Positions 1 through 56,469 of a DNA stretch of 56,469 nucleotides are shown one piece after another. The stretch spans positions 1-56,469 of the forward strand of contig NZ_QKYK01000036.1 in assembly GCF_003426815.1 (NCBI RefSeq). Reading direction: 5' to 3'. Each line of letters opens with the position of its first letter. Within the stretch, counting starts at the first letter, position 1. The notes below the pieces were generated by a model. The model searched no databases and was not told the DNA's origin. It saw only the letters and a list, made by a program, of their open reading frames with translations. Made by a program: the position numbers and the translations under genes. Origin of the DNA: Desertimonas flava (GTDB lineage: Bacteria; Actinomycetota; Acidimicrobiia; Acidimicrobiales; Ilumatobacteraceae).

Positions 1-555
1 CCTGGCGGCGGGACCTGGGCCGACGCTGGCTGGCGGGCCCCGGCCCGCGACCTGCCGGCCGTGGCAGCACCCGCGGCCTGGACGCCGCAGCCGGCGGCCC
101 GCGCCGGGGCCACCCGCACCCCGAACCCGGTCGCGCTCGGTCTCGCCGCGCTGGCGCTCGTCGGGATCGTGCTCAGCATGTTCGTCCTCGACTGGGTCAG
201 CAGCGGGCCGTTCTCGGCCGGATTCGGCGACCTGGTGGCCGACGGAGCCTCCGCCGACGCGTTCGTCGACACGCTGACGATCTGGCACTTCCAGTGGCTC
301 GGCTACGTGGTCGCAGCCGCCGCGACCGCGGCGTTCGCGGCGTTCGTGGGGGGCGGCGTCGGGTCCCGGCGCCTCGGCCACGTCATCACTGCGGCGGTGG
401 CCGGCATCGGTGCGCTGCTCGCCACGCTGGCGATCGTGCGGGCGTTCCGATCCCCAGGTCTCGATCCCGAGCTCGGCGCGTGGCTGCTCCCGGCGTCGTT
501 CGTGACGATCCTCGCGGCCGTGGTCGTCAACGCCCGCACGATCAGCGATCGCTGA
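1..555 (+). CDS. Multi-pass membrane protein, 5' end outside window
   Basis: The frame is open from the first base, so the true start probably lies upstream; a GTG at 61 is the first candidate inside the window. The visible part begins with an alanine/proline-rich stretch, then shows four hydrophobic segments and no enzymatic motif. This proline-rich head followed by about four membrane spans resembles the protein at 4623-5342, so the two may be of a similar type. Function unknown. It ends 22 bases before the stop of a convergent transporter gene. Confidence 0.6.
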   Translation, partial: PGGGTWADAGWRAPARDLPAVAAPAAWTPQPAARAGATRTPNPVALGLAALALVGIVLSMFVLDWVSSGPFSAGFGDLVADGASADAFVDTLTIWHFQWLGYVVAAAATAAFAAFVGGGVGSRRLGHVITAAVAGIGALLATLAIVRAFRSPGLDPELGAWLLPASFVTILAAVVVNARTISDR

Positions 556-577
556 CCCGAGGGCGGATCGGCCCGAG

Positions 578-1471
578 TCAGCTGGGCTCGAGCTCGACCT
601 CGGCGAGCTCGATGCGATCGCGCTCCTGGGCGACCACGCCGGCCAGCACGAGGGCGATGCCGCCGACGTCGAGGGCCGACGGCCGCTGATCGAGCACGAG
701 CCAACCGAAGAAGGCGGCGGTCACCGGGAGCAGGGCGAGGAGCAGCGAGAAGCGACGCACCGGGATCCGCCGCAGGACGTGCTGGTCGATCCCGTAGCCG
801 ATGGCGTTCGACAGCACGCCGACGAGCAGGCAGAGGATCAGCAGGCGTGGGGTGGTGAGCGCCGGGCCGCTCCCAGGAGCACCGATGGGCGTGAGCGCCA
901 CCGCGCCGATCGCCAGGCCGAGGCCGAGTCCGGCGACACCGCGTCCCACCTGGGCCACCCGGGAGCCGACGACGATGTAGGCCGCCCACATCGCCGACGC
1001 GGCCAGGATCCACAGCAGCCCCGACGTGTTGCCGTCGATCTCGACGCCACCGAGCACGATCACGCCGCTGGCGGCGAGCAGCAGGGCGCCGGCGTTGCGC
1101 GCCGTGCGGGTCATGGTCGCCGCCACGGCGATCGGTCCGATGAACTCGATCGCCACGCTCTTGCCGAGGTCGGTGCGGGCGATGGCCATGAAGAAGAACG
1201 TGTTCATCAGCGCCGTGGCGACGCCGAACACGGCCGCGGCGGCGAGCTGGCTCCGGGTCCACCCGGCCCACCAGCCGCGCGAGAACGCCAGCACGGCGGT
1301 CGCCGCACCGACAACGCGCAGCCAGGCAACCGTCTGCGGAGCGACCTCGTCGAACAGCAGCGAGGCGATCGAGGCGCCGGAGTACTGGGCGATCGCCGAG
1401 AGGACGAACAGGGCCTCTGGCTGCGCCGTGTCGAGGTAGCGCCCGACGGCGCCCGCGGATCGACCGTTCAG
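578..1471 (-). CDS. EamA-family exporter, RhtA-like
   Basis: A roughly 297-residue, ten-span drug/metabolite transporter. The run DLGKSVAIEFIGPIAVA matches the corresponding segment of the threonine/homoserine exporter RhtA, which is 295 residues long; substrate here is inferred only. No ATG, GTG or TTG lies in frame near the first membrane span. A CTG at 1471 overlaps the TGA of the upstream aldolase gene as CTGA, so I place the start there, translationally coupled; this is unusual and uncertain. The pairing suggests co-expression with the class II aldolase at 1468-2313. Confidence 0.72.
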   Translation of the reverse strand: MNGRSAGAVGRYLDTAQPEALFVLSAIAQYSGASIASLLFDEVAPQTVAWLRVVGAATAVLAFSRGWWAGWTRSQLAAAAVFGVATALMNTFFFMAIARTDLGKSVAIEFIGPIAVAATMTRTARNAGALLLAASGVIVLGGVEIDGNTSGLLWILAASAMWAAYIVVGSRVAQVGRGVAGLGLGLAIGAVALTPIGAPGSGPALTTPRLLILCLLVGVLSNAIGYGIDQHVLRRIPVRRFSLLLALLPVTAAFFGWLVLDQRPSALDVGGIALVLAGVVAQERDRIELAEVELEPS

Positions 1472-2313
1472 TCGAAGAGCTCGGGGTCGGTGCGGCAGAT
1501 CTCCTGCCAGAGCGGCTGGAACTGGAACCAGCCGGCGAGCGGGAATCCGGTCTGCTGGCGGGTGTAGGAGGCGTACTCGTGATTGATCTCGATGGGCGTG
1601 CCGGCCGCCATCGCGGCCAACTGCGCCTGGCACGAGCGCTCCATCGTGATGAACCACCACGCCGCCTCGTCGACCGTCTCGCCGACGGTGAACAGACCAT
1701 GGTTCTGGTGGATCGCCGCCTTGCCGGTGGGGAACGCGGCGGCGAACTCCTTGCCGGCATCGACCTCGAAGACGACGGCGCCGCCCTGCTCGGCGATCAG
1801 CGTGTGGTCCTCGTAGAACGCGCACGCGTCCTGCGTCAGCGGCCCGAGCGGGATCCCGAGCGAGCTGAACGCCTTGCCGTACACCGAATGCGAGTGGGCC
1901 GCCGCCACCACCTCCGGGCGGGCCTCGTGGATGGCCGAGTGCAGCACGAAGGCGGCCCGGTTCACCGGCCGGGATCCATACACCACGTTGCCCTCGTGGT
2001 CGACGAGGATGAGATCGCTCGACCGCACGTGGCGGAAGTTCATGCCGAACGAGTTGACCCAGAAGAGCTCGGGGAACTCGGGGTCACGGACCGTGATGTG
2101 ACCCGCGACGCCTTCGGAGAACCCGAACTTGCCGAAGATGCGCAGGGCGCCGGCGAGCTTGGCCTTGCGGTGGGCTCGCTCCTCCTCGACCGTGTCGAAC
2201 GGCTGGGGCACTTCGAGGGAAACGTCTTGCGGCACCAGCGGCCGACCGTCGATGGTGCGATCTTCCGTTCCGGTCGCGACCGAGGCCGACCCTGTCCTCT
2301 CGAAAATCGTCAT
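1468..2313 (-). CDS. Class II aldolase/adducin family protein
   Basis: 281 residues. The fold is recognisable from GHITVRDP at residues 71-78, an NSFG-type loop near 87, and the metal-ligand cluster AHSHSVYG with His140 and His142, plus His185 in HQNHG. Family members are zinc-dependent aldolases or epimerases of sugar phosphates, or related decarboxylases; the substrate cannot be read here. The start ATG is preceded by TAGCGT and a 6-nt gap, so the mRNA is probably leaderless. It is the first gene of a two-gene unit with the RhtA-like exporter. Confidence 0.85.
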   Translation of the reverse strand: MTIFERTGSASVATGTEDRTIDGRPLVPQDVSLEVPQPFDTVEEERAHRKAKLAGALRIFGKFGFSEGVAGHITVRDPEFPELFWVNSFGMNFRHVRSSDLILVDHEGNVVYGSRPVNRAAFVLHSAIHEARPEVVAAAHSHSVYGKAFSSLGIPLGPLTQDACAFYEDHTLIAEQGGAVVFEVDAGKEFAAAFPTGKAAIHQNHGLFTVGETVDEAAWWFITMERSCQAQLAAMAAGTPIEINHEYASYTRQQTGFPLAGWFQFQPLWQEICRTDPELFD

Positions 2314-2363
2314 GACCAGACGCTACCCCTGTCGGGGCGTGCCGTCTGACCGGCGATGCCTGG

Positions 2364-3209
2364 CTACTGAACCGTCGTCGACGGCAGCTCGGCGGTCTCG
2401 GGGATCAGGCTGGCGGCGATGTCGAACGTCGCCACGAAGAACTCGGCCTGGGCGCAGTCGTAATCGGGTTCGCCGTGCTCGTTCTTCGCCACCGCCTCGA
2501 CCGCCGACTCCGACACGACCAACTCGGCCGTCGTGTCCTGGCACCCGCTCACGATGGCGGTGATGCGGCGATCGCCATCGGCGACCGGAGGGAGTTCCAC
2601 GTCGCTCACGGGCAGCACGGGCTCGTAGCCGACGAACTCGAACTGTTGCAGCGTCGCCCGGTCGGCGCCGCCGACGGGCACATCCTCGGCCGCCACCTCG
2701 ACGACGGCGACGATCGTGTAGGCCACGGCGCACATCACGTTGGGGTCCGAGCCGCCGTCCACGAGGAGCACCTCGCCGTCGATGCGCACCACGGCCGGAG
2801 CCGGGTCGCAGCCGCTGACCAGGCCGACGAGCAGCACCGACTCGCTCGGGATCGAGTCGGGATAGGCGGCGGCGATTTCGTCCATCACGAGGTCGCCGGT
2901 CGGCACGGCACCCGGCTCGGTCGGATGGGTGAGGTCGGGCGGGGCGTTCTCGAAGATCCGTCCCAACCGCCACAGGTCGTCGGGGTCGGCGACGCGGATC
3001 GCCACGTCGCGGGCGAGCCCGGCCGTGCCGACGGTGTCGACGGTGGCGACGGTCGTGAAGGCCACGGGCTCGGCGGGCGTGAGCGTGGGGCGGGTGGCGG
3101 CCGGCGCGTGGTCGGGCGTCGAGGCCGCCGCCGAGCCGGCGCCGAACGCGGTGAGGGCGGTCAGGGCGAGCGTCGCGGCGGTCAGATGGCGTCGGGTGGC
3201 ACTGGGCAT
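2364..3209 (-). CDS. Secreted protein of unknown function
   Basis: 281 residues with a clear Sec-type signal: basic MPSATRRHLTAAT, a hydrophobic alanine/leucine core and a likely cleavage after AAAS near residue 30. The mature part is acidic and has four or more cysteines, two in repeated VSGC contexts (LVGLVSGCDP and IVSGCQDT), suggesting two related segments stabilised by disulphides. I recognise no family. Upstream there is no TAnnnT hexamer but a possible ECF-type promoter (3215-3244), which would again place the transcript start next to the ATG. Confidence 0.7.
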   Translation of the reverse strand: MPSATRRHLTAATLALTALTAFGAGSAAASTPDHAPAATRPTLTPAEPVAFTTVATVDTVGTAGLARDVAIRVADPDDLWRLGRIFENAPPDLTHPTEPGAVPTGDLVMDEIAAAYPDSIPSESVLLVGLVSGCDPAPAVVRIDGEVLLVDGGSDPNVMCAVAYTIVAVVEVAAEDVPVGGADRATLQQFEFVGYEPVLPVSDVELPPVADGDRRITAIVSGCQDTTAELVVSESAVEAVAKNEHGEPDYDCAQAEFFVATFDIAASLIPETAELPSTTVQ

Positions 3210-3214
3210 GGTGA

Positions 3215-3244
3215 CTCAGACGGCCGCCGACCGATGCCGGTTCC
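3215..3244 (-). promoter_or_regulatory. Possible ECF sigma promoter of the secreted protein gene
   Basis: Read on the minus strand this is GGAACC, then 16 bases, then CGTCTGA ending 6 bases before the ATG at 3209. GGAAC at -35 with CGTC/TCTGA at -10 is the classic ECF sigma layout. Spacing is slightly loose, so this remains a candidate based on one site. Confidence 0.25.
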
Positions 3245-3292
3245 GCGCAACCGGGATACCGTCGGATGGGCCGAGATGGCACGATCAGGACC

Positions 3293-3685
3293 GTGAACCA
3301 TGCACTTCCGGGCGAGGGACTCGCCGCGCCTGCCGCCAACTACGCCCTGGCCATCGTCAGCGACGCGCCGTCTCGGCTGCTGCACACCTCCGGCATCGTC
3401 CCGATCACGCCGGACGGCACGGTGCCCGCGTCGATGGCCGACCAGGCGGATGTCGTGTGGAGCAGCATCCTGTTGCTGCTGACCGAGGCCGACATGACCC
3501 CGGCCGACATCGTCTCGATCACGACGTACGTCGTTGCCGATCACGCCGACGAGCTCCCGGTCGTCATGGCGGCGCGCGACCGCTACCTCGGCGGGCACCG
3601 AGCGGCCTCGACGCTCGTCACCGTGCCGCGCCTCGTTCGTCCCGAATGGCTCATGGAAGTCGCCGTTGTCGCCGCGGCCGGGTGA
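3293..3685 (+). CDS. ridA: RidA/YjgF/Rid family enamine-imine deaminase-like protein
   Basis: 130 residues from GTG 3293; an in-frame ATG at 3266 would add nine residues. The GTG start gives MNHALPGEGLAAPAANYALA, which aligns with the usual Rid N-terminus and family length. The later SGIVPITPDG and the arginine-containing TVPRLVRPEWLMEV block are typical; Rid proteins hydrolyse reactive enamines/imines released by PLP enzymes. A TACCGT hexamer at 3257-3262 and AGGA just before the GTG are visible. Its 3' end overlaps the start of the EamA gene, implying co-transcription. Confidence 0.8.
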   Translation: MNHALPGEGLAAPAANYALAIVSDAPSRLLHTSGIVPITPDGTVPASMADQADVVWSSILLLLTEADMTPADIVSITTYVVADHADELPVVMAARDRYLGGHRAASTLVTVPRLVRPEWLMEVAVVAAAG

Positions 3686-4622
3686 CGCGGCGAGCGCCGG
3701 CGCGGCGCCGACACTGGCCGTGATCGCCGCCTCGATCGCCTTCGGGACCACGGGGACGGCGCAGGCGAAGGGACCCGCCGACACGACCCCGCTCGGGGTC
3801 GGGGCGACGCGCATCCTCGTCGGTGCCGTCGGGCTGATCGTCGCCGTGGCGGTGATCCGGTGGCGCTCGCGCGCCTCGTCGGGCGCGGCGACGGCTGTGT
3901 GGACGCCGCGTCGCTCCCACGCCCTCGTCGTCGCGGCGGGCGGTGCCGGCGTCGCCCTCTACCAGCCGACGTTCTTCGCCGGCACCGAGCGCAGCGGCGT
4001 GGCGATCGGCACGATCGTCGCCCTCGGCAGTGGGCCGGCGTTCGTCGGGCTGTACGAGACGCTCGTACTGCGCCGCCGGCCCAGCCCGGTCTGGCTCGCC
4101 GCCACGTCGCTGGCGCTCGCCGGCGGCGCGCTGCTCGTGGCGTCGCAGGCCGGCGACGGGGGCCGGTTCGACGGCCTCGGCGTGCTGTGCTCGCTCGCCG
4201 CCGGCATGGGCTACGCGGTCTACGCCTCGGCGGCCAAGACGCTCCTCGAGCGCAACATCGACTCCAGCGTGGCGATGGCGTGGATCTTCGCCGCCGGCGC
4301 CGTGCTGCTCCTCCCGGCCCTCGTCACCGAGCCGCTCGGCTGGCTCGGGACGCGGTCGGGCGTGGCGATGGTCGCCCATCTCGGGCTCGTGACCGTGACG
4401 ATCGCCTATCTGCTGTACGGGTTCGGTCTCCGCACCCTCGCCACCTCGACGGCGGTGACGCTGACCCTCGCCGAGCCGGTGACCGCCGCCCTCGCCGGCA
4501 TCGTCGTCCTCGACGAGCGGCTCGCCGCGGCCGGATGGCTCGGTGCGGCGATGGTGGTGACGGGGCTCGCGCTCACCGGTGTGCGCCGCCGTCGCGTGAT
4601 CGCCGAGCCGGCGCCGCTGTAG
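3666..4622 (+). CDS. EamA-family transporter (drug/metabolite exporter)
   Basis: About 318 residues with ten predicted membrane helices arranged as two EamA repeats; the second ends with AEPVTAALAGIVVLDERL, the usual EamA signature near helix 9. The open frame extends further 5' but that part is the ridA gene in another frame. TTG at 3666, inside the last 20 bases of ridA, is the best start because the first helix begins soon after (LAVIAASIAFG). The substrate is unknown. Its TAG stop abuts the TAG of the opposite gene as TAGCTA. Confidence 0.75.
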   Translation: MSPRPGDAASAGAAPTLAVIAASIAFGTTGTAQAKGPADTTPLGVGATRILVGAVGLIVAVAVIRWRSRASSGAATAVWTPRRSHALVVAAGGAGVALYQPTFFAGTERSGVAIGTIVALGSGPAFVGLYETLVLRRRPSPVWLAATSLALAGGALLVASQAGDGGRFDGLGVLCSLAAGMGYAVYASAAKTLLERNIDSSVAMAWIFAAGAVLLLPALVTEPLGWLGTRSGVAMVAHLGLVTVTIAYLLYGFGLRTLATSTAVTLTLAEPVTAALAGIVVLDERLAAAGWLGAAMVVTGLALTGVRRRRVIAEPAPL

Positions 4623-5342
4623 CTACCGGCGGCGCCGGGCGCAGCCGGTGATGGCACCGGCGAGGGCGATCAGCGAGCCGACGAGCATCACCGGGATGCC
4701 GGCGCTGAGGTCGCCGAGCTCGATCGCCTGCCCGAACGGTCCCTCGTCGTCGCCGTAGATCGCCAGCTCGCCCGCCGAGAAGAGGGCGAGGCCAGTGGCG
4801 GTGACGATGGCGATGATGATGACGGGGAGCACCCGCTTGGCCACCAGCGACGTGATACCGAAGGCGAGCAGCACCACCGCCCCGAAGACGAAGATGCCGC
4901 CGGGCGTCTGTTCGAGATACCCGTCGTCGGTCCAGCTGACATAGCGGTCGAAGCCGTTGATCGACTCCCCGCCGAACGTCTTCCAGGGGATGATCGTGCC
5001 GACGATGATCAGCACGGCGCCCACCACCATCAGCCAGCCGGCGACGGGAATCGCCGGTCGCGGGGGTTTCGACATGACGAACGGGGAGGCCGCATAGGGC
5101 ATTCCGGGCACCGGGTAGGAGGGGCCGCCGTAGCCCGGCGCGGCGCCGAACGGGCTCGCCGGAGGGGCCGGGGGGAGCGCGCCCGTCGTGGGCGGCGGCG
5201 GGGGAGCCGTCGACGTGGTCGGCGGCGGAGGAGGTGGCGTGGCGGAGCCGCCGGGTGGCGGCGGCGGTGGTGCAGCAGGTGGCGCGGAGTCGTCCGGCCG
5301 GCGCCATTGGGCGTTGGGGTCGTCGTCGTCGTTCCACGTCAC
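4623..5342 (-). CDS. Proline-rich N-terminal domain membrane protein
   Basis: 239 residues. The first ~95 are an acidic start (MTWNDDDDPN) followed by long proline tracts and a PGYGGPSYP-type segment, typical of actinobacterial proteins with a disordered cytoplasmic tail. Residues ~98-235 carry four hydrophobic helices, with a soluble loop containing ESINGFDRYVSWTDDGY between the first two. It ends CARRRR. Function unknown. GTG 5342 is supported by TAGGGT followed by exactly 7 nt. Confidence 0.75.
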   Translation of the reverse strand: MTWNDDDDPNAQWRRPDDSAPPAAPPPPPPGGSATPPPPPPTTSTAPPPPPTTGALPPAPPASPFGAAPGYGGPSYPVPGMPYAASPFVMSKPPRPAIPVAGWLMVVGAVLIIVGTIIPWKTFGGESINGFDRYVSWTDDGYLEQTPGGIFVFGAVVLLAFGITSLVAKRVLPVIIIAIVTATGLALFSAGELAIYGDDEGPFGQAIELGDLSAGIPVMLVGSLIALAGAITGCARRRR

Positions 5343-5349
5343 GGCGGTG

Positions 5350-5355
5350 ACCCTA
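5350..5355 (-). promoter_or_regulatory. -10 hexamer TAGGGT, leaderless start at 5342
   Basis: TAGGGT lies 7 nt before GTG 5342 on the minus strand. The spacing puts the transcript start at or beside the start codon, and it decides the GTG start of the proline-rich protein. Confidence 0.5.
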
Positions 5356-5438
5356 CCGAGGCGGCACGACCGGGGCGCGACGTTTGTCGACCGGTCCCGA
5401 CCGAACTTTAATACGTGGTCGCCGCCGGGTCGCCGGTC

Positions 5439-5444
5439 TACGTT
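5439..5444 (+). promoter_or_regulatory. -10 hexamer TACGTT for the VWD lipoprotein gene
   Basis: TACGTT sits 8 nt before ATG 5453. It supports the shorter lipoprotein reading frame over the longer frame that opens at 5384. Confidence 0.5.
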
Positions 5445-5452
5445 GCCGCCCG

Positions 5453-8400
5453 ATGGGTCATCGAGTGGGTCGGACGGGACTCGTCCTCGCCGCCATCGTC
5501 CTGGTCACCGCCTGCTCGGGCGGCGACTCCGCGGCCCCCACCTCGACCGCACCGGAGTCCACGACGCCCGAGACGACAACGCCCGCACTGGCGACCGAAC
5601 CGTCGACGGTTCCGGCGACGTCGGCCGCCGCATCCGAGCCGACCGGATCAGATCCCGACACGCTCCCCGAGCTGGAGCCCGTCCAGCTTCCCGTCTGGAC
5701 GCCGGAGACCCGCACCGAGGAGCTGTCGGTCGCGATCGGTGAGACCGACCAGCCGACCGTGCAGCAGGCGGTGGACGCCTATGCGCTGCTCGACCCGGAC
5801 ATGCCCGGCGCGACGCCCAGCGACCTTCCTCCCGGCGACGGTCTCGGAACGACCTTCACCCGCGGCCTGATCGAATCCGTCCGCGATCGTCTGGCGCCCG
5901 AACAGCGTGAGGTGATCGACCGCTCCTTTGCCGCCCCGTCCGACGACGAGGTCGCCGGCGTCGTGGAGGTCGACGACCTGACCGCGCCGGACGACCCGGC
6001 GGCTTCGGGGCCATCGGGGTTCGCCCGGGCGGGCCGGCCGGGGGCCGAGCAGCCCCGCACCCGGTACCTTCGGCTCCTGAGCGAGGCCCTCTCGCTGTGG
6101 CTGCAGCACCGGCCCGATCTGCCCCACCGGTCGGCGCAGCTGGCCCTGATGCGCACCGAGATCGACGGCGGTGGGATGGACGCCTGGCTGAACTCGGGGA
6201 CGAGCGGCCCGTGCACGATCCGGGTCAGCCGGAGCTTCTGGCGGGCGTCGAGACCCGACGAGGAGATCCGGTTCTACTTCGCCCACGAGCTGTTCCACTG
6301 CGTGCAGTTCGGCTGGCACTTCTGGGGCGGCTTGCCCGACTGGCTGATCGAAGGGTCGGCGGACTTCGCCGCCGCCGACCTCCTGCGCTCCCGGTACACC
6401 CCGCCGACATCCGTGCTCGCCGACGGGTGGTTCCGCCGCACCAACGTCGGCCTGGCCGGTCGGTCGTACAACGCCTGGCCGCTCTTCGAGAACCTCCGCC
6501 AGAGTGGCGTCGATCCCTACCCGGCCTTGCAGGCGATGATCTCGTCGGGGGGCGGTGCGGTCGAGGACCTGCTCGCCCTCGGCCGGATGCACAACGTCGT
6601 GTTCCGGATGGCGTGGTCGTCGCACACGCTGCGGAGCGCCGGTCTCGATCCCTCCTGGCAGTTCTCGTGGCCCGGGTCTCCGGAGTCCGGGCCTCACGAC
6701 AACTCGTCGAGCTTCGGCTCGCGGGGCGTGGGCACCTATCCGATCCGCGGTGTCGGCGGCTACTCGCAGGTGCAGGCCGTGGTGAACATCTCGCGGCCGG
6801 TCGGGCTGGTGACCGTGACGCCGCTCGGCGCTCCGCTCAGCACCCACACCGGCGAACGAACCGTCGTGGCCGCCGAAGGGGCTTCGCTGCGACTGTGCTT
6901 CGAGCCCGATGGTTGTCGGTGTCCGGAGGGATCCGACTCGGGTGCGATCCGCATGCTGCACCGCGACATGATCTTCTCCTTCGCTGCCGCGGCCGAGCCG
7001 CCGAAGGCCGACGTCGTCGCGCAGCGTTGGGATCCGGACAAGGAGTGCGAGCGCCCGCGCCCGCGGCGCGCCACCTCCAACGGCGACCCCCACCTCGTGA
7101 CGTTCGACGGCCTCGCCTACGACGTGCACGCGCTCGGCGAGGTGGTGACGTCGCGCGACCCGGAGGGCGGATTCGAGGTGCAGACCCGCAACGTGCCGGC
7201 GTCGCTCGGATTCGCCGTCGCCGGGACGTCGGCGGTCGCCGTGAGTGACGGACAGAGCCGCGTGACGTTCACGATGGACGGCTTCGAGTCGGAGGCCGCG
7301 GTCGTCCGGGTGGACGGCGTTGTGGTCGAGGCCCCCGACTTCGACGCCGGAACGATGCACGTCGCCGTGCCGGACGGGGGCACGGCGGTCGTCACGTGGC
7401 CGGACGGATCGGAGGTCGAACTGGCCTGGACCGCAGGCTGGTTCGTCACGGTCTCCGCCGCCGACGGGCGCGCGTCGAGGCTGGTCGGCCTGCTCGGCTC
7501 GGCCGACGGCGACTTCCGCAACGACCTCCTCCTCCCCGACGGCGCGGCGGCGGACGTGCACGACGCCACGGCGATCGACTCGGAGTTCGTCGACGCGTGG
7601 TCGGTCGACGACGACACGACGCTGTTCGACTATGCGGACGGGGAGTCGCCCGACACGTTCCGCGCCGGCTACCCCGACGACGCCGTCCCCGTCTCGATCG
7701 ATGCGGCGGCGAGTGACGAGTGCGCGCGGGCGCTGGGCGACGCGGCGACCTCGCACGAGCTGGAGTCCTGCGCGTTCGACGTCGCGGCCACCGGCGACAC
7801 GGCGTTCGTCGAGGCCTACGAGGTGGTCGTCGAACAACGGATCGAGGCGACCGAGGGCTCCGGCGAGACGGCGGCCGTCGTGGAGGAGGATCCCGGCCTG
7901 GTCGCGGTCGGCGACGCCGCGCCGTCACTCGAGCTCGAGGGCACGTTGGTCGCGCCCTACGTCTGGCCGATCCCCGACGATGCCGTCGCCGTCCTCGCCG
8001 GCACGATCAGCGCCGGTGACGGTGCGGTGCTGCTCGCCCGGGTGGACGTCTGCCCGGTCGACGTGACGATCTGGGTGACGATCGCCAACCTCGCCACCGG
8101 GTCGGGGACGACGACGACCGCGTGCGACCCGATGGGGCTGGCCTCGGTGACGGCCGACGAGGACGACGAGATCGTGCCGGGTGAGGCGTACATCTGGATG
8201 TCCGAAGGGGGCGAGTACAACGTCGTGATCGAGTCCGACGGCGAGGAGGCGTCGTTCGTCCACGTCGACGTCTTCGCCGACCAGTCACCCGTCGTCGTCG
8301 ACGGACCCGCCCTGGCCGATGGCGACCGCACCACCCTCAGTGGTGAGGCCGACACGGTCGTGTACGTCCTCGGGCTCGACGAATCGTCGTACGACGCCGC

Positions 8401-8596
8401 CGGCCTCACGGATGCATGCGTCGTCGAGGCCTGGGGCGCACCCCCGCCCGGCGACGGGGCGGCGTGGCCGCTCGGCTACTGCGGTCATCAGACGGGCGTG
8501 GCGATCGGGTACGCGTACAGCGAAGTCCCGGTCGTCGTGTTCACGCGTGGGCCCGACCCCGTCGACGTCGAGCTGACCCCGGTCGCCGACAACTGA
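5453..8596 (+). CDS. Large lipoprotein with HExxH metalloprotease motif and VWD domain
   Basis: 1047 residues. The N-terminus MGHRVGRT, a hydrophobic run and lipobox VTAC mark a lipoprotein; a Thr/Pro/Ser-rich linker follows. Residues 278-282 are HELFH, and Glu300 in WLIEGSADF follows at gluzincin spacing, so a zinc metallopeptidase is likely. Near residue 544 GDPHLVTFDG begins a von Willebrand type D domain (to about 690), with the typical GLLGSADGDFRNDLLLPDG end. The C-terminal ~330 residues are acidic and unassigned. It acts outside the membrane; the substrate is unknown. Paired cysteines recur in the mature chain. Confidence 0.85.
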   Translation: MGHRVGRTGLVLAAIVLVTACSGGDSAAPTSTAPESTTPETTTPALATEPSTVPATSAAASEPTGSDPDTLPELEPVQLPVWTPETRTEELSVAIGETDQPTVQQAVDAYALLDPDMPGATPSDLPPGDGLGTTFTRGLIESVRDRLAPEQREVIDRSFAAPSDDEVAGVVEVDDLTAPDDPAASGPSGFARAGRPGAEQPRTRYLRLLSEALSLWLQHRPDLPHRSAQLALMRTEIDGGGMDAWLNSGTSGPCTIRVSRSFWRASRPDEEIRFYFAHELFHCVQFGWHFWGGLPDWLIEGSADFAAADLLRSRYTPPTSVLADGWFRRTNVGLAGRSYNAWPLFENLRQSGVDPYPALQAMISSGGGAVEDLLALGRMHNVVFRMAWSSHTLRSAGLDPSWQFSWPGSPESGPHDNSSSFGSRGVGTYPIRGVGGYSQVQAVVNISRPVGLVTVTPLGAPLSTHTGERTVVAAEGASLRLCFEPDGCRCPEGSDSGAIRMLHRDMIFSFAAAAEPPKADVVAQRWDPDKECERPRPRRATSNGDPHLVTFDGLAYDVHALGEVVTSRDPEGGFEVQTRNVPASLGFAVAGTSAVAVSDGQSRVTFTMDGFESEAAVVRVDGVVVEAPDFDAGTMHVAVPDGGTAVVTWPDGSEVELAWTAGWFVTVSAADGRASRLVGLLGSADGDFRNDLLLPDGAAADVHDATAIDSEFVDAWSVDDDTTLFDYADGESPDTFRAGYPDDAVPVSIDAAASDECARALGDAATSHELESCAFDVAATGDTAFVEAYEVVVEQRIEATEGSGETAAVVEEDPGLVAVGDAAPSLELEGTLVAPYVWPIPDDAVAVLAGTISAGDGAVLLARVDVCPVDVTIWVTIANLATGSGTTTTACDPMGLASVTADEDDEIVPGEAYIWMSEGGEYNVVIESDGEEASFVHVDVFADQSPVVVDGPALADGDRTTLSGEADTVVYVLGLDESSYDAAGLTDACVVEAWGAPPPGDGAAWPLGYCGHQTGVAIGYAYSEVPVVVFTRGPDPVDVELTPVADN

Positions 8597-8610
8597 CGCC
8601 GGTCGGCCGA

Positions 8611-9654
8611 TCAGTCCGGGCGGGCCCGGCTGGGGTTCACGCGGCGCGCCTCGTCGGGCATCTTCGGGTAGACCGGCGGCCACGGAGCGTCGGGGATGCC
8701 CTTGGCGAGATCGGCTTCATAGCGGGCGACCAGTGGGGCGATCGACACTGGCGTCGACGTCATCGTGGCCCAGGGATCACCGGTGCGGCTCACCCGATCG
8801 GGAACGGTGACCAGGGTCAGGTTGTCGGGGCGGATGCCGGGGAGCTCCTCCCATGAGAACGGCGTGGACACCTGGGCGCCCGTCCGTGACCGGACGCACC
8901 ACGCGCCAAACACCGTCTTGTGTGGAGCGTTCTGGTTGAAGTCGATGAACACGTGGGCGCCACGCTCCTCCTTCCACCACTTGTCGGTCACGAGGTCGGG
9001 GCGCGACGCGGCGATCGCCCTGGCGACGGCGATCGCCGCCTGACGGGTGCCGAAGCTGTCCCAGCCCGGCTCGACGTGGGCGTACACGTGGAGACCCCGG
9101 TTTCCGGTCGTCTTGACGAACGAGGTGATGCCGTGGTCCTCGAGGAACGCCCGGACCTCGACGGCCGCCTCCTGCACCATGGCGAACGTGACGCCGGGCG
9201 ACGGATCGAGATCGATGCGCAGCTCGTCGGTGTCGTCGGGCTGATCGGCCCGGTACGGCCAGGGGTGGAACCCGAGGCACCCCTGGTTGGCCGCCCACAG
9301 CACGTGGGCGATGTCGGCCATGACGATCGCCCTCGACGTCGTGCCGTTCGGGGTGCTGACGATGGTGGTCTGCAGCCAATCGGGGGCGTTGTCGGGGATG
9401 CGCTTCTGGAAGAAGTTCTGGCCGGTCACCCCGTTGGGGAAGCGCTGGAGCAGCGTTGGCCGTCCACGCACGGTGCGCATGATCGGCTCCTCCACGGCGA
9501 GGTAGTACTCGGCCAGGTCGAGCTTGGTGAGCCCATCGGGCGCGGCCGGATTGGGCGGGAACATCTGCTTGGCCGGACTGGAGATCGAGACGGTGCGACC
9601 GGCGGCGGTGAGCTCCACCGGCTCGCCGTGATGGGGACGCTCCTTGGACGCCAT
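8611..9654 (-). CDS. LigD-type DNA polymerase/primase domain protein, stand-alone
   Basis: 347 residues matching the polymerase (archaeo-eukaryotic primase) module of bacterial LigD. Catalytic acidic residues are visible in ELRIDLDPSPG (Asp148, Asp150) and in HVFIDFNQNA (Asp238), and KTTGNRGLHVYAHVEP around residue 189 is the family hallmark. Such domains add nucleotides and ribonucleotides at breaks during non-homologous end joining with Ku and a ligase. Here no ligase, nuclease or Ku gene is adjacent, so its partners must lie elsewhere. It ends shortly after the convergent lipoprotein gene. Confidence 0.88.
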   Translation of the reverse strand: MASKERPHHGEPVELTAAGRTVSISSPAKQMFPPNPAAPDGLTKLDLAEYYLAVEEPIMRTVRGRPTLLQRFPNGVTGQNFFQKRIPDNAPDWLQTTIVSTPNGTTSRAIVMADIAHVLWAANQGCLGFHPWPYRADQPDDTDELRIDLDPSPGVTFAMVQEAAVEVRAFLEDHGITSFVKTTGNRGLHVYAHVEPGWDSFGTRQAAIAVARAIAASRPDLVTDKWWKEERGAHVFIDFNQNAPHKTVFGAWCVRSRTGAQVSTPFSWEELPGIRPDNLTLVTVPDRVSRTGDPWATMTSTPVSIAPLVARYEADLAKGIPDAPWPPVYPKMPDEARRVNPSRARPD

Positions 9655-9697
9655 CCCGTCACCGTACGCCCCGCGCGGCCCGCGAGCGCGTCGGCGG

Positions 9698-10291
9698 TCA
9701 GGCGGTGTGCGCCTGGTGCCCGTCGTTGTCGAGGATCGAGATCATCTCGGCCGGCTTGAGATGCGCCGTGAAGGCGTGCGGGGTCATCGTCGTGAAGTCG
9801 GCGGCATGGCCGGCGTGGACCAGCACCTCGCGCTCGCCGAGGAACAGCTTCACGGTGCCCGACAGCACGAAGAACCAGTCCCGGCCGGGATGGACCTGGA
9901 GCTCGGGCGGGGTCTCGAGCGGGGTGAGGCGCATCTTCACGACGTTGACCCCGTTCGGCCCGCGGTTGCGGCTGAGCTGCCATCTCGTGACGCCGTGGAG
10001 CTCGCAGCGCTCGGGTCGGATGACGACGTCGCCGTCGTCGGCCGAGGTGTCGACGAGGTCGTCGATCGTCGTGTTCAGGGCCCGGGCGATCGGGGCCAGG
10101 ACGTCGAGGGCGAGACGCCGGCTGCCGGTCTCGAGCCGGCTGATGGTCGAGGCGTTGAGGTGGGTCGCCGCAGCGAGGTCGTTCAGCGACATCCCCTGGG
10201 CGAGGCGCAGGGTGCGCAGCCGCTGGCGGACCACGCCGTCGAGGTCGGCGGCGCCGGACGTCGCTGGTGGGGTTCTCGTTCCCATTGCCAT
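9698..10291 (-). CDS. XRE-family regulator with C-terminal cupin domain
   Basis: 197 residues. Residues ~20-75 form a helix-turn-helix (LRLAQGMSLNDLAAATHLNA then STISRLETGSRR). Residues ~120-190 are a small cupin with HPGRDWFFVLSGTVKLFLGE and a MTPHAF turn. Such proteins bind DNA as dimers and sense a small ligand. The gene diverges from a flavoprotein at 10342; both start codons are 7 nt from a TAnnnT hexamer, and a 6-5-6 inverted repeat covers its own start, consistent with autoregulation and control of the neighbour. A second ATG six bases downstream is also possible. Confidence 0.85.
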   Translation of the reverse strand: MAMGTRTPPATSGAADLDGVVRQRLRTLRLAQGMSLNDLAAATHLNASTISRLETGSRRLALDVLAPIARALNTTIDDLVDTSADDGDVVIRPERCELHGVTRWQLSRNRGPNGVNVVKMRLTPLETPPELQVHPGRDWFFVLSGTVKLFLGEREVLVHAGHAADFTTMTPHAFTAHLKPAEMISILDNDGHQAHTA

Positions 10292-10300
10292 TACGGCAAT
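10284..10300. promoter_or_regulatory. Inverted repeat, likely operator of the XRE-cupin regulator
   Basis: ATTGCC-ATTAC-GGCAAT is a perfect 6-bp inverted repeat with a 5-bp spacer. It covers the start codon of the regulator and the gap between its -10 and start, where a bound repressor would block transcription. Confidence 0.5.
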
Positions 10301-10304
10301 CGTA
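10299..10304 (-). promoter_or_regulatory. -10 hexamer TACGAT of the XRE-cupin gene
   Basis: TACGAT lies exactly 7 nt before ATG 10291 on the minus strand and overlaps the right arm of the inverted repeat by two bases, so leaderless transcription should be sensitive to binding there. Confidence 0.5.
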
Positions 10305-10328
10305 CATGCCGATCTGTGGATTCACCCG

Positions 10329-10334
10329 TACCGT
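10329..10334 (+). promoter_or_regulatory. -10 hexamer TACCGT of the flavoprotein gene
   Basis: TACCGT is 7 nt before ATG 10342 and decides this start over the longer open frame beginning at 10267. Confidence 0.5.
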
Positions 10335-10341
10335 CGTCGTC

Positions 10342-11187
10342 ATGAACGAGCACGACATCGACATCGACTGGGACGTGATCATCGTCGGGCGCAGCTACGC
10401 CGGGCTGAGCACCGCACTCACCCTCGGGCGCGCCCGCTGGGCGACGCTCCTCGTGGGCGAGGGCGGCCCCCGCAACGAGGCGGTCCGCCATGTGCACGGC
10501 CTGCTCACCCGCGACGGAGCCGATCCCGCCGAGATCGTCCGCATCGCCGAGGACGAGCTGGCCCGCTATGAGACCGTGCAGATCGCCACGGACCACGTCG
10601 GGGGCATCGAGCGGATCGACGGAGGCTTCCGTGTGCATCTCGGTCCCAGCACCTCGACGGCTCGGGCCGTGGTGCTCGCCACGGGCGTGAACGACAACCC
10701 GCCGGCGGTCGCCGGTCTGTCCGAGCACTGGGGACGTGGAGTCTTCACGTGTCCCTTCTGTGACGGCTTCGAACGGGCCGATCGCCCGTGGGTGCTCATC
10801 ACCGACGAGGCGGCGCCGCAGCACGTGACCATGCTCGGGAACTGGGCGAGCTCGGTCGCCGTGCACACGCCCGACGAGGTGCGCAGGGTCCACGGCGACG
10901 GCGAGGAGGTCACGCACGTCGAGCTCGTGGACGGCACGAAGCTGGAGGCGGCCGCCGTGTTCGTCGGCCAGACGTTCACGCCCAACAACCGCCTCGCCCT
11001 CGACCTCGGCTGTGCCGTCGACGAGCGCGGGCTCGTGGTCGTCGACGCGATGAACCAGACCACCGTCGACGGCGTCTACGCCATCGGCGACCTGACGCGG
11101 CTGGGTCACCACATGAGCCATGCCATCGCCGACGGCACCACCGCCGCGGCAGCGATCACCCACCGCCTGCTCACGACATCGGCGTGA
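10342..11187 (+). CDS. NAD(P)/FAD-dependent oxidoreductase, thioredoxin-reductase-like
   Basis: 281 residues. An N-terminal FAD-binding loop (DVIIVGRSYAG), the ATGVNDNPP segment and the C-terminal VYAIGDLTRLGHHMSHAIADG place it with pyridine-nucleotide disulphide reductases of the thioredoxin reductase fold. A CPFC motif (Cys137 and Cys140) preserves a redox-active pair, although the central NADPH domain is short compared with classical TrxR. The disulphide partner is unknown and no thioredoxin gene is adjacent. It is divergent from, and probably controlled by, the XRE-cupin regulator. Confidence 0.85.
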   Translation: MNEHDIDIDWDVIIVGRSYAGLSTALTLGRARWATLLVGEGGPRNEAVRHVHGLLTRDGADPAEIVRIAEDELARYETVQIATDHVGGIERIDGGFRVHLGPSTSTARAVVLATGVNDNPPAVAGLSEHWGRGVFTCPFCDGFERADRPWVLITDEAAPQHVTMLGNWASSVAVHTPDEVRRVHGDGEEVTHVELVDGTKLEAAAVFVGQTFTPNNRLALDLGCAVDERGLVVVDAMNQTTVDGVYAIGDLTRLGHHMSHAIADGTTAAAAITHRLLTTSA

Positions 11188-11203
11188 CGGCCCGTGAGGT
11201 GGC

Positions 11204-11527
11204 TCAGTGGGACGAGCCGGTGACCTTGAGGCCGACGATGGCGACGATCAGCAGGGCCAGGCAGGCGATGCGGATCGGCGTGGCGGGATCGCCCTTCCAC
11301 ACCATGCCGACGACCGCGGCGCCGACGGCGCCGATGCCGACCCACACGCCGTAGGCGGTGCCGATCGGAATCGTGTCGGTCGCCTTGGCGAGGGCGACCA
11401 TGCTGGCGGCGAGCATCACCAGGAACGCCCCGGTGGGCACCACCTTGGTGAGGCCGTTGGTCGCCGGGAGCACCGACGCCCAGCCGACCTCGAGCAGGCC
11501 GGCGACGACGAGCAGGATCCACGACAT
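11204..11527 (-). CDS. gdx: Gdx (SugE-type) guanidinium exporter, SMR family
   Basis: 106 or so residues (107 codons) with four helices. GLLEVGWA carries the essential glutamate near residue 13, and IPIGTAYGVWVGIGAVG is the SMR signature in the Gdx/SugE subtype. Gdx proteins exchange guanidinium for protons as antiparallel dimers. ATG 11527 is chosen over the longer open frame because AGGGAG lies 6 nt upstream and the helix begins right after. A guanidine-III riboswitch occupies the leader, which strongly supports the guanidinium assignment over a general drug exporter. Confidence 0.9.
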   Translation of the reverse strand: MSWILLVVAGLLEVGWASVLPATNGLTKVVPTGAFLVMLAASMVALAKATDTIPIGTAYGVWVGIGAVGAAVVGMVWKGDPATPIRIACLALLIVAIVGLKVTGSSH

Positions 11528-11541
11528 GACCGTCTCCCTGA

Positions 11542-11583
11542 GACCCGTCGTTCCGCAACCGGTACGGGTCACCCTCGTCGGCT
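11542..11583 (-). ncRNA. Guanidine-III (ykkC-III) riboswitch
   Basis: On the minus strand the leader contains AGCCG, then ACGAGGGU, then GACCCGU, A, CGGUU, a GCGGAACG segment and ACGGGUC. GACCCGU pairs perfectly with ACGGGUC (7 bp) and AGCCG pairs with CGGUU, reproducing the two helices of the known class, whose type example has the same ACGAGG, CCGUACC, CGGU and GGA blocks in the same order. It ends 14 nt before the gdx ATG. The adjoining GUCUC can alternatively pair with GAGAC inside the ribosome-binding site, giving a plausible translational switch. Confidence 0.85.
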
Positions 11584-11609
11584 CGTTCGGGGTTCCGATC
11601 GACACCACC

Positions 11610-11615
11610 AGGCTA
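11610..11615 (-). promoter_or_regulatory. Candidate -10 TAGCCT for the gdx leader transcript
   Basis: TAGCCT lies about 26 bases upstream of the riboswitch core. Transcription would begin near 11603 and give a leader of roughly 75 nt containing the whole aptamer. Confidence 0.4.
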
Positions 11616-11670
11616 CGCGGCGCCGAGAAACCGGGACCGGGCACGGCGGTTGCAGGGGTCACACTGGGTC

Positions 11671-12309
11671 ATGCACCCGTATTGGCCGCTGTTCGACCTG
11701 GAGATCCGCACGCCGACGATCACGATGCGGTACATCGACGACGACCTCGCCGTGCGTGTGTGCGACCTGATGCAGTCGGGTATCCACGCCTCGAACTTCA
11801 TGCCGTTCGGGATTCCGTGGTCGGTGGTGCCGTCGCCCGAGCGAGAGTACGACGCGCACCGCTACTACTGGAGGTCGCGTGCCGAGACCCGGCCGGAGTC
11901 GTGGCACCTCCCGGTGGCGGTGCTGCGCGACGGCGAGGTGCTCGGCGCCGGCAGCTTGGGCGCCAACGACTTCGCCCTGCTGCGCACGGCCGAGACCGGC
12001 TCGTGGCTCGGCCAGGCGTTTCAGGGCCAGGGCTACGGCAAGGAGCTCCGCTCCGCCCTGTTGCACCTCGCCTTCGCCGGGTTCGGGGCCGCCGAGTGCA
12101 CCACCGCGGCGTGGAGCGACAACGAACGGTCGCTCGGTGTGACGCGGCACTGGGGCTATGAACCCAACGGCGTCGTCCGGGGCCGGCGTGGCGACGACAC
12201 CGGCGATCTGCTCAAGTTCCGCCTGCTGCGCGAGCGGTGGGAGACGATCCGCCGCGACGACATCGAGCTCGTCAACCTCGACCCCGTGAGGACGTTTCTC
12301 GGTCTCTGA
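11671..12309 (+). CDS. GNAT-family N-acetyltransferase, RimJ/RimL-like
   Basis: 212 residues. The acetyl-CoA loop QGQGYGKELRSALLHLAF is the Q/RxxGxG/A signature of GNATs, preceded by the strand SWLGQAF and followed by an asparagine-containing SDNERSLGVTRHWGYE, typical of the RimJ/RimL branch that acetylates protein N-termini or small amines. The substrate is not readable. ATG 11671 is chosen over a TTG at 11650. It diverges from the gdx unit and ends close to a convergent VOC gene. Confidence 0.82.
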   Translation: MHPYWPLFDLEIRTPTITMRYIDDDLAVRVCDLMQSGIHASNFMPFGIPWSVVPSPEREYDAHRYYWRSRAETRPESWHLPVAVLRDGEVLGAGSLGANDFALLRTAETGSWLGQAFQGQGYGKELRSALLHLAFAGFGAAECTTAAWSDNERSLGVTRHWGYEPNGVVRGRRGDDTGDLLKFRLLRERWETIRRDDIELVNLDPVRTFLGL

Positions 12310-12324
12310 GCTCGCTCGCGGGAG

Positions 12325-12984
12325 TCAGACGAGGCGGACGTCGACGCCGCAGATCGTGCGGGACTCACCTGCCCGCGTGCGGTCGGCCGCCGCGACGTCG
12401 ATGGCGCCGATGCCCTCGCCGCGCGGGCCGGCGGGCACGAACCGCACGGCGTGGGCGAGACCCAGCGCGGCCCAGCGCGCCCGCATCGCCGCGGGCTCGG
12501 CTGCGGCGACGTCGATGCCGGCGATCGCCGTGACGACCGACGTCTCGGCGTGGGCGCGCCAGGGACCCGCCCAGCGCCACGTGCCGTTGGGGACCGGCTG
12601 GTCGATCGACACGATCGCCCCGCCGACGTCGCGTGGATGGAGATGACGGGCGCGGATGTCGGGCAGGTCGATCGACCACACGACGCGCACGCCGGCGGCC
12701 GAGAGCGCGTCCTGGCGGGCATCGAGATCGTCGACCTCGAAGACCGCCATGTACCCGCCGTCGCCGCCCCGCTTGTCGAGCAGACGTCCGGCGGTGGTCC
12801 CGTCGCCGGTGGGGCTCACCACCTCGAGGAACTGGTCGCCGATCGTCATCAGCGCGTTGTGCAGGCCGAACTCGGCCACGCCCGGGTCCTCGAAGCACAC
12901 CGTCACACCGAGCCAGTCGCACAGCTCGGCGACGACCGCGTCGCGATCGGTCGCCACCAACGCCACCTGCCGAAGTCGGATCAT
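12325..12984 (-). CDS. VOC/glyoxalase-like domain protein
   Basis: 219 residues with two babbb-type halves: an N-terminal RLRQVALVATDRDAVVAELC start, LHNALMTIGDQFLEVVSPT in the middle, and HLHPRDVGGAIVSIDQP. It fits the glyoxalase-like VOC families that include dioxygenases, isomerases and resistance proteins. Potential metal ligands (His42, Glu54) are present but the reaction is unknown. ATG 12984 follows TACCGT after 6 nt, indicating a leaderless mRNA. Confidence 0.75.
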   Translation of the reverse strand: MIRLRQVALVATDRDAVVAELCDWLGVTVCFEDPGVAEFGLHNALMTIGDQFLEVVSPTGDGTTAGRLLDKRGGDGGYMAVFEVDDLDARQDALSAAGVRVVWSIDLPDIRARHLHPRDVGGAIVSIDQPVPNGTWRWAGPWRAHAETSVVTAIAGIDVAAAEPAAMRARWAALGLAHAVRFVPAGPRGEGIGAIDVAAADRTRAGESRTICGVDVRLV

Positions 12985-13033
12985 GGGCCGACGGTACCGA
13001 TCCGGCGGCGCGGCGGGGCGAGCCGGGGGAGCG

Positions 13034-13978
13034 TCAGTTCTTGTGGAGGGCGGCGTTGAGGCCCTGCCAGGAACCGCCCTCGTTGCGGGTTCGGGCCTCC
13101 ACGGCCCCGGTCTGGCTGTGCTGGAGGAACAGCATGTCGTTGATCCCCGACAGCTCCTTGGCCTTGACCACCGTGCCGTCGGGGAGCTTCACGAGCGTGC
13201 CGCCGACGACGTAGAGGCCGGCCTGCACGACGCAGTTGTCGCCGAGGCTGATGCCGATGCCGGCGTTGGCGCCGATCAGGCAGTTGGTCCCCACCGAGAT
13301 GCGCTCGGTGCCGCCGCCCGACAGCGTGCCCTGGATCGACGCGCCGCCGCCGAGATCGGTGTGGTCGCCGAGCACGACGCCCTGGCTGATGCGGCCCTCC
13401 ACCATCGCCACGCCCAGGGTGCCGGCGTTGTAGTTGCAGAAGCCCTCGTGCATCACCACCGTGCCGTCGGCGAGGTGGGCACCGAGCCGCACGCGGGAGG
13501 CGTCGGCGATGCGGACGCCGGCGGGCACGACGTAGTCGAGCATCTGGGGGAACTTGTCGAGCCCCTTGACGTTGACGTGCCGCCCGGCAGCGCGGGCGGC
13601 GAGGCGGACCTCGTCGAGGTCGGTCGGCGCGACCGGGCCGAGGTCGGTCCAGGCGACGGTGTTGAGCTGGCCGAAGACGCCGTCGAGGTTCAAGGTGTTG
13701 GGGGCGGCGAGGCGGTGTGACAGCAGGTGGAGGCGGAGGTAGACGTCGGCCGCCGAGCTCGGTGCGGCGTCGACGTCGACCGTGAGGCGGATCGGGCGGA
13801 CCGTCACCTTGCGCAGATCGTCGCGGCGGTCGCCGCCGGCGAGGGCGGCATCGACCTCCTCGGGCGCGGCGTCGCCGAACTCGCCCCACCCGATCCAGCG
13901 GAACCAGGCGTCGAGCGTGGTGCCGTCGCGGGCGACGGTCTCGAACCCGGCACCCCAGGCAAGTCGTGCATCGGTCAT
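13034..13978 (-). CDS. dapD: Tetrahydrodipicolinate N-succinyltransferase, actinobacterial type
   Basis: 314 residues. The enzyme succinylates tetrahydrodipicolinate in the diaminopimelate/lysine pathway. The C-terminal half shows hexapeptide-repeat left-handed beta-helix sequence (IGANAGIGISLGDNCVVQAG and neighbours), the N-terminal half is the long variant seen in mycobacterial DapD, and MHEGFCNYNAGTLG is a strongly conserved block. Its ATG overlaps the lysS TGA as ATGA, so it is translated by coupling: lysine synthesis and lysine charging are linked in one unit. Confidence 0.93.
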   Translation of the reverse strand: MTDARLAWGAGFETVARDGTTLDAWFRWIGWGEFGDAAPEEVDAALAGGDRRDDLRKVTVRPIRLTVDVDAAPSSAADVYLRLHLLSHRLAAPNTLNLDGVFGQLNTVAWTDLGPVAPTDLDEVRLAARAAGRHVNVKGLDKFPQMLDYVVPAGVRIADASRVRLGAHLADGTVVMHEGFCNYNAGTLGVAMVEGRISQGVVLGDHTDLGGGASIQGTLSGGGTERISVGTNCLIGANAGIGISLGDNCVVQAGLYVVGGTLVKLPDGTVVKAKELSGINDMLFLQHSQTGAVEARTRNEGGSWQGLNAALHKN

Positions 13979-15510
13979 TGCGGGTTGGCCTCCGGTCGCA
14001 AGGTGGGGAAGAGGATGACGTCCTTGATGGAATCGACGCCGGCGAGGAGCATCACCAAGCGGTCGATACCGACGCCGAGACCACCGGTCGGTGGCATGCC
14101 GTACTCGAGGGCGCGGACGTAGTCGAGGTCGATGGTGCCGCGCTCGTTGTCGCCGGCGTCGCGAGCCGCCTGCTCGGCCTCGAACCGCTGCAGCTGGTCG
14201 ACGGGATCGTTGAGCTCGCTGTAGCCGTTGGCGAACTCCTTGCCGAGGATGAACAGCTCGAAGCGGTCGGTGAGGTGCGGATCGTCGGGGTCGAGCCGGG
14301 CGAGCGGGGAGATCTCCACCGGATGGCCGGTGACGAACGTGGGGCGCACGACGCTCTTCTCGCACAACTCGGCGAAGAGCTCCTCGATGATCTTCCCGGA
14401 TCCCCACGCCTTGTCGCAGTGCACGCCGTGGCGGTCGGCGATGGCGCGCAGGTGATCGACGGGCTGCGACGGATGGACGGTCTCGCCGACGGCCTCGGAG
14501 GCGAGGTCGACCATGCGGACCCGGGGCCACGGGTCGGTGAGCTCGACCTGCTCGCCGGCGACGTCGATCAGCGTGGTGCCCAGCGAGTCGCGCGCGGCGT
14601 TGGTGATCAACGCCTCGGTCAGCTCCATCACCCCGTGCACGTCGGTGAAGGCCTCGTAGCTCTCCATCATCGTGAACTCGGGGTTGTGCGTGGTGTCCAT
14701 CCCCTCGTTGCGGAACGTCCGCCCGATCTCGAACACGCGGTCCATGCCACCGACGATGAGGCGCTTGAGGTGGAGCTCGGTGGCGATGCGCAGGTACAGC
14801 GGCATGTCGAGCGTGTTGTGGTGGGTGATGAACGGTCGGGCCGTGGCCCCGCCCAACTCGGCGTGCAGCACCGGCGTCTCGACCTCGATGAAGCCGCGCG
14901 CGACCAGCGTGGACCGGATGCTGGCGATGATGGCGTGACGGATCTCGAACACGCGCCGGGCGTCGGCGTTGACGACGAGGTCGGCGTACCGCTGGCGGAA
15001 GCGCGTGTCGGGGTCGGTGAGGCCGTGCCACTTGTCGGGCAGCGGGCGGATCGACTTCGAGAGGAGCTCGAGACGCTCGACCTTGATGGAGATCTCGCCG
15101 ACGCGGGTGGTCATCACGGTGCCGTGGACGCCGACCCAGTCGCCGCGGTCGAGCGCCTTGATGCCGGCGAAGGCGTCGTCGCCGACCACCGCCTTGGAGA
15201 CGAACAGCTGGACATCGACGCCGCGGTCGGCGATCGTGAGGAAGACGAGCTTGCCCGAGTCGCGCTTGAGCATCACACGGCCGGCGACGGCGACGGCGAC
15301 ATCGGTCTCCGTGCCCGGTTCGAGGTCGGCGCCGGCGGCCCGGACCTCGGCGGCGGAGTGGGTGCGATCGAACCGGTACGGGTACGGCTCGACGCCGTCG
15401 GCCCGCAGCTGATCGACGCGAGCGATGCGCCGGGCCTTCTCGGCCACCAACCCGCTCCCCGAGATGGCGTCGCCGCCGGGTGTCGAGTTCGTGTATTCGG
15501 GCTCACTCAC
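13975..15510 (-). CDS. lysS: Lysyl-tRNA synthetase, class II
   Basis: 511 residues. The order is an OB-fold anticodon domain (residues ~60-170) followed by the class II core. Motif 1 is GFIEVETPVL, motif 2 is FEIGRTFRNEGMDTTHNPEF with TMMESYEA next, and motif 3 is GVGIDRLVMLL. It charges tRNA-Lys with lysine in the cytoplasm. The open frame continues upstream into a palindrome, but GTG 15510 is chosen because TACGGT lies 8 nt before it and MSEPEYTN gives the expected length. Confidence 0.95.
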   Translation of the reverse strand: MSEPEYTNSTPGGDAISGSGLVAEKARRIARVDQLRADGVEPYPYRFDRTHSAAEVRAAGADLEPGTETDVAVAVAGRVMLKRDSGKLVFLTIADRGVDVQLFVSKAVVGDDAFAGIKALDRGDWVGVHGTVMTTRVGEISIKVERLELLSKSIRPLPDKWHGLTDPDTRFRQRYADLVVNADARRVFEIRHAIIASIRSTLVARGFIEVETPVLHAELGGATARPFITHHNTLDMPLYLRIATELHLKRLIVGGMDRVFEIGRTFRNEGMDTTHNPEFTMMESYEAFTDVHGVMELTEALITNAARDSLGTTLIDVAGEQVELTDPWPRVRMVDLASEAVGETVHPSQPVDHLRAIADRHGVHCDKAWGSGKIIEELFAELCEKSVVRPTFVTGHPVEISPLARLDPDDPHLTDRFELFILGKEFANGYSELNDPVDQLQRFEAEQAARDAGDNERGTIDLDYVRALEYGMPPTGGLGVGIDRLVMLLAGVDSIKDVILFPTLRPEANPQ

Positions 15511-15518
15511 GCCGCCCG

Positions 15519-15524
15519 ACCGTA
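15519..15524 (-). promoter_or_regulatory. -10 hexamer TACGGT of the lysS-dapD operon
   Basis: TACGGT, 8 nt, then GTG 15510 on the minus strand. This supports the lysS start used here. Confidence 0.45.
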
Positions 15525-15581
15525 CCGGGTGGGGAGCGGAGTGCCGAAGCCCGTTCGCATCGCGCTGCGCTGGTGCCGGCC

Positions 15582-15626
15582 GTCGTCGGTAACAGATGGT
15601 GCCTGGCACCATCTGTTACCGACGAC
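15582..15626. repeat. 45-bp perfect palindrome
   Basis: Two 22-bp arms, starting GTCGTCGGTAACAGATGG and its exact reverse complement, flank a single central T. The centre contains GGTGCC T GGCACC. It begins 4 bases after the MetF-like gene stop and lies about 70 bases upstream of lysS. RNA of either strand folds into a 20-bp-class hairpin; there is no T-run, so it may act as a factor-assisted terminator, mRNA stabiliser or mobile palindromic unit. Confidence 0.8.
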
Positions 15627-15629
15627 CGA

Positions 15630-16412
15630 TCAGCCGAGCAGCGTCTCGAGGCGCGCGGCGACGTCGCGGAAGCGGGCGACCGAGATGAGATGCACACCGT
15701 CGAAGGCACCCGACTCGCGGATGTCGGCCACGAGCGCGCAGGCCGCGTCCACCCCGGCGTCGCGGTCCCGCTCGACGCGTTCGATCAGATCGGTGGGCAC
15801 GGCGAGCTGGCCGATGTCGGCGGACAGCTTGCGGGCCATCTGGGCGCTGGCGACGACCATCACGCCGGCGTACACGGGACCGTCGAAGTCGATGGTGCCG
15901 CGCCACGCGAGCAGGTCGTCGAGCGAGAACGTGACCTGGCTGAACAGCATGTCCGCCTCGCGCTTCCACGCCGGCAAGGGACCGAAGCGAGTCGACACGC
16001 CGATCCGCGCGGTGCCGCCGTTGGTCGCGGCGAAGGCCCGGGCTTCGTCGATCATCGAGCGCACGGTCAGGTCGTCGGAGCGACGTCCCGACTCGGGGCG
16101 GTCGCCGTAGACGAAGAGGAACTCGTCGACGCCGTAGGCCGACGCCGTGAGCAGATCGCGACGGAACCCGAGCGTGTTCCGGTCGCGGGCGTTGAGGCAG
16201 GCGATCGCCCGGCCGCCCATCCGGGCCACCTCGTGGGCGACGGCGATGCTCGACACCGTGGCCCGTCCGATGTGGTTGTCGGGGATGAGGAAGGCGTCGG
16301 CGACGGTGCCCAGCACGCCGATCTGGCGACGGACGCGGACGAGGTCGGGGCGCGTCGCCGGCTCGATCTCGCAGATCACCTCAAACGACCTCTGCAAGGG
16401 CTTCGGCGTCAT
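15630..16412 (-). CDS. Methylenetetrahydrofolate reductase family protein (MetF-like)
   Basis: 260 residues. CEIEPATRPD near the start, IACLNARDRNTLGFRRDLL, VDEFLFVYGDRP and RIGVSTRFGPLPAWKREADM match the FAD-binding barrel of methylenetetrahydrofolate reductases. It is shorter than MetF of E. coli (296) and diverged in places, so it might use another folate or be a paralogue. MetF would supply methyl-THF to the MetH encoded at 42083-45604. ATG 16412 follows TAGGCT by 6 nt; GGAGG directly abutting the ATG is too close to serve as a ribosome site. Confidence 0.75.
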   Translation of the reverse strand: MTPKPLQRSFEVICEIEPATRPDLVRVRRQIGVLGTVADAFLIPDNHIGRATVSSIAVAHEVARMGGRAIACLNARDRNTLGFRRDLLTASAYGVDEFLFVYGDRPESGRRSDDLTVRSMIDEARAFAATNGGTARIGVSTRFGPLPAWKREADMLFSQVTFSLDDLLAWRGTIDFDGPVYAGVMVVASAQMARKLSADIGQLAVPTDLIERVERDRDAGVDAACALVADIRESGAFDGVHLISVARFRDVAARLETLLG

Positions 16413-16440
16413 CCTCCGAGCCTACGACGGGGCCGGGGTC

Positions 16441-16606
16441 CTAGTGGTCTGTCGCCGGATTGGTAAGGGTGTCTCGCTTGCTGGATCTCGCCGCTGGCTG
16501 CGTTGCTCGTCCTCGAAAGACTGGGTGTATTCCTTCGTCCTCGCGCCTTGCCAGCGACGAGCCCAGCGGCGCGATCCACCTCACCAACTCGACGACAGAC
16601 CACTAG
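16441..16606. mobile_element. MITE copy 1, IS630-like ends
   Basis: A 166-bp non-coding element starting CTAGTGGTCTGTCG and ending with its inverted counterpart CGACAGACCACTAG; the imperfect terminal repeats continue for about 26 bp. It is the reverse complement of 33091-33256 with only two mismatches. CTAG at both ends fits insertion into CTAG with TA duplication, as known for IS630 elements. No transposase is present, so it must have been moved in trans. Its right end supplies the TA of the -10 hexamer of the next gene. Confidence 0.85.
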
Positions 16607-16609
16607 CGT
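16604..16609 (+). promoter_or_regulatory. -10 hexamer TAGCGT spanning the MITE end
   Basis: TAGCGT lies 6 nt before ATG 16616. The first three bases belong to the element and the rest to flanking DNA, so the insertion either recreated or newly made this promoter. Confidence 0.45.
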
Positions 16610-16615
16610 GCCGGG

Positions 16616-17527
16616 ATGAACCCCACCGCCAGGACGACGCTCAAGTGTGGACTCGTCGGGGCCGGCCCGTGGGCGACGATGTTCCACGCCCCGGCGATCA
16701 GCGGCGGCGACGAGACCGAACTGGTGGGGGTCTGGGCCCGCCGACCCGAGGCTGCCGCCGAGCTGGCCCGAGCCCACGGGGCCGAGGCGGTCGGCTCGTT
16801 CGACGAGCTCCTCGAACGCTGCGACGCGGTGGCGTTCGCCGTGCCGCCGGCCGTGCAGGCCGAGCTGGCCATCCGGGCGGCGCGGCGCGGCCGCACGCTG
16901 CTCCTCGACAAGCCGATCGCCGCCGACCTCGACACGGCCGAGCGGCTCGCTGCCGAGGTCGCCGACTACGGGGTCGGTTCGGTCGTGCTCTTGACGATGC
17001 GGTTCAACGGCGCCATCCGCCGGTTCATCACCGAAGCTCGGGCTCGACCGTGGGCCTCCGCACGGCTCCGGAACGTGTCGGGTGCGTTCCTCGACGGACC
17101 GTTCTCCAACTCGCCGTGGCGCCACGAGCGCGGCGTGCTGCTCGACGTCGGACCGCACGCCTTCGATCTGCTCGACGCGGTGTGCGGCCCGATCGTCCAC
17201 CTGAAGGCGTCCCGCGACAGCGACGAGGACCCCGGCGAGGTGACGCTGACATGCGAGCACGAGGCCGGCACGCGATCGGTCGCGGTCCTCAGTGGCACGG
17301 CCACCAGCGACGTGGGCGGTCGCATCGAGCTCTCGGGTGGGGACGGTGACGGCGACGATGTCTCCCTCGACGTCTGGTCCGTCGACAACCACGACGTGCA
17401 CGCCAACGTCCGCCGCGCCCTCGTCGACGCCGCGGCCGGGATGAACGTCGAGTGCGATGTTCACCGAGGTGCGATGCTCCAGCGGCTCATCGACCAGGCC
17501 GAGCGTCAGCTCGAGGCGTCACGGTGA
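16616..17527 (+). CDS. Gfo/Idh/MocA-family oxidoreductase
   Basis: 303 residues. CGLVGAGPWA is the Rossmann dinucleotide loop, FAVPPAVQAELAIRAARRG the following strand-turn, and LLLDKPIA the usual (E/D)KP motif that positions the nicotinamide. The C-terminal half is the open-faced sheet domain with GVLLDVGPHAFDLLDAV, which provides the catalytic histidine. Family members oxidise sugars, inositols or related compounds with NAD(P). Substrate unknown. It ends by overlapping the RIO kinase gene tail by 9 bp in convergent orientation. Confidence 0.85.
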   Translation: MNPTARTTLKCGLVGAGPWATMFHAPAISGGDETELVGVWARRPEAAAELARAHGAEAVGSFDELLERCDAVAFAVPPAVQAELAIRAARRGRTLLLDKPIAADLDTAERLAAEVADYGVGSVVLLTMRFNGAIRRFITEARARPWASARLRNVSGAFLDGPFSNSPWRHERGVLLDVGPHAFDLLDAVCGPIVHLKASRDSDEDPGEVTLTCEHEAGTRSVAVLSGTATSDVGGRIELSGGDGDGDDVSLDVWSVDNHDVHANVRRALVDAAAGMNVECDVHRGAMLQRLIDQAERQLEASR

Positions 17528-18478
17528 CGCCGCGTCGATGACGTCGCGCGTCAGCTGTTCGGCATCGGCGTCGACGCCGCGTGACGCGAACCAGGTGCAG
17601 ATGTTGCGGCAGTCGCGGGCCAGGAACTCGAGCCCTTGCGGGTTGCCGAACAGGTCGACCACCTGCGGCAGATCGATGAGCACCAGCCGCCCATCGTGGA
17701 CGAGCACGTTGTAGGGCGACAGGTCGCCGTGCGTGTATCCGGCGGCGCCGAGGGCGAGCACGGCGGCGACGCACTGCTGCCACAGGTCACGGGCGGCGTC
17801 GCGGTCGCGCGGTGTCTCGGCCAGCCGCGGGGCGGCGGTGCGGGTGGCGACGTCGCCGATGAACTCGAGCAGAAGCTCGGTGCCGCTCATCTGCACCGGG
17901 TACGGCACGGGTACTCCGGCCGACCAGAGCCGGCCGAGCATCGAGAACTCGGCGGCGGCCCATTGGCCGGCGATGAGCTGGCGGCCGAACTCGGTGCGGT
18001 TGCCCATCGCCCGCATCTCCCTGCTCCGGCGCACGGCGCGACCCTCGAGGTAGCCGGCGTCGCGGTGGAACATGCGGTGCTGCGCCGAGCGGTACCTCTT
18101 GGCGGCGAGCAGGACGGTACGCCCGGTCGCCATGTCGACGCGCTGCACCAGATCGACGTCGGCCTCCTTACCGGTCTTCACCACGCCGAGCTCGACGTCG
18201 AAGGCATCGCCCGACGTGATCACCCAGCCCGGGACCGGACGCGGGCCGTGATCGGATTCGGGATATGTGCTGAGCGTGGCGCCGGCCGGGAGTCGATCGT
18301 CGGCGAACGACTCGTCGGTGACGGCGCCGGGGGCGATCAGCAGGGGAGTCGGATCGTCGTCGGCGACGCGGGGGTGGCTGCGACGGCGCGACGGGGCGGG
18401 GTGACGCCGAACGGCATCGATGTCGTCGAAGTCGTCGGTGTCGAGGTCGTGGCGGCGATCGAAACGGAAACGGGGCAT
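17519..18478 (-). CDS. RIO-family atypical serine/threonine kinase (RIO1-like)
   Basis: 319 residues. The nucleotide loop VVKTGKEADV at 99-108 is the RIO1 form; the catalytic loop YTHGDLSPYNVLV has Asp252 and Asn257, and the metal-binding IDLPQ has Asp269. The first ~80 residues are polar, probably disordered. Archaeal and eukaryotic RIO kinases work in ribosome assembly; the bacterial role is not established. ATG 18478 has GGAG 7 nt upstream. An in-frame ATG at 18613 could extend it, but its only ribosome site is spaced for the 23-codon ORF at 18535-18606. Confidence 0.88.
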   Translation of the reverse strand: MPRFRFDRRHDLDTDDFDDIDAVRRHPAPSRRRSHPRVADDDPTPLLIAPGAVTDESFADDRLPAGATLSTYPESDHGPRPVPGWVITSGDAFDVELGVVKTGKEADVDLVQRVDMATGRTVLLAAKRYRSAQHRMFHRDAGYLEGRAVRRSREMRAMGNRTEFGRQLIAGQWAAAEFSMLGRLWSAGVPVPYPVQMSGTELLLEFIGDVATRTAAPRLAETPRDRDAARDLWQQCVAAVLALGAAGYTHGDLSPYNVLVHDGRLVLIDLPQVVDLFGNPQGLEFLARDCRNICTWFASRGVDADAEQLTRDVIDAASP

Positions 18479-18534
18479 GGTGGTTCTCCGGAGAGACGGG
18501 TGCCCGGGGGCTGTGGTCGCGGCGATGGGGCGAC

Positions 18535-18606
18535 TCAGGAGGCAGCGCGACGGCCGGGCAGGGACGGAACGGAACGGAGGGCGCGCGACAGCGCAACGAC
18601 AGTCAT
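18535..18606 (-). CDS. Candidate 23-residue leader ORF upstream of the RIO kinase
   Basis: ATG 18606 is preceded by GGAGGG with an 8-nt gap, the strongest ribosome-binding site in this window. It encodes MTVVALSRALRSVPSLPGRR plus three residues and a TGA, in a frame different from the kinase. The stop is 56 nt before the kinase ATG. It may be a regulatory leader peptide rather than a functional protein. A competing ATG at 18613, in the kinase frame, is only 1 nt from the ribosome site. Confidence 0.4.
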   Translation of the reverse strand: MTVVALSRALRSVPSLPGRRAAS

Positions 18607-18629
18607 CGTTCATGCCCTCCTTTCGCTCG

Positions 18630-18650
18630 GCCGGCGGCTTTCGCCCCGGC
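18630..18650 (-). promoter_or_regulatory. GNRA-capped hairpin in the RIO kinase leader
   Basis: On the minus strand GCCGG GGC GAAA GCC G CCGGC forms an eight-pair stem with one bulged G and a GAAA tetraloop, about 10 bases before the AAAGGAGGG ribosome site. I recognise no known riboswitch class. Confidence 0.35.
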
Positions 18651-18711
18651 GCCCGGTACGTCACGGCGATCTTGACAGGTCCGCCCGCCCCGACGACGCC
18701 CGATTTCGGGG

Positions 18712-19047
18712 TCAGCGAGTACGGCGCGGGCGCTCGGGCAGACGCCCGGTGCGGGTGGCCCACCGTTCGAAGACCACGCTGCCGAGCGGCGGCACCGACG
18801 CGAGGAGGGCCTTCCACACCGTGCGGCCGCCCCAGCCGAACACCGATGCGGCCCACAGCGTGGCGGCGACGTAGCCGAGCACGACGACGCCGTGGATCGG
18901 CCCGAACACGGTCACTCCGCCCTCGCCGCCGCCGACGTACTTCACGGCCATTCCGATCAGCAGGCCGAGCCACGTCGTGGCCTCCAGGGCGGCCGCGACA
19001 CGAAACCACGTGGCCGTGCGGCGCGCCGCCGCCGGTCGCCGGGACAT
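18712..19047 (-). CDS. DUF3817 family integral membrane protein
   Basis: 111 residues with three helices. FRVAAALEATTWLGLLIGM, the KY turn, GPIHGVVVLGYVAATL and a C-terminal WKALLASVPPLGSVVFERW match the small DUF3817 family found widely in actinobacteria. Function is unknown. Its ATG overlaps the TGA of the upstream membrane protein gene as TGATG, so the two are translationally coupled and probably work together. Confidence 0.8.
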   Translation of the reverse strand: MSRRPAAARRTATWFRVAAALEATTWLGLLIGMAVKYVGGGEGGVTVFGPIHGVVVLGYVAATLWAASVFGWGGRTVWKALLASVPPLGSVVFERWATRTGRLPERPRRTR

Positions 19048-19685
19048 CAGGTGGCCGGACTCGTCGCCGGGCGCACGGTGGCGACGAGGGCGAGGTACAT
19101 CATCACGATGCCCGGGATCTGGGCGAGGTGATAGAGCGACACCGGGTCGAGACCGGTCGCCGTGCGAGTGGCCGACTCGGGCAGGCCCTGGGCGATCGCC
19201 GCCGCCGCACTCACGCCGAAGGCCACGAGGATGCGCGGCGCCATCGGGTGATCGTCGCGGTAGGCGCGGACCCACAGGAGGAGGATGAGGGCCATCGTCA
19301 CGCCCTCGGCCATGAGGATCGAACTGGCGCCGGCGCGGCCGGACAGCGCGAGGGCCAGGTAGGCACCGAGCGAGGCGATGCGGAGCAGCCAGAACGCTTT
19401 GCGCCGTCCCGGACCGAGCACCTCGTAGACCGTGGCCGAGAGCAGGTACGACACGCCGACGACCACCATCAGGCTGACGACGGCGAAGCTCGGTCCGTCC
19501 ACGTCGTCGGAGAACGTGACGAAGCCGTGGTGGACGAACCCGGCAACGGCCGCGGCGCCGGTCCAGGCGAACGTGAGGAACCACGAGTGGTGCACCCCGA
19601 CCGTCCCGCGCAGGCGGGCGGCGAGGGCCAGCGTGACGACGCCGAGGACCAGGTCGGTGAGAGCGAGCGCCGGCTCGGACAGCAC
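19047..19685 (-). CDS. Multi-pass membrane protein of unknown function
   Basis: About 212 residues and seven hydrophobic segments, with short polar loops and conserved-looking FAWTGAAAVAGFVHHGFV. No catalytic motif is recognised. GTG 19685 is preferred to TTG 19694 because TACGGT is placed exactly 8 nt before it. First gene of a two-gene unit with the DUF3817 protein. Confidence 0.7.
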   Translation of the reverse strand: MLSEPALALTDLVLGVVTLALAARLRGTVGVHHSWFLTFAWTGAAAVAGFVHHGFVTFSDDVDGPSFAVVSLMVVVGVSYLLSATVYEVLGPGRRKAFWLLRIASLGAYLALALSGRAGASSILMAEGVTMALILLLWVRAYRDDHPMAPRILVAFGVSAAAAIAQGLPESATRTATGLDPVSLYHLAQIPGIVMMYLALVATVRPATSPAT

Positions 19686-19804
19686 GGGGCCCAACCGTAT
19701 CGCCGAAACCAGCCGTGGTGGGATCGGCGAGCGAGCCGGCCGATGACGTCGTCACCGATGAGTTGGCGCGGCGGGCGCCGTCACCATTGCATTCCACCCG
19801 GAGC

Positions 19805-19835
19805 TTGACTTCGAGCAAGCTTGAACTGAGACGAT
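19805..19835 (+). promoter_or_regulatory. Candidate MerR-type promoter with long spacer and dyad
   Basis: TTGACT (19805-19810) and GACGAT (19830-19835) are separated by 19 bases, the stretched spacing used by MerR-family activators. Between them lies the dyad TTCGAGC-AA-GCTTGAA (7-bp arms, one mismatch). The -10 is 7 nt from ATG 19843. No merR gene is in the window, so the regulator is inferred only. Confidence 0.4.
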
Positions 19836-19842
19836 CGCTCTG

Positions 19843-21240
19843 ATGCTGGCCCCGACCGAATCCCCCGAAGATCCCGACGACACCGAGACGCCGACTGCGC
19901 CCCACGCGGTCGCCACCGTGCCCGGCGCCGGCGACCGTGTGTTCCGGCGCCTCCTGGCCAACACCCTGGTCGCCGGCGTCACCAGCTCGTTCCTGTGGTT
20001 CGCCCTCACGTTCTGGGTGTACCTGGAGACCCGCTCGGTGGTCGCCACCGGCGTCATCGGAGGGGCGTTCAGCATCTCGGCGGCGGTCATCGGACCGGCG
20101 TTCGGAACGTTCGTCGACCATCACCGCAAGCACGCGTCGATGGTGCTCGCGACCGGTGTGTCGACGGCCTGCTTCGCTGCAGCGGCATCGCTGTACCTCG
20201 CCGTCGACACCGACACGCTGCTGCGCATGTCCAGCCCGGCGTTCTGGCTGCTGGTCGCCCTGGTGCTGATGGGCTCCGTCGCCGGATCGATGCGCAACAT
20301 CGTCATGTCCACGTGCGTCACCCTGCTCGTCCCCGAGGGCCGCCGCGACAAGGCCAACGGGTTGGTCGGAACGATCGGGGGGCTCTCGTTCGCGATCACG
20401 TCGGTGTTCAGCGGACTGGTGATCGGCAACCTCGGCATGGGCTGGGCGCTCTACGGCGCCGTCATCCTCGTCGGTGCCACCCTCCTCCACCTCCGCACCA
20501 TCCGCATCGACGAGCCCGAGCCGGTGCCCAGCGAGGACGGCTCGTCGCGGGTCGACATCCGCGGCGCCCTCGAGGCGATCCACGCCGTGCCCGGCCTGCT
20601 GATGCTGATCTTCCTCGCCGCCTTCAACAACCTGCTGGGCGGCGTGTTCATGGCGTTGATGGACGCCTACGGGCTCGAACTGGTCTCCGTCGAGGCGTGG
20701 GGGATCATCTTCGGTGTGCTGAGCATGGCGTTCATCGTCGGCGGCCTGGTCGTCGCCAAGGTGGGGCTCGGCAGCCGCCCCGCCCGCGTCATCCTCTTGT
20801 GCAACCTCCTCAACTGGATCGTCTGTGCCACGTTCACCCTCAGGTCCTCGATCGTGTTGCTGGTCATCGGGATGCTCGTGTGGCTGTCGATGATCCCGGT
20901 GATCGAGGCGGCCGAGCAGACGGTGCTGCAGCGGTCGATCCCACTCGAACGGCAGGGCCGGGTGTTCGGGTTCGCCCAACTCGTGGAGAACGCCGCCTCG
21001 CCCGTGACGGCGATCTTCATCGGCCCCATCGCCGAAGCGTTCGTGATGCCGACGATGACCGACGGACGCGGCGCCGACTGGATCGGCGGTTGGTTCGGCA
21101 CCGGGCCCGAGCGGGGCCTGGCCCTGATCTTCACCGTCGCCGGCATCGTCGGCGTCGTCGTCACCCTCGCCGTGCGGGCGTCGCGCTCGTACCGGCACCT
21201 CGTGGTGCCCGCGGACGCGCCGGACGTGGCCCCGGCCTGA
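19843..21240 (+). CDS. MFS transporter
   Basis: 465 residues. A proline/threonine-rich cytoplasmic head of ~30 residues is followed by 12 hydrophobic segments. The loop between helices 2 and 3 reads GPAFGTFVDHHRKHASM, the position of the MFS GxxxDRxGRR motif in a modified form, and RRDKANGLVGTIGGLSFAI resembles the enterobactin/MFS-3 exporter group. It probably exports a drug or siderophore-like compound; substrate unknown. The promoter layout suggests MerR-type induction. Confidence 0.82.
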   Translation: MLAPTESPEDPDDTETPTAPHAVATVPGAGDRVFRRLLANTLVAGVTSSFLWFALTFWVYLETRSVVATGVIGGAFSISAAVIGPAFGTFVDHHRKHASMVLATGVSTACFAAAASLYLAVDTDTLLRMSSPAFWLLVALVLMGSVAGSMRNIVMSTCVTLLVPEGRRDKANGLVGTIGGLSFAITSVFSGLVIGNLGMGWALYGAVILVGATLLHLRTIRIDEPEPVPSEDGSSRVDIRGALEAIHAVPGLLMLIFLAAFNNLLGGVFMALMDAYGLELVSVEAWGIIFGVLSMAFIVGGLVVAKVGLGSRPARVILLCNLLNWIVCATFTLRSSIVLLVIGMLVWLSMIPVIEAAEQTVLQRSIPLERQGRVFGFAQLVENAASPVTAIFIGPIAEAFVMPTMTDGRGADWIGGWFGTGPERGLALIFTVAGIVGVVVTLAVRASRSYRHLVVPADAPDVAPA

Positions 21241-21305
21241 CCAGGGACGGGTGACCCGGCGGATTTATCGACATCGATCGCCGTCATCTGCTTCGATGTG
21301 CGCCG

Positions 21306-23165
21306 ATGAGATCTCGACGCTTGGCGGCCGCCGCCGGCCTGGTGGTGCTCGCCGCCGGTGCCTGGACCCCGATCGACCCCGTTGCCGCCGCGCCAACCGG
21401 CGGTGACTGGCACGTCTTCGTGTACATCGTCAACGACTCGGAGGGACAGCTGCCCTACGGTCAGGACATCGAGGAGATGCTGGTGGCCAGCACCTCCGGC
21501 GTGGAGTTCACGGTCTTCCTCGACAGCTCCGAGCTGGCCGGGCCGGGACTCACCACGCCGCACGTGCCCAACAGCGGCGAGGCGATGGTCATCGAGATCG
21601 CCGGGGGGACGGCCACCGTCACCCAGAACCTCGGCGAGGTCGACAGCGGGTCGCCCGACACGCTGGCATGGTTCCTCGCCCAGGGGATGCTCACCCATCC
21701 CGCCGAGAACAACGCCCTCGTCGTCTGGGACCACGGCGCCGGGTGGAACGGCATCGCGTTCGACGAGGACGTCTCGGCGACGGGATCGCGCCGCAGCAGT
21801 TCGCTCGATTCGAACGACATCACCCTGGCGATGAACAACGGACTCGCCGCCGCCGGCCGCGAGCGGCTCGACCTGCTCGTGTTCGACGCCTGCCTGATGG
21901 CGTCGTTCGATTCGCTCGGCGCGGCGGCCGCCGGCAACGTCGACTACCTCATCGCCTCCGAGGAGGTGATCCCTGGGCTCGGCCTGGAGTACGAGGCGTT
22001 CAACGTCTTCGCCCAGCCCGGCGTGCAGCCGGCGCAGTACTTCGACACCCTCGCCGTCGCCTACGAGGCCGAGGCCGCCCGCGCGGGGTACGGCAACGAC
22101 TTCACACTGAGCATGTTCGACACGTCGCACGCCACCGCCATCGGCGACGCCATCTCGGCGTTCGCCACTGCGGCCGCGGCCGACGTGACCGCCAACCCGA
22201 CGCCGTACCTGGCGGCGACGACCGACCTGCACCGCTACGGGACGTCGGGCGACTTCTGGTTCGGCTTCCTCGACATCGGCGAGTACCTGACGGCGCTCAC
22301 CGGCGTCAGCCCCGAGGTCGTGGCCGCCCGGGACCAACTGCTGGCCAGCCTCGCTGCCGGCCGCGTCGGCCAGCGCAACGGCAGCCCCAACTTCGACGCC
22401 GCGACCGGCCTGACGGTGTACTTCCCGGTCGAGCCCCGCGAGTTCGACGCCGACTTCGAGGCCCTGGCGACGTCGTCGCGCTGGATGCCCTTCCTGAACG
22501 CGTTCTACGACGCCCAGGCGAACGTCGTGCTGCAGACGGACGTCGGCTTCTCGGCCGCCAGCATCGGCGTCGTCACGCTGGAGCCGAACATCTACGAGGT
22601 CACCGTTCCCGTGACGGCCAACTTCATCGGATCGGTGGAACTGCGCGCGTCGACGGTCGATGCCAACGGGGTGCGCACGTACTTCGAGTCCGACGGCGGT
22701 GTCGTCGAGAACGGGGTGGCGTCGGCCCTGATCCTGCCGTCGTTGACCACCGTGTCCGACGGCCTTCGAGAGGTGGTGCCCTACACCCGGTACGTCCGTC
22801 AACCGGACGGCACCCACGGCTACTCGGCGTTCTCCCTGCAGCGGGCGAACGGGTCGACCGCCCAGCTCAACTGGGACCGCCGGGACGACGTCGGCCCGTT
22901 CACGGTCGTCGACAGCAACGGCGTGGTGGTGGCCTACACGCCGCAACCGGGCGACCTGGCCTACCCGATCAGCGTGCAACAGGCACCGGGCGGGGTCCTC
23001 CAGCAGGTCGTCTCGCCGGTCGGCCTCGACCCCAACCGGCACTGGACGGTCACCGACCAGCTGATACCGGCGGGCACCGAGGTGCTGCTCGAGCTGCGCC
23101 TCCTCGACGCCAACGGCAACGTCATCGACGTGATCGCCGGAACCCTGATCGCGGGGCAGTCGTGA
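21306..23165 (+). CDS. Secreted clostripain-like (C11) cysteine peptidase
   Basis: 619 residues. A Sec signal (MRSRRLAAAAGLVVLAAGAW, cleavage near residue 29) precedes WHVFVYIVNDSEGQLPYGQD. The catalytic His143 lies in VVWDHGAGWNG and Cys196 in LVFDACLMAS, the peptidase C11 dyad. The remaining C-terminal ~180 residues are beta-rich and may be a binding or interaction region. Clostripain relatives cleave after basic residues, but specificity cannot be assigned. The stop overlaps the next start as GTGA, so it is coupled to the secreted repeat protein that follows. Confidence 0.87.
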   Translation: MRSRRLAAAAGLVVLAAGAWTPIDPVAAAPTGGDWHVFVYIVNDSEGQLPYGQDIEEMLVASTSGVEFTVFLDSSELAGPGLTTPHVPNSGEAMVIEIAGGTATVTQNLGEVDSGSPDTLAWFLAQGMLTHPAENNALVVWDHGAGWNGIAFDEDVSATGSRRSSSLDSNDITLAMNNGLAAAGRERLDLLVFDACLMASFDSLGAAAAGNVDYLIASEEVIPGLGLEYEAFNVFAQPGVQPAQYFDTLAVAYEAEAARAGYGNDFTLSMFDTSHATAIGDAISAFATAAAADVTANPTPYLAATTDLHRYGTSGDFWFGFLDIGEYLTALTGVSPEVVAARDQLLASLAAGRVGQRNGSPNFDAATGLTVYFPVEPREFDADFEALATSSRWMPFLNAFYDAQANVVLQTDVGFSAASIGVVTLEPNIYEVTVPVTANFIGSVELRASTVDANGVRTYFESDGGVVENGVASALILPSLTTVSDGLREVVPYTRYVRQPDGTHGYSAFSLQRANGSTAQLNWDRRDDVGPFTVVDSNGVVVAYTPQPGDLAYPISVQQAPGGVLQQVVSPVGLDPNRHWTVTDQLIPAGTEVLLELRLLDANGNVIDVIAGTLIAGQS

Positions 23166-24430
23166 ACCGGCCGGCGACCATCTTCACGACCGCGCTGGCG
23201 GCGATCGCCGCCGTCACTTCGTCGCTCGCGGTCGCCGCAGGCGCTTCGGCCTCCGCGGCGACCCCCGTCGCGTCTCCAGTCGAGATGGTGTCACTGGTCG
23301 ACGACACGGGCGTCCTCACGATGGAGGTCCCGGCGACGTGGACCGACATCGACACGGCGCCGGGGACCAACGACGACGGAACGCCGATGCCCTGGATCTC
23401 GGCATCCACCGACTTCGCCGCGTACCGCGAGACGTTCGACGTCCCCGGGGCGGTCTTCCTCGCCACGACGCACACCACCGACCTGCAGTCGTGGATCGAC
23501 CGGCTCGGTCAGGACGGTCCGTGCGCCACGTCGGTCACCGAGCCGTACGACGACGGCGCGCTGGTCGGCCTGCACGCCACGTACAGCCAGTGCGGCGCCA
23601 CGGGCGCGGCGACCTTCCATCTCCTCGCCGCCAACGCCGGTTCCGACACGACCCGCACCTATCTCGCCCAGGTCCAGTCGACGAATCCCGCCGAGGAGGC
23701 GGTCGTGGCTCCCGTGCTGGCCAGCCTGAACGTCGTCGGCATCACCCAGCCGGCCACGGCGATCACGACGACGACCGTCCCGCAGTTGACCGTGCCGGTC
23801 GGCACGACGCCCGGCGCCACCGTCACGCTGCCCGATGGCACCCCCCTCGCTCCTGCCGCCCCGCCCGGGGCCCCAGGCGCCGCGGATGACGCCGCCGCTC
23901 CCGACCAGGCCGACGGCCCGGTGTTCACCCCGGCCAACTCGGTGGTCGACGGGGCGGTCCAGGTCACCGACGACTCCCGCACGATCACCGTCGCCGTCCC
24001 GCCGGAGTGGACGCAGACCGCCACGGCGTCGGTGACCGGCAGCGACGGCCAGCCGCACCCACAGATCGCCGCGACGTCGGGCGACATCGCCGTCTTCACC
24101 GGCCAGGATCCGGTGCCCACCGACTTCACCATCCCCGGCGTTCGCTTCGTCGGCCGGGCGTTCGAGGCCGACACCGAAGGTCTCGTCCTCGACGGTGCGT
24201 CGGGCTTCCCGTGCACCGTCGGGACGCCGCAGCCCTACGCCGACCCGGTGTTCACCGGCCACATCGTCGAGCTCACGGCGTGCGGGGGTACGGCGACGCG
24301 GATCTTCGTGCTCGCCGCCAACCCGGCCGACTCGGCGATGACCGCGGTGCTGGTGATCCAGGTCCCCGACGCCGATGAGACGGCATTCCAGACTGTCCTT
24401 TCCTCCTTCGACGTGGCCCGCGGCCAGTAG
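23162..24430 (+). CDS. Secreted protein with a tandemly duplicated domain
   Basis: 422 residues starting at GTG 23162, which overlaps the peptidase stop. Signal peptide to about residue 34. Two homologous ~140-residue units follow: unit 1 from about 38 (LTMEVPATWTDIDTAP, then FDVPGAVFLATTH) and unit 2 from about 262 (ITVAVPPEWTQTATAS, then FTIPGVRFVGRAF). Each has a VP-W core, an (I/V)PG(V/A)xF block, paired cysteines and LAAN, separated by a Pro/Ala/Thr linker. No known name. Co-translated with the C11 peptidase, so it may be a partner, chaperone or substrate. Confidence 0.78.
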   Translation: MNRPATIFTTALAAIAAVTSSLAVAAGASASAATPVASPVEMVSLVDDTGVLTMEVPATWTDIDTAPGTNDDGTPMPWISASTDFAAYRETFDVPGAVFLATTHTTDLQSWIDRLGQDGPCATSVTEPYDDGALVGLHATYSQCGATGAATFHLLAANAGSDTTRTYLAQVQSTNPAEEAVVAPVLASLNVVGITQPATAITTTTVPQLTVPVGTTPGATVTLPDGTPLAPAAPPGAPGAADDAAAPDQADGPVFTPANSVVDGAVQVTDDSRTITVAVPPEWTQTATASVTGSDGQPHPQIAATSGDIAVFTGQDPVPTDFTIPGVRFVGRAFEADTEGLVLDGASGFPCTVGTPQPYADPVFTGHIVELTACGGTATRIFVLAANPADSAMTAVLVIQVPDADETAFQTVLSSFDVARGQ

Positions 24431-24490
24431 CCTCGCCGTCTCAGCAGGATCTCGGGGTGGGCCCGGGGTCGCGCAGACAAAGGCGGAACC

Positions 24491-25096
24491 TTGTCGTCAC
24501 GGAGACGGCTTCCACAACGATCGCCCAGCGACGTCCCCGATGACGTCGACTGGCAGGACAAGCGCGTCAGGGCGGGCATCAGCACGATCCTCGTCGTCGC
24601 CGCGGTCGCCGTGCTCGGCGCCGGCATCGATGAGTCCGGCGGTGGTTCCCGGTCGGCCCTGGCCGGCGACTCCTTCCTCGCTGCGCCGAGTCTGACGTTG
24701 AGCGTCCCGGTCGTCGTGACCTCCACCGTGGCGCCGCCGGCGCCGCCCACGACGCGTCCCCCCGAACCGCAGGCCCTGGTGGCGACGACCGCATTCGTGC
24801 CGACGACGGCTCGCCCGACGACCCCGCCGACGACGGCGATCACCATCGACGGGAGCGTGGCCGCCTCGTGCACGATCACGTCGGCCGTACGGCCCGGCAA
24901 CACCGGCGACGCCGTGCGGTGCGTGCAGCGTCGCCTGCGGCAGGTCATGTCCGTCGACCTCGGCTCCGACGTGGACGGTCGCTTCGGACCGGGGACCGAG
25001 ACCGCCGTCCGGCGGTTCCAACAGGCGAGCGGCCTGTCGGTCGACGGCGTCGTCGGCGCCACCACCGCCCGGGCCCTCGGCATCTGGGGCGACTAG
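24491..25096 (+). CDS. Membrane-anchored peptidoglycan-binding protein
   Basis: 201 residues. A polar cytoplasmic head (~25 residues) precedes one helix (ISTILVVAAVAVLGAGI), then a Thr/Pro-rich wall-spanning linker and a C-terminal PG_binding_1 domain (~135-200) with VQRRLRQV, DGRFGPGTETAVRRFQQASG and VDGVVGATTARAL. It is probably anchored in the membrane and holds peptidoglycan. Start TTG 24491 is the best visible; a ribosome site is weak. It follows the secreted peptidase pair and may belong to the same surface function. It ends 3 bases before the convergent nitrilase gene. Confidence 0.75.
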   Translation: MSSRRRLPQRSPSDVPDDVDWQDKRVRAGISTILVVAAVAVLGAGIDESGGGSRSALAGDSFLAAPSLTLSVPVVVTSTVAPPAPPTTRPPEPQALVATTAFVPTTARPTTPPTTAITIDGSVAASCTITSAVRPGNTGDAVRCVQRRLRQVMSVDLGSDVDGRFGPGTETAVRRFQQASGLSVDGVVGATTARALGIWGD

Positions 25097-25098
25097 CG

Positions 25099-25863
25099 TC
25101 AGCGGCGGTCGTCGAGGAAGCGGAAGCGGTCGCGCACGGCGGCCACCCGATCGGGGTCGATCGTGGCGAACAGCGTGGTCTCGTCGGCCGCGGCGGTGGT
25201 GAGCAATTCGCCGGTGGGATCCACGACCCGGCTGTCGCCGCTGTACTCGAGGCCACCGCCCGATCCGACCCGGTTGCAGCCGACGACATAGGCCAGGTTC
25301 TCGATCGCCCTCGCCTGCAGCAGGGACTGCCAGTGCAGGCGTCGCTGGGCCGGCCAGTTGGCGGGGACGATGTAGACGTCGGTGCCGGTTGCCAGCTGCC
25401 AGAACTCGTCGGCGAAGCGGAGGTCGTAGCACACGAGCGGTGAGACCCGGACACCGCCCACCTCGAACGTGACCAGTTCGGTGCCGCCGCGGAAGTGCTT
25501 GGTCTCGCCGCCGTAGGTGAACGGATGGATCTTGCGGTAGCGCTGCGTCTCGCCACCGGGACCGGCGAACACGAAACTGTTGAACGGGCGGCCGTCGAGG
25601 TCGCCGGCGGGAACCTCCGGGCACGTGCCGCAGACCCAGACGCCGTGCGCGGCGGCCTGCTCGGCGAGGAACTGCGCCGACGGGCCGCCTTCCGGTTCGC
25701 CGAGATCCGGGTCGTCGACGGCGAACCCGGTGGAGAACGTCTCGGTGAGCACCACCAGCTCGGCACCCGCGGCCGCGGCCGCGGCGATCTTCGGGGCGAG
25801 CCGGTCGAAGTTGGCAGAGCGGTCGCTCCACACGATGTCGTGCTGGACGGCGGCGAGCTTCAT
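25099..25863 (-). CDS. Carbon-nitrogen hydrolase, nitrilase superfamily (omega-amidase-like)
   Basis: 254 residues. The Glu-Lys-Cys triad is visible as Glu41 (VVLTETFSTGF), Lys111 (YRKIHPFTYGG) and Cys145 (PLVCYDLRFADEFW). The LVCYDLRF context and length match YafV/Nit2-type omega-amidases that hydrolyse alpha-ketoglutaramate, a metabolite-repair step; that substrate is inferred. ATG 25863 follows TACGCT by 7 nt. It diverges from the serine hydrolase gene. Confidence 0.86.
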   Translation of the reverse strand: MKLAAVQHDIVWSDRSANFDRLAPKIAAAAAAGAELVVLTETFSTGFAVDDPDLGEPEGGPSAQFLAEQAAAHGVWVCGTCPEVPAGDLDGRPFNSFVFAGPGGETQRYRKIHPFTYGGETKHFRGGTELVTFEVGGVRVSPLVCYDLRFADEFWQLATGTDVYIVPANWPAQRRLHWQSLLQARAIENLAYVVGCNRVGSGGGLEYSGDSRVVDPTGELLTTAAADETTLFATIDPDRVAAVRDRFRFLDDRR

Positions 25864-25870
25864 CGGCGCC

Positions 25871-25876
25871 AGCGTA
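25871..25876 (-). promoter_or_regulatory. -10 hexamer TACGCT of the nitrilase gene
   Basis: TACGCT is 7 nt before ATG 25863 and excludes the longer frame that would add fifteen residues. Confidence 0.45.
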
Positions 25877-25917
25877 CGTCGTCGTCGCGCCGCCGGTCCG
25901 GGTGGCACACTCGCACG

Positions 25918-27348
25918 GTGACTTCACCGAGTGCCGTCGCCCGCTCCAGCGTCCAGCAGGCCGCTGCCCATCTCGGACGATGGCTCGAGTTCCACCAGGA
26001 ATACGACCGCGTCCCCGGCGTCCAGGTCGCCGTGCTCCACGACGGCGAGGTGGTGCTCGAGGAGGCGTTCGGGGTGGCCGATCTGTCCAGCGGTGAGCCG
26101 CTGACGACGGACCACCGGTTCCGGATCGCCTCGCACAGCAAGACGTTCACGGCGGCGGCCATCCACCGGCTCGCCGAGTCGGGTCGTCTCCGCCTGGACG
26201 ACCGCGTCGACCAGCACCTCGACGAGCTGAACGGGCCGCCGATCGGCGCCAGGACGATCGACGAGCTCCTCGCTCACGGCGCCGGGGTGATCCGTGACGG
26301 CCACGACACGGGGCACTGGCAGCTGATCACACCGTTCCCCGATCGTCCGGCCCTGCTCCGCATGGCCACCGATGGGGCCGACGTGCTCCCGGCGAACGAG
26401 CGGTTCAAGTACTCGAACGTCACGTTCTCCATCCTCGGGCTCGTCATCGAGGCGGTGACCGGGACGTCGTATTCCGCCCACCTCGCCGAGTCGATCTTCA
26501 GCCCGCTCGGCCTGACGGCGACCGCCGCCGACCTCGGCGATGTCGACGATCCGTCGACCATCGTCACCGGCCACAGCGCCATCGCCCTCGGGCGGCGACT
26601 GGCGATCGATCACGTCGACACGGCGGCGATGGCCGCGGCCACCGGCCTCGTCTCGACGGCGGGCGACCTGGTGCGCTGGGCGGCGGCCCACTGCTTCGGC
26701 GACGAGCGGCTGCTGTCGGACGGGCAGAAGCGCCTGATGCAGCGCACGCGGTGGCGGGTGATCGGCAGCGGCGGCACCGAGTACGCCTCCGGCTTGGCGG
26801 TCACCACGATCAACGACCGGCGACTCCTCGGCCACGGCGGCGGCTTTCCCGGGCACATCACCCACACCCTGTTCGACCCGCACGCGCGCATCGCCGTGTC
26901 GGTGCTGACGAACGCGATCGATGGGCCGGCCCAGGTGTACGCAGCGAACTTCTTCCGCCTCCTCGATCTCGCCGAGCGCCCCGGTCCGGACGAGCCGGCC
27001 GCCGTCGACGACGCGACGGCCGCCCGCTTCAGCGGTCGCTTCGCCTCGCTCTGGGGCGTGTTCGACGTCGTCGCCCTCGGCGGGCGCCTGTGGCAGCTCG
27101 ATGCCACCGTGGCCGATCCGACGGCGGACCCGGTGGAGCTCACCGTGCTCGACGAGGCCACCCTGCGAATTGCCGCCGCCCCCGGGTACGGCTCGCCCGG
27201 CGAGTCGGTCGTCTACTCCCGTCGCCCCGACGGCACGGTGGAGTCGGTGCGTTCGGGCGGCGGATACGCCCGGCCGTTCGCCGACCTGGTCGCCACGTTC
27301 GACCGCCTCGAGCGCGTCACCGCCGGCTCGCTCGGCCCTGCGACCTAG
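25918..27348 (+). CDS. Serine hydrolase, class C beta-lactamase family
   Basis: 476 residues. The active-site SxxK is Ser72-Lys75 (IASHSKTF), the YxN is Tyr165-Asn167 (FKYSNVTF), and the third element is HGGGFPG from His306. This is the beta-lactamase/DD-peptidase/esterase fold. No signal peptide is seen, so it is probably cytoplasmic and acts as an esterase or amidase rather than on the cell wall. The C-terminal ~110 residues form a small extra beta domain. GTG 25918 follows CACACT by 6 nt. Its TAG is shared, in CTAG, with the pncB stop on the other strand. Confidence 0.84.
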   Translation: MTSPSAVARSSVQQAAAHLGRWLEFHQEYDRVPGVQVAVLHDGEVVLEEAFGVADLSSGEPLTTDHRFRIASHSKTFTAAAIHRLAESGRLRLDDRVDQHLDELNGPPIGARTIDELLAHGAGVIRDGHDTGHWQLITPFPDRPALLRMATDGADVLPANERFKYSNVTFSILGLVIEAVTGTSYSAHLAESIFSPLGLTATAADLGDVDDPSTIVTGHSAIALGRRLAIDHVDTAAMAAATGLVSTAGDLVRWAAAHCFGDERLLSDGQKRLMQRTRWRVIGSGGTEYASGLAVTTINDRRLLGHGGGFPGHITHTLFDPHARIAVSVLTNAIDGPAQVYAANFFRLLDLAERPGPDEPAAVDDATAARFSGRFASLWGVFDVVALGGRLWQLDATVADPTADPVELTVLDEATLRIAAAPGYGSPGESVVYSRRPDGTVESVRSGGGYARPFADLVATFDRLERVTAGSLGPAT

Positions 27349-28892
27349 GCGAGCCGTTCCAGCAGCGTCTGCTTCTCGTCGTGGATCGCCGTGGTGATCG
27401 ACACGTGGTACTCGTGGGGGTTGACGAGCCGGCGGACACCAGGGTCGAGGGCGTCGACGTCGCGACGACGGCGCGCCGCGGCCGCATCCAGGTCGTCGAG
27501 GCCGCCGATGGCGACACCGGACTCGACCACGGTCGCGGTCAGTTCCTCGGCGCGCGACCAGCGGTCGGCCCGCAGCACGCGCGACACGTTCGGCAGGGCG
27601 TGGTGGTGCAGTGTGATGTCGGAGCCGGGCGCGAGGGTCTCGTCGATGCTCGCCAGCACGTCGGCCGTTGCCGTCCCGTGCTCGTCGTAGAGCCGCCACA
27701 ACCGCTTGCGACCAGGGTTGAGCACCTTCGCCGGAGAGTCGGACCGCTTGATCGCCGGGCGCCACGTCCGGCCGTCGTCGCCGCGGACCGCCACCAGCTT
27801 GTACACGCCGTCGAGCATCGGATCGCCGTCGCTGGTCGCCAGGCGCGAGCCGACCCCGAACGCCAGCCGGTCGATCACGTGGTCGGCATCGACGCCGGCG
27901 CGCCGCGCCTCGGCGGCGATCTGGTCGACGATCTGCCAGATCGTGATCTCGTCGAGCTGGCTCGACAGGACGATCTGGCTGTCGGGAAAGCCGGCGGCGT
28001 CGAGCTGCCGGGCCGACTGCACGGCGAGGTAGGCGAGGTCGCCGGAGTCGAGGCGGATGCCGACCGGTCGGTGCCCCCGTCGGCGCAGGTCCTCGAACAC
28101 CGCGATGGCGTTGGGCACGCCGCTCTCGAGCGTGTCGAGCGTGTCGACCAGGAGGAGGCAGTCGTCCGGATACGTGTCGGCGTAGTGCTCGAAGGCGTCG
28201 CGCTCGGTGCCGCCGGCCGCGATGAAGAACTGCACGAGCGAATGGGCGTGGGTCCCGACCGGGTCCCGGCCGAGCTCGTAGGCGACCGCCGCGTTGGACG
28301 TCCCGACCGCGCCCCCGACGATGGCGGCGCGCGAGGCGGCATCGGCTCCCGTGCCGGCGGCGCGGCGCATGCCGAACTCGAGCACCGGACGGCCGAGTGA
28401 TGCCTCGGCGACCCTGGCCGATTTGGTGGCGATCAGGGTGGCGAAGTTGAGCTGGTTGAGCAGCGGGGTCTCGATGAGCTGGGCGACGCCGAGCGGTCCC
28501 TCGATGGTGCTGATCGGCGTGTTGGGATGGACGACGCGGCCCTCGGCGACCGCCTCGAGACGGAGGGCATGGAAGTCGACCGATGCAAACCAGTCGCAGA
28601 ACGCGTCGTCGAAGAGACGAGTCCCCGCCCGGCCACGGTGCCGGCGCAGCGCGTCGACGTCGCTGGCGGTGGCCCGCGTGGACACCATCCACTCGGCGAA
28701 CGGCGCCAGCCCGGCGGCGATGCAGTAGCCGGCCTGATGCGTGCCGTAGTCGGGATAGGAGCGGAAGAAGTGCTCGAAGCGCACCGTCCGGTCGTGGACA
28801 CCGGCTCGAAGGTAGAGCTGAGCCATCGTCAGCTGGTAGGCATCGGTGCTCAGGACCCCACCACGCAGGACCGGGTGCGAGACGGTGCTCAT
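27345..28892 (-). CDS. pncB: Nicotinate phosphoribosyltransferase
   Basis: 515 residues. STDAYQLTMAQLYLRAGVHD at the N-terminus, the invariant LEFGMRRAAG with GTSNAAVAYELG, and HAHSLVQFF are NAPRTase signatures; GIRLDSGDLAYLAV binds the phosphoribosyl group. It converts nicotinate and PRPP (with ATP) to nicotinate mononucleotide. It is divergent from a nicotinamidase (28957), together giving the two-step nicotinamide salvage route to NAD. TAGCGT lies 9 nt before ATG 28892. The ends of this gene and the serine hydrolase overlap on CTAG. Confidence 0.95.
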   Translation of the reverse strand: MSTVSHPVLRGGVLSTDAYQLTMAQLYLRAGVHDRTVRFEHFFRSYPDYGTHQAGYCIAAGLAPFAEWMVSTRATASDVDALRRHRGRAGTRLFDDAFCDWFASVDFHALRLEAVAEGRVVHPNTPISTIEGPLGVAQLIETPLLNQLNFATLIATKSARVAEASLGRPVLEFGMRRAAGTGADAASRAAIVGGAVGTSNAAVAYELGRDPVGTHAHSLVQFFIAAGGTERDAFEHYADTYPDDCLLLVDTLDTLESGVPNAIAVFEDLRRRGHRPVGIRLDSGDLAYLAVQSARQLDAAGFPDSQIVLSSQLDEITIWQIVDQIAAEARRAGVDADHVIDRLAFGVGSRLATSDGDPMLDGVYKLVAVRGDDGRTWRPAIKRSDSPAKVLNPGRKRLWRLYDEHGTATADVLASIDETLAPGSDITLHHHALPNVSRVLRADRWSRAEELTATVVESGVAIGGLDDLDAAAARRRRDVDALDPGVRRLVNPHEYHVSITTAIHDEKQTLLERLA

Positions 28893-28943
28893 CGTGTGCC
28901 GACGCTACCCGGCTGGTCCGGCGCAGCCCGGGACGTGCGCCGG

Positions 28944-28949
28944 TACGGT
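28944..28949 (+). promoter_or_regulatory. -10 hexamer TACGGT of pncA
   Basis: TACGGT then 7 nt then ATG 28957. The divergent pncB hexamer (TAGCGT) lies only 37 bases away, so both NAD-salvage genes share one short control region. Confidence 0.5.
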
Positions 28950-28956
28950 GGAGCCG

Positions 28957-29544
28957 ATGGTTCGCTACGACGCCGGCACCGCGCTGGTGGTGGTCGATGT
29001 GCAGAACGACTTCGCCGATCCGGCCGGGGCGCTGTCGGTTCCCGGCGGCGCCGGCGTGATCCGCGCCGTCAACGACGAGATCGCTGCGGCCACCGACGCC
29101 GGTGCGACCGTCGTGTACACGCAGGACTGGCATCCCCCGACCACGCCGCACTTCGCGATCGAAGGTGGCCCGTGGCCGGTCCACTGCGTCCGGGACACCT
29201 GGGGCGCCGATTTCCATCCTGACCTGGTGGTGGTGGGTCCGTCCGTGCACAAGGGCACCGGCGGCGAGGACGGATACTCGGGCTTCACCCTGCGAGACCC
29301 CACCGACGGGTCGCCGGGGGGGACGACCGGGTTGGACGCGATGCTCCGCGAGCGGGGAGCCGAACGCGTCGTGGTGGTCGGCCTGGCGCTCGACTACTGC
29401 GTGAAGGCGACGGCACTCGACGCGGTGGAGTGCGGGTTCGACGCCACGGTGGTGCGGGCGGCGACGGCCCCCGTCGACGTCGAGCCGGGCGACGGTGACC
29501 GGGCCGTCAGCGAGCTGACGGCCGCCGGCGTGTCCGTCGTCTGA
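28957..29544 (+). CDS. pncA: Nicotinamidase
   Basis: 195 residues. The catalytic triad is Asp14 (VVDVQNDF), Lys99 (SVHKGTGG) and Cys148 (GLALDYCVKATALDA); the metal site HP...H is in QDWHPPTTPHFAIEGG and GGPWPVHC. It hydrolyses nicotinamide to nicotinate, the substrate of the divergent pncB product. ATG 28957 follows TACGGT by 7 nt and excludes a longer open frame. Confidence 0.94.
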   Translation: MVRYDAGTALVVVDVQNDFADPAGALSVPGGAGVIRAVNDEIAAATDAGATVVYTQDWHPPTTPHFAIEGGPWPVHCVRDTWGADFHPDLVVVGPSVHKGTGGEDGYSGFTLRDPTDGSPGGTTGLDAMLRERGAERVVVVGLALDYCVKATALDAVECGFDATVVRAATAPVDVEPGDGDRAVSELTAAGVSVV

Positions 29545-29563
29545 TCCGACCTCACAGCGGCCG

Positions 29564-30133
29564 GTGCCGCTGCGTTGGCAACATGTGCAGATCCGCAGCG
29601 CACCGTTGCCGCCCTTCGAGGCCGTCGTCGCCGAACACGGCGCTGTCGTGCTCCGGGTCTGCCGCGCCCTGCTCGCGCCCGCCGACGCCGACGACGCGTG
29701 GTCGGACACGTTCCTCGCCGCGCTGCGTGCGTACCCGTCGCTGCGCCCGGGCAGCAACATCCGCGGCTGGCTGGTGACGATCGCCCACCGCAAGGCGATC
29801 GACGTCATCCGGCGGGGCAAGCGGCAGGCCGTCCCGTTCGGTGACCTCCCGGCGGTCGCAGTCGACGATCGCATCGCCGTCCTGGAGGCCGACCTCGCCC
29901 TCCGCGACGCGCTGTCCGCCCTGGCGCCCAAGCAGCGCGAGGCGGTGATCTACCGCTACCTGGCCGACCTGTCGTACGACGAGGTCGCCGAGCAACTCGG
30001 TGGCTCCGTCGCGGCCGCCCGCCGCAACGCAGCCGACGGAATCGCCCGGCTGCGCGAGCTCTACCCGTCGGCGGCGACCGCCGCCGACACCGACCCCGAC
30101 CGACGGTCTGGAGATGCCGATGTTCCTCGATGA
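29564..30133 (+). CDS. ECF-type sigma-70 factor
   Basis: 189 residues. Region 2 is VVLRVCRALLAPADADDAWS with DTFLAALRAYPSL and IRGWLVTIAHRKAID; region 4 is ALSALAPKQREAVIYRYLAD followed by LSYDEVAEQLGGSVAAARRN. This is the short ECF architecture. No anti-sigma factor gene is adjacent; instead its 3' end overlaps ogt by 14 nt, and a 2OG-oxygenase follows, which suggests it controls an alkylation-damage response. GTG 29564 or GTG 29585 could be the start. Confidence 0.85.
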   Translation: MPLRWQHVQIRSAPLPPFEAVVAEHGAVVLRVCRALLAPADADDAWSDTFLAALRAYPSLRPGSNIRGWLVTIAHRKAIDVIRRGKRQAVPFGDLPAVAVDDRIAVLEADLALRDALSALAPKQREAVIYRYLADLSYDEVAEQLGGSVAAARRNAADGIARLRELYPSAATAADTDPDRRSGDADVPR

Positions 30134-30713
30134 CCCCATCACCCCCGACGACCTCGATCGCCGGCTGGCACCGCTCCGTCGGCGGCTGGTCGACGACGCC
30201 GAAGCCGCCGGCCTGCTCGACGTCGCCTACCGCACCGTCGACAGCCCGCTCGGTCCGCTGCTCGTCGCCGCCACCGACGCCGGTGTGGTGCGCGTGGCGT
30301 TCGCGTCCGAAGACCGTGACCGCGTGCTGTCCGAGCTGGCTGGGGCGATCAGCCCCCGCATGCTCGAAGGCTCGTCCCGCCTCGATGCTCCCGCTCGCCA
30401 GCTCGACGAGTACTTCGCCGGCCGGCGCCAGGTCTTCGACGTGCCCGTCGATCTCCGGCTGGCGTCGGGCTTCCGGCGTTCCGTGCTCGAACACCTGCGG
30501 CAGATCCCCTTCGGCCGGACCGAGACGTACGCCGGCGTCGCCGCCGCCACCGGTCGACCCCGGGCGTTCCGCGCCGTCGGCTCGGCATGTGGGCACAACC
30601 CGGTGCCCGTCGTCGTGCCGTGCCATCGGGTGGTACGCAGCGATGGCACGGCGGGCGAGTACCGCGGCGGTGCGGCGGCCAAGGTCCATCTCCTGACTCT
30701 CGAGGCGGCGTGA
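30120..30713 (+). CDS. ogt: Methylated-DNA-[protein]-cysteine S-methyltransferase
   Basis: 197 residues. The methyl-acceptor Cys168 lies in VVVPCHRVVRSDG, preceded by IPFGRTETYAGVAAATG and FRAVGSACGHNPVP, all diagnostic. It removes O6-alkyl groups from guanine in a suicide reaction. ATG 30120 has GGAG 6 nt upstream and lies inside the sigma gene tail. The N-terminal ~40 residues are longer than usual. Downstream oxygenase is coupled through TGATG. Confidence 0.93.
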   Translation: MFLDDPITPDDLDRRLAPLRRRLVDDAEAAGLLDVAYRTVDSPLGPLLVAATDAGVVRVAFASEDRDRVLSELAGAISPRMLEGSSRLDAPARQLDEYFAGRRQVFDVPVDLRLASGFRRSVLEHLRQIPFGRTETYAGVAAATGRPRAFRAVGSACGHNPVPVVVPCHRVVRSDGTAGEYRGGAAAKVHLLTLEAA

Positions 30714-31420
30714 TGCGCGAGGCCGAGCGTGTCGCCGGCCTCGACTGGCCGGCGATCACCGACGAACTGGACGTGGTCGGCTCGGCGCCGGCCGGTACGG
30801 TGCTGCGTCCCGCCGAGGCCGCCGGGATGGCGGCGATGTTCGACGACGACGCCCGCTTCCGGTCGACGATCGACATGGCGCGCCACCGCTTCGGCGAGGG
30901 GCGGTACCGCTACTTCGCCCGCCCGTTGCCCCCGATCGTCGAGGAGCTCCGGGCCGCGTTCTGGCGTCACCTCCGCCCGGTCGCGTGCGACTGGGCGCAA
31001 CGGCTGCGCCGGCCGGCGCCTTGGCCCGAGGACTTCGACGAGTGGATCGAGATGTGCCACGCTGCCGGTCAGCAGCGGCCGACGCCGCTTCTCCTCTCGT
31101 ACGGGCCGGGTGACTGGAACGCCCTTCACCGCGACCTGTACGGAGACCTGGTGTTCCCGCTCCAGGTGGTCGTCGGGCTGTCGCGGCCGGGCGAGGACTT
31201 CACCGGCGGCGAGTTCGTCACCGTCGAGCAGCGCCCTCGGGCGCAGTCGCGGCCGACGGCGAGATCGATCGGGCTCGGTGAGGCGGTGGTCTTCACCACG
31301 AGCGAGCGCCCCGTCCGTGGGGCCCGGGGTTGGTCGGCGGCGCCCATGCGCCACGGCGTGAGCGTCGTGCGCTCGGGCCACCGGCGCACGCTCGGCCTCG
31401 TCCTCCACGACGCGACCTGA
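30713..31420 (+). CDS. 2-oxoglutarate/Fe(II)-dependent oxygenase-like protein
   Basis: 235 residues. An HxD pair (His139 and Asp141 in WNALHRDLYGDLVFPL) and His214 in MRHGVSVVRSGHRR, plus an arginine after it, form the iron and 2-oxoglutarate site of a double-stranded beta-helix oxygenase. Its ATG overlaps the ogt stop as TGATG. By position it could oxidise alkylated nucleic acids like AlkB, but it lacks the AlkB sequence pattern I know and the substrate is inferred only. Confidence 0.78.
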   Translation: MREAERVAGLDWPAITDELDVVGSAPAGTVLRPAEAAGMAAMFDDDARFRSTIDMARHRFGEGRYRYFARPLPPIVEELRAAFWRHLRPVACDWAQRLRRPAPWPEDFDEWIEMCHAAGQQRPTPLLLSYGPGDWNALHRDLYGDLVFPLQVVVGLSRPGEDFTGGEFVTVEQRPRAQSRPTARSIGLGEAVVFTTSERPVRGARGWSAAPMRHGVSVVRSGHRRTLGLVLHDAT

Positions 31421-31429
31421 GGCGGGTCG

Positions 31430-32638
31430 TCAGCGGCGCAGTGGAGTGGCCGCAACGGTGACCGCAGCCGCCCCGGCGACGATCAGCACGGCGGTCGCAA
31501 CGCTCGTGAGGCCGGCGAGCCCGCCCACCACCGGCGGGCCGACGAGGAAGCCGAGTCGCGCGCCGCTCGAGAAGGCGGCCATCCCACTCGACCGCCCACC
31601 CGTGAGCACGCTGGCGCCCACCATCATCATCGGGAACAACTGCGACACGCCGAAGCCGGTGGCGAACAGGCCGATCGACGAGGCCCAGGGGACGGGGGCG
31701 AGGGTGGCGAGGACGACGCCGACCGCGGCGAAGGCGGCCCCGAGCCGGCGCGTCCGCTCGTTGCCGAGGCGGGCGACGATGAAGTCGCCGGCAAATCGTC
31801 CCGCCACCATGCCGGCGACGGTCGAGACGTACCCCAGGGCCGCCCGGCCGTCGGGCAGGTCGTAGTGGTCGCTCCACATCAGCGCCGCCCAGTCGTTGGG
31901 CGGGGCCTCGGCCAGGGCGACGGCGATGCCGACGAGGAACAGCCGCAGCAGCAGCGCGGTCGCCGTTCGGCCCGGGGCCGGGCGGCCCGCTGCCCCCCGC
32001 CCGTCCGTCGCCTCGGTGCGCGAGGCCTCCGCCTCCGGCGTGTCGTCCGTGGTCGGCCGTCCAGCGAGCAGGAACGGTCTCGTCGACAGCGTGGCCGCCA
32101 CCATCACGGCGGACGTCACGAGCAGTTGCGATCTCATCGACACGCCGGCGTCGGCGGCGCGGGCGCTGACGAGCCCGCCGGTCAGCGTGCCGATCGACCA
32201 CATGCCGTGCAGCCGGGACATCACGTGGCTGCGGCCTTCCTGCACCATCACCGCCTGCGTGTTCATCGCCACGTCGGTGAGGCCGTCGAACATCCCGATG
32301 GCGATCAGCACGGCGAACAACACGACCGCTTCGGACGCCATGCCGATGAGGGGCAGCAGCGCCGACAACACGGCCGAGGTGAACACGGCCACGCGCCGGC
32401 TGCCGAAGCGATCGACGACCACGCCGGACAGCAGGCTGATCGCCAGTCCGCCGACCCCCATCCCCACGAGGGTGAGCCCGAGCCCGGCCTCGGAGATGCC
32501 GAGCCGGTCGCGCACGTCGGGCAGACGCGGGAACCATGACGCGACCGACGCCCCGTTGACGAAGAACAAGGCACCGATCGCGACGAGCGGAGCCCGCGAC
32601 CTCGGCGGGACGGGTGAGCTCGACATATCGGGCCACAT
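31430..32638 (-). CDS. MFS transporter, YbjJ-like
   Basis: Up to 402 residues with 12 helices. VVVDRFGSRRVAVF is the loop 2-3 MFS motif, and SRLHGMWSIGTLTGG with GFGVSQLFPMMM matches YbjJ-type MFS proteins. A hydrophilic central loop (TTDDTPEAEASRTEATDG) separates the halves. Substrate unknown. ATG 32638 is preceded by GAGAGG with no gap, so ATG 32626, four codons later, is a reasonable alternative start. Confidence 0.82.
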   Translation of the reverse strand: MWPDMSSSPVPPRSRAPLVAIGALFFVNGASVASWFPRLPDVRDRLGISEAGLGLTLVGMGVGGLAISLLSGVVVDRFGSRRVAVFTSAVLSALLPLIGMASEAVVLFAVLIAIGMFDGLTDVAMNTQAVMVQEGRSHVMSRLHGMWSIGTLTGGLVSARAADAGVSMRSQLLVTSAVMVAATLSTRPFLLAGRPTTDDTPEAEASRTEATDGRGAAGRPAPGRTATALLLRLFLVGIAVALAEAPPNDWAALMWSDHYDLPDGRAALGYVSTVAGMVAGRFAGDFIVARLGNERTRRLGAAFAAVGVVLATLAPVPWASSIGLFATGFGVSQLFPMMMVGASVLTGGRSSGMAAFSSGARLGFLVGPPVVGGLAGLTSVATAVLIVAGAAAVTVAATPLRR

Positions 32639-32713
32639 CCTCTCGGTTCCGACGCCGAATCGCGCCCGGTCACCGGCGAGAACCGCCGGCGGCGGTCAGT
32701 AGGTTGGATCGGG

Positions 32714-33094
32714 ATGAGCCAGAGCGATCACCCCGTCACGCTGTACCACAATCCCCGCTGCACGAAGTCCCGTCAGGCGCTCGCCGCCGTCGAGCAGGCG
32801 GGCGCGACCGACGATGTCGACGTCGTTCGGTATCTCGAGACCCCGCCGTCGAAGGGCGAGCTCGAGGCGATCGTGGCCAAGCTCGAGGATCCGGTCGGCA
32901 AGCTCGTACGCCGTGAGAAGTGGGACGAGCTCGGCGTCACCGCGGCCGACGTCGAGACGGCCGACGGCGTGGTCGCAGTGTTGACCGCACACCCGCAGCT
33001 GATGGAGCGTCCGCTGATCGTCACCGCCGACCGTGCCTTCATCGGCCGGCCGACCGAGCGCGTCGACGAGTTCCTCGCCTCGAGAAGTCACTAG
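32714..33094 (+). CDS. ArsC/Spx-family arsenate reductase-like protein
   Basis: 126 residues. The catalytic Cys16 lies in LYHNPRCTKSRQAL, followed by the family PPSKGELEAI and the C-terminal LIVTADRAFIGRPTERVDEF. These proteins reduce arsenate with glutathione/glutaredoxin or act as thiol reductases; substrate not proven here, and no other arsenic genes are present. TAGGTT lies 8 nt before ATG 32714. The TAG stop is the second to fourth base of the MITE that follows, so the element supplied or preserved the stop. Confidence 0.87.
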   Translation: MSQSDHPVTLYHNPRCTKSRQALAAVEQAGATDDVDVVRYLETPPSKGELEAIVAKLEDPVGKLVRREKWDELGVTAADVETADGVVAVLTAHPQLMERPLIVTADRAFIGRPTERVDEFLASRSH

Positions 33095-33256
33095 TGGTCT
33101 GTCGTCGAGTTGGTGAGGTGGATCGCGCCGCTGGGCTCGTCGCTGGCAAGGCGCGAGGACGAAGGAATACACTCAGTCTTTCGAGGACGAGCAACGCAGC
33201 CAGCGGCGAGATCCAGCAAGCGAGACACCCTTACCAATCCGGCGACAGATCACTAG
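33091..33256. mobile_element. MITE copy 2, inverted relative to copy 1
   Basis: 166 bp, CTAGTGGTCTGTCGTCG at the left and GGCGACAGATCACTAG at the right. It is the reverse complement of 16441-16606 with two substitutions: one in the outer end (GATCACTAG in place of GACCACTAG) and one in the middle. It overlaps the arsC-like stop codon and lies 40 bases upstream of the serpin gene. Non-coding; the halves are partly self-complementary, so RNA of it can fold into a long hairpin. Confidence 0.85.
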
Positions 33257-33296
33257 GGCGGGAACCGGGCGCCGGGGCCACGACGTCTGAGCAGCC

Positions 33297-34526
33297 ATGA
33301 TCTCACGTGCCTCACGATCCGCCCTTTTCGCCGCGGCGGCCGCCGTGGCCGCCTCGGCCACTTTCTCGATCAGCGCCGCCGCCGCTTCCGCTCCGGTCGA
33401 GGGCAATCCCGCCGCCGCCGTCAACCAACTCGCCGGCCGCCTGCTCGGTCCGCTCGCCGCAGAGCATCCCGACGGCAACCTCGTGTATTCACCCTTCAGC
33501 GCGTCGGTGGCCCTGACGATGGCGATGGGCGGCGCCGCCGGCGAGACGCTCGCCCAGATGGAGGACGTCCTCGGGCTGCGCGGCGAGGACACGCACGCCG
33601 CGCTGGCCGCACTGATCGCCGGGGTCACCGGCGAGGGCGGCGGGTCCTTGAACGTGGCGAACTCGCTGTGGGCCCAGGACGGCATGAGCATCGAGGCCGC
33701 GTTCGACGCGCTGCTGCGGGACTTCTACGACTCCGAGCTGATGCTCACCGACTTCCGTGCCGACCCGGCCGCGGCACGCGACGCCGTCAACGCCTGGGTG
33801 GCCGAACGCACCGCCGACCGCATCCCCGAGTTGCTCGGCGAGCGGGCGGTCAGCGAGATCACCCGGTTCATCCTCGTCAACGCCATCTACCTCGACGCCG
33901 AATGGCGCCATCCGTTCGATGTCGAGGCCACGTGGACGGACGACTTCGTGACCGCCTCCGGCGACGTCGTCGAGGTCGAGATGATGCACCAGACCCTGCA
34001 CGCCGAGTACAGCGAAGCCTCGGACTTCCAGGCGGTGACCCTGCCCTACAGCGAGGGTTTCGAGATGGTCGTCGTGGTGCCCGACGAAGGCACGCTCGGC
34101 CAGTTCGAGCAGCAGCTCGCCGATGCCGGCGGTGACCTCGACGCCGTGCTCGGCGCACCGACGACGCCCGAGGTCGCGCTCTCGCTCCCCAAGTGGGACA
34201 TCGAGACGGCGACCACGCTGTCGACCGCCCTGCAGTCGCTCGGCATGGTCGACGCGTTCGACGCCGACACCGCCGACTTCACCGGCATCACCACCGACGA
34301 GGAGATCTTCGTCGGCGACGTGATCCATCAGGCCAACATCACCGTCACCGAGGCCGGTACCGAGGCGGCCGCCGCCACGGCCGTCGTGATGGTGGCCGGT
34401 GCCGCGCCCAACGAGGACGAGCCCGATCCCGTGGTGGTCGACGTCGACCAGCCGTTCTTCTTCGCCATCCGCTCCGCGGACAACGGGGCCATCCTCTTCC
34501 AGGGCCACGTCAACGACCCGTCCTGA
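33297..34526 (+). CDS. Secreted serpin (serine protease inhibitor)
   Basis: 409 residues with a Sec signal (to about residue 31). NLVYSPFSASVALTMAMGGA, FILVNAIYLDAEW, and the hinge ITVTEAGTEAAAATAVVM (Glu352 to Ala360) show an inhibitory serpin: the GT-E-AAAA hinge is what inserts into sheet A after cleavage. Counting from the hinge, the scissile bond falls near VAGA, suggesting elastase-like targets. QPFFFAIRSADNGAILFQGHV is the C-terminal signature. Bacterial serpins are uncommon; partner protease unknown. Confidence 0.93.
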   Translation: MISRASRSALFAAAAAVAASATFSISAAAASAPVEGNPAAAVNQLAGRLLGPLAAEHPDGNLVYSPFSASVALTMAMGGAAGETLAQMEDVLGLRGEDTHAALAALIAGVTGEGGGSLNVANSLWAQDGMSIEAAFDALLRDFYDSELMLTDFRADPAAARDAVNAWVAERTADRIPELLGERAVSEITRFILVNAIYLDAEWRHPFDVEATWTDDFVTASGDVVEVEMMHQTLHAEYSEASDFQAVTLPYSEGFEMVVVVPDEGTLGQFEQQLADAGGDLDAVLGAPTTPEVALSLPKWDIETATTLSTALQSLGMVDAFDADTADFTGITTDEEIFVGDVIHQANITVTEAGTEAAAATAVVMVAGAAPNEDEPDPVVVDVDQPFFFAIRSADNGAILFQGHVNDPS

Positions 34527-34528
34527 CC

Positions 34529-34543
34529 CCTCGGCCGCCGAGG
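34529..34543 (+). terminator. Candidate hairpin after the serpin gene
   Basis: CCTCGG-CCG-CCGAGG forms a six-pair GC stem three bases after the serpin stop. There is no U-run, so it may work with Rho or merely stabilise the 3' end. Confidence 0.3.
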
Positions 34544-34600
34544 CACCGGCCGGGCGTCAATTCGGAAACCCTTGTCATCGGGTGGGTCTAGGGTGGCCTC

Positions 34601-34867
34601 GTGGTTCTGTTCATGGTCGAGCGTGACTACGCCGATGCCCTGGAGGTCGACGCCGAAGGCGCGGCGAGCATCATCGCCGTCAACGACGACGTCGGCGTGC
34701 GGTGGGTGTATTCGTTCCTCAGCGCCGACAAGCGCAAGTCCTATTGCCTGTACGAGGCCGACTCTGAAGAGGCGATCCTCGAGGCGGCGCGGCGGAACAA
34801 CATCCCGGCCGACGTGATCGTGCGTGTCGACCAGGTGCGACCGGACACTCTCCTCGCCGGCCGCTAG
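34601..34867 (+). CDS. DUF4242 family small protein
   Basis: 88 residues. WVYSFLSADKRKSYCLYEADSEE with EAILEAARRNNIPADVIVRV matches the DUF4242 family, small ferredoxin-fold proteins, one of which is a nickel-binding protein. Role unknown. GTG 34601 follows TAGGGT by 6 nt, so leaderless. The TAG stop shares CTAG with the stop of the opposite regulator gene. Confidence 0.8.
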   Translation: MVLFMVERDYADALEVDAEGAASIIAVNDDVGVRWVYSFLSADKRKSYCLYEADSEEAILEAARRNNIPADVIVRVDQVRPDTLLAGR

Positions 34868-37833
34868 ACGTCTGGCGCGCCCCGCCGGAGGGCCCAGGCA
34901 GCGGCCTCTGTGCGGTTCCCCGTCGCCGTCTTCATCAGGATCGAACGTACGTGGTTGGCCGCCGTGTGCTGGCTGATGTGCAACCGGGCGCCGATCTCCC
35001 GGTTGCTGCACCCTTGCGCGACCAGTCGCACGACAGCCCACTCCCGGTCCGTCAGCTCGCCGGGGTGTGACTCGGCCGCGGCCGCCGGCGTCGTCCAGTG
35101 TGCTGCCTCGGCAGCCACGGTCGGCAGGCCGATACGGCGGGCGGTGGCCGAGGCGGCGGCGAGCAGGTCGGCGGCACGTGCACCGTCGGCGTCGCGGCCG
35201 CGGGCGGCGAGGAACCGCCCGTAGGCCAGCTGCGACCGGGCCAGCCACACCGGCATGCGGGTGGCCCGATCGATGCGGAGGGCAGCCTCGAAGTGGATCT
35301 CCGCTTCGCGATCGCGCCCGAGCAGGGCGGCGAGGTCACCGAGGTAGCGATCGACGGCCCCGTGAGCGGCGAGGAGATAACCCACGTGCACGATCAGGCC
35401 GCGCCACGCGACCAATTCCTCGTACACCGCGGCAGCCGCCACCGAGTCGCCGACCAGGCGGCAGGTGTCGGCCAGGTACGACAGCGAGCCGGCCCACAAC
35501 GCGTCGCGGGGAATCGCCGCCAATCGTGACGGGGTGAGCGCCCGCAGTTCGCGCTGCGCCTCGTCGAGCAGCCCGAGCTCGGCGTACATCACGGCGAGCG
35601 CCGGCCGCCATGCCGCCGTCGAGTCGTCGAGGCGCGCGACGGCCTCGACGATCGGCCGGGCCTCGTCGAGGCGCCCCTGCTCGCGGCGAATCGAGAACAT
35701 CTGCACGCCGTAGCCGCCGGGCGGGCCGTTGGAGAGGTGCCGGGTGAGCTCGTCCGCCTCGTCGGCGAGACGCTCGGCATCGTCGAAGCGTCCCTCGCCG
35801 AGAGCGATCAGCGCATCGGCCTGTCGGTCCATCGCCACGAAGAGCGGCTGACGCAACTCGGCGGCGAGCTGGCGATGGCGCTCGATCGTCACCCTCGCCC
35901 CGTCGAGATCGCCCACGATGATCTCGCCGTACAGCAGCTTGCTGATCGACAGGCTCTCCCACTCCTGGTCGCCGGCGGCGCGCGCGGCGGCGACCGACTC
36001 CCGCATCAAGGACAACTGACGGTCGATGGTCTGGGGCGTCCACGGGGCGTAGGACAAGGCGTCGAGCGCGGTGCGCAGGGCCGACTGCTCGCCGAGCTGC
36101 CGCGCCGACGCGAGCGCGTCCTCCCCGAGCATCGTGGCCATCTCGCCGTCGCCGGTGACAGCCAGCGCCCGGGTGAGGGCCGCCTGGAGCCGCACCCGGA
36201 TCGACTCGTCGTCGGCCACGGCGAGGGCGCCGCGGAGCAGCCCGGCGGCGATCCGGCCGTCGCGCGCGTCCCGCCACGAGGCCTCCCCGTAGGCGAACGC
36301 CGCGGCGATCTGGTCGGCGGTGTTCCCGGTGCGCAGGGCGACGTCGTTGGCTTCGAGGCAGTGCCGTTTGGCGACGACGGAGTCGCCGGCCCGCATGGTC
36401 GCGTGCGCCGCGCGCAACAGCAGATCGACGCTGCGCTCCGGCGCGACGGCGAGGGCGGCCTCGAGGAAACGCGCCGCGTCGTCGTAGGAGAAGGTCTCGA
36501 CGGCGGCGTCGGATGCCCGGACGGCGGCGTCGACCACCGTGGCTCGGTCCACCAGCGGCACCGCCGCCGACAGGTGGCGGTAGCGCTCACCGACGGCGCC
36601 GTCGTCGGCGTCGAGGGCCTGGGCGATGGCGAGGTGGTGCTGGCGGCGCTCGACGCTGCCGAGATCCTCGTAGATGGAACGCCGGATCAGCTCGTGGGCG
36701 AAGTGGTAGATGCCGGCGCTGTCGTCGTCGACGAACCGCGCCCGTACGGCGGCGTCCAGCGTGGTCAACGCCGATGCGATCGGCACGGCAGCGGCCCGGG
36801 CGAGGACGGCGGGGTCGAAGGCCGACCCGATGACCGACGCCAGTTCGAGCAGCTCACGGACCGGCTGATCGAGCCCCGCGAGGCGGGCGGCGACCACTTC
36901 GCGCACGCCCTCGGGGCTGGCGAGGTCGTCGAGCGGCTCGGCGACCCGCCAGCGCCCGGCCTCGGCGCGCACCCGTCCTGTCGCGACGAGTTGCAGCCAG
37001 CACTCGACGAGGAGGAAGGCGTTGCCGTCCGTCTCGCGGTCGAGCAGGTCGACCACGGCCCCGAGTCCCGCGTCGACGGGGTGGCCGACGGCCGCGGCGA
37101 CGAAGGCCTCGATGCCGGTCCGATCGAGGCCGTCGAGCGGGAGGCGGGCCACGCCGGGGAGCCGGTGCAGCTCGGGGAGGGCCGTTCGCAACGCGTCGCC
37201 GACGTCGGACGGAGTGGAGCGGTACGACCCGAGGACCATCACGTTGGTGAGTGTCTGATGGCGCACCAGATGGGTCAGCAGCTCGACGGTCGGCCGGCGG
37301 GCCCAGTGGAGGTCGTCGAGCACCAGCAGCAGGGGATGGTCGGCGGCGACGGAGGCGACCGCCATCGCCACGGCCTCGAAGAGGCGGGCGCGGTCGGCGT
37401 CGGGATCGGCCGGGCCACTGCGGTCCGCGAGTCCGCCGAGGGCCGACCGCCGGGGAACCAGGCGAGCCAGCATCGACACGTCCGGGCCGTACCTGCTGGC
37501 CGCGGTGGCGGCCGAATCGACCCCGGACAAGAGGTGGTCGAGGGCTTCCGCGAAGGGCTGGTACGGCACCGACTGGTTCTCCGAGCACGTGCCGAAGAGC
37601 ACCGCCGCGCCGCGGTCGTGGACGGAGCGGGCGAACTCCGTGACGAGGCGGGTCTTGCCCGCCCCGGCGTCGCCGGACACGAGCACGACCCGGCGCGCGC
37701 TCACCGCGGCGTCGGACCAGGCCTGCTCCAACACACGCCACGAATCGCCGCGCGCCACCAGCGGAACGGCGCCACCGACGGTGAGGAGCGGTGGCAGGGG
37801 AGTGGGCGCGCCGCCAGCGTCGCTGCCTGCCAT
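34864..37833 (-). CDS. Large ATP-binding LuxR-family (LAL) regulator
   Basis: 989 residues. Walker A GDAGAGKT lies at 54-61 and Walker B in HPLLLVLDDLHW around 165, followed by an NB-ARC-like and TPR-like alpha-helical region through the middle. The C-terminal ~60 residues are a LuxR helix-turn-helix (LTDREWAVVRLVAQGCSNRE then IGARLHISQHTAANHV). LAL proteins are MalT-like activators that bind ATP and a ligand. ATG 37833 is chosen, not the frame start at 37905, because TACGAT lies 7 nt upstream. It diverges from the acyl-CoA dehydrogenase pair. Confidence 0.88.
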   Translation of the reverse strand: MAGSDAGGAPTPLPPLLTVGGAVPLVARGDSWRVLEQAWSDAAVSARRVVLVSGDAGAGKTRLVTEFARSVHDRGAAVLFGTCSENQSVPYQPFAEALDHLLSGVDSAATAASRYGPDVSMLARLVPRRSALGGLADRSGPADPDADRARLFEAVAMAVASVAADHPLLLVLDDLHWARRPTVELLTHLVRHQTLTNVMVLGSYRSTPSDVGDALRTALPELHRLPGVARLPLDGLDRTGIEAFVAAAVGHPVDAGLGAVVDLLDRETDGNAFLLVECWLQLVATGRVRAEAGRWRVAEPLDDLASPEGVREVVAARLAGLDQPVRELLELASVIGSAFDPAVLARAAAVPIASALTTLDAAVRARFVDDDSAGIYHFAHELIRRSIYEDLGSVERRQHHLAIAQALDADDGAVGERYRHLSAAVPLVDRATVVDAAVRASDAAVETFSYDDAARFLEAALAVAPERSVDLLLRAAHATMRAGDSVVAKRHCLEANDVALRTGNTADQIAAAFAYGEASWRDARDGRIAAGLLRGALAVADDESIRVRLQAALTRALAVTGDGEMATMLGEDALASARQLGEQSALRTALDALSYAPWTPQTIDRQLSLMRESVAAARAAGDQEWESLSISKLLYGEIIVGDLDGARVTIERHRQLAAELRQPLFVAMDRQADALIALGEGRFDDAERLADEADELTRHLSNGPPGGYGVQMFSIRREQGRLDEARPIVEAVARLDDSTAAWRPALAVMYAELGLLDEAQRELRALTPSRLAAIPRDALWAGSLSYLADTCRLVGDSVAAAAVYEELVAWRGLIVHVGYLLAAHGAVDRYLGDLAALLGRDREAEIHFEAALRIDRATRMPVWLARSQLAYGRFLAARGRDADGARAADLLAAASATARRIGLPTVAAEAAHWTTPAAAAESHPGELTDREWAVVRLVAQGCSNREIGARLHISQHTAANHVRSILMKTATGNRTEAAAWALRRGAPDV

Positions 37834-37840
37834 TGGGCGC

Positions 37841-37846
37841 ATCGTA
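37841..37846 (-). promoter_or_regulatory. -10 hexamer TACGAT of the LAL regulator
   Basis: Seven nt before ATG 37833 on the minus strand; it removes 24 residues from the frame that opens at 37905. Confidence 0.5.
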
Positions 37847-37904
37847 GGACGGCCGGCCGGGTCGCTGAGCGGCATTACCGGGAGCGACGGCGGCCGGATA
37901 GTCA

Positions 37905-37923
37905 ATTCTCGCTACGCGGGAAT
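37905..37923. promoter_or_regulatory. 8-3-8 near-perfect dyad, candidate operator
   Basis: ATTCTCGC-TAC-GCGGGAAT, arms matching at 7 of 8 positions, in the middle of the 170-base divergent region between the LAL regulator and the acyl-CoA dehydrogenases. Confidence 0.35.
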
Positions 37924-37990
37924 CGACGATCCGCCGGGCATGCCGGGCGATCAGGTCAGGACAGGTCATGCGCCGATCGGGCGTGATCCG

Positions 37991-37996
37991 TACGTT
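37991..37996 (+). promoter_or_regulatory. -10 hexamer TACGTT of the acyl-CoA dehydrogenase operon
   Basis: TACGTT then CGCTGGC then ATG 38004. Excludes the longer open frame starting at 37968. Confidence 0.5.
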
Positions 37997-38003
37997 CGCT
38001 GGC

Positions 38004-39188
38004 ATGACCATCACCGACACCGCGTCCGCACTGCTGACCGACGAGATGCTCGCTCGCTTCGAGGAGCGGGCCCCGCGCTACGACCGCGAGAACAGCTTCT
38101 TCACCGAGGACTTCGAGGAGCTGCGCGAGAGCGGCTACTTCCGCGCCACGCTGCCGCCGGAGTTCGGCGGCCCCGGCCTCAGCCTCGCCGAGATCAACCG
38201 GATGCAGCGACGCATCGCCTACGTCGCCCCGGCCACGGCCGTCGCGGTGAACATGCACCACTACTTCGTCGGCCTGTGCGCCGACATGCACCGAGCCGGC
38301 GACCCCTCGGGCGACTGGGTGCTGCAGAAGGCCGCCGAGGGCCACATCTTCGCCGCCGGCCATGGTGAATCCGGCAACGACATGCCGGTCCTGCTGTCGT
38401 CCTCCAAGGCCGAGCGCGTCGAAGGCGGCTGGGAGTTCACCGGCCACAAGATCTTCGGCAGCCTGTCGCCGGTCTGGACCTACCTCGGGATCCACGCCAT
38501 GGACACCAGCGATCCCGCCAATCCCCAGGTCGTCCATGCCTTCCTGGATCGCAACGCCACCAACTATCACATCGAAGAGACGTGGGACACGCTCGGCATG
38601 CGGGCCACCACGTCGAACGACACGATCCTCGAACGGGCCTTCGTGCCCGACGACGCCGTGATCCTCGTCTGCCCGGCCGGGTTCGCCGGCGCCGGGTTCT
38701 TCCACGTCGCCCTGTTCGCCTGGGCGTTGCTCGGCTTCGCCGGCGTCTACTCGTCGATCGCCCGCCGCGCCTACGACGAGACCGTCGCCAAGATGCACGA
38801 CCGCACGTCCATCGCCCTGACCCGGTCGATGGCGTATCACCCCGGCGTCCAGCACGAGGTGGCCGAGATGCGCGTGCACCTCGAGGCGCTGACCGCGCAC
38901 CTCGACCGCGTGTGCGACGACTGGTCCAACGGTGTCGATCACGGCGGCGACTGGCCGGTCAAGATCGTCGCCTGCAAGTACGACGTGGTCACCCGGGCGT
39001 TCGCCGTCGTCGACAGCGCCCTCGACCTCACGGGCGGCTCGGGCATCTTCAAGCGCAGCAACATCGAGCGGATGTTCCGGGACGCCCGCCTCGGACGCAT
39101 CCACCCGGGCAACAGCCTGCTCACCCACGAGCTCGTCGGCAAGCTCAGCCTCGGCATCAACCCCGACGAGCAGCCACGATGGGGCTGA
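38004..39188 (+). CDS. Acyl-CoA dehydrogenase family protein
   Basis: 394 residues. LRESGYFRATLPPEFGGPGLSLAEINR opens the N-terminal helical domain, EFTGHKIFGSLSPVWTYLG and TWDTLGMRATTSND mark the central beta domain, and DSALDLTGGSGIFKRSNIERMFRDARLGRIHPG the C-terminal FAD-contact helix. It belongs to the broad ACAD/DszC-like group, which includes dehydrogenases and flavin-dependent monooxygenases; the substrate is unknown. It overlaps the next gene by 10 nt. Confidence 0.87.
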   Translation: MTITDTASALLTDEMLARFEERAPRYDRENSFFTEDFEELRESGYFRATLPPEFGGPGLSLAEINRMQRRIAYVAPATAVAVNMHHYFVGLCADMHRAGDPSGDWVLQKAAEGHIFAAGHGESGNDMPVLLSSSKAERVEGGWEFTGHKIFGSLSPVWTYLGIHAMDTSDPANPQVVHAFLDRNATNYHIEETWDTLGMRATTSNDTILERAFVPDDAVILVCPAGFAGAGFFHVALFAWALLGFAGVYSSIARRAYDETVAKMHDRTSIALTRSMAYHPGVQHEVAEMRVHLEALTAHLDRVCDDWSNGVDHGGDWPVKIVACKYDVVTRAFAVVDSALDLTGGSGIFKRSNIERMFRDARLGRIHPGNSLLTHELVGKLSLGINPDEQPRWG

Positions 39189-40456
39189 TCGACGTCACGG
39201 CGCGGATGGCATCGGCCCGGCTGCAGCCCCAGACTGCGGCCGGGGCGATCGCCGCCGAGGCCGCCGAACGGTTCGCCGCGGAGTTCGCCGAGTCGGCCTT
39301 CGAGCACGATCGCTCGGCGACCTTCGCCACCGAGCATCTGGACAAGCTGCGGTCGGGCGGGTTCCTGCTGGCTCCCGTCCCCACCGAGTTCGGTGGCGGA
39401 GGCGTCGACACCATCCACGACATGCTCGTGGCCTCGTCCCGCCTCGCCGCGGGTGACCCCTCGACCACCATCGGCGTCAACATGCACTTCGCGATCGTGA
39501 TCAACATGGTGCGCGGATGGCAGGTCGCCGCAGCTCGCGGTCAGACGTCCAGGGTGGCTGCGCTGGCCGGCATGATCCGCCGCACCGTGGACGACGACAT
39601 CGTGTACTCGTCGGCGGTCAGTGAGGCGGCACCGCAGGACCTGACTCGGCCCACCACCACGGCGCGGCGGACCGAGTCGGGGTGGGTCGTCGACGGCCAC
39701 AAGGTGTTCTGCACGATGGCTCCCGCCGCGACGCTGATCACGACCGCGGTGCGATACAAGGATCAGGACGGCGTCGAACGCACGGGATTCGCCTTCATCC
39801 CGTCGACGGCCGACGGCGTGATCTTCAACGACGACTGGGACGCGATCGGCATGCGGGCCTCCGAGTCGGGGACGATGACGCTGCGAGGCGTCGAGCTCGG
39901 CGCCGACGCCGTGCGCGACGGGTTCCCGTCGGGTCGCTACGCCACCGCTCTGTACGACCGGTTCCTGGCGTCGGGAGCGTTCCACGCCGCGGCCGCTCTC
40001 GGCATCGCCGAGTCGGCCCATGCCCGCGCGCTCGAGGCGATCGCCCGCCGGCGTGACACCGTCCCCGAGGACCCCCACGCCATGTCGACGCTGGCCGCCA
40101 ACATCGTGGAGCTCACCGCCATGCGTGCGTCGCTCGGACTCGCCGGTCGCCGCATCGACGAGTACTTCGCCGCGTTCCCGTGCGGCGACTCCTCGGTGGA
40201 GGAGGCGCAGGTGATCACCGCCGAGGTCCAGGCGGCCAAGGCGTTCATCTGCGACGGTGCGCCGCGGGTGGCGGACCGGGCGTTGGCGCTGAGCGGTGGC
40301 GCCGGCTACATGGCCTCGCACCCGCTCGCCAAGGCGTGGCGCGATGCCCGGGCCGGGGCATTCATGCATCCCTTCGGTGCCAACCGGGCGTACGAGCTCG
40401 TCGCCCGCACCGCCCTCGGCCTCGATCCCCGCCCCGAACCCGGCGCCACCCGCTGA
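39179..40456 (+). CDS. Acyl-CoA dehydrogenase family protein, second copy
   Basis: 425 residues, starting at ATG 39179 inside the tail of the first. LRSGGFLLAPVPTEFGGGGVDTIHD, WVVDGHKVFCTMAPAATLI, WDAIGMRASESGTMTLRGVE and RVADRALALSGGAGYMASHPL are the same domain landmarks as its neighbour, so the two are paralogues likely to act as partners, possibly as a heteromer. Divergent from the LAL regulator, which may control both. Substrate unknown. Confidence 0.87.
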   Translation: MGLIDVTARMASARLQPQTAAGAIAAEAAERFAAEFAESAFEHDRSATFATEHLDKLRSGGFLLAPVPTEFGGGGVDTIHDMLVASSRLAAGDPSTTIGVNMHFAIVINMVRGWQVAAARGQTSRVAALAGMIRRTVDDDIVYSSAVSEAAPQDLTRPTTTARRTESGWVVDGHKVFCTMAPAATLITTAVRYKDQDGVERTGFAFIPSTADGVIFNDDWDAIGMRASESGTMTLRGVELGADAVRDGFPSGRYATALYDRFLASGAFHAAAALGIAESAHARALEAIARRRDTVPEDPHAMSTLAANIVELTAMRASLGLAGRRIDEYFAAFPCGDSSVEEAQVITAEVQAAKAFICDGAPRVADRALALSGGAGYMASHPLAKAWRDARAGAFMHPFGANRAYELVARTALGLDPRPEPGATR

Positions 40457-40469
40457 CCGAGTGAGTTGC

Positions 40470-40922
40470 TCAGTCGTCGCGGCCGGGGCGGCCACGGAGG
40501 CGTTTGGTCTGGCCGCGCTGCTTCTTCTCGGACACCCGGCGTTGCTGCGACCCGCGCGTCGGGCGGGTGGCCCGGCGGCGCGGTGGCGGCGGAGCGATCG
40601 CCGACGAGATCGTCGCGGCCAGACGCTCCAGGGCCACGGTCCGGTTCTGCAGCTGCGACCGGCGCTCCGACACGGTGATCGTCAGCACGCCGTCGGCCAA
40701 CTGGCCGGCGAGACGTCGAACCGCCCGGGATCGCTGGACGGCGTCGAGGGCCACGGTGTCGGCGAGCGACCACGACAGCTGGACCCGGGAGCTGCTCGTG
40801 TTCACGTGTTGCCCGCCGGCGCCCCCGGCCCGGGAGAACTGCCAGCGAAGCTCCGACGCCGGAATCGTGAGGTCGGCGCCGGCGCCGCCCGCGATCACGA
40901 GATCGTCGGATGGCGCCGGCAT
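40470..40922 (-). CDS. arfB: Alternative ribosome-rescue factor B
   Basis: 150 residues. The catalytic GGQ lies at 36-38 in SRAGGAGGQHVNTSSSRVQL, and the C-terminal ~40 residues are strongly basic (RRRATRPTRGSQQRR then EKKQRGQTKR). This is the ArfB/YaeJ architecture: a release-factor-like hydrolase that enters the empty mRNA channel of stalled ribosomes with its basic tail. ATG 40922 starts 13 bases after the yceI stop, in one transcription unit with yceI. Confidence 0.9.
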   Translation of the reverse strand: MPAPSDDLVIAGGAGADLTIPASELRWQFSRAGGAGGQHVNTSSSRVQLSWSLADTVALDAVQRSRAVRRLAGQLADGVLTITVSERRSQLQNRTVALERLAATISSAIAPPPPRRRATRPTRGSQQRRVSEKKQRGQTKRLRGRPGRDD

Positions 40923-40935
40923 CGGGATCGGCTCG

Positions 40936-41664
40936 TCAGGCCTGGGCGAACAGGAGCAGGACTTCGAGGCTGCCCTCGTCGCCGACCTGAGCGGGACCGC
41001 CGGACGGGTTCGAGATCGCGTAGTCCTCGAACACGATGGGGATCTCGCCGAGCAGGCCGATGCCCTGCTCGCCGGCCTGGACCTGGGCATCGAACGACAC
41101 CTCGTTCGTCACGCCGTGCAGGGTGAGCTCGCCGGTCACACCGACGGTGACGGCCTCACCTCCGACCTCGGGCAAATCGTCCAACGACAGCGGCTCGGTG
41201 ATGACGAACGTCGCCGTCGGGAACTCGGACGTCTCCATGATGCGGCCGGTGAACTGGCCGTCACGCATCGCCTCGTCGGACGTGATGGTGGCCACCTCCA
41301 CGACGATGCACGCCTCGGTCACCTCATCGCCGACGACCGTGAACGAGCCCGCCACATCGGTACCCCGGCCCACCGCCTCGGTGTCGACGCCGGCGAGCTC
41401 CTCGGGGACCCGGTAGCCGACCTCGGAGCCCTCGGCGACGACCCACACACCGGCGAAGTCGCCCGCCTCACCGGACGCCTCGGCCTCGGCGGACTCGGAC
41501 GCCGCCGAATCGGCGGTCGTGGCACCGGTCGCGCACTCGGCCTCGCCGGCCGCGCTGTCGTCGGGCGCGGTCGCGGTGGCGGTGGTCGACGCCGTGGCGC
41601 CGGCGAGCGTAGCGACGGCGAGGGCACCGGCGGCGAGCCGGGCGGTGTGGCGGAGCTTGAACAT
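40936..41664 (-). CDS. Secreted YceI-family protein
   Basis: 242 residues. A signal segment (to ~31) and a Glu/Ala/Ser-rich region to ~70 precede the YceI lipocalin-like barrel: WVVAEGSEVGYRVPEEL, the sulphur-free core MRDGQFTGRIMETSEFPTAT and TGELTLHGVTNEVSFDAQV. YceI proteins bind polyisoprenoid or hydrophobic ligands outside the membrane. It lies in a unit with the small membrane protein upstream and arfB downstream. Confidence 0.88.
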   Translation of the reverse strand: MFKLRHTARLAAGALAVATLAGATASTTATATAPDDSAAGEAECATGATTADSAASESAEAEASGEAGDFAGVWVVAEGSEVGYRVPEELAGVDTEAVGRGTDVAGSFTVVGDEVTEACIVVEVATITSDEAMRDGQFTGRIMETSEFPTATFVITEPLSLDDLPEVGGEAVTVGVTGELTLHGVTNEVSFDAQVQAGEQGIGLLGEIPIVFEDYAISNPSGGPAQVGDEGSLEVLLLFAQA

Positions 41665-41701
41665 GATGAGGGGACCTTTCGATGGGGGGTTGGTCGGGGG
41701 G

Positions 41702-41989
41702 TCACCCGGTGGTGTCGGACGGGCTGCCGCCGCTCACCAGGTTCGACAGGTCGTTCTCGTCGAAGCGCGGTGGCGGATCATTGATGAATTGGGTGTAGAT
41801 GACGATCACCGCCACCGGGACGATGATCGCTGCCGCACCGACGCCGACCGCGAGCCGGGTGGTGAGGCGCCGGCTCGCCCGCTTGCCGGCGACGGCGAAG
41901 ATGCCGAGCACCGCGGCCAGGGCGGCGAGGGACGCGAGCAGGCTCACGAGGAGCCAGAAGCTGAGCTTGCCGACGTCGAGTGCGACCAT
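41702..41989 (-). CDS. Small two-helix membrane protein
   Basis: 95 residues from ATG 41989, which has GGAG 9 bases upstream; an in-frame start at 42034 is possible but lacks a ribosome site. Two helices (LSFWLLVSLLASLAALAAVL and VGAAAIIVPVAVIVIYTQFI) flank a short basic loop, followed by a DPPPRFDEND tail. Unknown function. Directly upstream of the YceI gene in the same direction. Confidence 0.7.
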   Translation of the reverse strand: MVALDVGKLSFWLLVSLLASLAALAAVLGIFAVAGKRASRRLTTRLAVGVGAAAIIVPVAVIVIYTQFINDPPPRFDENDLSNLVSGGSPSDTTG

Positions 41990-42082
41990 GGCGTGAATCT
42001 CCAGGGGGTGGGAGGAGTGCCCTGGTTGTAGCAAAGGAACACCGCGGACGTCGCCCGAATGGGCGAACTTCTCAGGAAGTTC

Positions 42083-45000
42083 TCAGCGGGCGACGAAGTA
42101 CTTCGACTGCGGGTGATGGCAGATGATCGCCGAGGTCGTCTGCTCGGGCTGGTATTGCCAGCCCGTTTCCTCGCCGACCTCGATGCCGAGGCGATCGGCG
42201 CCCAGCAGCGCGGCGACCGTGGCGTTGTCCTCGAGGTCGGGGCAGGCCGGGTAGCCCCATGAGTAGCGGCCGCCGCGGTACTGCTGGCGGAACAGGCCAC
42301 CGATCGTCGGCCCGTCCTCGTCGACGAAGCCCCACTCCTCGCGAATCCGCTTGTGCCAGTACTCGGCGAGCGCCTCGGCCATCTCCACACCGAGACCGTG
42401 CAGCAACAGGTAGTCCTGGTACTCGTTGGCGGCGAACAGCCGGGCCGTCTCCTCGCTGACCGCGTGGCCCATCGAGACGATGTGGAAGGCGGCGTAGTCG
42501 ACCTCGTCGGACTCGATCGGCCGGAAGAAGTCGGCGATGCACAAGAAGTCGTCGGTGCGCTGGCGCGGGTAGTGGAACCGAGCCGCCTCGGACGAACGGG
42601 ACTCGTCCGTCCACACGACGAGGTCGTCGCCGTCACCGTTGACCGCGAAGTAGCCGTACACGACCTGCGGCACGAGCACGCCCGACGCTTTGGCCGCGGC
42701 GAGCCGCTCGCGGAACGTGGCGCGGATCCGCGCCTTGAACTCGTCGTCGGACTCGACGCGCTCGGTGCCGGCGTCGACGATCTTCTCCGGGCGGAACTGC
42801 CACTGGTTGCGGTAGAGCGCCGTCTCGTTGACGAACTCGGCGATGTCGTCGAGCGAGATGCCCTTGACGACGCGCGAGCCGAGGAACGGCGGCCGGAAGA
42901 TCGGGTTGTCGGCGGCGACGGCGGGCGAACGGCGCGGCAACTCGACCGCGACGTCGCGGTCGCCGGATCGCTCCGGCAGCACGCGGCCGGTGGGGACGCG
43001 GCCGAAGTCGGGATCCCATTCGCCGCTGCGCTTCATCGACATCAGCGAGTCGAGGGTCGACAGGCCCTCGAAGGCGTCGCGTCCGTAGAACAGCCGTCCT
43101 TCGAAGATCTCGCGCAGGTCGCGCTCCACGTAGCGGCGCGTCAGCGCGGCGCCGCCCAGCAGGACCGGGATGTCGGTGAGGCCGAGGGAGTTGAGCTCCT
43201 CGAGGTTCTCCCGCATGATCAGCGTCGACTTCACCAGCAGGCCGCTCATGCCGATGGCGTCGGCGTCAACCTCCTTGACCTTGGCCACCATGTCGCCGAT
43301 CGGCACCTTGATGCCGAGGTTGTGGACCTCGTAGCCGTTGTTCGTGGCGATGATGTCCACGAGGTTCTTGCCGATGTCGTGCACGTCGCCCTTGACCGTG
43401 GCGAGCACGAGCTTGCCTTTCGCCGACGAGCCGCCGACCTTCTCCATGTGCGGCTCGAGATAGGCGACCGCTGCCTTCATCGTCTCGGCCGACTGCAGCA
43501 CGAACGGCAGCTGCATCTGGCCCGAGCCGAACAGCTCGCCCACCACCTTCATGCCGTCGAGGAGGACGTCGTTCACGATGTCGAGGGCGGCCATCTGGCC
43601 GAGAGCGTCGTCGAGGTCGTCGGTGAGCCCCTCGCGGTCGCCATCGATGATCCGCGACTTGAGCCGCTCGTCGACGGGCATCGCGCTTCGGTCGGGCTTC
43701 TCGCTCTTCGTCGACTTGACATCGGCGAACACCTCGAGCAGCTGCTGCAGCGGGTCATAGGGCGCGACGCCGTTGGCAGCATCGCCGGGCCGGCGACGGT
43801 CCCACACGAGGTCGAGGCAGACCTCGCGCTGTTCGTCGGGCAAGCGGTTGAGCGGGACGATCTTGGCGGCGTGGACGATGGCGCTGTCGAGCCCGGCCTG
43901 TACGCACTCGTGCAGGAACACGCTGTTCAACGCGTGACGGGCCGCCGGGGAGAGGCCGAAGCTCACGTTGGAGACGCCGAGCGTGGTGTGGGCCCCGGGG
44001 ATCTCGGCCTTGACGCGGCGAATGGCCTCGATGGTGTAGATGGCGTCCTTGCGCAGATCGTCGTCGCCGGTGGACAACGGGAACGTGAGGGCGTCGAAGA
44101 TCAGGTCGCTGGCGTGCAACCCGTAGCGCTCGACGGCGATCTCGTGGATTCGGTGGGCGATCTCGAGCTTCCACTCGACGTCGCGGGCCTGGCCCCGCTC
44201 GTCGATCAGCAGGCAGATCACCGCCGCGCCGTACTCGCGGGCCAGCGACATCACCCGGTCGAAGCGCGACCCGGGAAGTTCGCCGTCTTCGAGGTTGGCC
44301 GAGTTGAGGATGGCCCGGCCGCCGATGTGCTGCAGGCCGGCCTCGAGCACGGGCGTCTCGGTGGAGTCGAGCACCAGCGGCACGCTGGCCTGGGTGGCGA
44401 AGCGCCTGGCCAACTCGTCCATGTCGATCGTGCCGTCGCGGCCGACGTAGTCGACGCACACGTCGAGGACGTGGGCGCCCTCGCGGATCTGCTCGTTGGC
44501 CATCTTGACGGTGGTGTCCCAGTCCCCGGCGAGCATCGCCTCGCGGAACGCCTTCGACCCGTTGGCGTTCGTGCGCTCGCCGATGATGAGGAAGCTGAGG
44601 TCCTGCTCGATCGGCACGGGGCTGTAGATCGACGACACGCTGGGCTCGACGACGGGGGTGCGGGACGCAGGCGTGAGCCCACGAACGGCCTCGACCACCT
44701 GGCGCAGGTGCTCGGGGGTGGTGCCGCAGCAGCCTCCGACCACGCGGACGCCGTACTCCTGCACGTGCTTGGCGTGGAACTCGGCGAGCTGCTCGGGGGT
44801 GAGGTCGTAGTGGGTGCGGCCGTCGACGATGCTCGGCAGCCCGGCGTTGGGGAGCACCGAGATGGGCAGGCCGGAGTGCTGCGACAGGTAGCGGAGGTGC
44901 TCCTGCATCTCGGCCGGACCCGTGGCGCAGTTGATGCCGAGCACGTCGGGGCGCATGGCGCCGAGGGCGACGACTGCGGCGCCGATCTCACTGCCGACGA

Positions 45001-45604
45001 GCATGCGACCGGTTGTCTCCATGGTGACCTGCACCTGCAGCGGCACCTGCCGGCCGGCGGCCTTCATGGCGCGGCGGCAGCCGTTCATCGCCGCCTTCAC
45101 CTGGAGGAGGTCCATGCACGTCTCGATGAGGAAGAGGTCGACGCCGCCCTCGAGGAGTCCGGCGGCCTGCTCCTCGTACTCGTCGCGCAGCTGGGCGTAG
45201 CCGATGTGCCCGAGGCTGGGGAGCTTCGTCCCCGGCCCGATCGACCCGGCGACGAACCGCGGCCGGCCGTCGGCCGCGTACTCGTCGGCCGCCTCGCGGG
45301 CCAGCCGGGCGGCCGCGACGTTGAGCTCGTAGGCCTTGTCGGCGATGCCGTACTCGTTGAGCACGGTGGCGAAGCTGCCGAAGCTGGCCGTCTCGACGGC
45401 ATCGACACCGACGTCGAAGAACGCCGCGTGCATCGAACGGATCACGTCGGGCCGGGTGAGGCACAACATCTCGTTGCATCCCTCCAGCTCGGCGCCGCCG
45501 AAATCGTCGGGCCCGAGGCCGAGGTCCTGCACGTACGTGCCGAACGCGCCGTCGAAGACGACGACTCCGCTCGTGACGGCATCGAGGTACGACTTCATGG
45601 CCAC
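42083..45604 (-). CDS. metH: Methionine synthase, cobalamin-dependent
   Basis: 1173 residues with the full MetH order: homocysteine-binding barrel (to ~320, with the zinc CC in RVVGGCCGTTPEHL), pterin barrel (~330-620, GERTNANGSKAFREAM), cobalamin module with DVHDIGKN where His742 is the axial ligand, and the activation domain (~880-1173, with the AdoMet-binding RGGRYSWGYPACPDLED). It methylates homocysteine with methyl-THF via methylcobalamin, so the cell makes or imports B12. TAGCCT lies 6 nt before GTG 45604. A MetF-like protein is at 15630. Confidence 0.96.
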   Translation of the reverse strand: MAMKSYLDAVTSGVVVFDGAFGTYVQDLGLGPDDFGGAELEGCNEMLCLTRPDVIRSMHAAFFDVGVDAVETASFGSFATVLNEYGIADKAYELNVAAARLAREAADEYAADGRPRFVAGSIGPGTKLPSLGHIGYAQLRDEYEEQAAGLLEGGVDLFLIETCMDLLQVKAAMNGCRRAMKAAGRQVPLQVQVTMETTGRMLVGSEIGAAVVALGAMRPDVLGINCATGPAEMQEHLRYLSQHSGLPISVLPNAGLPSIVDGRTHYDLTPEQLAEFHAKHVQEYGVRVVGGCCGTTPEHLRQVVEAVRGLTPASRTPVVEPSVSSIYSPVPIEQDLSFLIIGERTNANGSKAFREAMLAGDWDTTVKMANEQIREGAHVLDVCVDYVGRDGTIDMDELARRFATQASVPLVLDSTETPVLEAGLQHIGGRAILNSANLEDGELPGSRFDRVMSLAREYGAAVICLLIDERGQARDVEWKLEIAHRIHEIAVERYGLHASDLIFDALTFPLSTGDDDLRKDAIYTIEAIRRVKAEIPGAHTTLGVSNVSFGLSPAARHALNSVFLHECVQAGLDSAIVHAAKIVPLNRLPDEQREVCLDLVWDRRRPGDAANGVAPYDPLQQLLEVFADVKSTKSEKPDRSAMPVDERLKSRIIDGDREGLTDDLDDALGQMAALDIVNDVLLDGMKVVGELFGSGQMQLPFVLQSAETMKAAVAYLEPHMEKVGGSSAKGKLVLATVKGDVHDIGKNLVDIIATNNGYEVHNLGIKVPIGDMVAKVKEVDADAIGMSGLLVKSTLIMRENLEELNSLGLTDIPVLLGGAALTRRYVERDLREIFEGRLFYGRDAFEGLSTLDSLMSMKRSGEWDPDFGRVPTGRVLPERSGDRDVAVELPRRSPAVAADNPIFRPPFLGSRVVKGISLDDIAEFVNETALYRNQWQFRPEKIVDAGTERVESDDEFKARIRATFRERLAAAKASGVLVPQVVYGYFAVNGDGDDLVVWTDESRSSEAARFHYPRQRTDDFLCIADFFRPIESDEVDYAAFHIVSMGHAVSEETARLFAANEYQDYLLLHGLGVEMAEALAEYWHKRIREEWGFVDEDGPTIGGLFRQQYRGGRYSWGYPACPDLEDNATVAALLGADRLGIEVGEETGWQYQPEQTTSAIICHHPQSKYFVAR

Positions 45605-45610
45605 CGCACC

Positions 45611-45616
45611 AGGCTA
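45611..45616 (-). promoter_or_regulatory. -10 hexamer TAGCCT of metH
   Basis: Six nt before GTG 45604; the transcript is expected to be leaderless, so no room remains for a cobalamin riboswitch. Confidence 0.45.
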
Positions 45617-45715
45617 CGTTCATCGCGACGTCCGGCCACGCCGGTTCGGATGGGCAGAACTGGGACGACGTTCCTCTGGGCCGGTCGGGGCGCGGCCAGT
45701 AGACTCGCCCAGGAC

Positions 45716-45766
45716 ATGATTCCGTGTGGCCGCTCCACGACCGCCGGGACCGGTCCGCCGTGCTGA
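45716..45766 (+). other. 16-codon leader ORF overlapping the mrpA start region
   Basis: ATG 45716 lies 10 nt after TAGACT (45700-45705) and encodes MIPCGRSTTAGTGPPC then TGA, in a frame different from mrpA. Its stop lies in GTGCTGA, where GTG 45760 is an in-frame mrpA start, so translation could be coupled there. Speculative. Confidence 0.25.
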
Positions 45767-48135
45767 TCGCTCTGTTGATCGCGCACTCGGTGGTGGGGCT
45801 CGCCATCTTCGCCCTCGGGTCGCGACTCGGGCGGCGGGGCCTCGTCGTGGCCGCACTCCCGCCGCTCGCCACGATCGTCTGGCTCGCCACGCAACTCGAC
45901 GGCATCCTCGACGGCAACGCCGTCTCGTCGACACATCGCTGGGTGCCGTCGCTGTCGGTCGAGTTGGCGCTGCGCCTCGACGCCTTCGCCGCCGTGATGG
46001 TCCTCGCCGTGTCGGGCATCGGCCTCGCTGTGCTCGCCTACGCCTGGTCCTACTTCGAGTCGTCCGCACCGGACGACGTCGGCCGCCTCGCCGGCCTGCT
46101 GACCGTCTTCGCCGGGGCGATGCTCGGCGTCGTCGTGGCCGACGACCTGATCGTCCTGTTCACCGCCTGGGAGCTGACGTCGATCACCTCCTACCTGCTC
46201 ATCGGCAATCAGTACCGCAAGATCCAGGCCCGCGCCGCTGCGTTGCACGCCCTGCTCGTGACGTCCGCCGGCGGCCTCGTGATGCTCGGCGGCATCGTGC
46301 TGATCGGCCAGGCGGCGGGGACGATGCGCCTGTCGGCGATCGTCGCCGACCCTCCGTCGGGGGCCACCGTCACCGCCGGCATCGTGTGCGTGGCGATCGG
46401 TGCGTTCACCAAGTCGGCGCAGTACCCCTTCCACTCCTGGCTCCCCGGGGCGATGGCCGCCCCCACGCCCGTGAGCGCCTATCTCCACTCGGCGACGATG
46501 GTCAAGGCCGGCATCTACATCGTCGGCCGGTTCGCCCCGGTGTTCGCCACGGTCGGCGTGTGGCGGCCGCTCGTCCTCACGGTCGGCATGGTCACGATGA
46601 TCAGTGCCGGCCTCCGCGCCCTGCGGCAGTACGACCTCAAGCTGCTCCTCGCCTACGGCACGGTGAGCCAGCTCGGTTTCATGATGGTGCTGCTCGGTGC
46701 CGGGACCGACGGCGCGACCGCCGCCGGTGAGGGCCTCATCGTCGCCCACGCACTGTTCAAGGCGGCGATGTTCATGGTCGTCGGCATGATCGACCACCAG
46801 GTGGGGACCCGCGACATCCGGCTTATGCCACCCCTCGGGCGAGGGTGGGGCGGTGTGAAGATCGTCGCCGTTCTGAGCGCGGCCTCGATGGCTGGCGTCC
46901 CGCTCCTCGCCGGGTTCATCGCCAAGGAGGCGGCGTATGCCGAGTTCGTCGACAACCCGTTCTCGGCCAGCGGCGTCGTCCTCGTCGCCATGGTCACCGG
47001 GGCCACGCTGACCGGCGCCTACAGCCTCCGCTTCCTGTGGGGTGCCTTCCTGCTGCCCGACCGGCTGCGGGCCGGAACCGAGCGCGTGACCGTGCGCCAT
47101 CCCGACCAGGGGACCGCCGACCACGATCAGTCGGCGCCTGCGCCGTCGCCCTGGTTCGTCGCTCCCGCCGCCGTGCTCGCGGCGTTCTCGCTGGTGATCG
47201 GGGTCCTGCCCGTCGTCATCGACCGTCTGGTGATGGCGGCGACGCTCGCCGTCGACCCCGACGGCCATCCGCACCACCTGAAGCTCTGGCACGGCTTCAA
47301 CGTGCCGCTCGCCCTGTCGGCCGTCTCGCTCGCGGCCGGAGTGGGGATCTTCCTGGCCCGACGATCGACCGCCCGGCTGTTGCGCGTCGGCGACGTCGTC
47401 CCCAACGGCACCGAGGTCTACCTCGCCATCCTGCAGGGTCTCAACCGCCTGGCCACCCGTGTCACGGCGATCGTCCAGAACGGCACGCTCACGATCTACG
47501 CCGGCGTCGTGCTGGCGACGGCGGCGGTGCTGCCCGGCATCGTCCTGCTGCGCGAGGTGAACTGGCCGGGCTGGCCCGACTTCGTCGGCCGGCCGGCCGA
47601 GATCCCGATCACGATCGTGCTCGTCGGTGGCGCCCTGCTCGCCGCGAGCGTGCGGCGGCGGTTCACGGCCGTCCTGTTCCTCTCCACCGTGGGCTACGGC
47701 ATGGCGGCCCTCTTCGTGATCGCCGGCGCACCCGATCTGGCCCTCACCCAAGCCGCCGTCGAGACGCTGTCGACCGTGCTCTTCGTGCTCGTGCTGCGCA
47801 AGCTCCCCGACCGGTTCGAGCGCCGATCGAGCCCGGTCACCCGCAGCATCCGGGTCGTCGTCAGCGTGACGGTCGCCGTCGTCGTCTTCGCCTTCGCCAT
47901 CGTCGCCCGCGAGTCCCGGGTCGCCGAGCCGGTGTCGTCGGCGATGGTGGAACAATCGCTGCCCGAGGCCAAGGGCCGCAACGTCGTCAACGTGATCCTC
48001 GTCGACTTCCGCGGGTTCGACACGATGGGCGAGATCACCGTGCTGGCCGCGGCGGCCGTCGGCTGCGTCGCCCTTGCCCGAGCCGGGCGGCGACCGCGGC
48101 GTCGCGTACCCGTCGAGCAGGAGTCGTCGACATGA
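45724..48135 (+). CDS. mrpA: Mrp Na+/H+ antiporter subunit A
   Basis: 803 residues, the largest membrane subunit of the Mrp complex, with a proton-translocating antiporter core (FTAWELTSITSYLLIG with Glu150, and GAFTKSAQYPFHSWLPGAMA) and a C-terminal region ending in the MbhD/MbhE-like block (AGAPDLALTQAAVETL, VNVILVDFRGFDTMGE). It is the first gene of a seven-gene operon with every junction overlapping. GTG 45724 has AGGA about 10 nt upstream; GTG 45760 is an alternative that starts directly at the first helix. Confidence 0.92.
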   Translation: MWPLHDRRDRSAVLIALLIAHSVVGLAIFALGSRLGRRGLVVAALPPLATIVWLATQLDGILDGNAVSSTHRWVPSLSVELALRLDAFAAVMVLAVSGIGLAVLAYAWSYFESSAPDDVGRLAGLLTVFAGAMLGVVVADDLIVLFTAWELTSITSYLLIGNQYRKIQARAAALHALLVTSAGGLVMLGGIVLIGQAAGTMRLSAIVADPPSGATVTAGIVCVAIGAFTKSAQYPFHSWLPGAMAAPTPVSAYLHSATMVKAGIYIVGRFAPVFATVGVWRPLVLTVGMVTMISAGLRALRQYDLKLLLAYGTVSQLGFMMVLLGAGTDGATAAGEGLIVAHALFKAAMFMVVGMIDHQVGTRDIRLMPPLGRGWGGVKIVAVLSAASMAGVPLLAGFIAKEAAYAEFVDNPFSASGVVLVAMVTGATLTGAYSLRFLWGAFLLPDRLRAGTERVTVRHPDQGTADHDQSAPAPSPWFVAPAAVLAAFSLVIGVLPVVIDRLVMAATLAVDPDGHPHHLKLWHGFNVPLALSAVSLAAGVGIFLARRSTARLLRVGDVVPNGTEVYLAILQGLNRLATRVTAIVQNGTLTIYAGVVLATAAVLPGIVLLREVNWPGWPDFVGRPAEIPITIVLVGGALLAASVRRRFTAVLFLSTVGYGMAALFVIAGAPDLALTQAAVETLSTVLFVLVLRKLPDRFERRSSPVTRSIRVVVSVTVAVVVFAFAIVARESRVAEPVSSAMVEQSLPEAKGRNVVNVILVDFRGFDTMGEITVLAAAAVGCVALARAGRRPRRRVPVEQESST

Positions 48136-48620
48136 CCCCGCCACGTCGTCCCGCCGCGTCGAACACGGTCGATCTCATCGGCCCGTCGGTGCAGGTCTTG
48201 TTCAACGCCGTGCTCGTCGCGTCGGTGTACCTGCTGTTCGCCGGCCACAACCATCCTGGTGGCGGATTCGTCGGCGGCCTCGTCGCCGGTGCGGCGATCG
48301 CCATGCGCTACATCACCGGTGGCATCGACGAGATCCGGCATCTCGTCCGTGTGAAGCCCTGGACCGTGCTCGGCACGGGTGTGCTGCTCGCCACCGTCAC
48401 GGCGGGTGCGCCGCTGCTGTTCGACCACCCGGTGCTCGACGCCGTGGCGTGGGACGTGGACCTGCCGGTGTTCGGCCACATCCACGTGTCCTCGGTGCTG
48501 CCGTTCGACGTCGGCGTCTACCTCGTGGTCGTCGGCCTCACGCTCATGATGTTCGAGGCGTTCGGCGACGACTACGGCGGCGACACCGTCGATGCCCCCA
48601 TCGACGAGGGCGGGATATGA
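48132..48620 (+). CDS. mrpB: Mrp antiporter subunit B
   Basis: 162 residues, four helices, with FAGHNHPGGGFVGGLVAGAA and LPFDVGVYLVVVG matching MnhB. It packs against the A subunit in the complex. ATG overlaps the mrpA stop as ATGA. Confidence 0.9.
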   Translation: MTPPRRPAASNTVDLIGPSVQVLFNAVLVASVYLLFAGHNHPGGGFVGGLVAGAAIAMRYITGGIDEIRHLVRVKPWTVLGTGVLLATVTAGAPLLFDHPVLDAVAWDVDLPVFGHIHVSSVLPFDVGVYLVVVGLTLMMFEAFGDDYGGDTVDAPIDEGGI

Positions 48621-49054
48621 GCATCCTCTTGGCGGCGGCGGCGGCGACGCTCTTCGGGATCGGCACCTATCTGGTGCTGCAGCGGAAGCTGAGCCGGATC
48701 ATCATCGGTCTCGGCCTGCTGAGCCATGGCGCGAACACGCTGCTCATGACGTCCGGCCACGGCGGCATCGAGCCGTTGATCGGGGTCGAGGGCGCCGACA
48801 TGGCCGACCCGCTGCCGTTCGCCCTGGCGCTCACCACCATCGTCATCACGTTCGGTGTGTCGGCACTCCTGCTGGCGATGGCGTTCCGCAGCTGGGTGCT
48901 CACCCGTGACGACGAGGTGGAGAACGACGTGTCCGACCAGCGGGTCGCGCGTGGTGTGATCCGTTCGAGGGAGATCGTCGACGAGGCCGCCGCCGAGCAG
49001 GAGGCCGAGCGGGCCGACGAGTTGGCCGCCGCCACGGCGGGGGAGGTCGAGTGA
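48617..49054 (+). CDS. mrpC: Mrp antiporter subunit C
   Basis: 145 residues, three helices resembling NuoK (GTYLVLQRKLSRIIIGLGLL then SHGANTLLM, DPLPFALALTTIVITFG), with an acidic alanine-rich tail of ~40 residues that is longer than usual. Overlaps mrpB as ATGA and mrpD as GTGA. Confidence 0.9.
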   Translation: MSILLAAAAATLFGIGTYLVLQRKLSRIIIGLGLLSHGANTLLMTSGHGGIEPLIGVEGADMADPLPFALALTTIVITFGVSALLLAMAFRSWVLTRDDEVENDVSDQRVARGVIRSREIVDEAAAEQEAERADELAAATAGEVE

Positions 49055-50544
49055 CCGCCACCGTCATGACCCGGCTGATCGCCCTTCCCGTGATCATCCC
49101 GCTGGTCGCCGCCGGGCTGTGCATCGTCATCGGCCGTTCGCGTCGGGCCCAGCGAACGGTCTCCGTCGGCGCCCTCGTGGCCACGACGGGCGTGTCGATC
49201 GCCCTGCTGATCGGCGCCGACCGCGACGGCCAGCTCGTCACGCAGGGCGGAGGCTGGCCGGCCCCCGTCGGCATCACCCTCGTCGTCGACCGCTTCTCGG
49301 GGATCATGCTCACCGTCGGTTCGCTGATGCTGCTCGCCGTGCTGCTGTACGCCATCGGCCAGCCTGGGGCCGAACGCAACCACGTCGGGTTCCAGTCGGC
49401 GTACCTGATCATGGCCGCCGGCGTGGCCGGCTCGTTCGTGGTCGGCGACCTGTTCACCCTGTTCGTCTCGTTCGAGATGATGCTGACGGCCAGCTACGTG
49501 CTGCTCACCCTCGGCGGCGGACGGGACCAGGTGCGCTCGGGGATGACCTATGTGGTCATCAGCCTGGTGGCCTCGACGCTCTTCATCACGGCCCTGGCCC
49601 TGCTGTACGCAGCGACCGGCACGGTCAACATGGCCGACCTGTCCGGCAAGCTCGCCGAGCTGCCGACCGGTGTGCAACAGGCGTTCGCCGTGCTGCTGCT
49701 CGTCGTCTTCGGGATCAAGGCCGGGCTCTTCCCGCTGTTCTCGTGGCTCCCCGACAGCTACCCGGTCGCCCCGTCGGCCGTCACCGCGGTGTTCGCCGGC
49801 CTGCTCACCAAGGTCGGCGTGTACGCGATGATCCGCAGCCAGACGTTGCTGTTCCCGGCCGACAGCAGGCCGGCGACCCTGATGCTGTGGCTCGCCGGCT
49901 TGACGATGGTGATCGGCATCCTCGGCGCCATCGCCCAGGACGACGTCAAACGGATCCTCTCGTTCAACATCGTCAGTCACATCGGGTTCATGGTGATGGG
50001 CCTCGCCCTGTTCTCCGTGGCCGGGCTGGCGGCGGCGATCTTCTACACGATGCACCACATCGTGGCGAAGACCACGCTGTTCCTCACCGGTGGGCTGATC
50101 GAGCACGTCGGAGGTTCCTCGCAGCTCAGCCGCCTGGGCAACCTGGTGCGCACGGCGCCGCTCGTCGCCGTCTTGTTCCTCGTCCCGGCGCTCACCCTCG
50201 CCGGCGTGCCGCCGCTGTCGGGCTTCGTGCCCAAGCTCGGCCTCATCGCGGCCGGGTTCGACCAGGGCCAGTACACCATCGTCATCGTCAGCCTCGTCGC
50301 CAGCCTGCTCACGCTCCTGTCGATGATGAAGATCTGGCTCGGTGCCTTCTGGGGCGACGTCGCCCCCGGTGCCGAGGCGGCCGTCGGCCGTCGCGGCCCG
50401 GCGCTGATGATCGCGCCCACGATCGCCCTCGCCCTGGTGTCCGTGGCGATCGCCGTGGCCGCCGGTCCGCTCTACCGGCTCTGCGAGCGGGCGGCGGGCG
50501 ACCTGCTCGATCCGGTCGGGTACGTCCAGGCGGTGCTCGGGTGA
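49051..50544 (+). CDS. mrpD: Mrp antiporter subunit D
   Basis: 497 residues, 14 helices, a second antiporter core homologous to NuoN/NuoM. The proton path residues are in LFVSFEMMLTASYVLLTLGG and FGIKAGLFPLFSWLPDSYPV; LMIAPTIALALVSVAIAVAA lies near the end. GTG 49051 overlaps mrpC. Confidence 0.93.
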   Translation: MTATVMTRLIALPVIIPLVAAGLCIVIGRSRRAQRTVSVGALVATTGVSIALLIGADRDGQLVTQGGGWPAPVGITLVVDRFSGIMLTVGSLMLLAVLLYAIGQPGAERNHVGFQSAYLIMAAGVAGSFVVGDLFTLFVSFEMMLTASYVLLTLGGGRDQVRSGMTYVVISLVASTLFITALALLYAATGTVNMADLSGKLAELPTGVQQAFAVLLLVVFGIKAGLFPLFSWLPDSYPVAPSAVTAVFAGLLTKVGVYAMIRSQTLLFPADSRPATLMLWLAGLTMVIGILGAIAQDDVKRILSFNIVSHIGFMVMGLALFSVAGLAAAIFYTMHHIVAKTTLFLTGGLIEHVGGSSQLSRLGNLVRTAPLVAVLFLVPALTLAGVPPLSGFVPKLGLIAAGFDQGQYTIVIVSLVASLLTLLSMMKIWLGAFWGDVAPGAEAAVGRRGPALMIAPTIALALVSVAIAVAAGPLYRLCERAAGDLLDPVGYVQAVLG

Positions 50545-51068
50545 GGCGCTACCTGGCCTACGCCGTCGGGATGGCGGTCGCATGGGTCATGCTGTGGGAC
50601 AAGGTGTCGGTCGCCAACGTCGCCGCCGGCCTCCTCGTCGCCACGGTGATCCTGATCGCCTTCCCGCTCCAGCGGGTGTCCCACCGGCAGCAGCGCAAGG
50701 TGCGCCCGATCGCCCTGGCGAGGCTCGCCTACGCCGTGCTGCGCGACCTCGCCGTGTCCAACGTGACCGTGGCCCTGCAGATCCTCAGCCGCAACCAGGA
50801 GCTGCACAGCGGCATCGTCGCCTGCCGGATGCGGACGGCGTCGCCGAAGTCGCTCAGCACGATGGCCAACATCCTGGCGCTCTCGCCGGGCACGATGGCC
50901 GTCGACGCCGTGGCCGAGCCGCCCACGTTGTTCATCCACGTCCTCACGGTCGACGACCCACTCGACGTACGCCGCCGGGCAGCCCACCTCGAGCGTTTGG
51001 TGATCGAGGCGGTGGGCTCGGCGGCCGAACGCGAAGCGCTCGCCATTCACGGGAACGGTGTGTCGTGA
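50541..51068 (+). CDS. mrpE: Mrp antiporter subunit E
   Basis: 175 residues. Two or three N-terminal helices and a soluble C-terminal domain; LSRNQELHSGIVACRMRT and LSTMANILALSPGTMAVDA are diagnostic of MnhE. GTG overlaps mrpD as GTGA. Confidence 0.92.
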   Translation: MRRYLAYAVGMAVAWVMLWDKVSVANVAAGLLVATVILIAFPLQRVSHRQQRKVRPIALARLAYAVLRDLAVSNVTVALQILSRNQELHSGIVACRMRTASPKSLSTMANILALSPGTMAVDAVAEPPTLFIHVLTVDDPLDVRRRAAHLERLVIEAVGSAAEREALAIHGNGVS

Positions 51069-51316
51069 TCCCGACCGTCATCGCGGTGCTGTGTGTGGCG
51101 GCCATGCTGTTCGCCGTGCGGCTCGTGCTCGGGCCCACGCTCGCCGACAGGGTGGTGGCGCTCAACGGCATGATCATCGTCGGCATGGTGCTGCTCGCTG
51201 TGCAGGCCGCCGAGACCGGGCGAGGATCGTTCCTGCCCGTGCTGGTGCTGCTCGCCGTCGTCGGCTTCGTGGGCACGGCGATGATCGCCCGCTTCCTCCA
51301 GGGCCGGGGTCGCTGA
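51065..51316 (+). CDS. mrpF: Mrp antiporter subunit F
   Basis: 83 residues, three helices. RLVLGPTLADRVVALNGM is the MnhF signature. GTG 51065 overlaps mrpE as GTGA, and the stop overlaps mrpG as TGATG. Confidence 0.9.
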   Translation: MIPTVIAVLCVAAMLFAVRLVLGPTLADRVVALNGMIIVGMVLLAVQAAETGRGSFLPVLVLLAVVGFVGTAMIARFLQGRGR

Positions 51317-51651
51317 TGTCGCGCGACCTGCTCGGCCAGATCGGACTCCTCATCGGATCCTTGCTGGTGCTCCTGGCGGCGATCGGGGTGTTGCGGTTCC
51401 CCGACGCGCTGACCCGCATGCACGCCCTGTCGAAGGCGTCGACGGCCGGTGTGTCGATCGCCATGGTCGGCGCGGCGGTCACGCTGAGCAATCTCAACGA
51501 CGTGATGTCGCTGCTGTTCGCCACCGCGCTGCAGGCGGCCACCAACCCGGTGGCCTCGACGCTTCTCACGCAGGCGACCTATTACGCCGAAGGCATCCGC
51601 AACCACGTCGGCAGCGTCGACGAGCTCGCCACCACCATCGCCGACGAGTAG
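51316..51651 (+). CDS. mrpG: Mrp antiporter subunit G
   Basis: 111 residues, three helices with GVLRFPDALTRMHALSKAST, the MnhG signature. Last gene of a complete mrpABCDEFG set; the assembled complex expels sodium in exchange for protons and supports pH and salt tolerance, fitting a marine or saline habitat. Confidence 0.91.
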   Translation: MSRDLLGQIGLLIGSLLVLLAAIGVLRFPDALTRMHALSKASTAGVSIAMVGAAVTLSNLNDVMSLLFATALQAATNPVASTLLTQATYYAEGIRNHVGSVDELATTIADE

Positions 51652-51766
51652 CTCGCCCCGTCCACACCCCGCCGGAGTAGCGGCGCTCCCGCCCGACGTG
51701 GCAAGTTCTCACCCTCAGGCCGTCTCGGGGATTCAGCCCGGCGGCCACTCCGGGAGAGGGGCGCAC

Positions 51767-52573
51767 ATGACCGATGCCGACACCGCGGCAGACGAGGTGC
51801 TGTACGAGGTCGTCGACCACGTCGCCACGATCACGCTGAATCGGCCGCACCGCAGCAACGCCATCTCGATGCCGATGCTCGATCAGCTGTCCCAGCGACT
51901 CGCCGAGGCCGATCGTGACGTCCGGGCGATCGTCCTGACCGGTGCCGGCAAGGCCTTCTGCGCCGGCCTCGACCTCAAGGACGCGGCGTCGGGTACCGGC
52001 ATCGGTGGCGGATCGGGTGGCGGCGGGGCTGCGCACTTCAACACCCGCAATCACCCGACGACCGTGATGTTCGAGATGGACACGCCGATCATCGGGGCCA
52101 TCAACGGCGCCGCGGCCGGCTTCGGGCTGGACATCGCGCTGGGCTGCGATCTGCGCATCGTGTCCGAGGACGCCAAGATCGTGACCGGCTTCGCCAAGCG
52201 AGGCGTGGTGCCCGAAAGCGGCGGCACCTGGTACCTCCCGCGGCTGCTCGGTTGGTCGAAGGCGGCCGAGATCGGGTTCCTGGGCCGCACGTTGAGTGGA
52301 GCCGAGGCCGCCCACCTGGGTCTGGCGAACCGGGCGGTTCCCGCCGACCAGGTCCTGAAGACGGCCTGCGAGTGGGCGACCGAGATCGCCGCCAACGCGC
52401 CGCTCGCCGTGCAGTCGATGAAGCGACTGTTCCGTCACGGCCTCACCGAGGACTTCCCGAGCCACGTCCACCACGTGCTGCTCCAGACGATGCTGCTGTT
52501 CCAGAGCAACGACTTCCGCGAAGGCATCACGTCGTTCATGGAGGGCCGCCCCCCGCAGTTCACCGGCCGCTAG
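51767..52573 (+). CDS. Enoyl-CoA hydratase/isomerase family protein
   Basis: 268 residues. FCAGLDLKDAA and GAAAGFGLDIALGCDLRI form the oxyanion hole and CoA site; Glu in GVVPESGGTWYLPRLLG is the usual second catalytic acid. Crotonase-fold enzyme acting on an acyl-CoA; substrate unknown. ATG 51767 has an AGAGG ribosome site 7-8 nt upstream, and the long upstream frame to 51698 lacks one. Confidence 0.88.
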   Translation: MTDADTAADEVLYEVVDHVATITLNRPHRSNAISMPMLDQLSQRLAEADRDVRAIVLTGAGKAFCAGLDLKDAASGTGIGGGSGGGGAAHFNTRNHPTTVMFEMDTPIIGAINGAAAGFGLDIALGCDLRIVSEDAKIVTGFAKRGVVPESGGTWYLPRLLGWSKAAEIGFLGRTLSGAEAAHLGLANRAVPADQVLKTACEWATEIAANAPLAVQSMKRLFRHGLTEDFPSHVHHVLLQTMLLFQSNDFREGITSFMEGRPPQFTGR

Positions 52574-52610
52574 CTCCGAGATCGCACGTTTCGGGGTGGC
52601 GCGTCGGCGG

Positions 52611-52984
52611 TCAGACGACGGGAGCGCCGGTGTCGGGCGTGTCCTGGCTGAAGACGTTGACCCATATGCCGTCGCGTCGGCACCAGAGCGAGCTGACGTA
52701 CATCGACTCCTGCTCGCCGACCGAGCCGGCGCGCTCATAGACGGCGCGGTACGACAACATCGACGCGTCGGCGGAGACTCGAGGAGCCGAGCGTCCTGGA
52801 GGTCGAAACGGGCCACCGTCGGTCCGAGGGCGAGCTGCCCGACGTGGTCCTGCCGGCCGGAGAAGCCCGCCGGGTACACGCCGACGAAGTCGTCGGACAG
52901 CAGGCGCTCGTCGGCCGCCGCGTCGCCGTCGACCAGGGCCTGCCACACCTCGGTCTCGAGGGCGAGGATCTCGGCGAGCTGCAT
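52611..52984 (-). pseudogene. NTF2/SnoaL-like (DUF4440) gene broken by a frameshift
   Basis: The N-terminal half, from ATG 52984 (MQLAEILALETEVWQALVDG then SDDFVGVYPAGFSG), and the C-terminal half (VSADASMLSYRAVYERAGSV then YVSSLWCRRDGIWVNVFSQD TP) are consecutive parts of one NTF2-like domain but lie in different frames. The break is near 52780-52800 and looks like loss of one base. TACCGT 7 nt upstream shows the promoter is intact. A sequencing error is equally possible. Confidence 0.7.
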
Positions 52985-52991
52985 CGCGCCG

Positions 52992-53001
52992 ACGGTACCG
53001 T
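52992..53001. promoter_or_regulatory. Palindromic double -10, ACGGTACCGT
   Basis: The 10-bp palindrome contains TACCGT on each strand, sharing GGTACC. Each hexamer is exactly 7 nt from a start codon: ATG 52984 on minus and GTG 53009 on plus. One symmetric sequence therefore serves two divergent leaderless genes. Confidence 0.6.
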
Positions 53002-53008
53002 CATGCGG

Positions 53009-53527
53009 GTGGTGACACCCCACGACGTGCCGATCCCATGGGAGGACGAACAGCGCCTGCGGATCGACGAGCTGATCGACGAGTACCGGTCCGCGATGCA
53101 CGATTGCCTGGACGGCCTGACCGAGGAGGAGGCCAGGCTGCGGCTCGTCCCGTCGAGCACGACCCTGCTCGGCCTCGTCAAGCACGTCACGTTCGTCGAA
53201 GGCGTCTGGTTCGACCAGGCGGTGACGGGTCGTGGCTACGGCGAGATCGGCATCGCCACGACGCCGGCCGGGTCGTTCGCGCTTCGCGCGTCCGACACCA
53301 TCCCAGGAGTGCAGGCGGAGTATCGGCGACGCTGCGAACGGTCGCGAGCGACGATGGCGGCACTGTCCCCGTCGGATGTGGTCGACGGTCGGGGGACCCG
53401 GGCGGTCTGGGCGTTGCACCTCCAGGTGTTGCGGGAGCTCGCTCAGCACGCCGGCCACGCCGACATCCTCCGCGAGCAGATCCTCGCCCACCGGACCTCT
53501 GAAACCGGCGAGACCGAGCGGCGGTAA
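53009..53527 (+). CDS. DinB-superfamily (DUF664) protein
   Basis: 172 residues. A four-helix bundle with potential metal-binding histidines in LLGLVKHVTFVEGVWFDQAV and LAQHAGHADILREQI. Such proteins are metal-dependent and include mycothiol- and bacillithiol-S-transferases; which thiol is not shown. GTG 53009 is chosen for its 7-nt spacing from TACCGT; ATG 53003 lies inside that gap. The neighbour MFS follows at once. Confidence 0.8.
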   Translation: MVTPHDVPIPWEDEQRLRIDELIDEYRSAMHDCLDGLTEEEARLRLVPSSTTLLGLVKHVTFVEGVWFDQAVTGRGYGEIGIATTPAGSFALRASDTIPGVQAEYRRRCERSRATMAALSPSDVVDGRGTRAVWALHLQVLRELAQHAGHADILREQILAHRTSETGETERR

Positions 53528-53534
53528 GAGCCGA

Positions 53535-53540
53535 TACGTT
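53535..53540 (+). promoter_or_regulatory. -10 hexamer TACGTT before the MFS gene
   Basis: TACGTT is followed by 6 nt and then ATC 53547 in the transporter frame. The nearest standard start is TTG 53586. Confidence 0.35.
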
Positions 53541-53546
53541 CGCCGC

Positions 53547-54845
53547 ATCGCTGCGTCCATCCTCGTTCCCCTGCGACGCCGGTCGTTGCGGCACCTCGTC
53601 GGCGCCCAGTTCCTCGCCGAGAGCGCCGATGGCATCCTCACGGTCGTCCTGCCGCTGTACGTACTGGCGGCGACCGACTCGCCGCTCGCCATGTCGCTCA
53701 CGGCGACTGCCCAGATGCTCGGTGGAGCGGTGGCCGGCGTGATCGGCGGCGTGTTCGCCGACCGGTTCGACCGCCAGCATGTGTTGCGGATCTCGTACCT
53801 CGCCCGGGCCATCCTGCTGGTCGCTGCCTGGGCGGCGGGACCGGTCGCCCTGGTGGTGTTGCTCGGCGTGGCGGCGAGGGTGCTGGGCCAGCTCGACAAC
53901 CCGTCGTTCGACGCGCTGATCCCGCTCCAGGCCCGCGAGGACGACCTGCAGCAGGTGCTGGCGCTACGCCGGTTCATCCAGAGCGTGTCGATCATCGTCG
54001 GCCCGGCGATCGGGGCCCTGCTCGCCTGGCTGATCGACGAGAAACGCACGATGGTCGTCGCCGCGTGCCTCTTCGTCACCTCGCTGGTGATCCACCTCCG
54101 CCTCCGCGGCCTCGACACCGATCTCGCCGACCGACGGCGGGCCCAGCACGGTTCCGACTGGGTCGATCTCGTGCGCGGGATGACGATCGTGGTGACGACG
54201 CCGTTCGTGCGCCGGCTCGTCCTCTACTGGTCGCTGTCGCTGGCCACGGTGAGCATGGCGATGGCCGCCGCGGCGGTCTGGTTCGAGGACACGCTGGAGG
54301 CTCCCGACTACTGGTACGGGCTGTCGGTGTCGGCCTACGGCATCGGCGCCGCGCTCGCCACCTTGGCCTTCGGCGGGCGCCGGTTCCGCTGGTCGCTGCC
54401 CGCGATCCTCCTCGCGGCGGCGCCCTGTTACGCGATCACGGCCGTCGTCGGCGTCGCTGCGCACGTCGAGTGGTTGATGCCGATCGGCTGGCTGTTGTGG
54501 GGCATCGCCTTCGGACCCGAGATCGTCCGCGCCGAGCCGGAGTTCGTCGAGCGCATCGAGCCCGAGAGCCGGGGCCGGGCCTACGCCGGCATGGGGGTCA
54601 GCATGATGCTCGGCCTCGCCGCGGGTTACGCCGTGGCCGGGCCGATGCTCGATGCCTTCGGCGCCCGGACCACCACGTTGGTCACGGCCGTGGCGATCCT
54701 CGCCGTCGGTGGGATCTGGATCGGACCGCTGGTGCGCCGTGAGGCGGAGCGGACGTCGCAACCGGCAACCACGGCCACCCTTGCCCCCGAGCATCCCGTC
54801 GCCGCCGTCATCGGGACGTCGCGCGAACCGCACCCACCCTGCTGA
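53547..54845 (+). CDS. MFS transporter
   Basis: Up to 432 residues, 12 helices; GGVFADRFDRQHVLRISYLA carries the MFS GxxxDRxxR loop and the half-way cytoplasmic loop is DTDLADRRRAQHGSD. Export of an unknown compound. No ATG or GTG is suitably placed. ATC 53547 lies 6 nt after a -10 hexamer, where this genome puts leaderless starts; TTG 53586 would give a protein 13 residues shorter beginning just before helix 1. Confidence 0.75.
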   Translation: MAASILVPLRRRSLRHLVGAQFLAESADGILTVVLPLYVLAATDSPLAMSLTATAQMLGGAVAGVIGGVFADRFDRQHVLRISYLARAILLVAAWAAGPVALVVLLGVAARVLGQLDNPSFDALIPLQAREDDLQQVLALRRFIQSVSIIVGPAIGALLAWLIDEKRTMVVAACLFVTSLVIHLRLRGLDTDLADRRRAQHGSDWVDLVRGMTIVVTTPFVRRLVLYWSLSLATVSMAMAAAAVWFEDTLEAPDYWYGLSVSAYGIGAALATLAFGGRRFRWSLPAILLAAAPCYAITAVVGVAAHVEWLMPIGWLLWGIAFGPEIVRAEPEFVERIEPESRGRAYAGMGVSMMLGLAAGYAVAGPMLDAFGARTTTLVTAVAILAVGGIWIGPLVRREAERTSQPATTATLAPEHPVAAVIGTSREPHPPC

Positions 54846-54879
54846 TCACCGGCAGCCGGACACAGCAGGCGGCGCCGAC

Positions 54880-54885
54880 TACCGT
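54880..54885 (+). promoter_or_regulatory. -10 hexamer TACCGT of the hydrolase gene
   Basis: TACCGT, then 7 nt, then ATG 54893, which is preferred over the frame start at 54884. Confidence 0.5.
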
Positions 54886-54892
54886 GCCCGCC

Positions 54893-55702
54893 ATGTCCGA
54901 CATCACCGAGTTCGAGTTCGACGGCGCCGCCGGGCGCATCTTCGTCCGGCGCTGGGTCCCCGACGGGCCGGCGCGCTTCGTCGTCCTGCTCGCCCACGGC
55001 TACGGCGAGCACTCCGGTCGCTACCAGCACGTCGCCGATCGCCTCGTCGAACTGGGCGCCGTGGTGTACGCCCCCGATCACCACGGTCACGGCCGATCAG
55101 CGGGCGAGCGGGCGTCCGTTCCCGACATGGACCTGCTGGCCGGCGACCTCCACACGGTGGCGGATCGGGCGGCCGACGAGCATCCCGACCTGCCGGTGGT
55201 CGTGCTCGGGCACTCGATGGGCGGCCTCGTGGCCACGCGCTACGTACAGCTCTACCCCGACGGGCTGACGGCGCTGGTGTTGTCGGGCCCGGCCCTCGGT
55301 GTCGGCCCCAACCTGTCGCTCCTCGCCGAGCTCGACCCGATCCCCGACATCCCCATCGACCCGGCTGTGCTGTCGCGGGATCCCGCCGTGGGCGAGGCGT
55401 ACGACGCCGACCCGCTCGTGTACCACGGTCCCTTCCGCAAGGAGACGATCAACGCCTTCCTGACGGGCGTCGACAACGCCGTCAACGGCGGCTCGTTCGG
55501 CGACCTGCCGACGCTCTGGCTCCACGGCTCGGCGGATCAGCTCGTGCCCTACGAGGCCACGGCCGAGGTCATCGACGTGATCAAGGGCTCGGCGTTCGAG
55601 CACATCGCCTACGACGGTGCGGCTCACGAGATCTTCAACGAGACCAACAAGACCGAGGTGCTCGACGATCTCGCCGCGTTCCTCCAACGCGTGGTCCCCT
55701 GA
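54893..55702 (+). CDS. Alpha/beta hydrolase, monoglyceride lipase-like
   Basis: 269 residues. The oxyanion strand is VVLLAHGYGEHSGRY, nucleophile Ser108 in LGHSMGG, acid Asp215 in LHGSADQLVP and base His245 in YDGAAHEIFNE. YAPDHHGHGRSAGERA and the short cap match monoacylglycerol lipases such as mycobacterial Rv0183. No signal peptide, so probably cytosolic or membrane-peripheral. Substrate inferred. Confidence 0.86.
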   Translation: MSDITEFEFDGAAGRIFVRRWVPDGPARFVVLLAHGYGEHSGRYQHVADRLVELGAVVYAPDHHGHGRSAGERASVPDMDLLAGDLHTVADRAADEHPDLPVVVLGHSMGGLVATRYVQLYPDGLTALVLSGPALGVGPNLSLLAELDPIPDIPIDPAVLSRDPAVGEAYDADPLVYHGPFRKETINAFLTGVDNAVNGGSFGDLPTLWLHGSADQLVPYEATAEVIDVIKGSAFEHIAYDGAAHEIFNETNKTEVLDDLAAFLQRVVP

Positions 55703-55711
55703 CCGGGGAGC

Positions 55712-55870
55712 TCACGGGTTGTGCGGCCGGAAGCGCAGCCGGCGACGGGTGCGCCGCGGCGTGTCGCCGCCGGCCTGGTGGGCGGCCTTGACCAGCCGTG
55801 CCGTGCGGGCGTCGCGGGCGAGCCGGGCGTGGTACTCGAGGGCCAGTTCGGTGCCGATGAAGTCGTTCAT
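55712..55870 (-). CDS. Small basic protein, 52 residues
   Basis: MNDFIGTELALEYHARLARD followed by a strongly basic tail (RRTRRRLRFRPHNP). ATG 55870 has AGGAG 7 nt upstream, a good ribosome site. It lies 70 bases downstream of the DUF4097 gene in the same direction, so it is likely its operon partner. No family recognised. Confidence 0.6.
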   Translation of the reverse strand: MNDFIGTELALEYHARLARDARTARLVKAAHQAGGDTPRRTRRRLRFRPHNP

Positions 55871-55882
55871 GTTCGTGCTCCT

Positions 55883-55920
55883 GGGTGTGGGTGGTGGTGG
55901 TGTGGTGGTGGTGGCGGCGG
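55883..55920. repeat. GGT-rich simple repeat
   Basis: A 38-base GGTGGTGG-type tract between the DUF4097 gene and the small basic protein; in the minus-strand mRNA it reads as a CCACCACC tract that is unstructured and C-rich. Possible spacer or Rho-loading site. Confidence 0.6.
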
Positions 55921-55940
55921 ATGGAGGCCGGCGACGTCGG

Positions 55941-56469
55941 TCAGGCCGATGCCCGGCTGATGCTGATGTCGCCGCTGAGTGAGCGGGCGTGGATCGAGAC
56001 GGTCTCGTCGCCGTCGGCCGGCGGCCCGGCGCTGTCGAGGGATGACCTGACGTCGCCCGTGATCGATCGGACGTCGAGCCAGGCCGCGGTCCCGTCGGCG
56101 ACGCCGATGCGTAGATCGCCGGTCGCCGAGTCGAGCTCGGCGCTGCCCGTGCGCACGGCGGCGATGCGAACGTCGCCCGACGCCGTGCGGCACGTGATCG
56201 AGCCGTCGACGCGGTTGATCGACACGTCCCCCGACGCCGTGCGCAGCTCGGCGTTGCCACCGACGTCGCGGCCCGAGATGTCGCCCGAGGCGGTGGTGAC
56301 GGTCGCCCTGGCACCGACGTCGCCGAAGCGGATGTCGCCCGACGCGGCCTCGGCGGTCAGGTCGGTGTCGACCGTCTCGCACGACACGTCGCCGCTGGCG
56401 ACGGACACCGACACACTCGTCGCTCGCTCGATGGAGACGTCCCCGCTCGCCGAGGTGATGTCCACGTCG
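55941..56469 (-). CDS. DUF4097-family beta-strand repeat protein, 5' end outside window
   Basis: At least 176 residues built of short beta-strand repeats, each with a (T/A)(A/T)SGD(V/I) core: VASGDVSC, AASGDIRF, TASGDISG, TASGDVSI, TASGDVRI and SATGDLRI. The family folds as a right-handed or rolled beta structure and is often paired with regulators of envelope stress. The frame is open to the window end, so the N-terminus lies beyond it. Function unknown. Confidence 0.82.
   Translation of the reverse strand, partial: DVDITSASGDVSIERATSVSVSVASGDVSCETVDTDLTAEAASGDIRFGDVGARATVTTASGDISGRDVGGNAELRTASGDVSINRVDGSITCRTASGDVRIAAVRTGSAELDSATGDLRIGVADGTAAWLDVRSITGDVRSSLDSAGPPADGDETVSIHARSLSGDISISRASA

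Follow-up and report, generated by a model that had tools for sequence, protein, structure and literature searches.

Two start codons of Desertimonas flava lie back to back on opposite strands with a palindrome in the short gap between them. This raises the question of whether one palindrome can act as the -10 element of two divergent genes, both of them leaderless. We addressed it in the window, the whole stretch of 56,469 nucleotides that was analysed, which makes up all of contig C30; the assembly has 73 contigs and totals 6.2 Mb.

Two predicted -10 hexamers within 24 nucleotides

The start codons, GTG 53009 on the + strand and ATG 52984 on the - strand, are separated by 24 nt (52985-53008). 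Inspection of this gap revealed a 12-base palindrome, GACGGTACCGTC, at 52991-53002, with no symmetry beyond it; its inner 10 bases, ACGGTACCGT, occupy 52992-53001, and the longer form adds one base per side. The palindrome reads TACCGT on both strands. The predicted -10 hexamer of the + gene is found at 52996-53001 (+) and is followed by 7 nt and GTG 53009, while that of the - gene is found at 52992-52997 (-) and is followed by 7 nt and ATG 52984. These positions and spacings agree with the original prediction. The two hexamers overlap each other reciprocally, in the central TA only (52996-52997), and on both sides TACCGT ends 7 nt before the start codon, within the 6 to 8 nt by which we defined a leaderless-type TANNNT hexamer.

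From this spacing we infer transcription starts at 53008-53009 for the + gene and at 52984-52985 (-) for the - gene. The predicted +1, taken as the seventh base past each hexamer, would be 53008 and 52985, respectively. With a spacing of 7, the start codon would lie at about +1 or +2, so that each message would carry no leader or a leader of one base. Since the hexamers share only the central TA, the predicted divergent starts are 23 bp apart, or 25 bp if both coincide with the start codons. A promoter scan found no promoter-like site containing a -35 element in 52400-53700, and a consensus promoter with a -35 was dismissed for this reason.

Within the window, we counted 148 palindromes of ten bases, of which 9 are centred on TA and 1 has the form A...TA...T. 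ACGGTACCGT is present in one copy, compared to a mean of 0.06 in shuffled sequence. The ORF list also held, at 55941-56465 (-), an ORF with repeated ASGDVS-type units that reaches the end of the window.

Start signals in the genome and in homologues of the two genes

The spacing of 7 was then compared with that of other genes in the same assembly. We sampled 1,353,083 bases in stretches, giving 1,409,552 bases with the window, and scored candidate starts of 1254 genes from a simple home-made gene caller for the distance to TANNNT. The hexamer ended 6, 7, 8, 9 and 10 nt before the candidate start in 76, 68, 37, 21 and 11 of the 1254 genes, respectively, and at every other spacing from 0 to 40 in 1 to 13 genes. 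Taken together, spacings of 6-9 nt accounted for 196 genes, compared to 19 and 18 at the control spacings of 14-17 and 30-33 nt. A genome from another family of the order, G062, gave the same peak (16, 7, 5 and 5 of 187 genes at 6-9 nt). Judged by this pattern, leaderless starts are heavily used in the genome, and their signature is a putative -10 hexamer that ends 6-8 nt short of the start codon; both TACCGT hexamers of the window lie at its peak. TACCGT was the commonest TANNNT hexamer at 6-8 nt (18/181), but its share among leaderless-type hexamers was no higher than among TANNNT in the sample as a whole (0.95-fold).

The + gene (53009-53527) is assigned by Pfam to the mycothiol-S-transferase (MST)/DinB family (PF04978; E 3.2e-34, 119 bits against a curated cut-off of 27). 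In addition to GTG 53009, two in-frame starts that the original prediction had overlooked come into question, ATG 53003, which lies 1 nt past the hexamer, and GTG 53012. We therefore looked at 12 distinct MST orthologues that are 47-77% identical to the + gene, leaving out L008 (same contig as L036), L050 (match without the N-terminus) and the window itself. TANNNT was found 6-7 nt before a start in 7/12, with 6 of these at 7, and any other single spacing held it in at most 1 of 12. In L037 and L038, the start at TANNNT+7 aligned with GTG 53009, and in L007 it aligned one codon further on; in L040, L044, L204 and L039, the TANNNT-associated starts lay at -1, +3, +4 and +8 codons relative to GTG 53009. 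Four of the five remaining orthologues had GANNNT or AANNNT at 6-7 nt, and L043 had neither. Across 110 MST-family loci, counting the window and one duplicate, TANNNT was present at 6-9 nt in 28. The recurrence at 6-7 nt and the aligned starts support the conclusion that the predicted + promoter hexamer is kept in orthologues and that GTG 53009 is the most likely start.

On the other strand, 52611-52984 holds a DUF4440 gene starting at ATG 52984, of which the N-terminal part matches the Pfam family (PF14534, 37.8 bits). A search of 100 genomes, its own included, yielded homologues at 7 loci in 6 other genomes. For six of the seven, the match to the window is split between two frames, which join near 52778-52781; the remaining locus is truncated. 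The - gene thus carries a frameshift, about 200 nt in, likewise overlooked in the original prediction, which in this assembly may reflect either a pseudogene or an assembly or sequencing error. For the promoter, 6 homologues were counted, L122 being left out because it has only 8 bases upstream. NANNNT was observed at 6-7 nt in 5/6 (TACCAT+7 in L117, CAAGCT+7 in L120, GAGACT+6 in L119 and L121, AACAAT+6 in L123), and at any other spacing in at most 2/6; L118 had no such hexamer at 6-7 nt. The strict form, TANNNT, occurred at this distance in 1/6. Comparative support for the putative - promoter is real, but weaker than that for the + promoter. The original prediction of one palindrome serving as the -10 of two leaderless genes was partly supported, on the + side by the orthologues and more weakly on the - side.

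Divergent pairs, chance and conservation

We then asked how common divergent leaderless-type pairs are in this genome. The gene caller listed 204 divergent pairs, from which the window pair is absent. In 20 of them TANNNT was present at 6-9 nt on both sides, compared to 0/204 at 14-17 nt. About 15 double pairs (50 x 62 / 204) would be expected if the two sides were independent, so that the 20 seen do not indicate a strong coupling of the two sides. Start-codon gaps in the 20 pairs ranged from 27 to 203 nt, and the 24 nt of the window pair are tighter than all of them. The window pair occupies the short extreme of a distribution of divergent leaderless-type pairs that is itself ordinary. It had been described as an unusually clean case; it is a tidy one, but such pairs as a class are ordinary here, which suggests that no special design is needed to explain this one.

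Other close pairs were noted in the same genome. At C56 57005/57033 (L188:17005-17033), genes for a MarR-type regulator and a CLC chloride channel stand back to back with 27 nt between the start codons, and the sequence ACGATA-T-TATCGT places inverted TATCGT hexamers one base apart; this is a second candidate for a merged core. In the window itself, leaderless-type -10s are found on both sides between an HTH-cupin regulator (-) and a pyridine nucleotide-disulphide oxidoreductase (+) at 10291/10342 (50-nt gap), and between a nicotinate phosphoribosyltransferase (-) and an isochorismatase-family protein (+) at 28892/28957 (64-nt gap).

The symmetric arrangement was also compared with chance. The pattern CAY-N6..9-A...TA...T-N6..9-RTG, which covers 16 spacing cells, occurred 5 times in 1.41 Mb including the window; the other 345 cells of the grid held 31 occurrences, giving an expectation of about 1.4 for 16 cells. 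In the offset bin with the geometry of the window pair, the 5 occurrences compare with 1, 1, 6, 1, 1 and 1 in six control spacing sets. Since one of these sets reached 6, the arrangement alone is not clearly in excess of chance. Called genes flank the pattern on both sides at C56 57018 only. At the occurrence in the window, the caller found a gene on the + strand alone, and the broken - gene was recognised from its homologues; the other three occurrences lack a called gene on one side. Pairs with the offset of the window numbered 0 in 80 actinobacterial loci (0.49 Mb) and 0 in 220 kb of G062; in these two sets, offsets of 31-60 were found 3 times and once, and offsets of 61-120 twice and once. 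What makes the arrangement credible is the gene context together with the conservation of the + promoter.

Conservation of the pair was examined in flanks of about 1.5 kb or 3 kb, which were shorter where a contig ended. Within these flanks, none of the 110 other MST-family loci, 109 of them distinct, contained DUF4440, and none of the 7 DUF4440 loci contained MST; no second genome with the same gene pair was present among the MST loci and the 7 DUF4440 loci fetched. At E <= 1e-30, MST itself was found in 4 of 221 genomes of the family, its own included. None of the 7 orthologues with a strict TANNNT had a 10-base palindrome at the -10, nor did the DUF4440 homologue L117. Among these eight loci, only L040 had the A that a reverse hexamer overlapping at the TA would require, and none had a reverse start codon 3-14 nt beyond the -10.

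The idea of the symmetry as a maintained design is not supported by these orthologues. Comparison of related genomes for conservation of the palindrome had been proposed as a check, and in the relatives found the palindrome is absent while the + promoter is kept, the combination that the original prediction had named as refuting it; the same relatives also lack the divergent neighbour within the flanks. Since palindrome and neighbour are absent together, the merged promoter appears to be lineage-specific, which is not the same as non-working. The perfect symmetry is probably incidental, and we would expect function to depend on no more than the shared TA and the outer T of each hexamer.

A probable bidirectional core promoter and competing explanations

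Our preferred interpretation, to which we assign a probability of roughly 0.6, is that the palindrome is the bidirectional core promoter of two leaderless or near-leaderless genes. The evidence is good on the + side and moderate on the - side, whose product is broken in this assembly. Two TANNNT-type -10 hexamers on opposite strands, overlapping at the central TA and with no recognisable -35, would be bound by the housekeeping RNA polymerase in either orientation. Transcription would begin some 7 nt beyond each hexamer, either at the first base of GTG 53009 or ATG 52984 or at the base preceding it, and would yield two leaderless or near-leaderless mRNAs with starts about 23 bp apart. One bound polymerase would cover both sites, resulting in mutual exclusion. 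Such a promoter probably arose in this lineage when two leaderless genes, one for a mycothiol-S-transferase and one for DUF4440, came to be divergent neighbours.

An alternative that we consider rather unlikely is that only the + promoter works, the - hexamer being a chance by-product of TA-centred symmetry and the DUF4440 gene a decaying pseudogene. The conservation of the + promoter in MST orthologues, the frameshift in the - gene and an arrangement that is not clearly above chance would all fit this explanation. Against it stand TACCGT exactly 7 nt from ATG 52984 on the - strand and the -10-like NANNNT at 6-7 nt in 5/6 DUF4440 homologues, and faulty sequencing or assembly may account for the frameshift. 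More doubtful still is that transcription starts elsewhere, with the + gene translated from ATG 53003 via a promoter further upstream and the palindrome not a promoter at all. This codon is in frame, ATG is usually the stronger start, and a degenerate hexamer, GACGGT, lies 6 nt before it. The orthologues argue against this, since the TANNNT+7 starts of L037 and L038 align with GTG 53009 itself and that of L007 with the next codon; the corresponding starts of L040, L044, L204 and L039 fall at -1, +3, +4 and +8 codons.

It is very improbable that a dimeric regulator of one or both genes uses the palindrome as its operator, even though a perfect 12-base dyad between divergent genes can resemble such a site. 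Palindromes of 12 bases are common (48 in the window), ACGGTACCGT occurs only once across the 1.41 Mb of sampled genome sequence, Pfam identifies no regulator in the pair, and no orthologue -10 is palindromic. The operator hypothesis was disfavoured on the single copy and on the absence of the palindrome in orthologues.

The closest known systems are the bidirectional promoters with symmetric -10 elements studied by Warman, Grainger and colleagues (PMC12825309; PMC10268837). That divergent transcription from symmetric -10 sequences is known in bacteria, as the original prediction had stated, is confirmed by the description of such promoters across all prokaryotes (PMC12825309). According to the same source, divergent starts 18 bp apart are the commonest, with 10 and 23 bp also common; another definition requires opposite-strand starts 7-25 bp apart (PMC10268837). 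From the geometry we derive that starts 23 bp apart make positions -12 and -11 of the two promoters coincide, as is the case here. The window promoter would resemble these promoters in its opposed, reciprocally overlapping -10s, its predicted 23-bp distance and steric exclusion, but would differ in that both products are predicted to be leaderless mRNAs and in its GC-rich TANNNT in place of TATAAT. The word "leaderless" is absent from the main text of PMC12825309. The claim that polymerases for the two genes must exclude each other is upheld in part: simultaneous binding of two polymerases at a bidirectional promoter is stated to be impossible (PMC12825309), but at all five tested promoters basal transcription was too low for competition (PMC12825309, abstract).

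The other component, a -10 motif at the start codon, is equally familiar. In Deinococcus-Thermus, the -10 motif of leaderless genes lies about 6-7 bp upstream of the ORF (PMC12340547), TANNNT is found at leaderless starts in M. tuberculosis and mycobacteria (PMC10937400), and leaderless genes of this kind are reportedly also the subject of PMC3898074. The window genes resemble these in having the motif 6-7 nt from the start and a predicted leader that is absent or very short, whereas the -10 there serves one gene and would be shared here. PMC12340547 does not use the terms divergent, bidirectional, opposite or palindrom-. The lysG-lysE intergenic region of M. tuberculosis is similar in its overlapping divergent promoters with one leaderless transcript, but only one leaderless start is described there and a dedicated regulator binds between the genes (PMC5648196). 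The EcoRV restriction-modification system shares divergent promoters with overlapping polymerase sites and coupled two-sided transcription; its C transcript, however, is not leaderless (PMC5333194). Leaderless divergent pairs or promoters on one shared -10 were not named in the titles and abstract openings of the literature searched, which is not proof of their absence. Each phenomenon is already known, and what sets the window pair apart is their predicted conjunction, both directions being leaderless on one shared -10.

In this genome, one shared TA step within the 24 bases between the start codons may be the whole core control region of two leaderless genes, a single polymerase binding event choosing which protein is made. 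We tentatively suggest that genome compaction in leaderless-rich, high-GC actinobacteria could repeatedly end in merged cores of this kind. Bidirectional -10 promoters and leaderless mRNAs, both known separately, would meet at this locus in a single minimal case. If the starts map where predicted, it would offer a clean natural test of whether the ratio of two proteins is set by the orientation in which polymerase binds a shared -10, and neither a leader nor a -35 would confound the reading.
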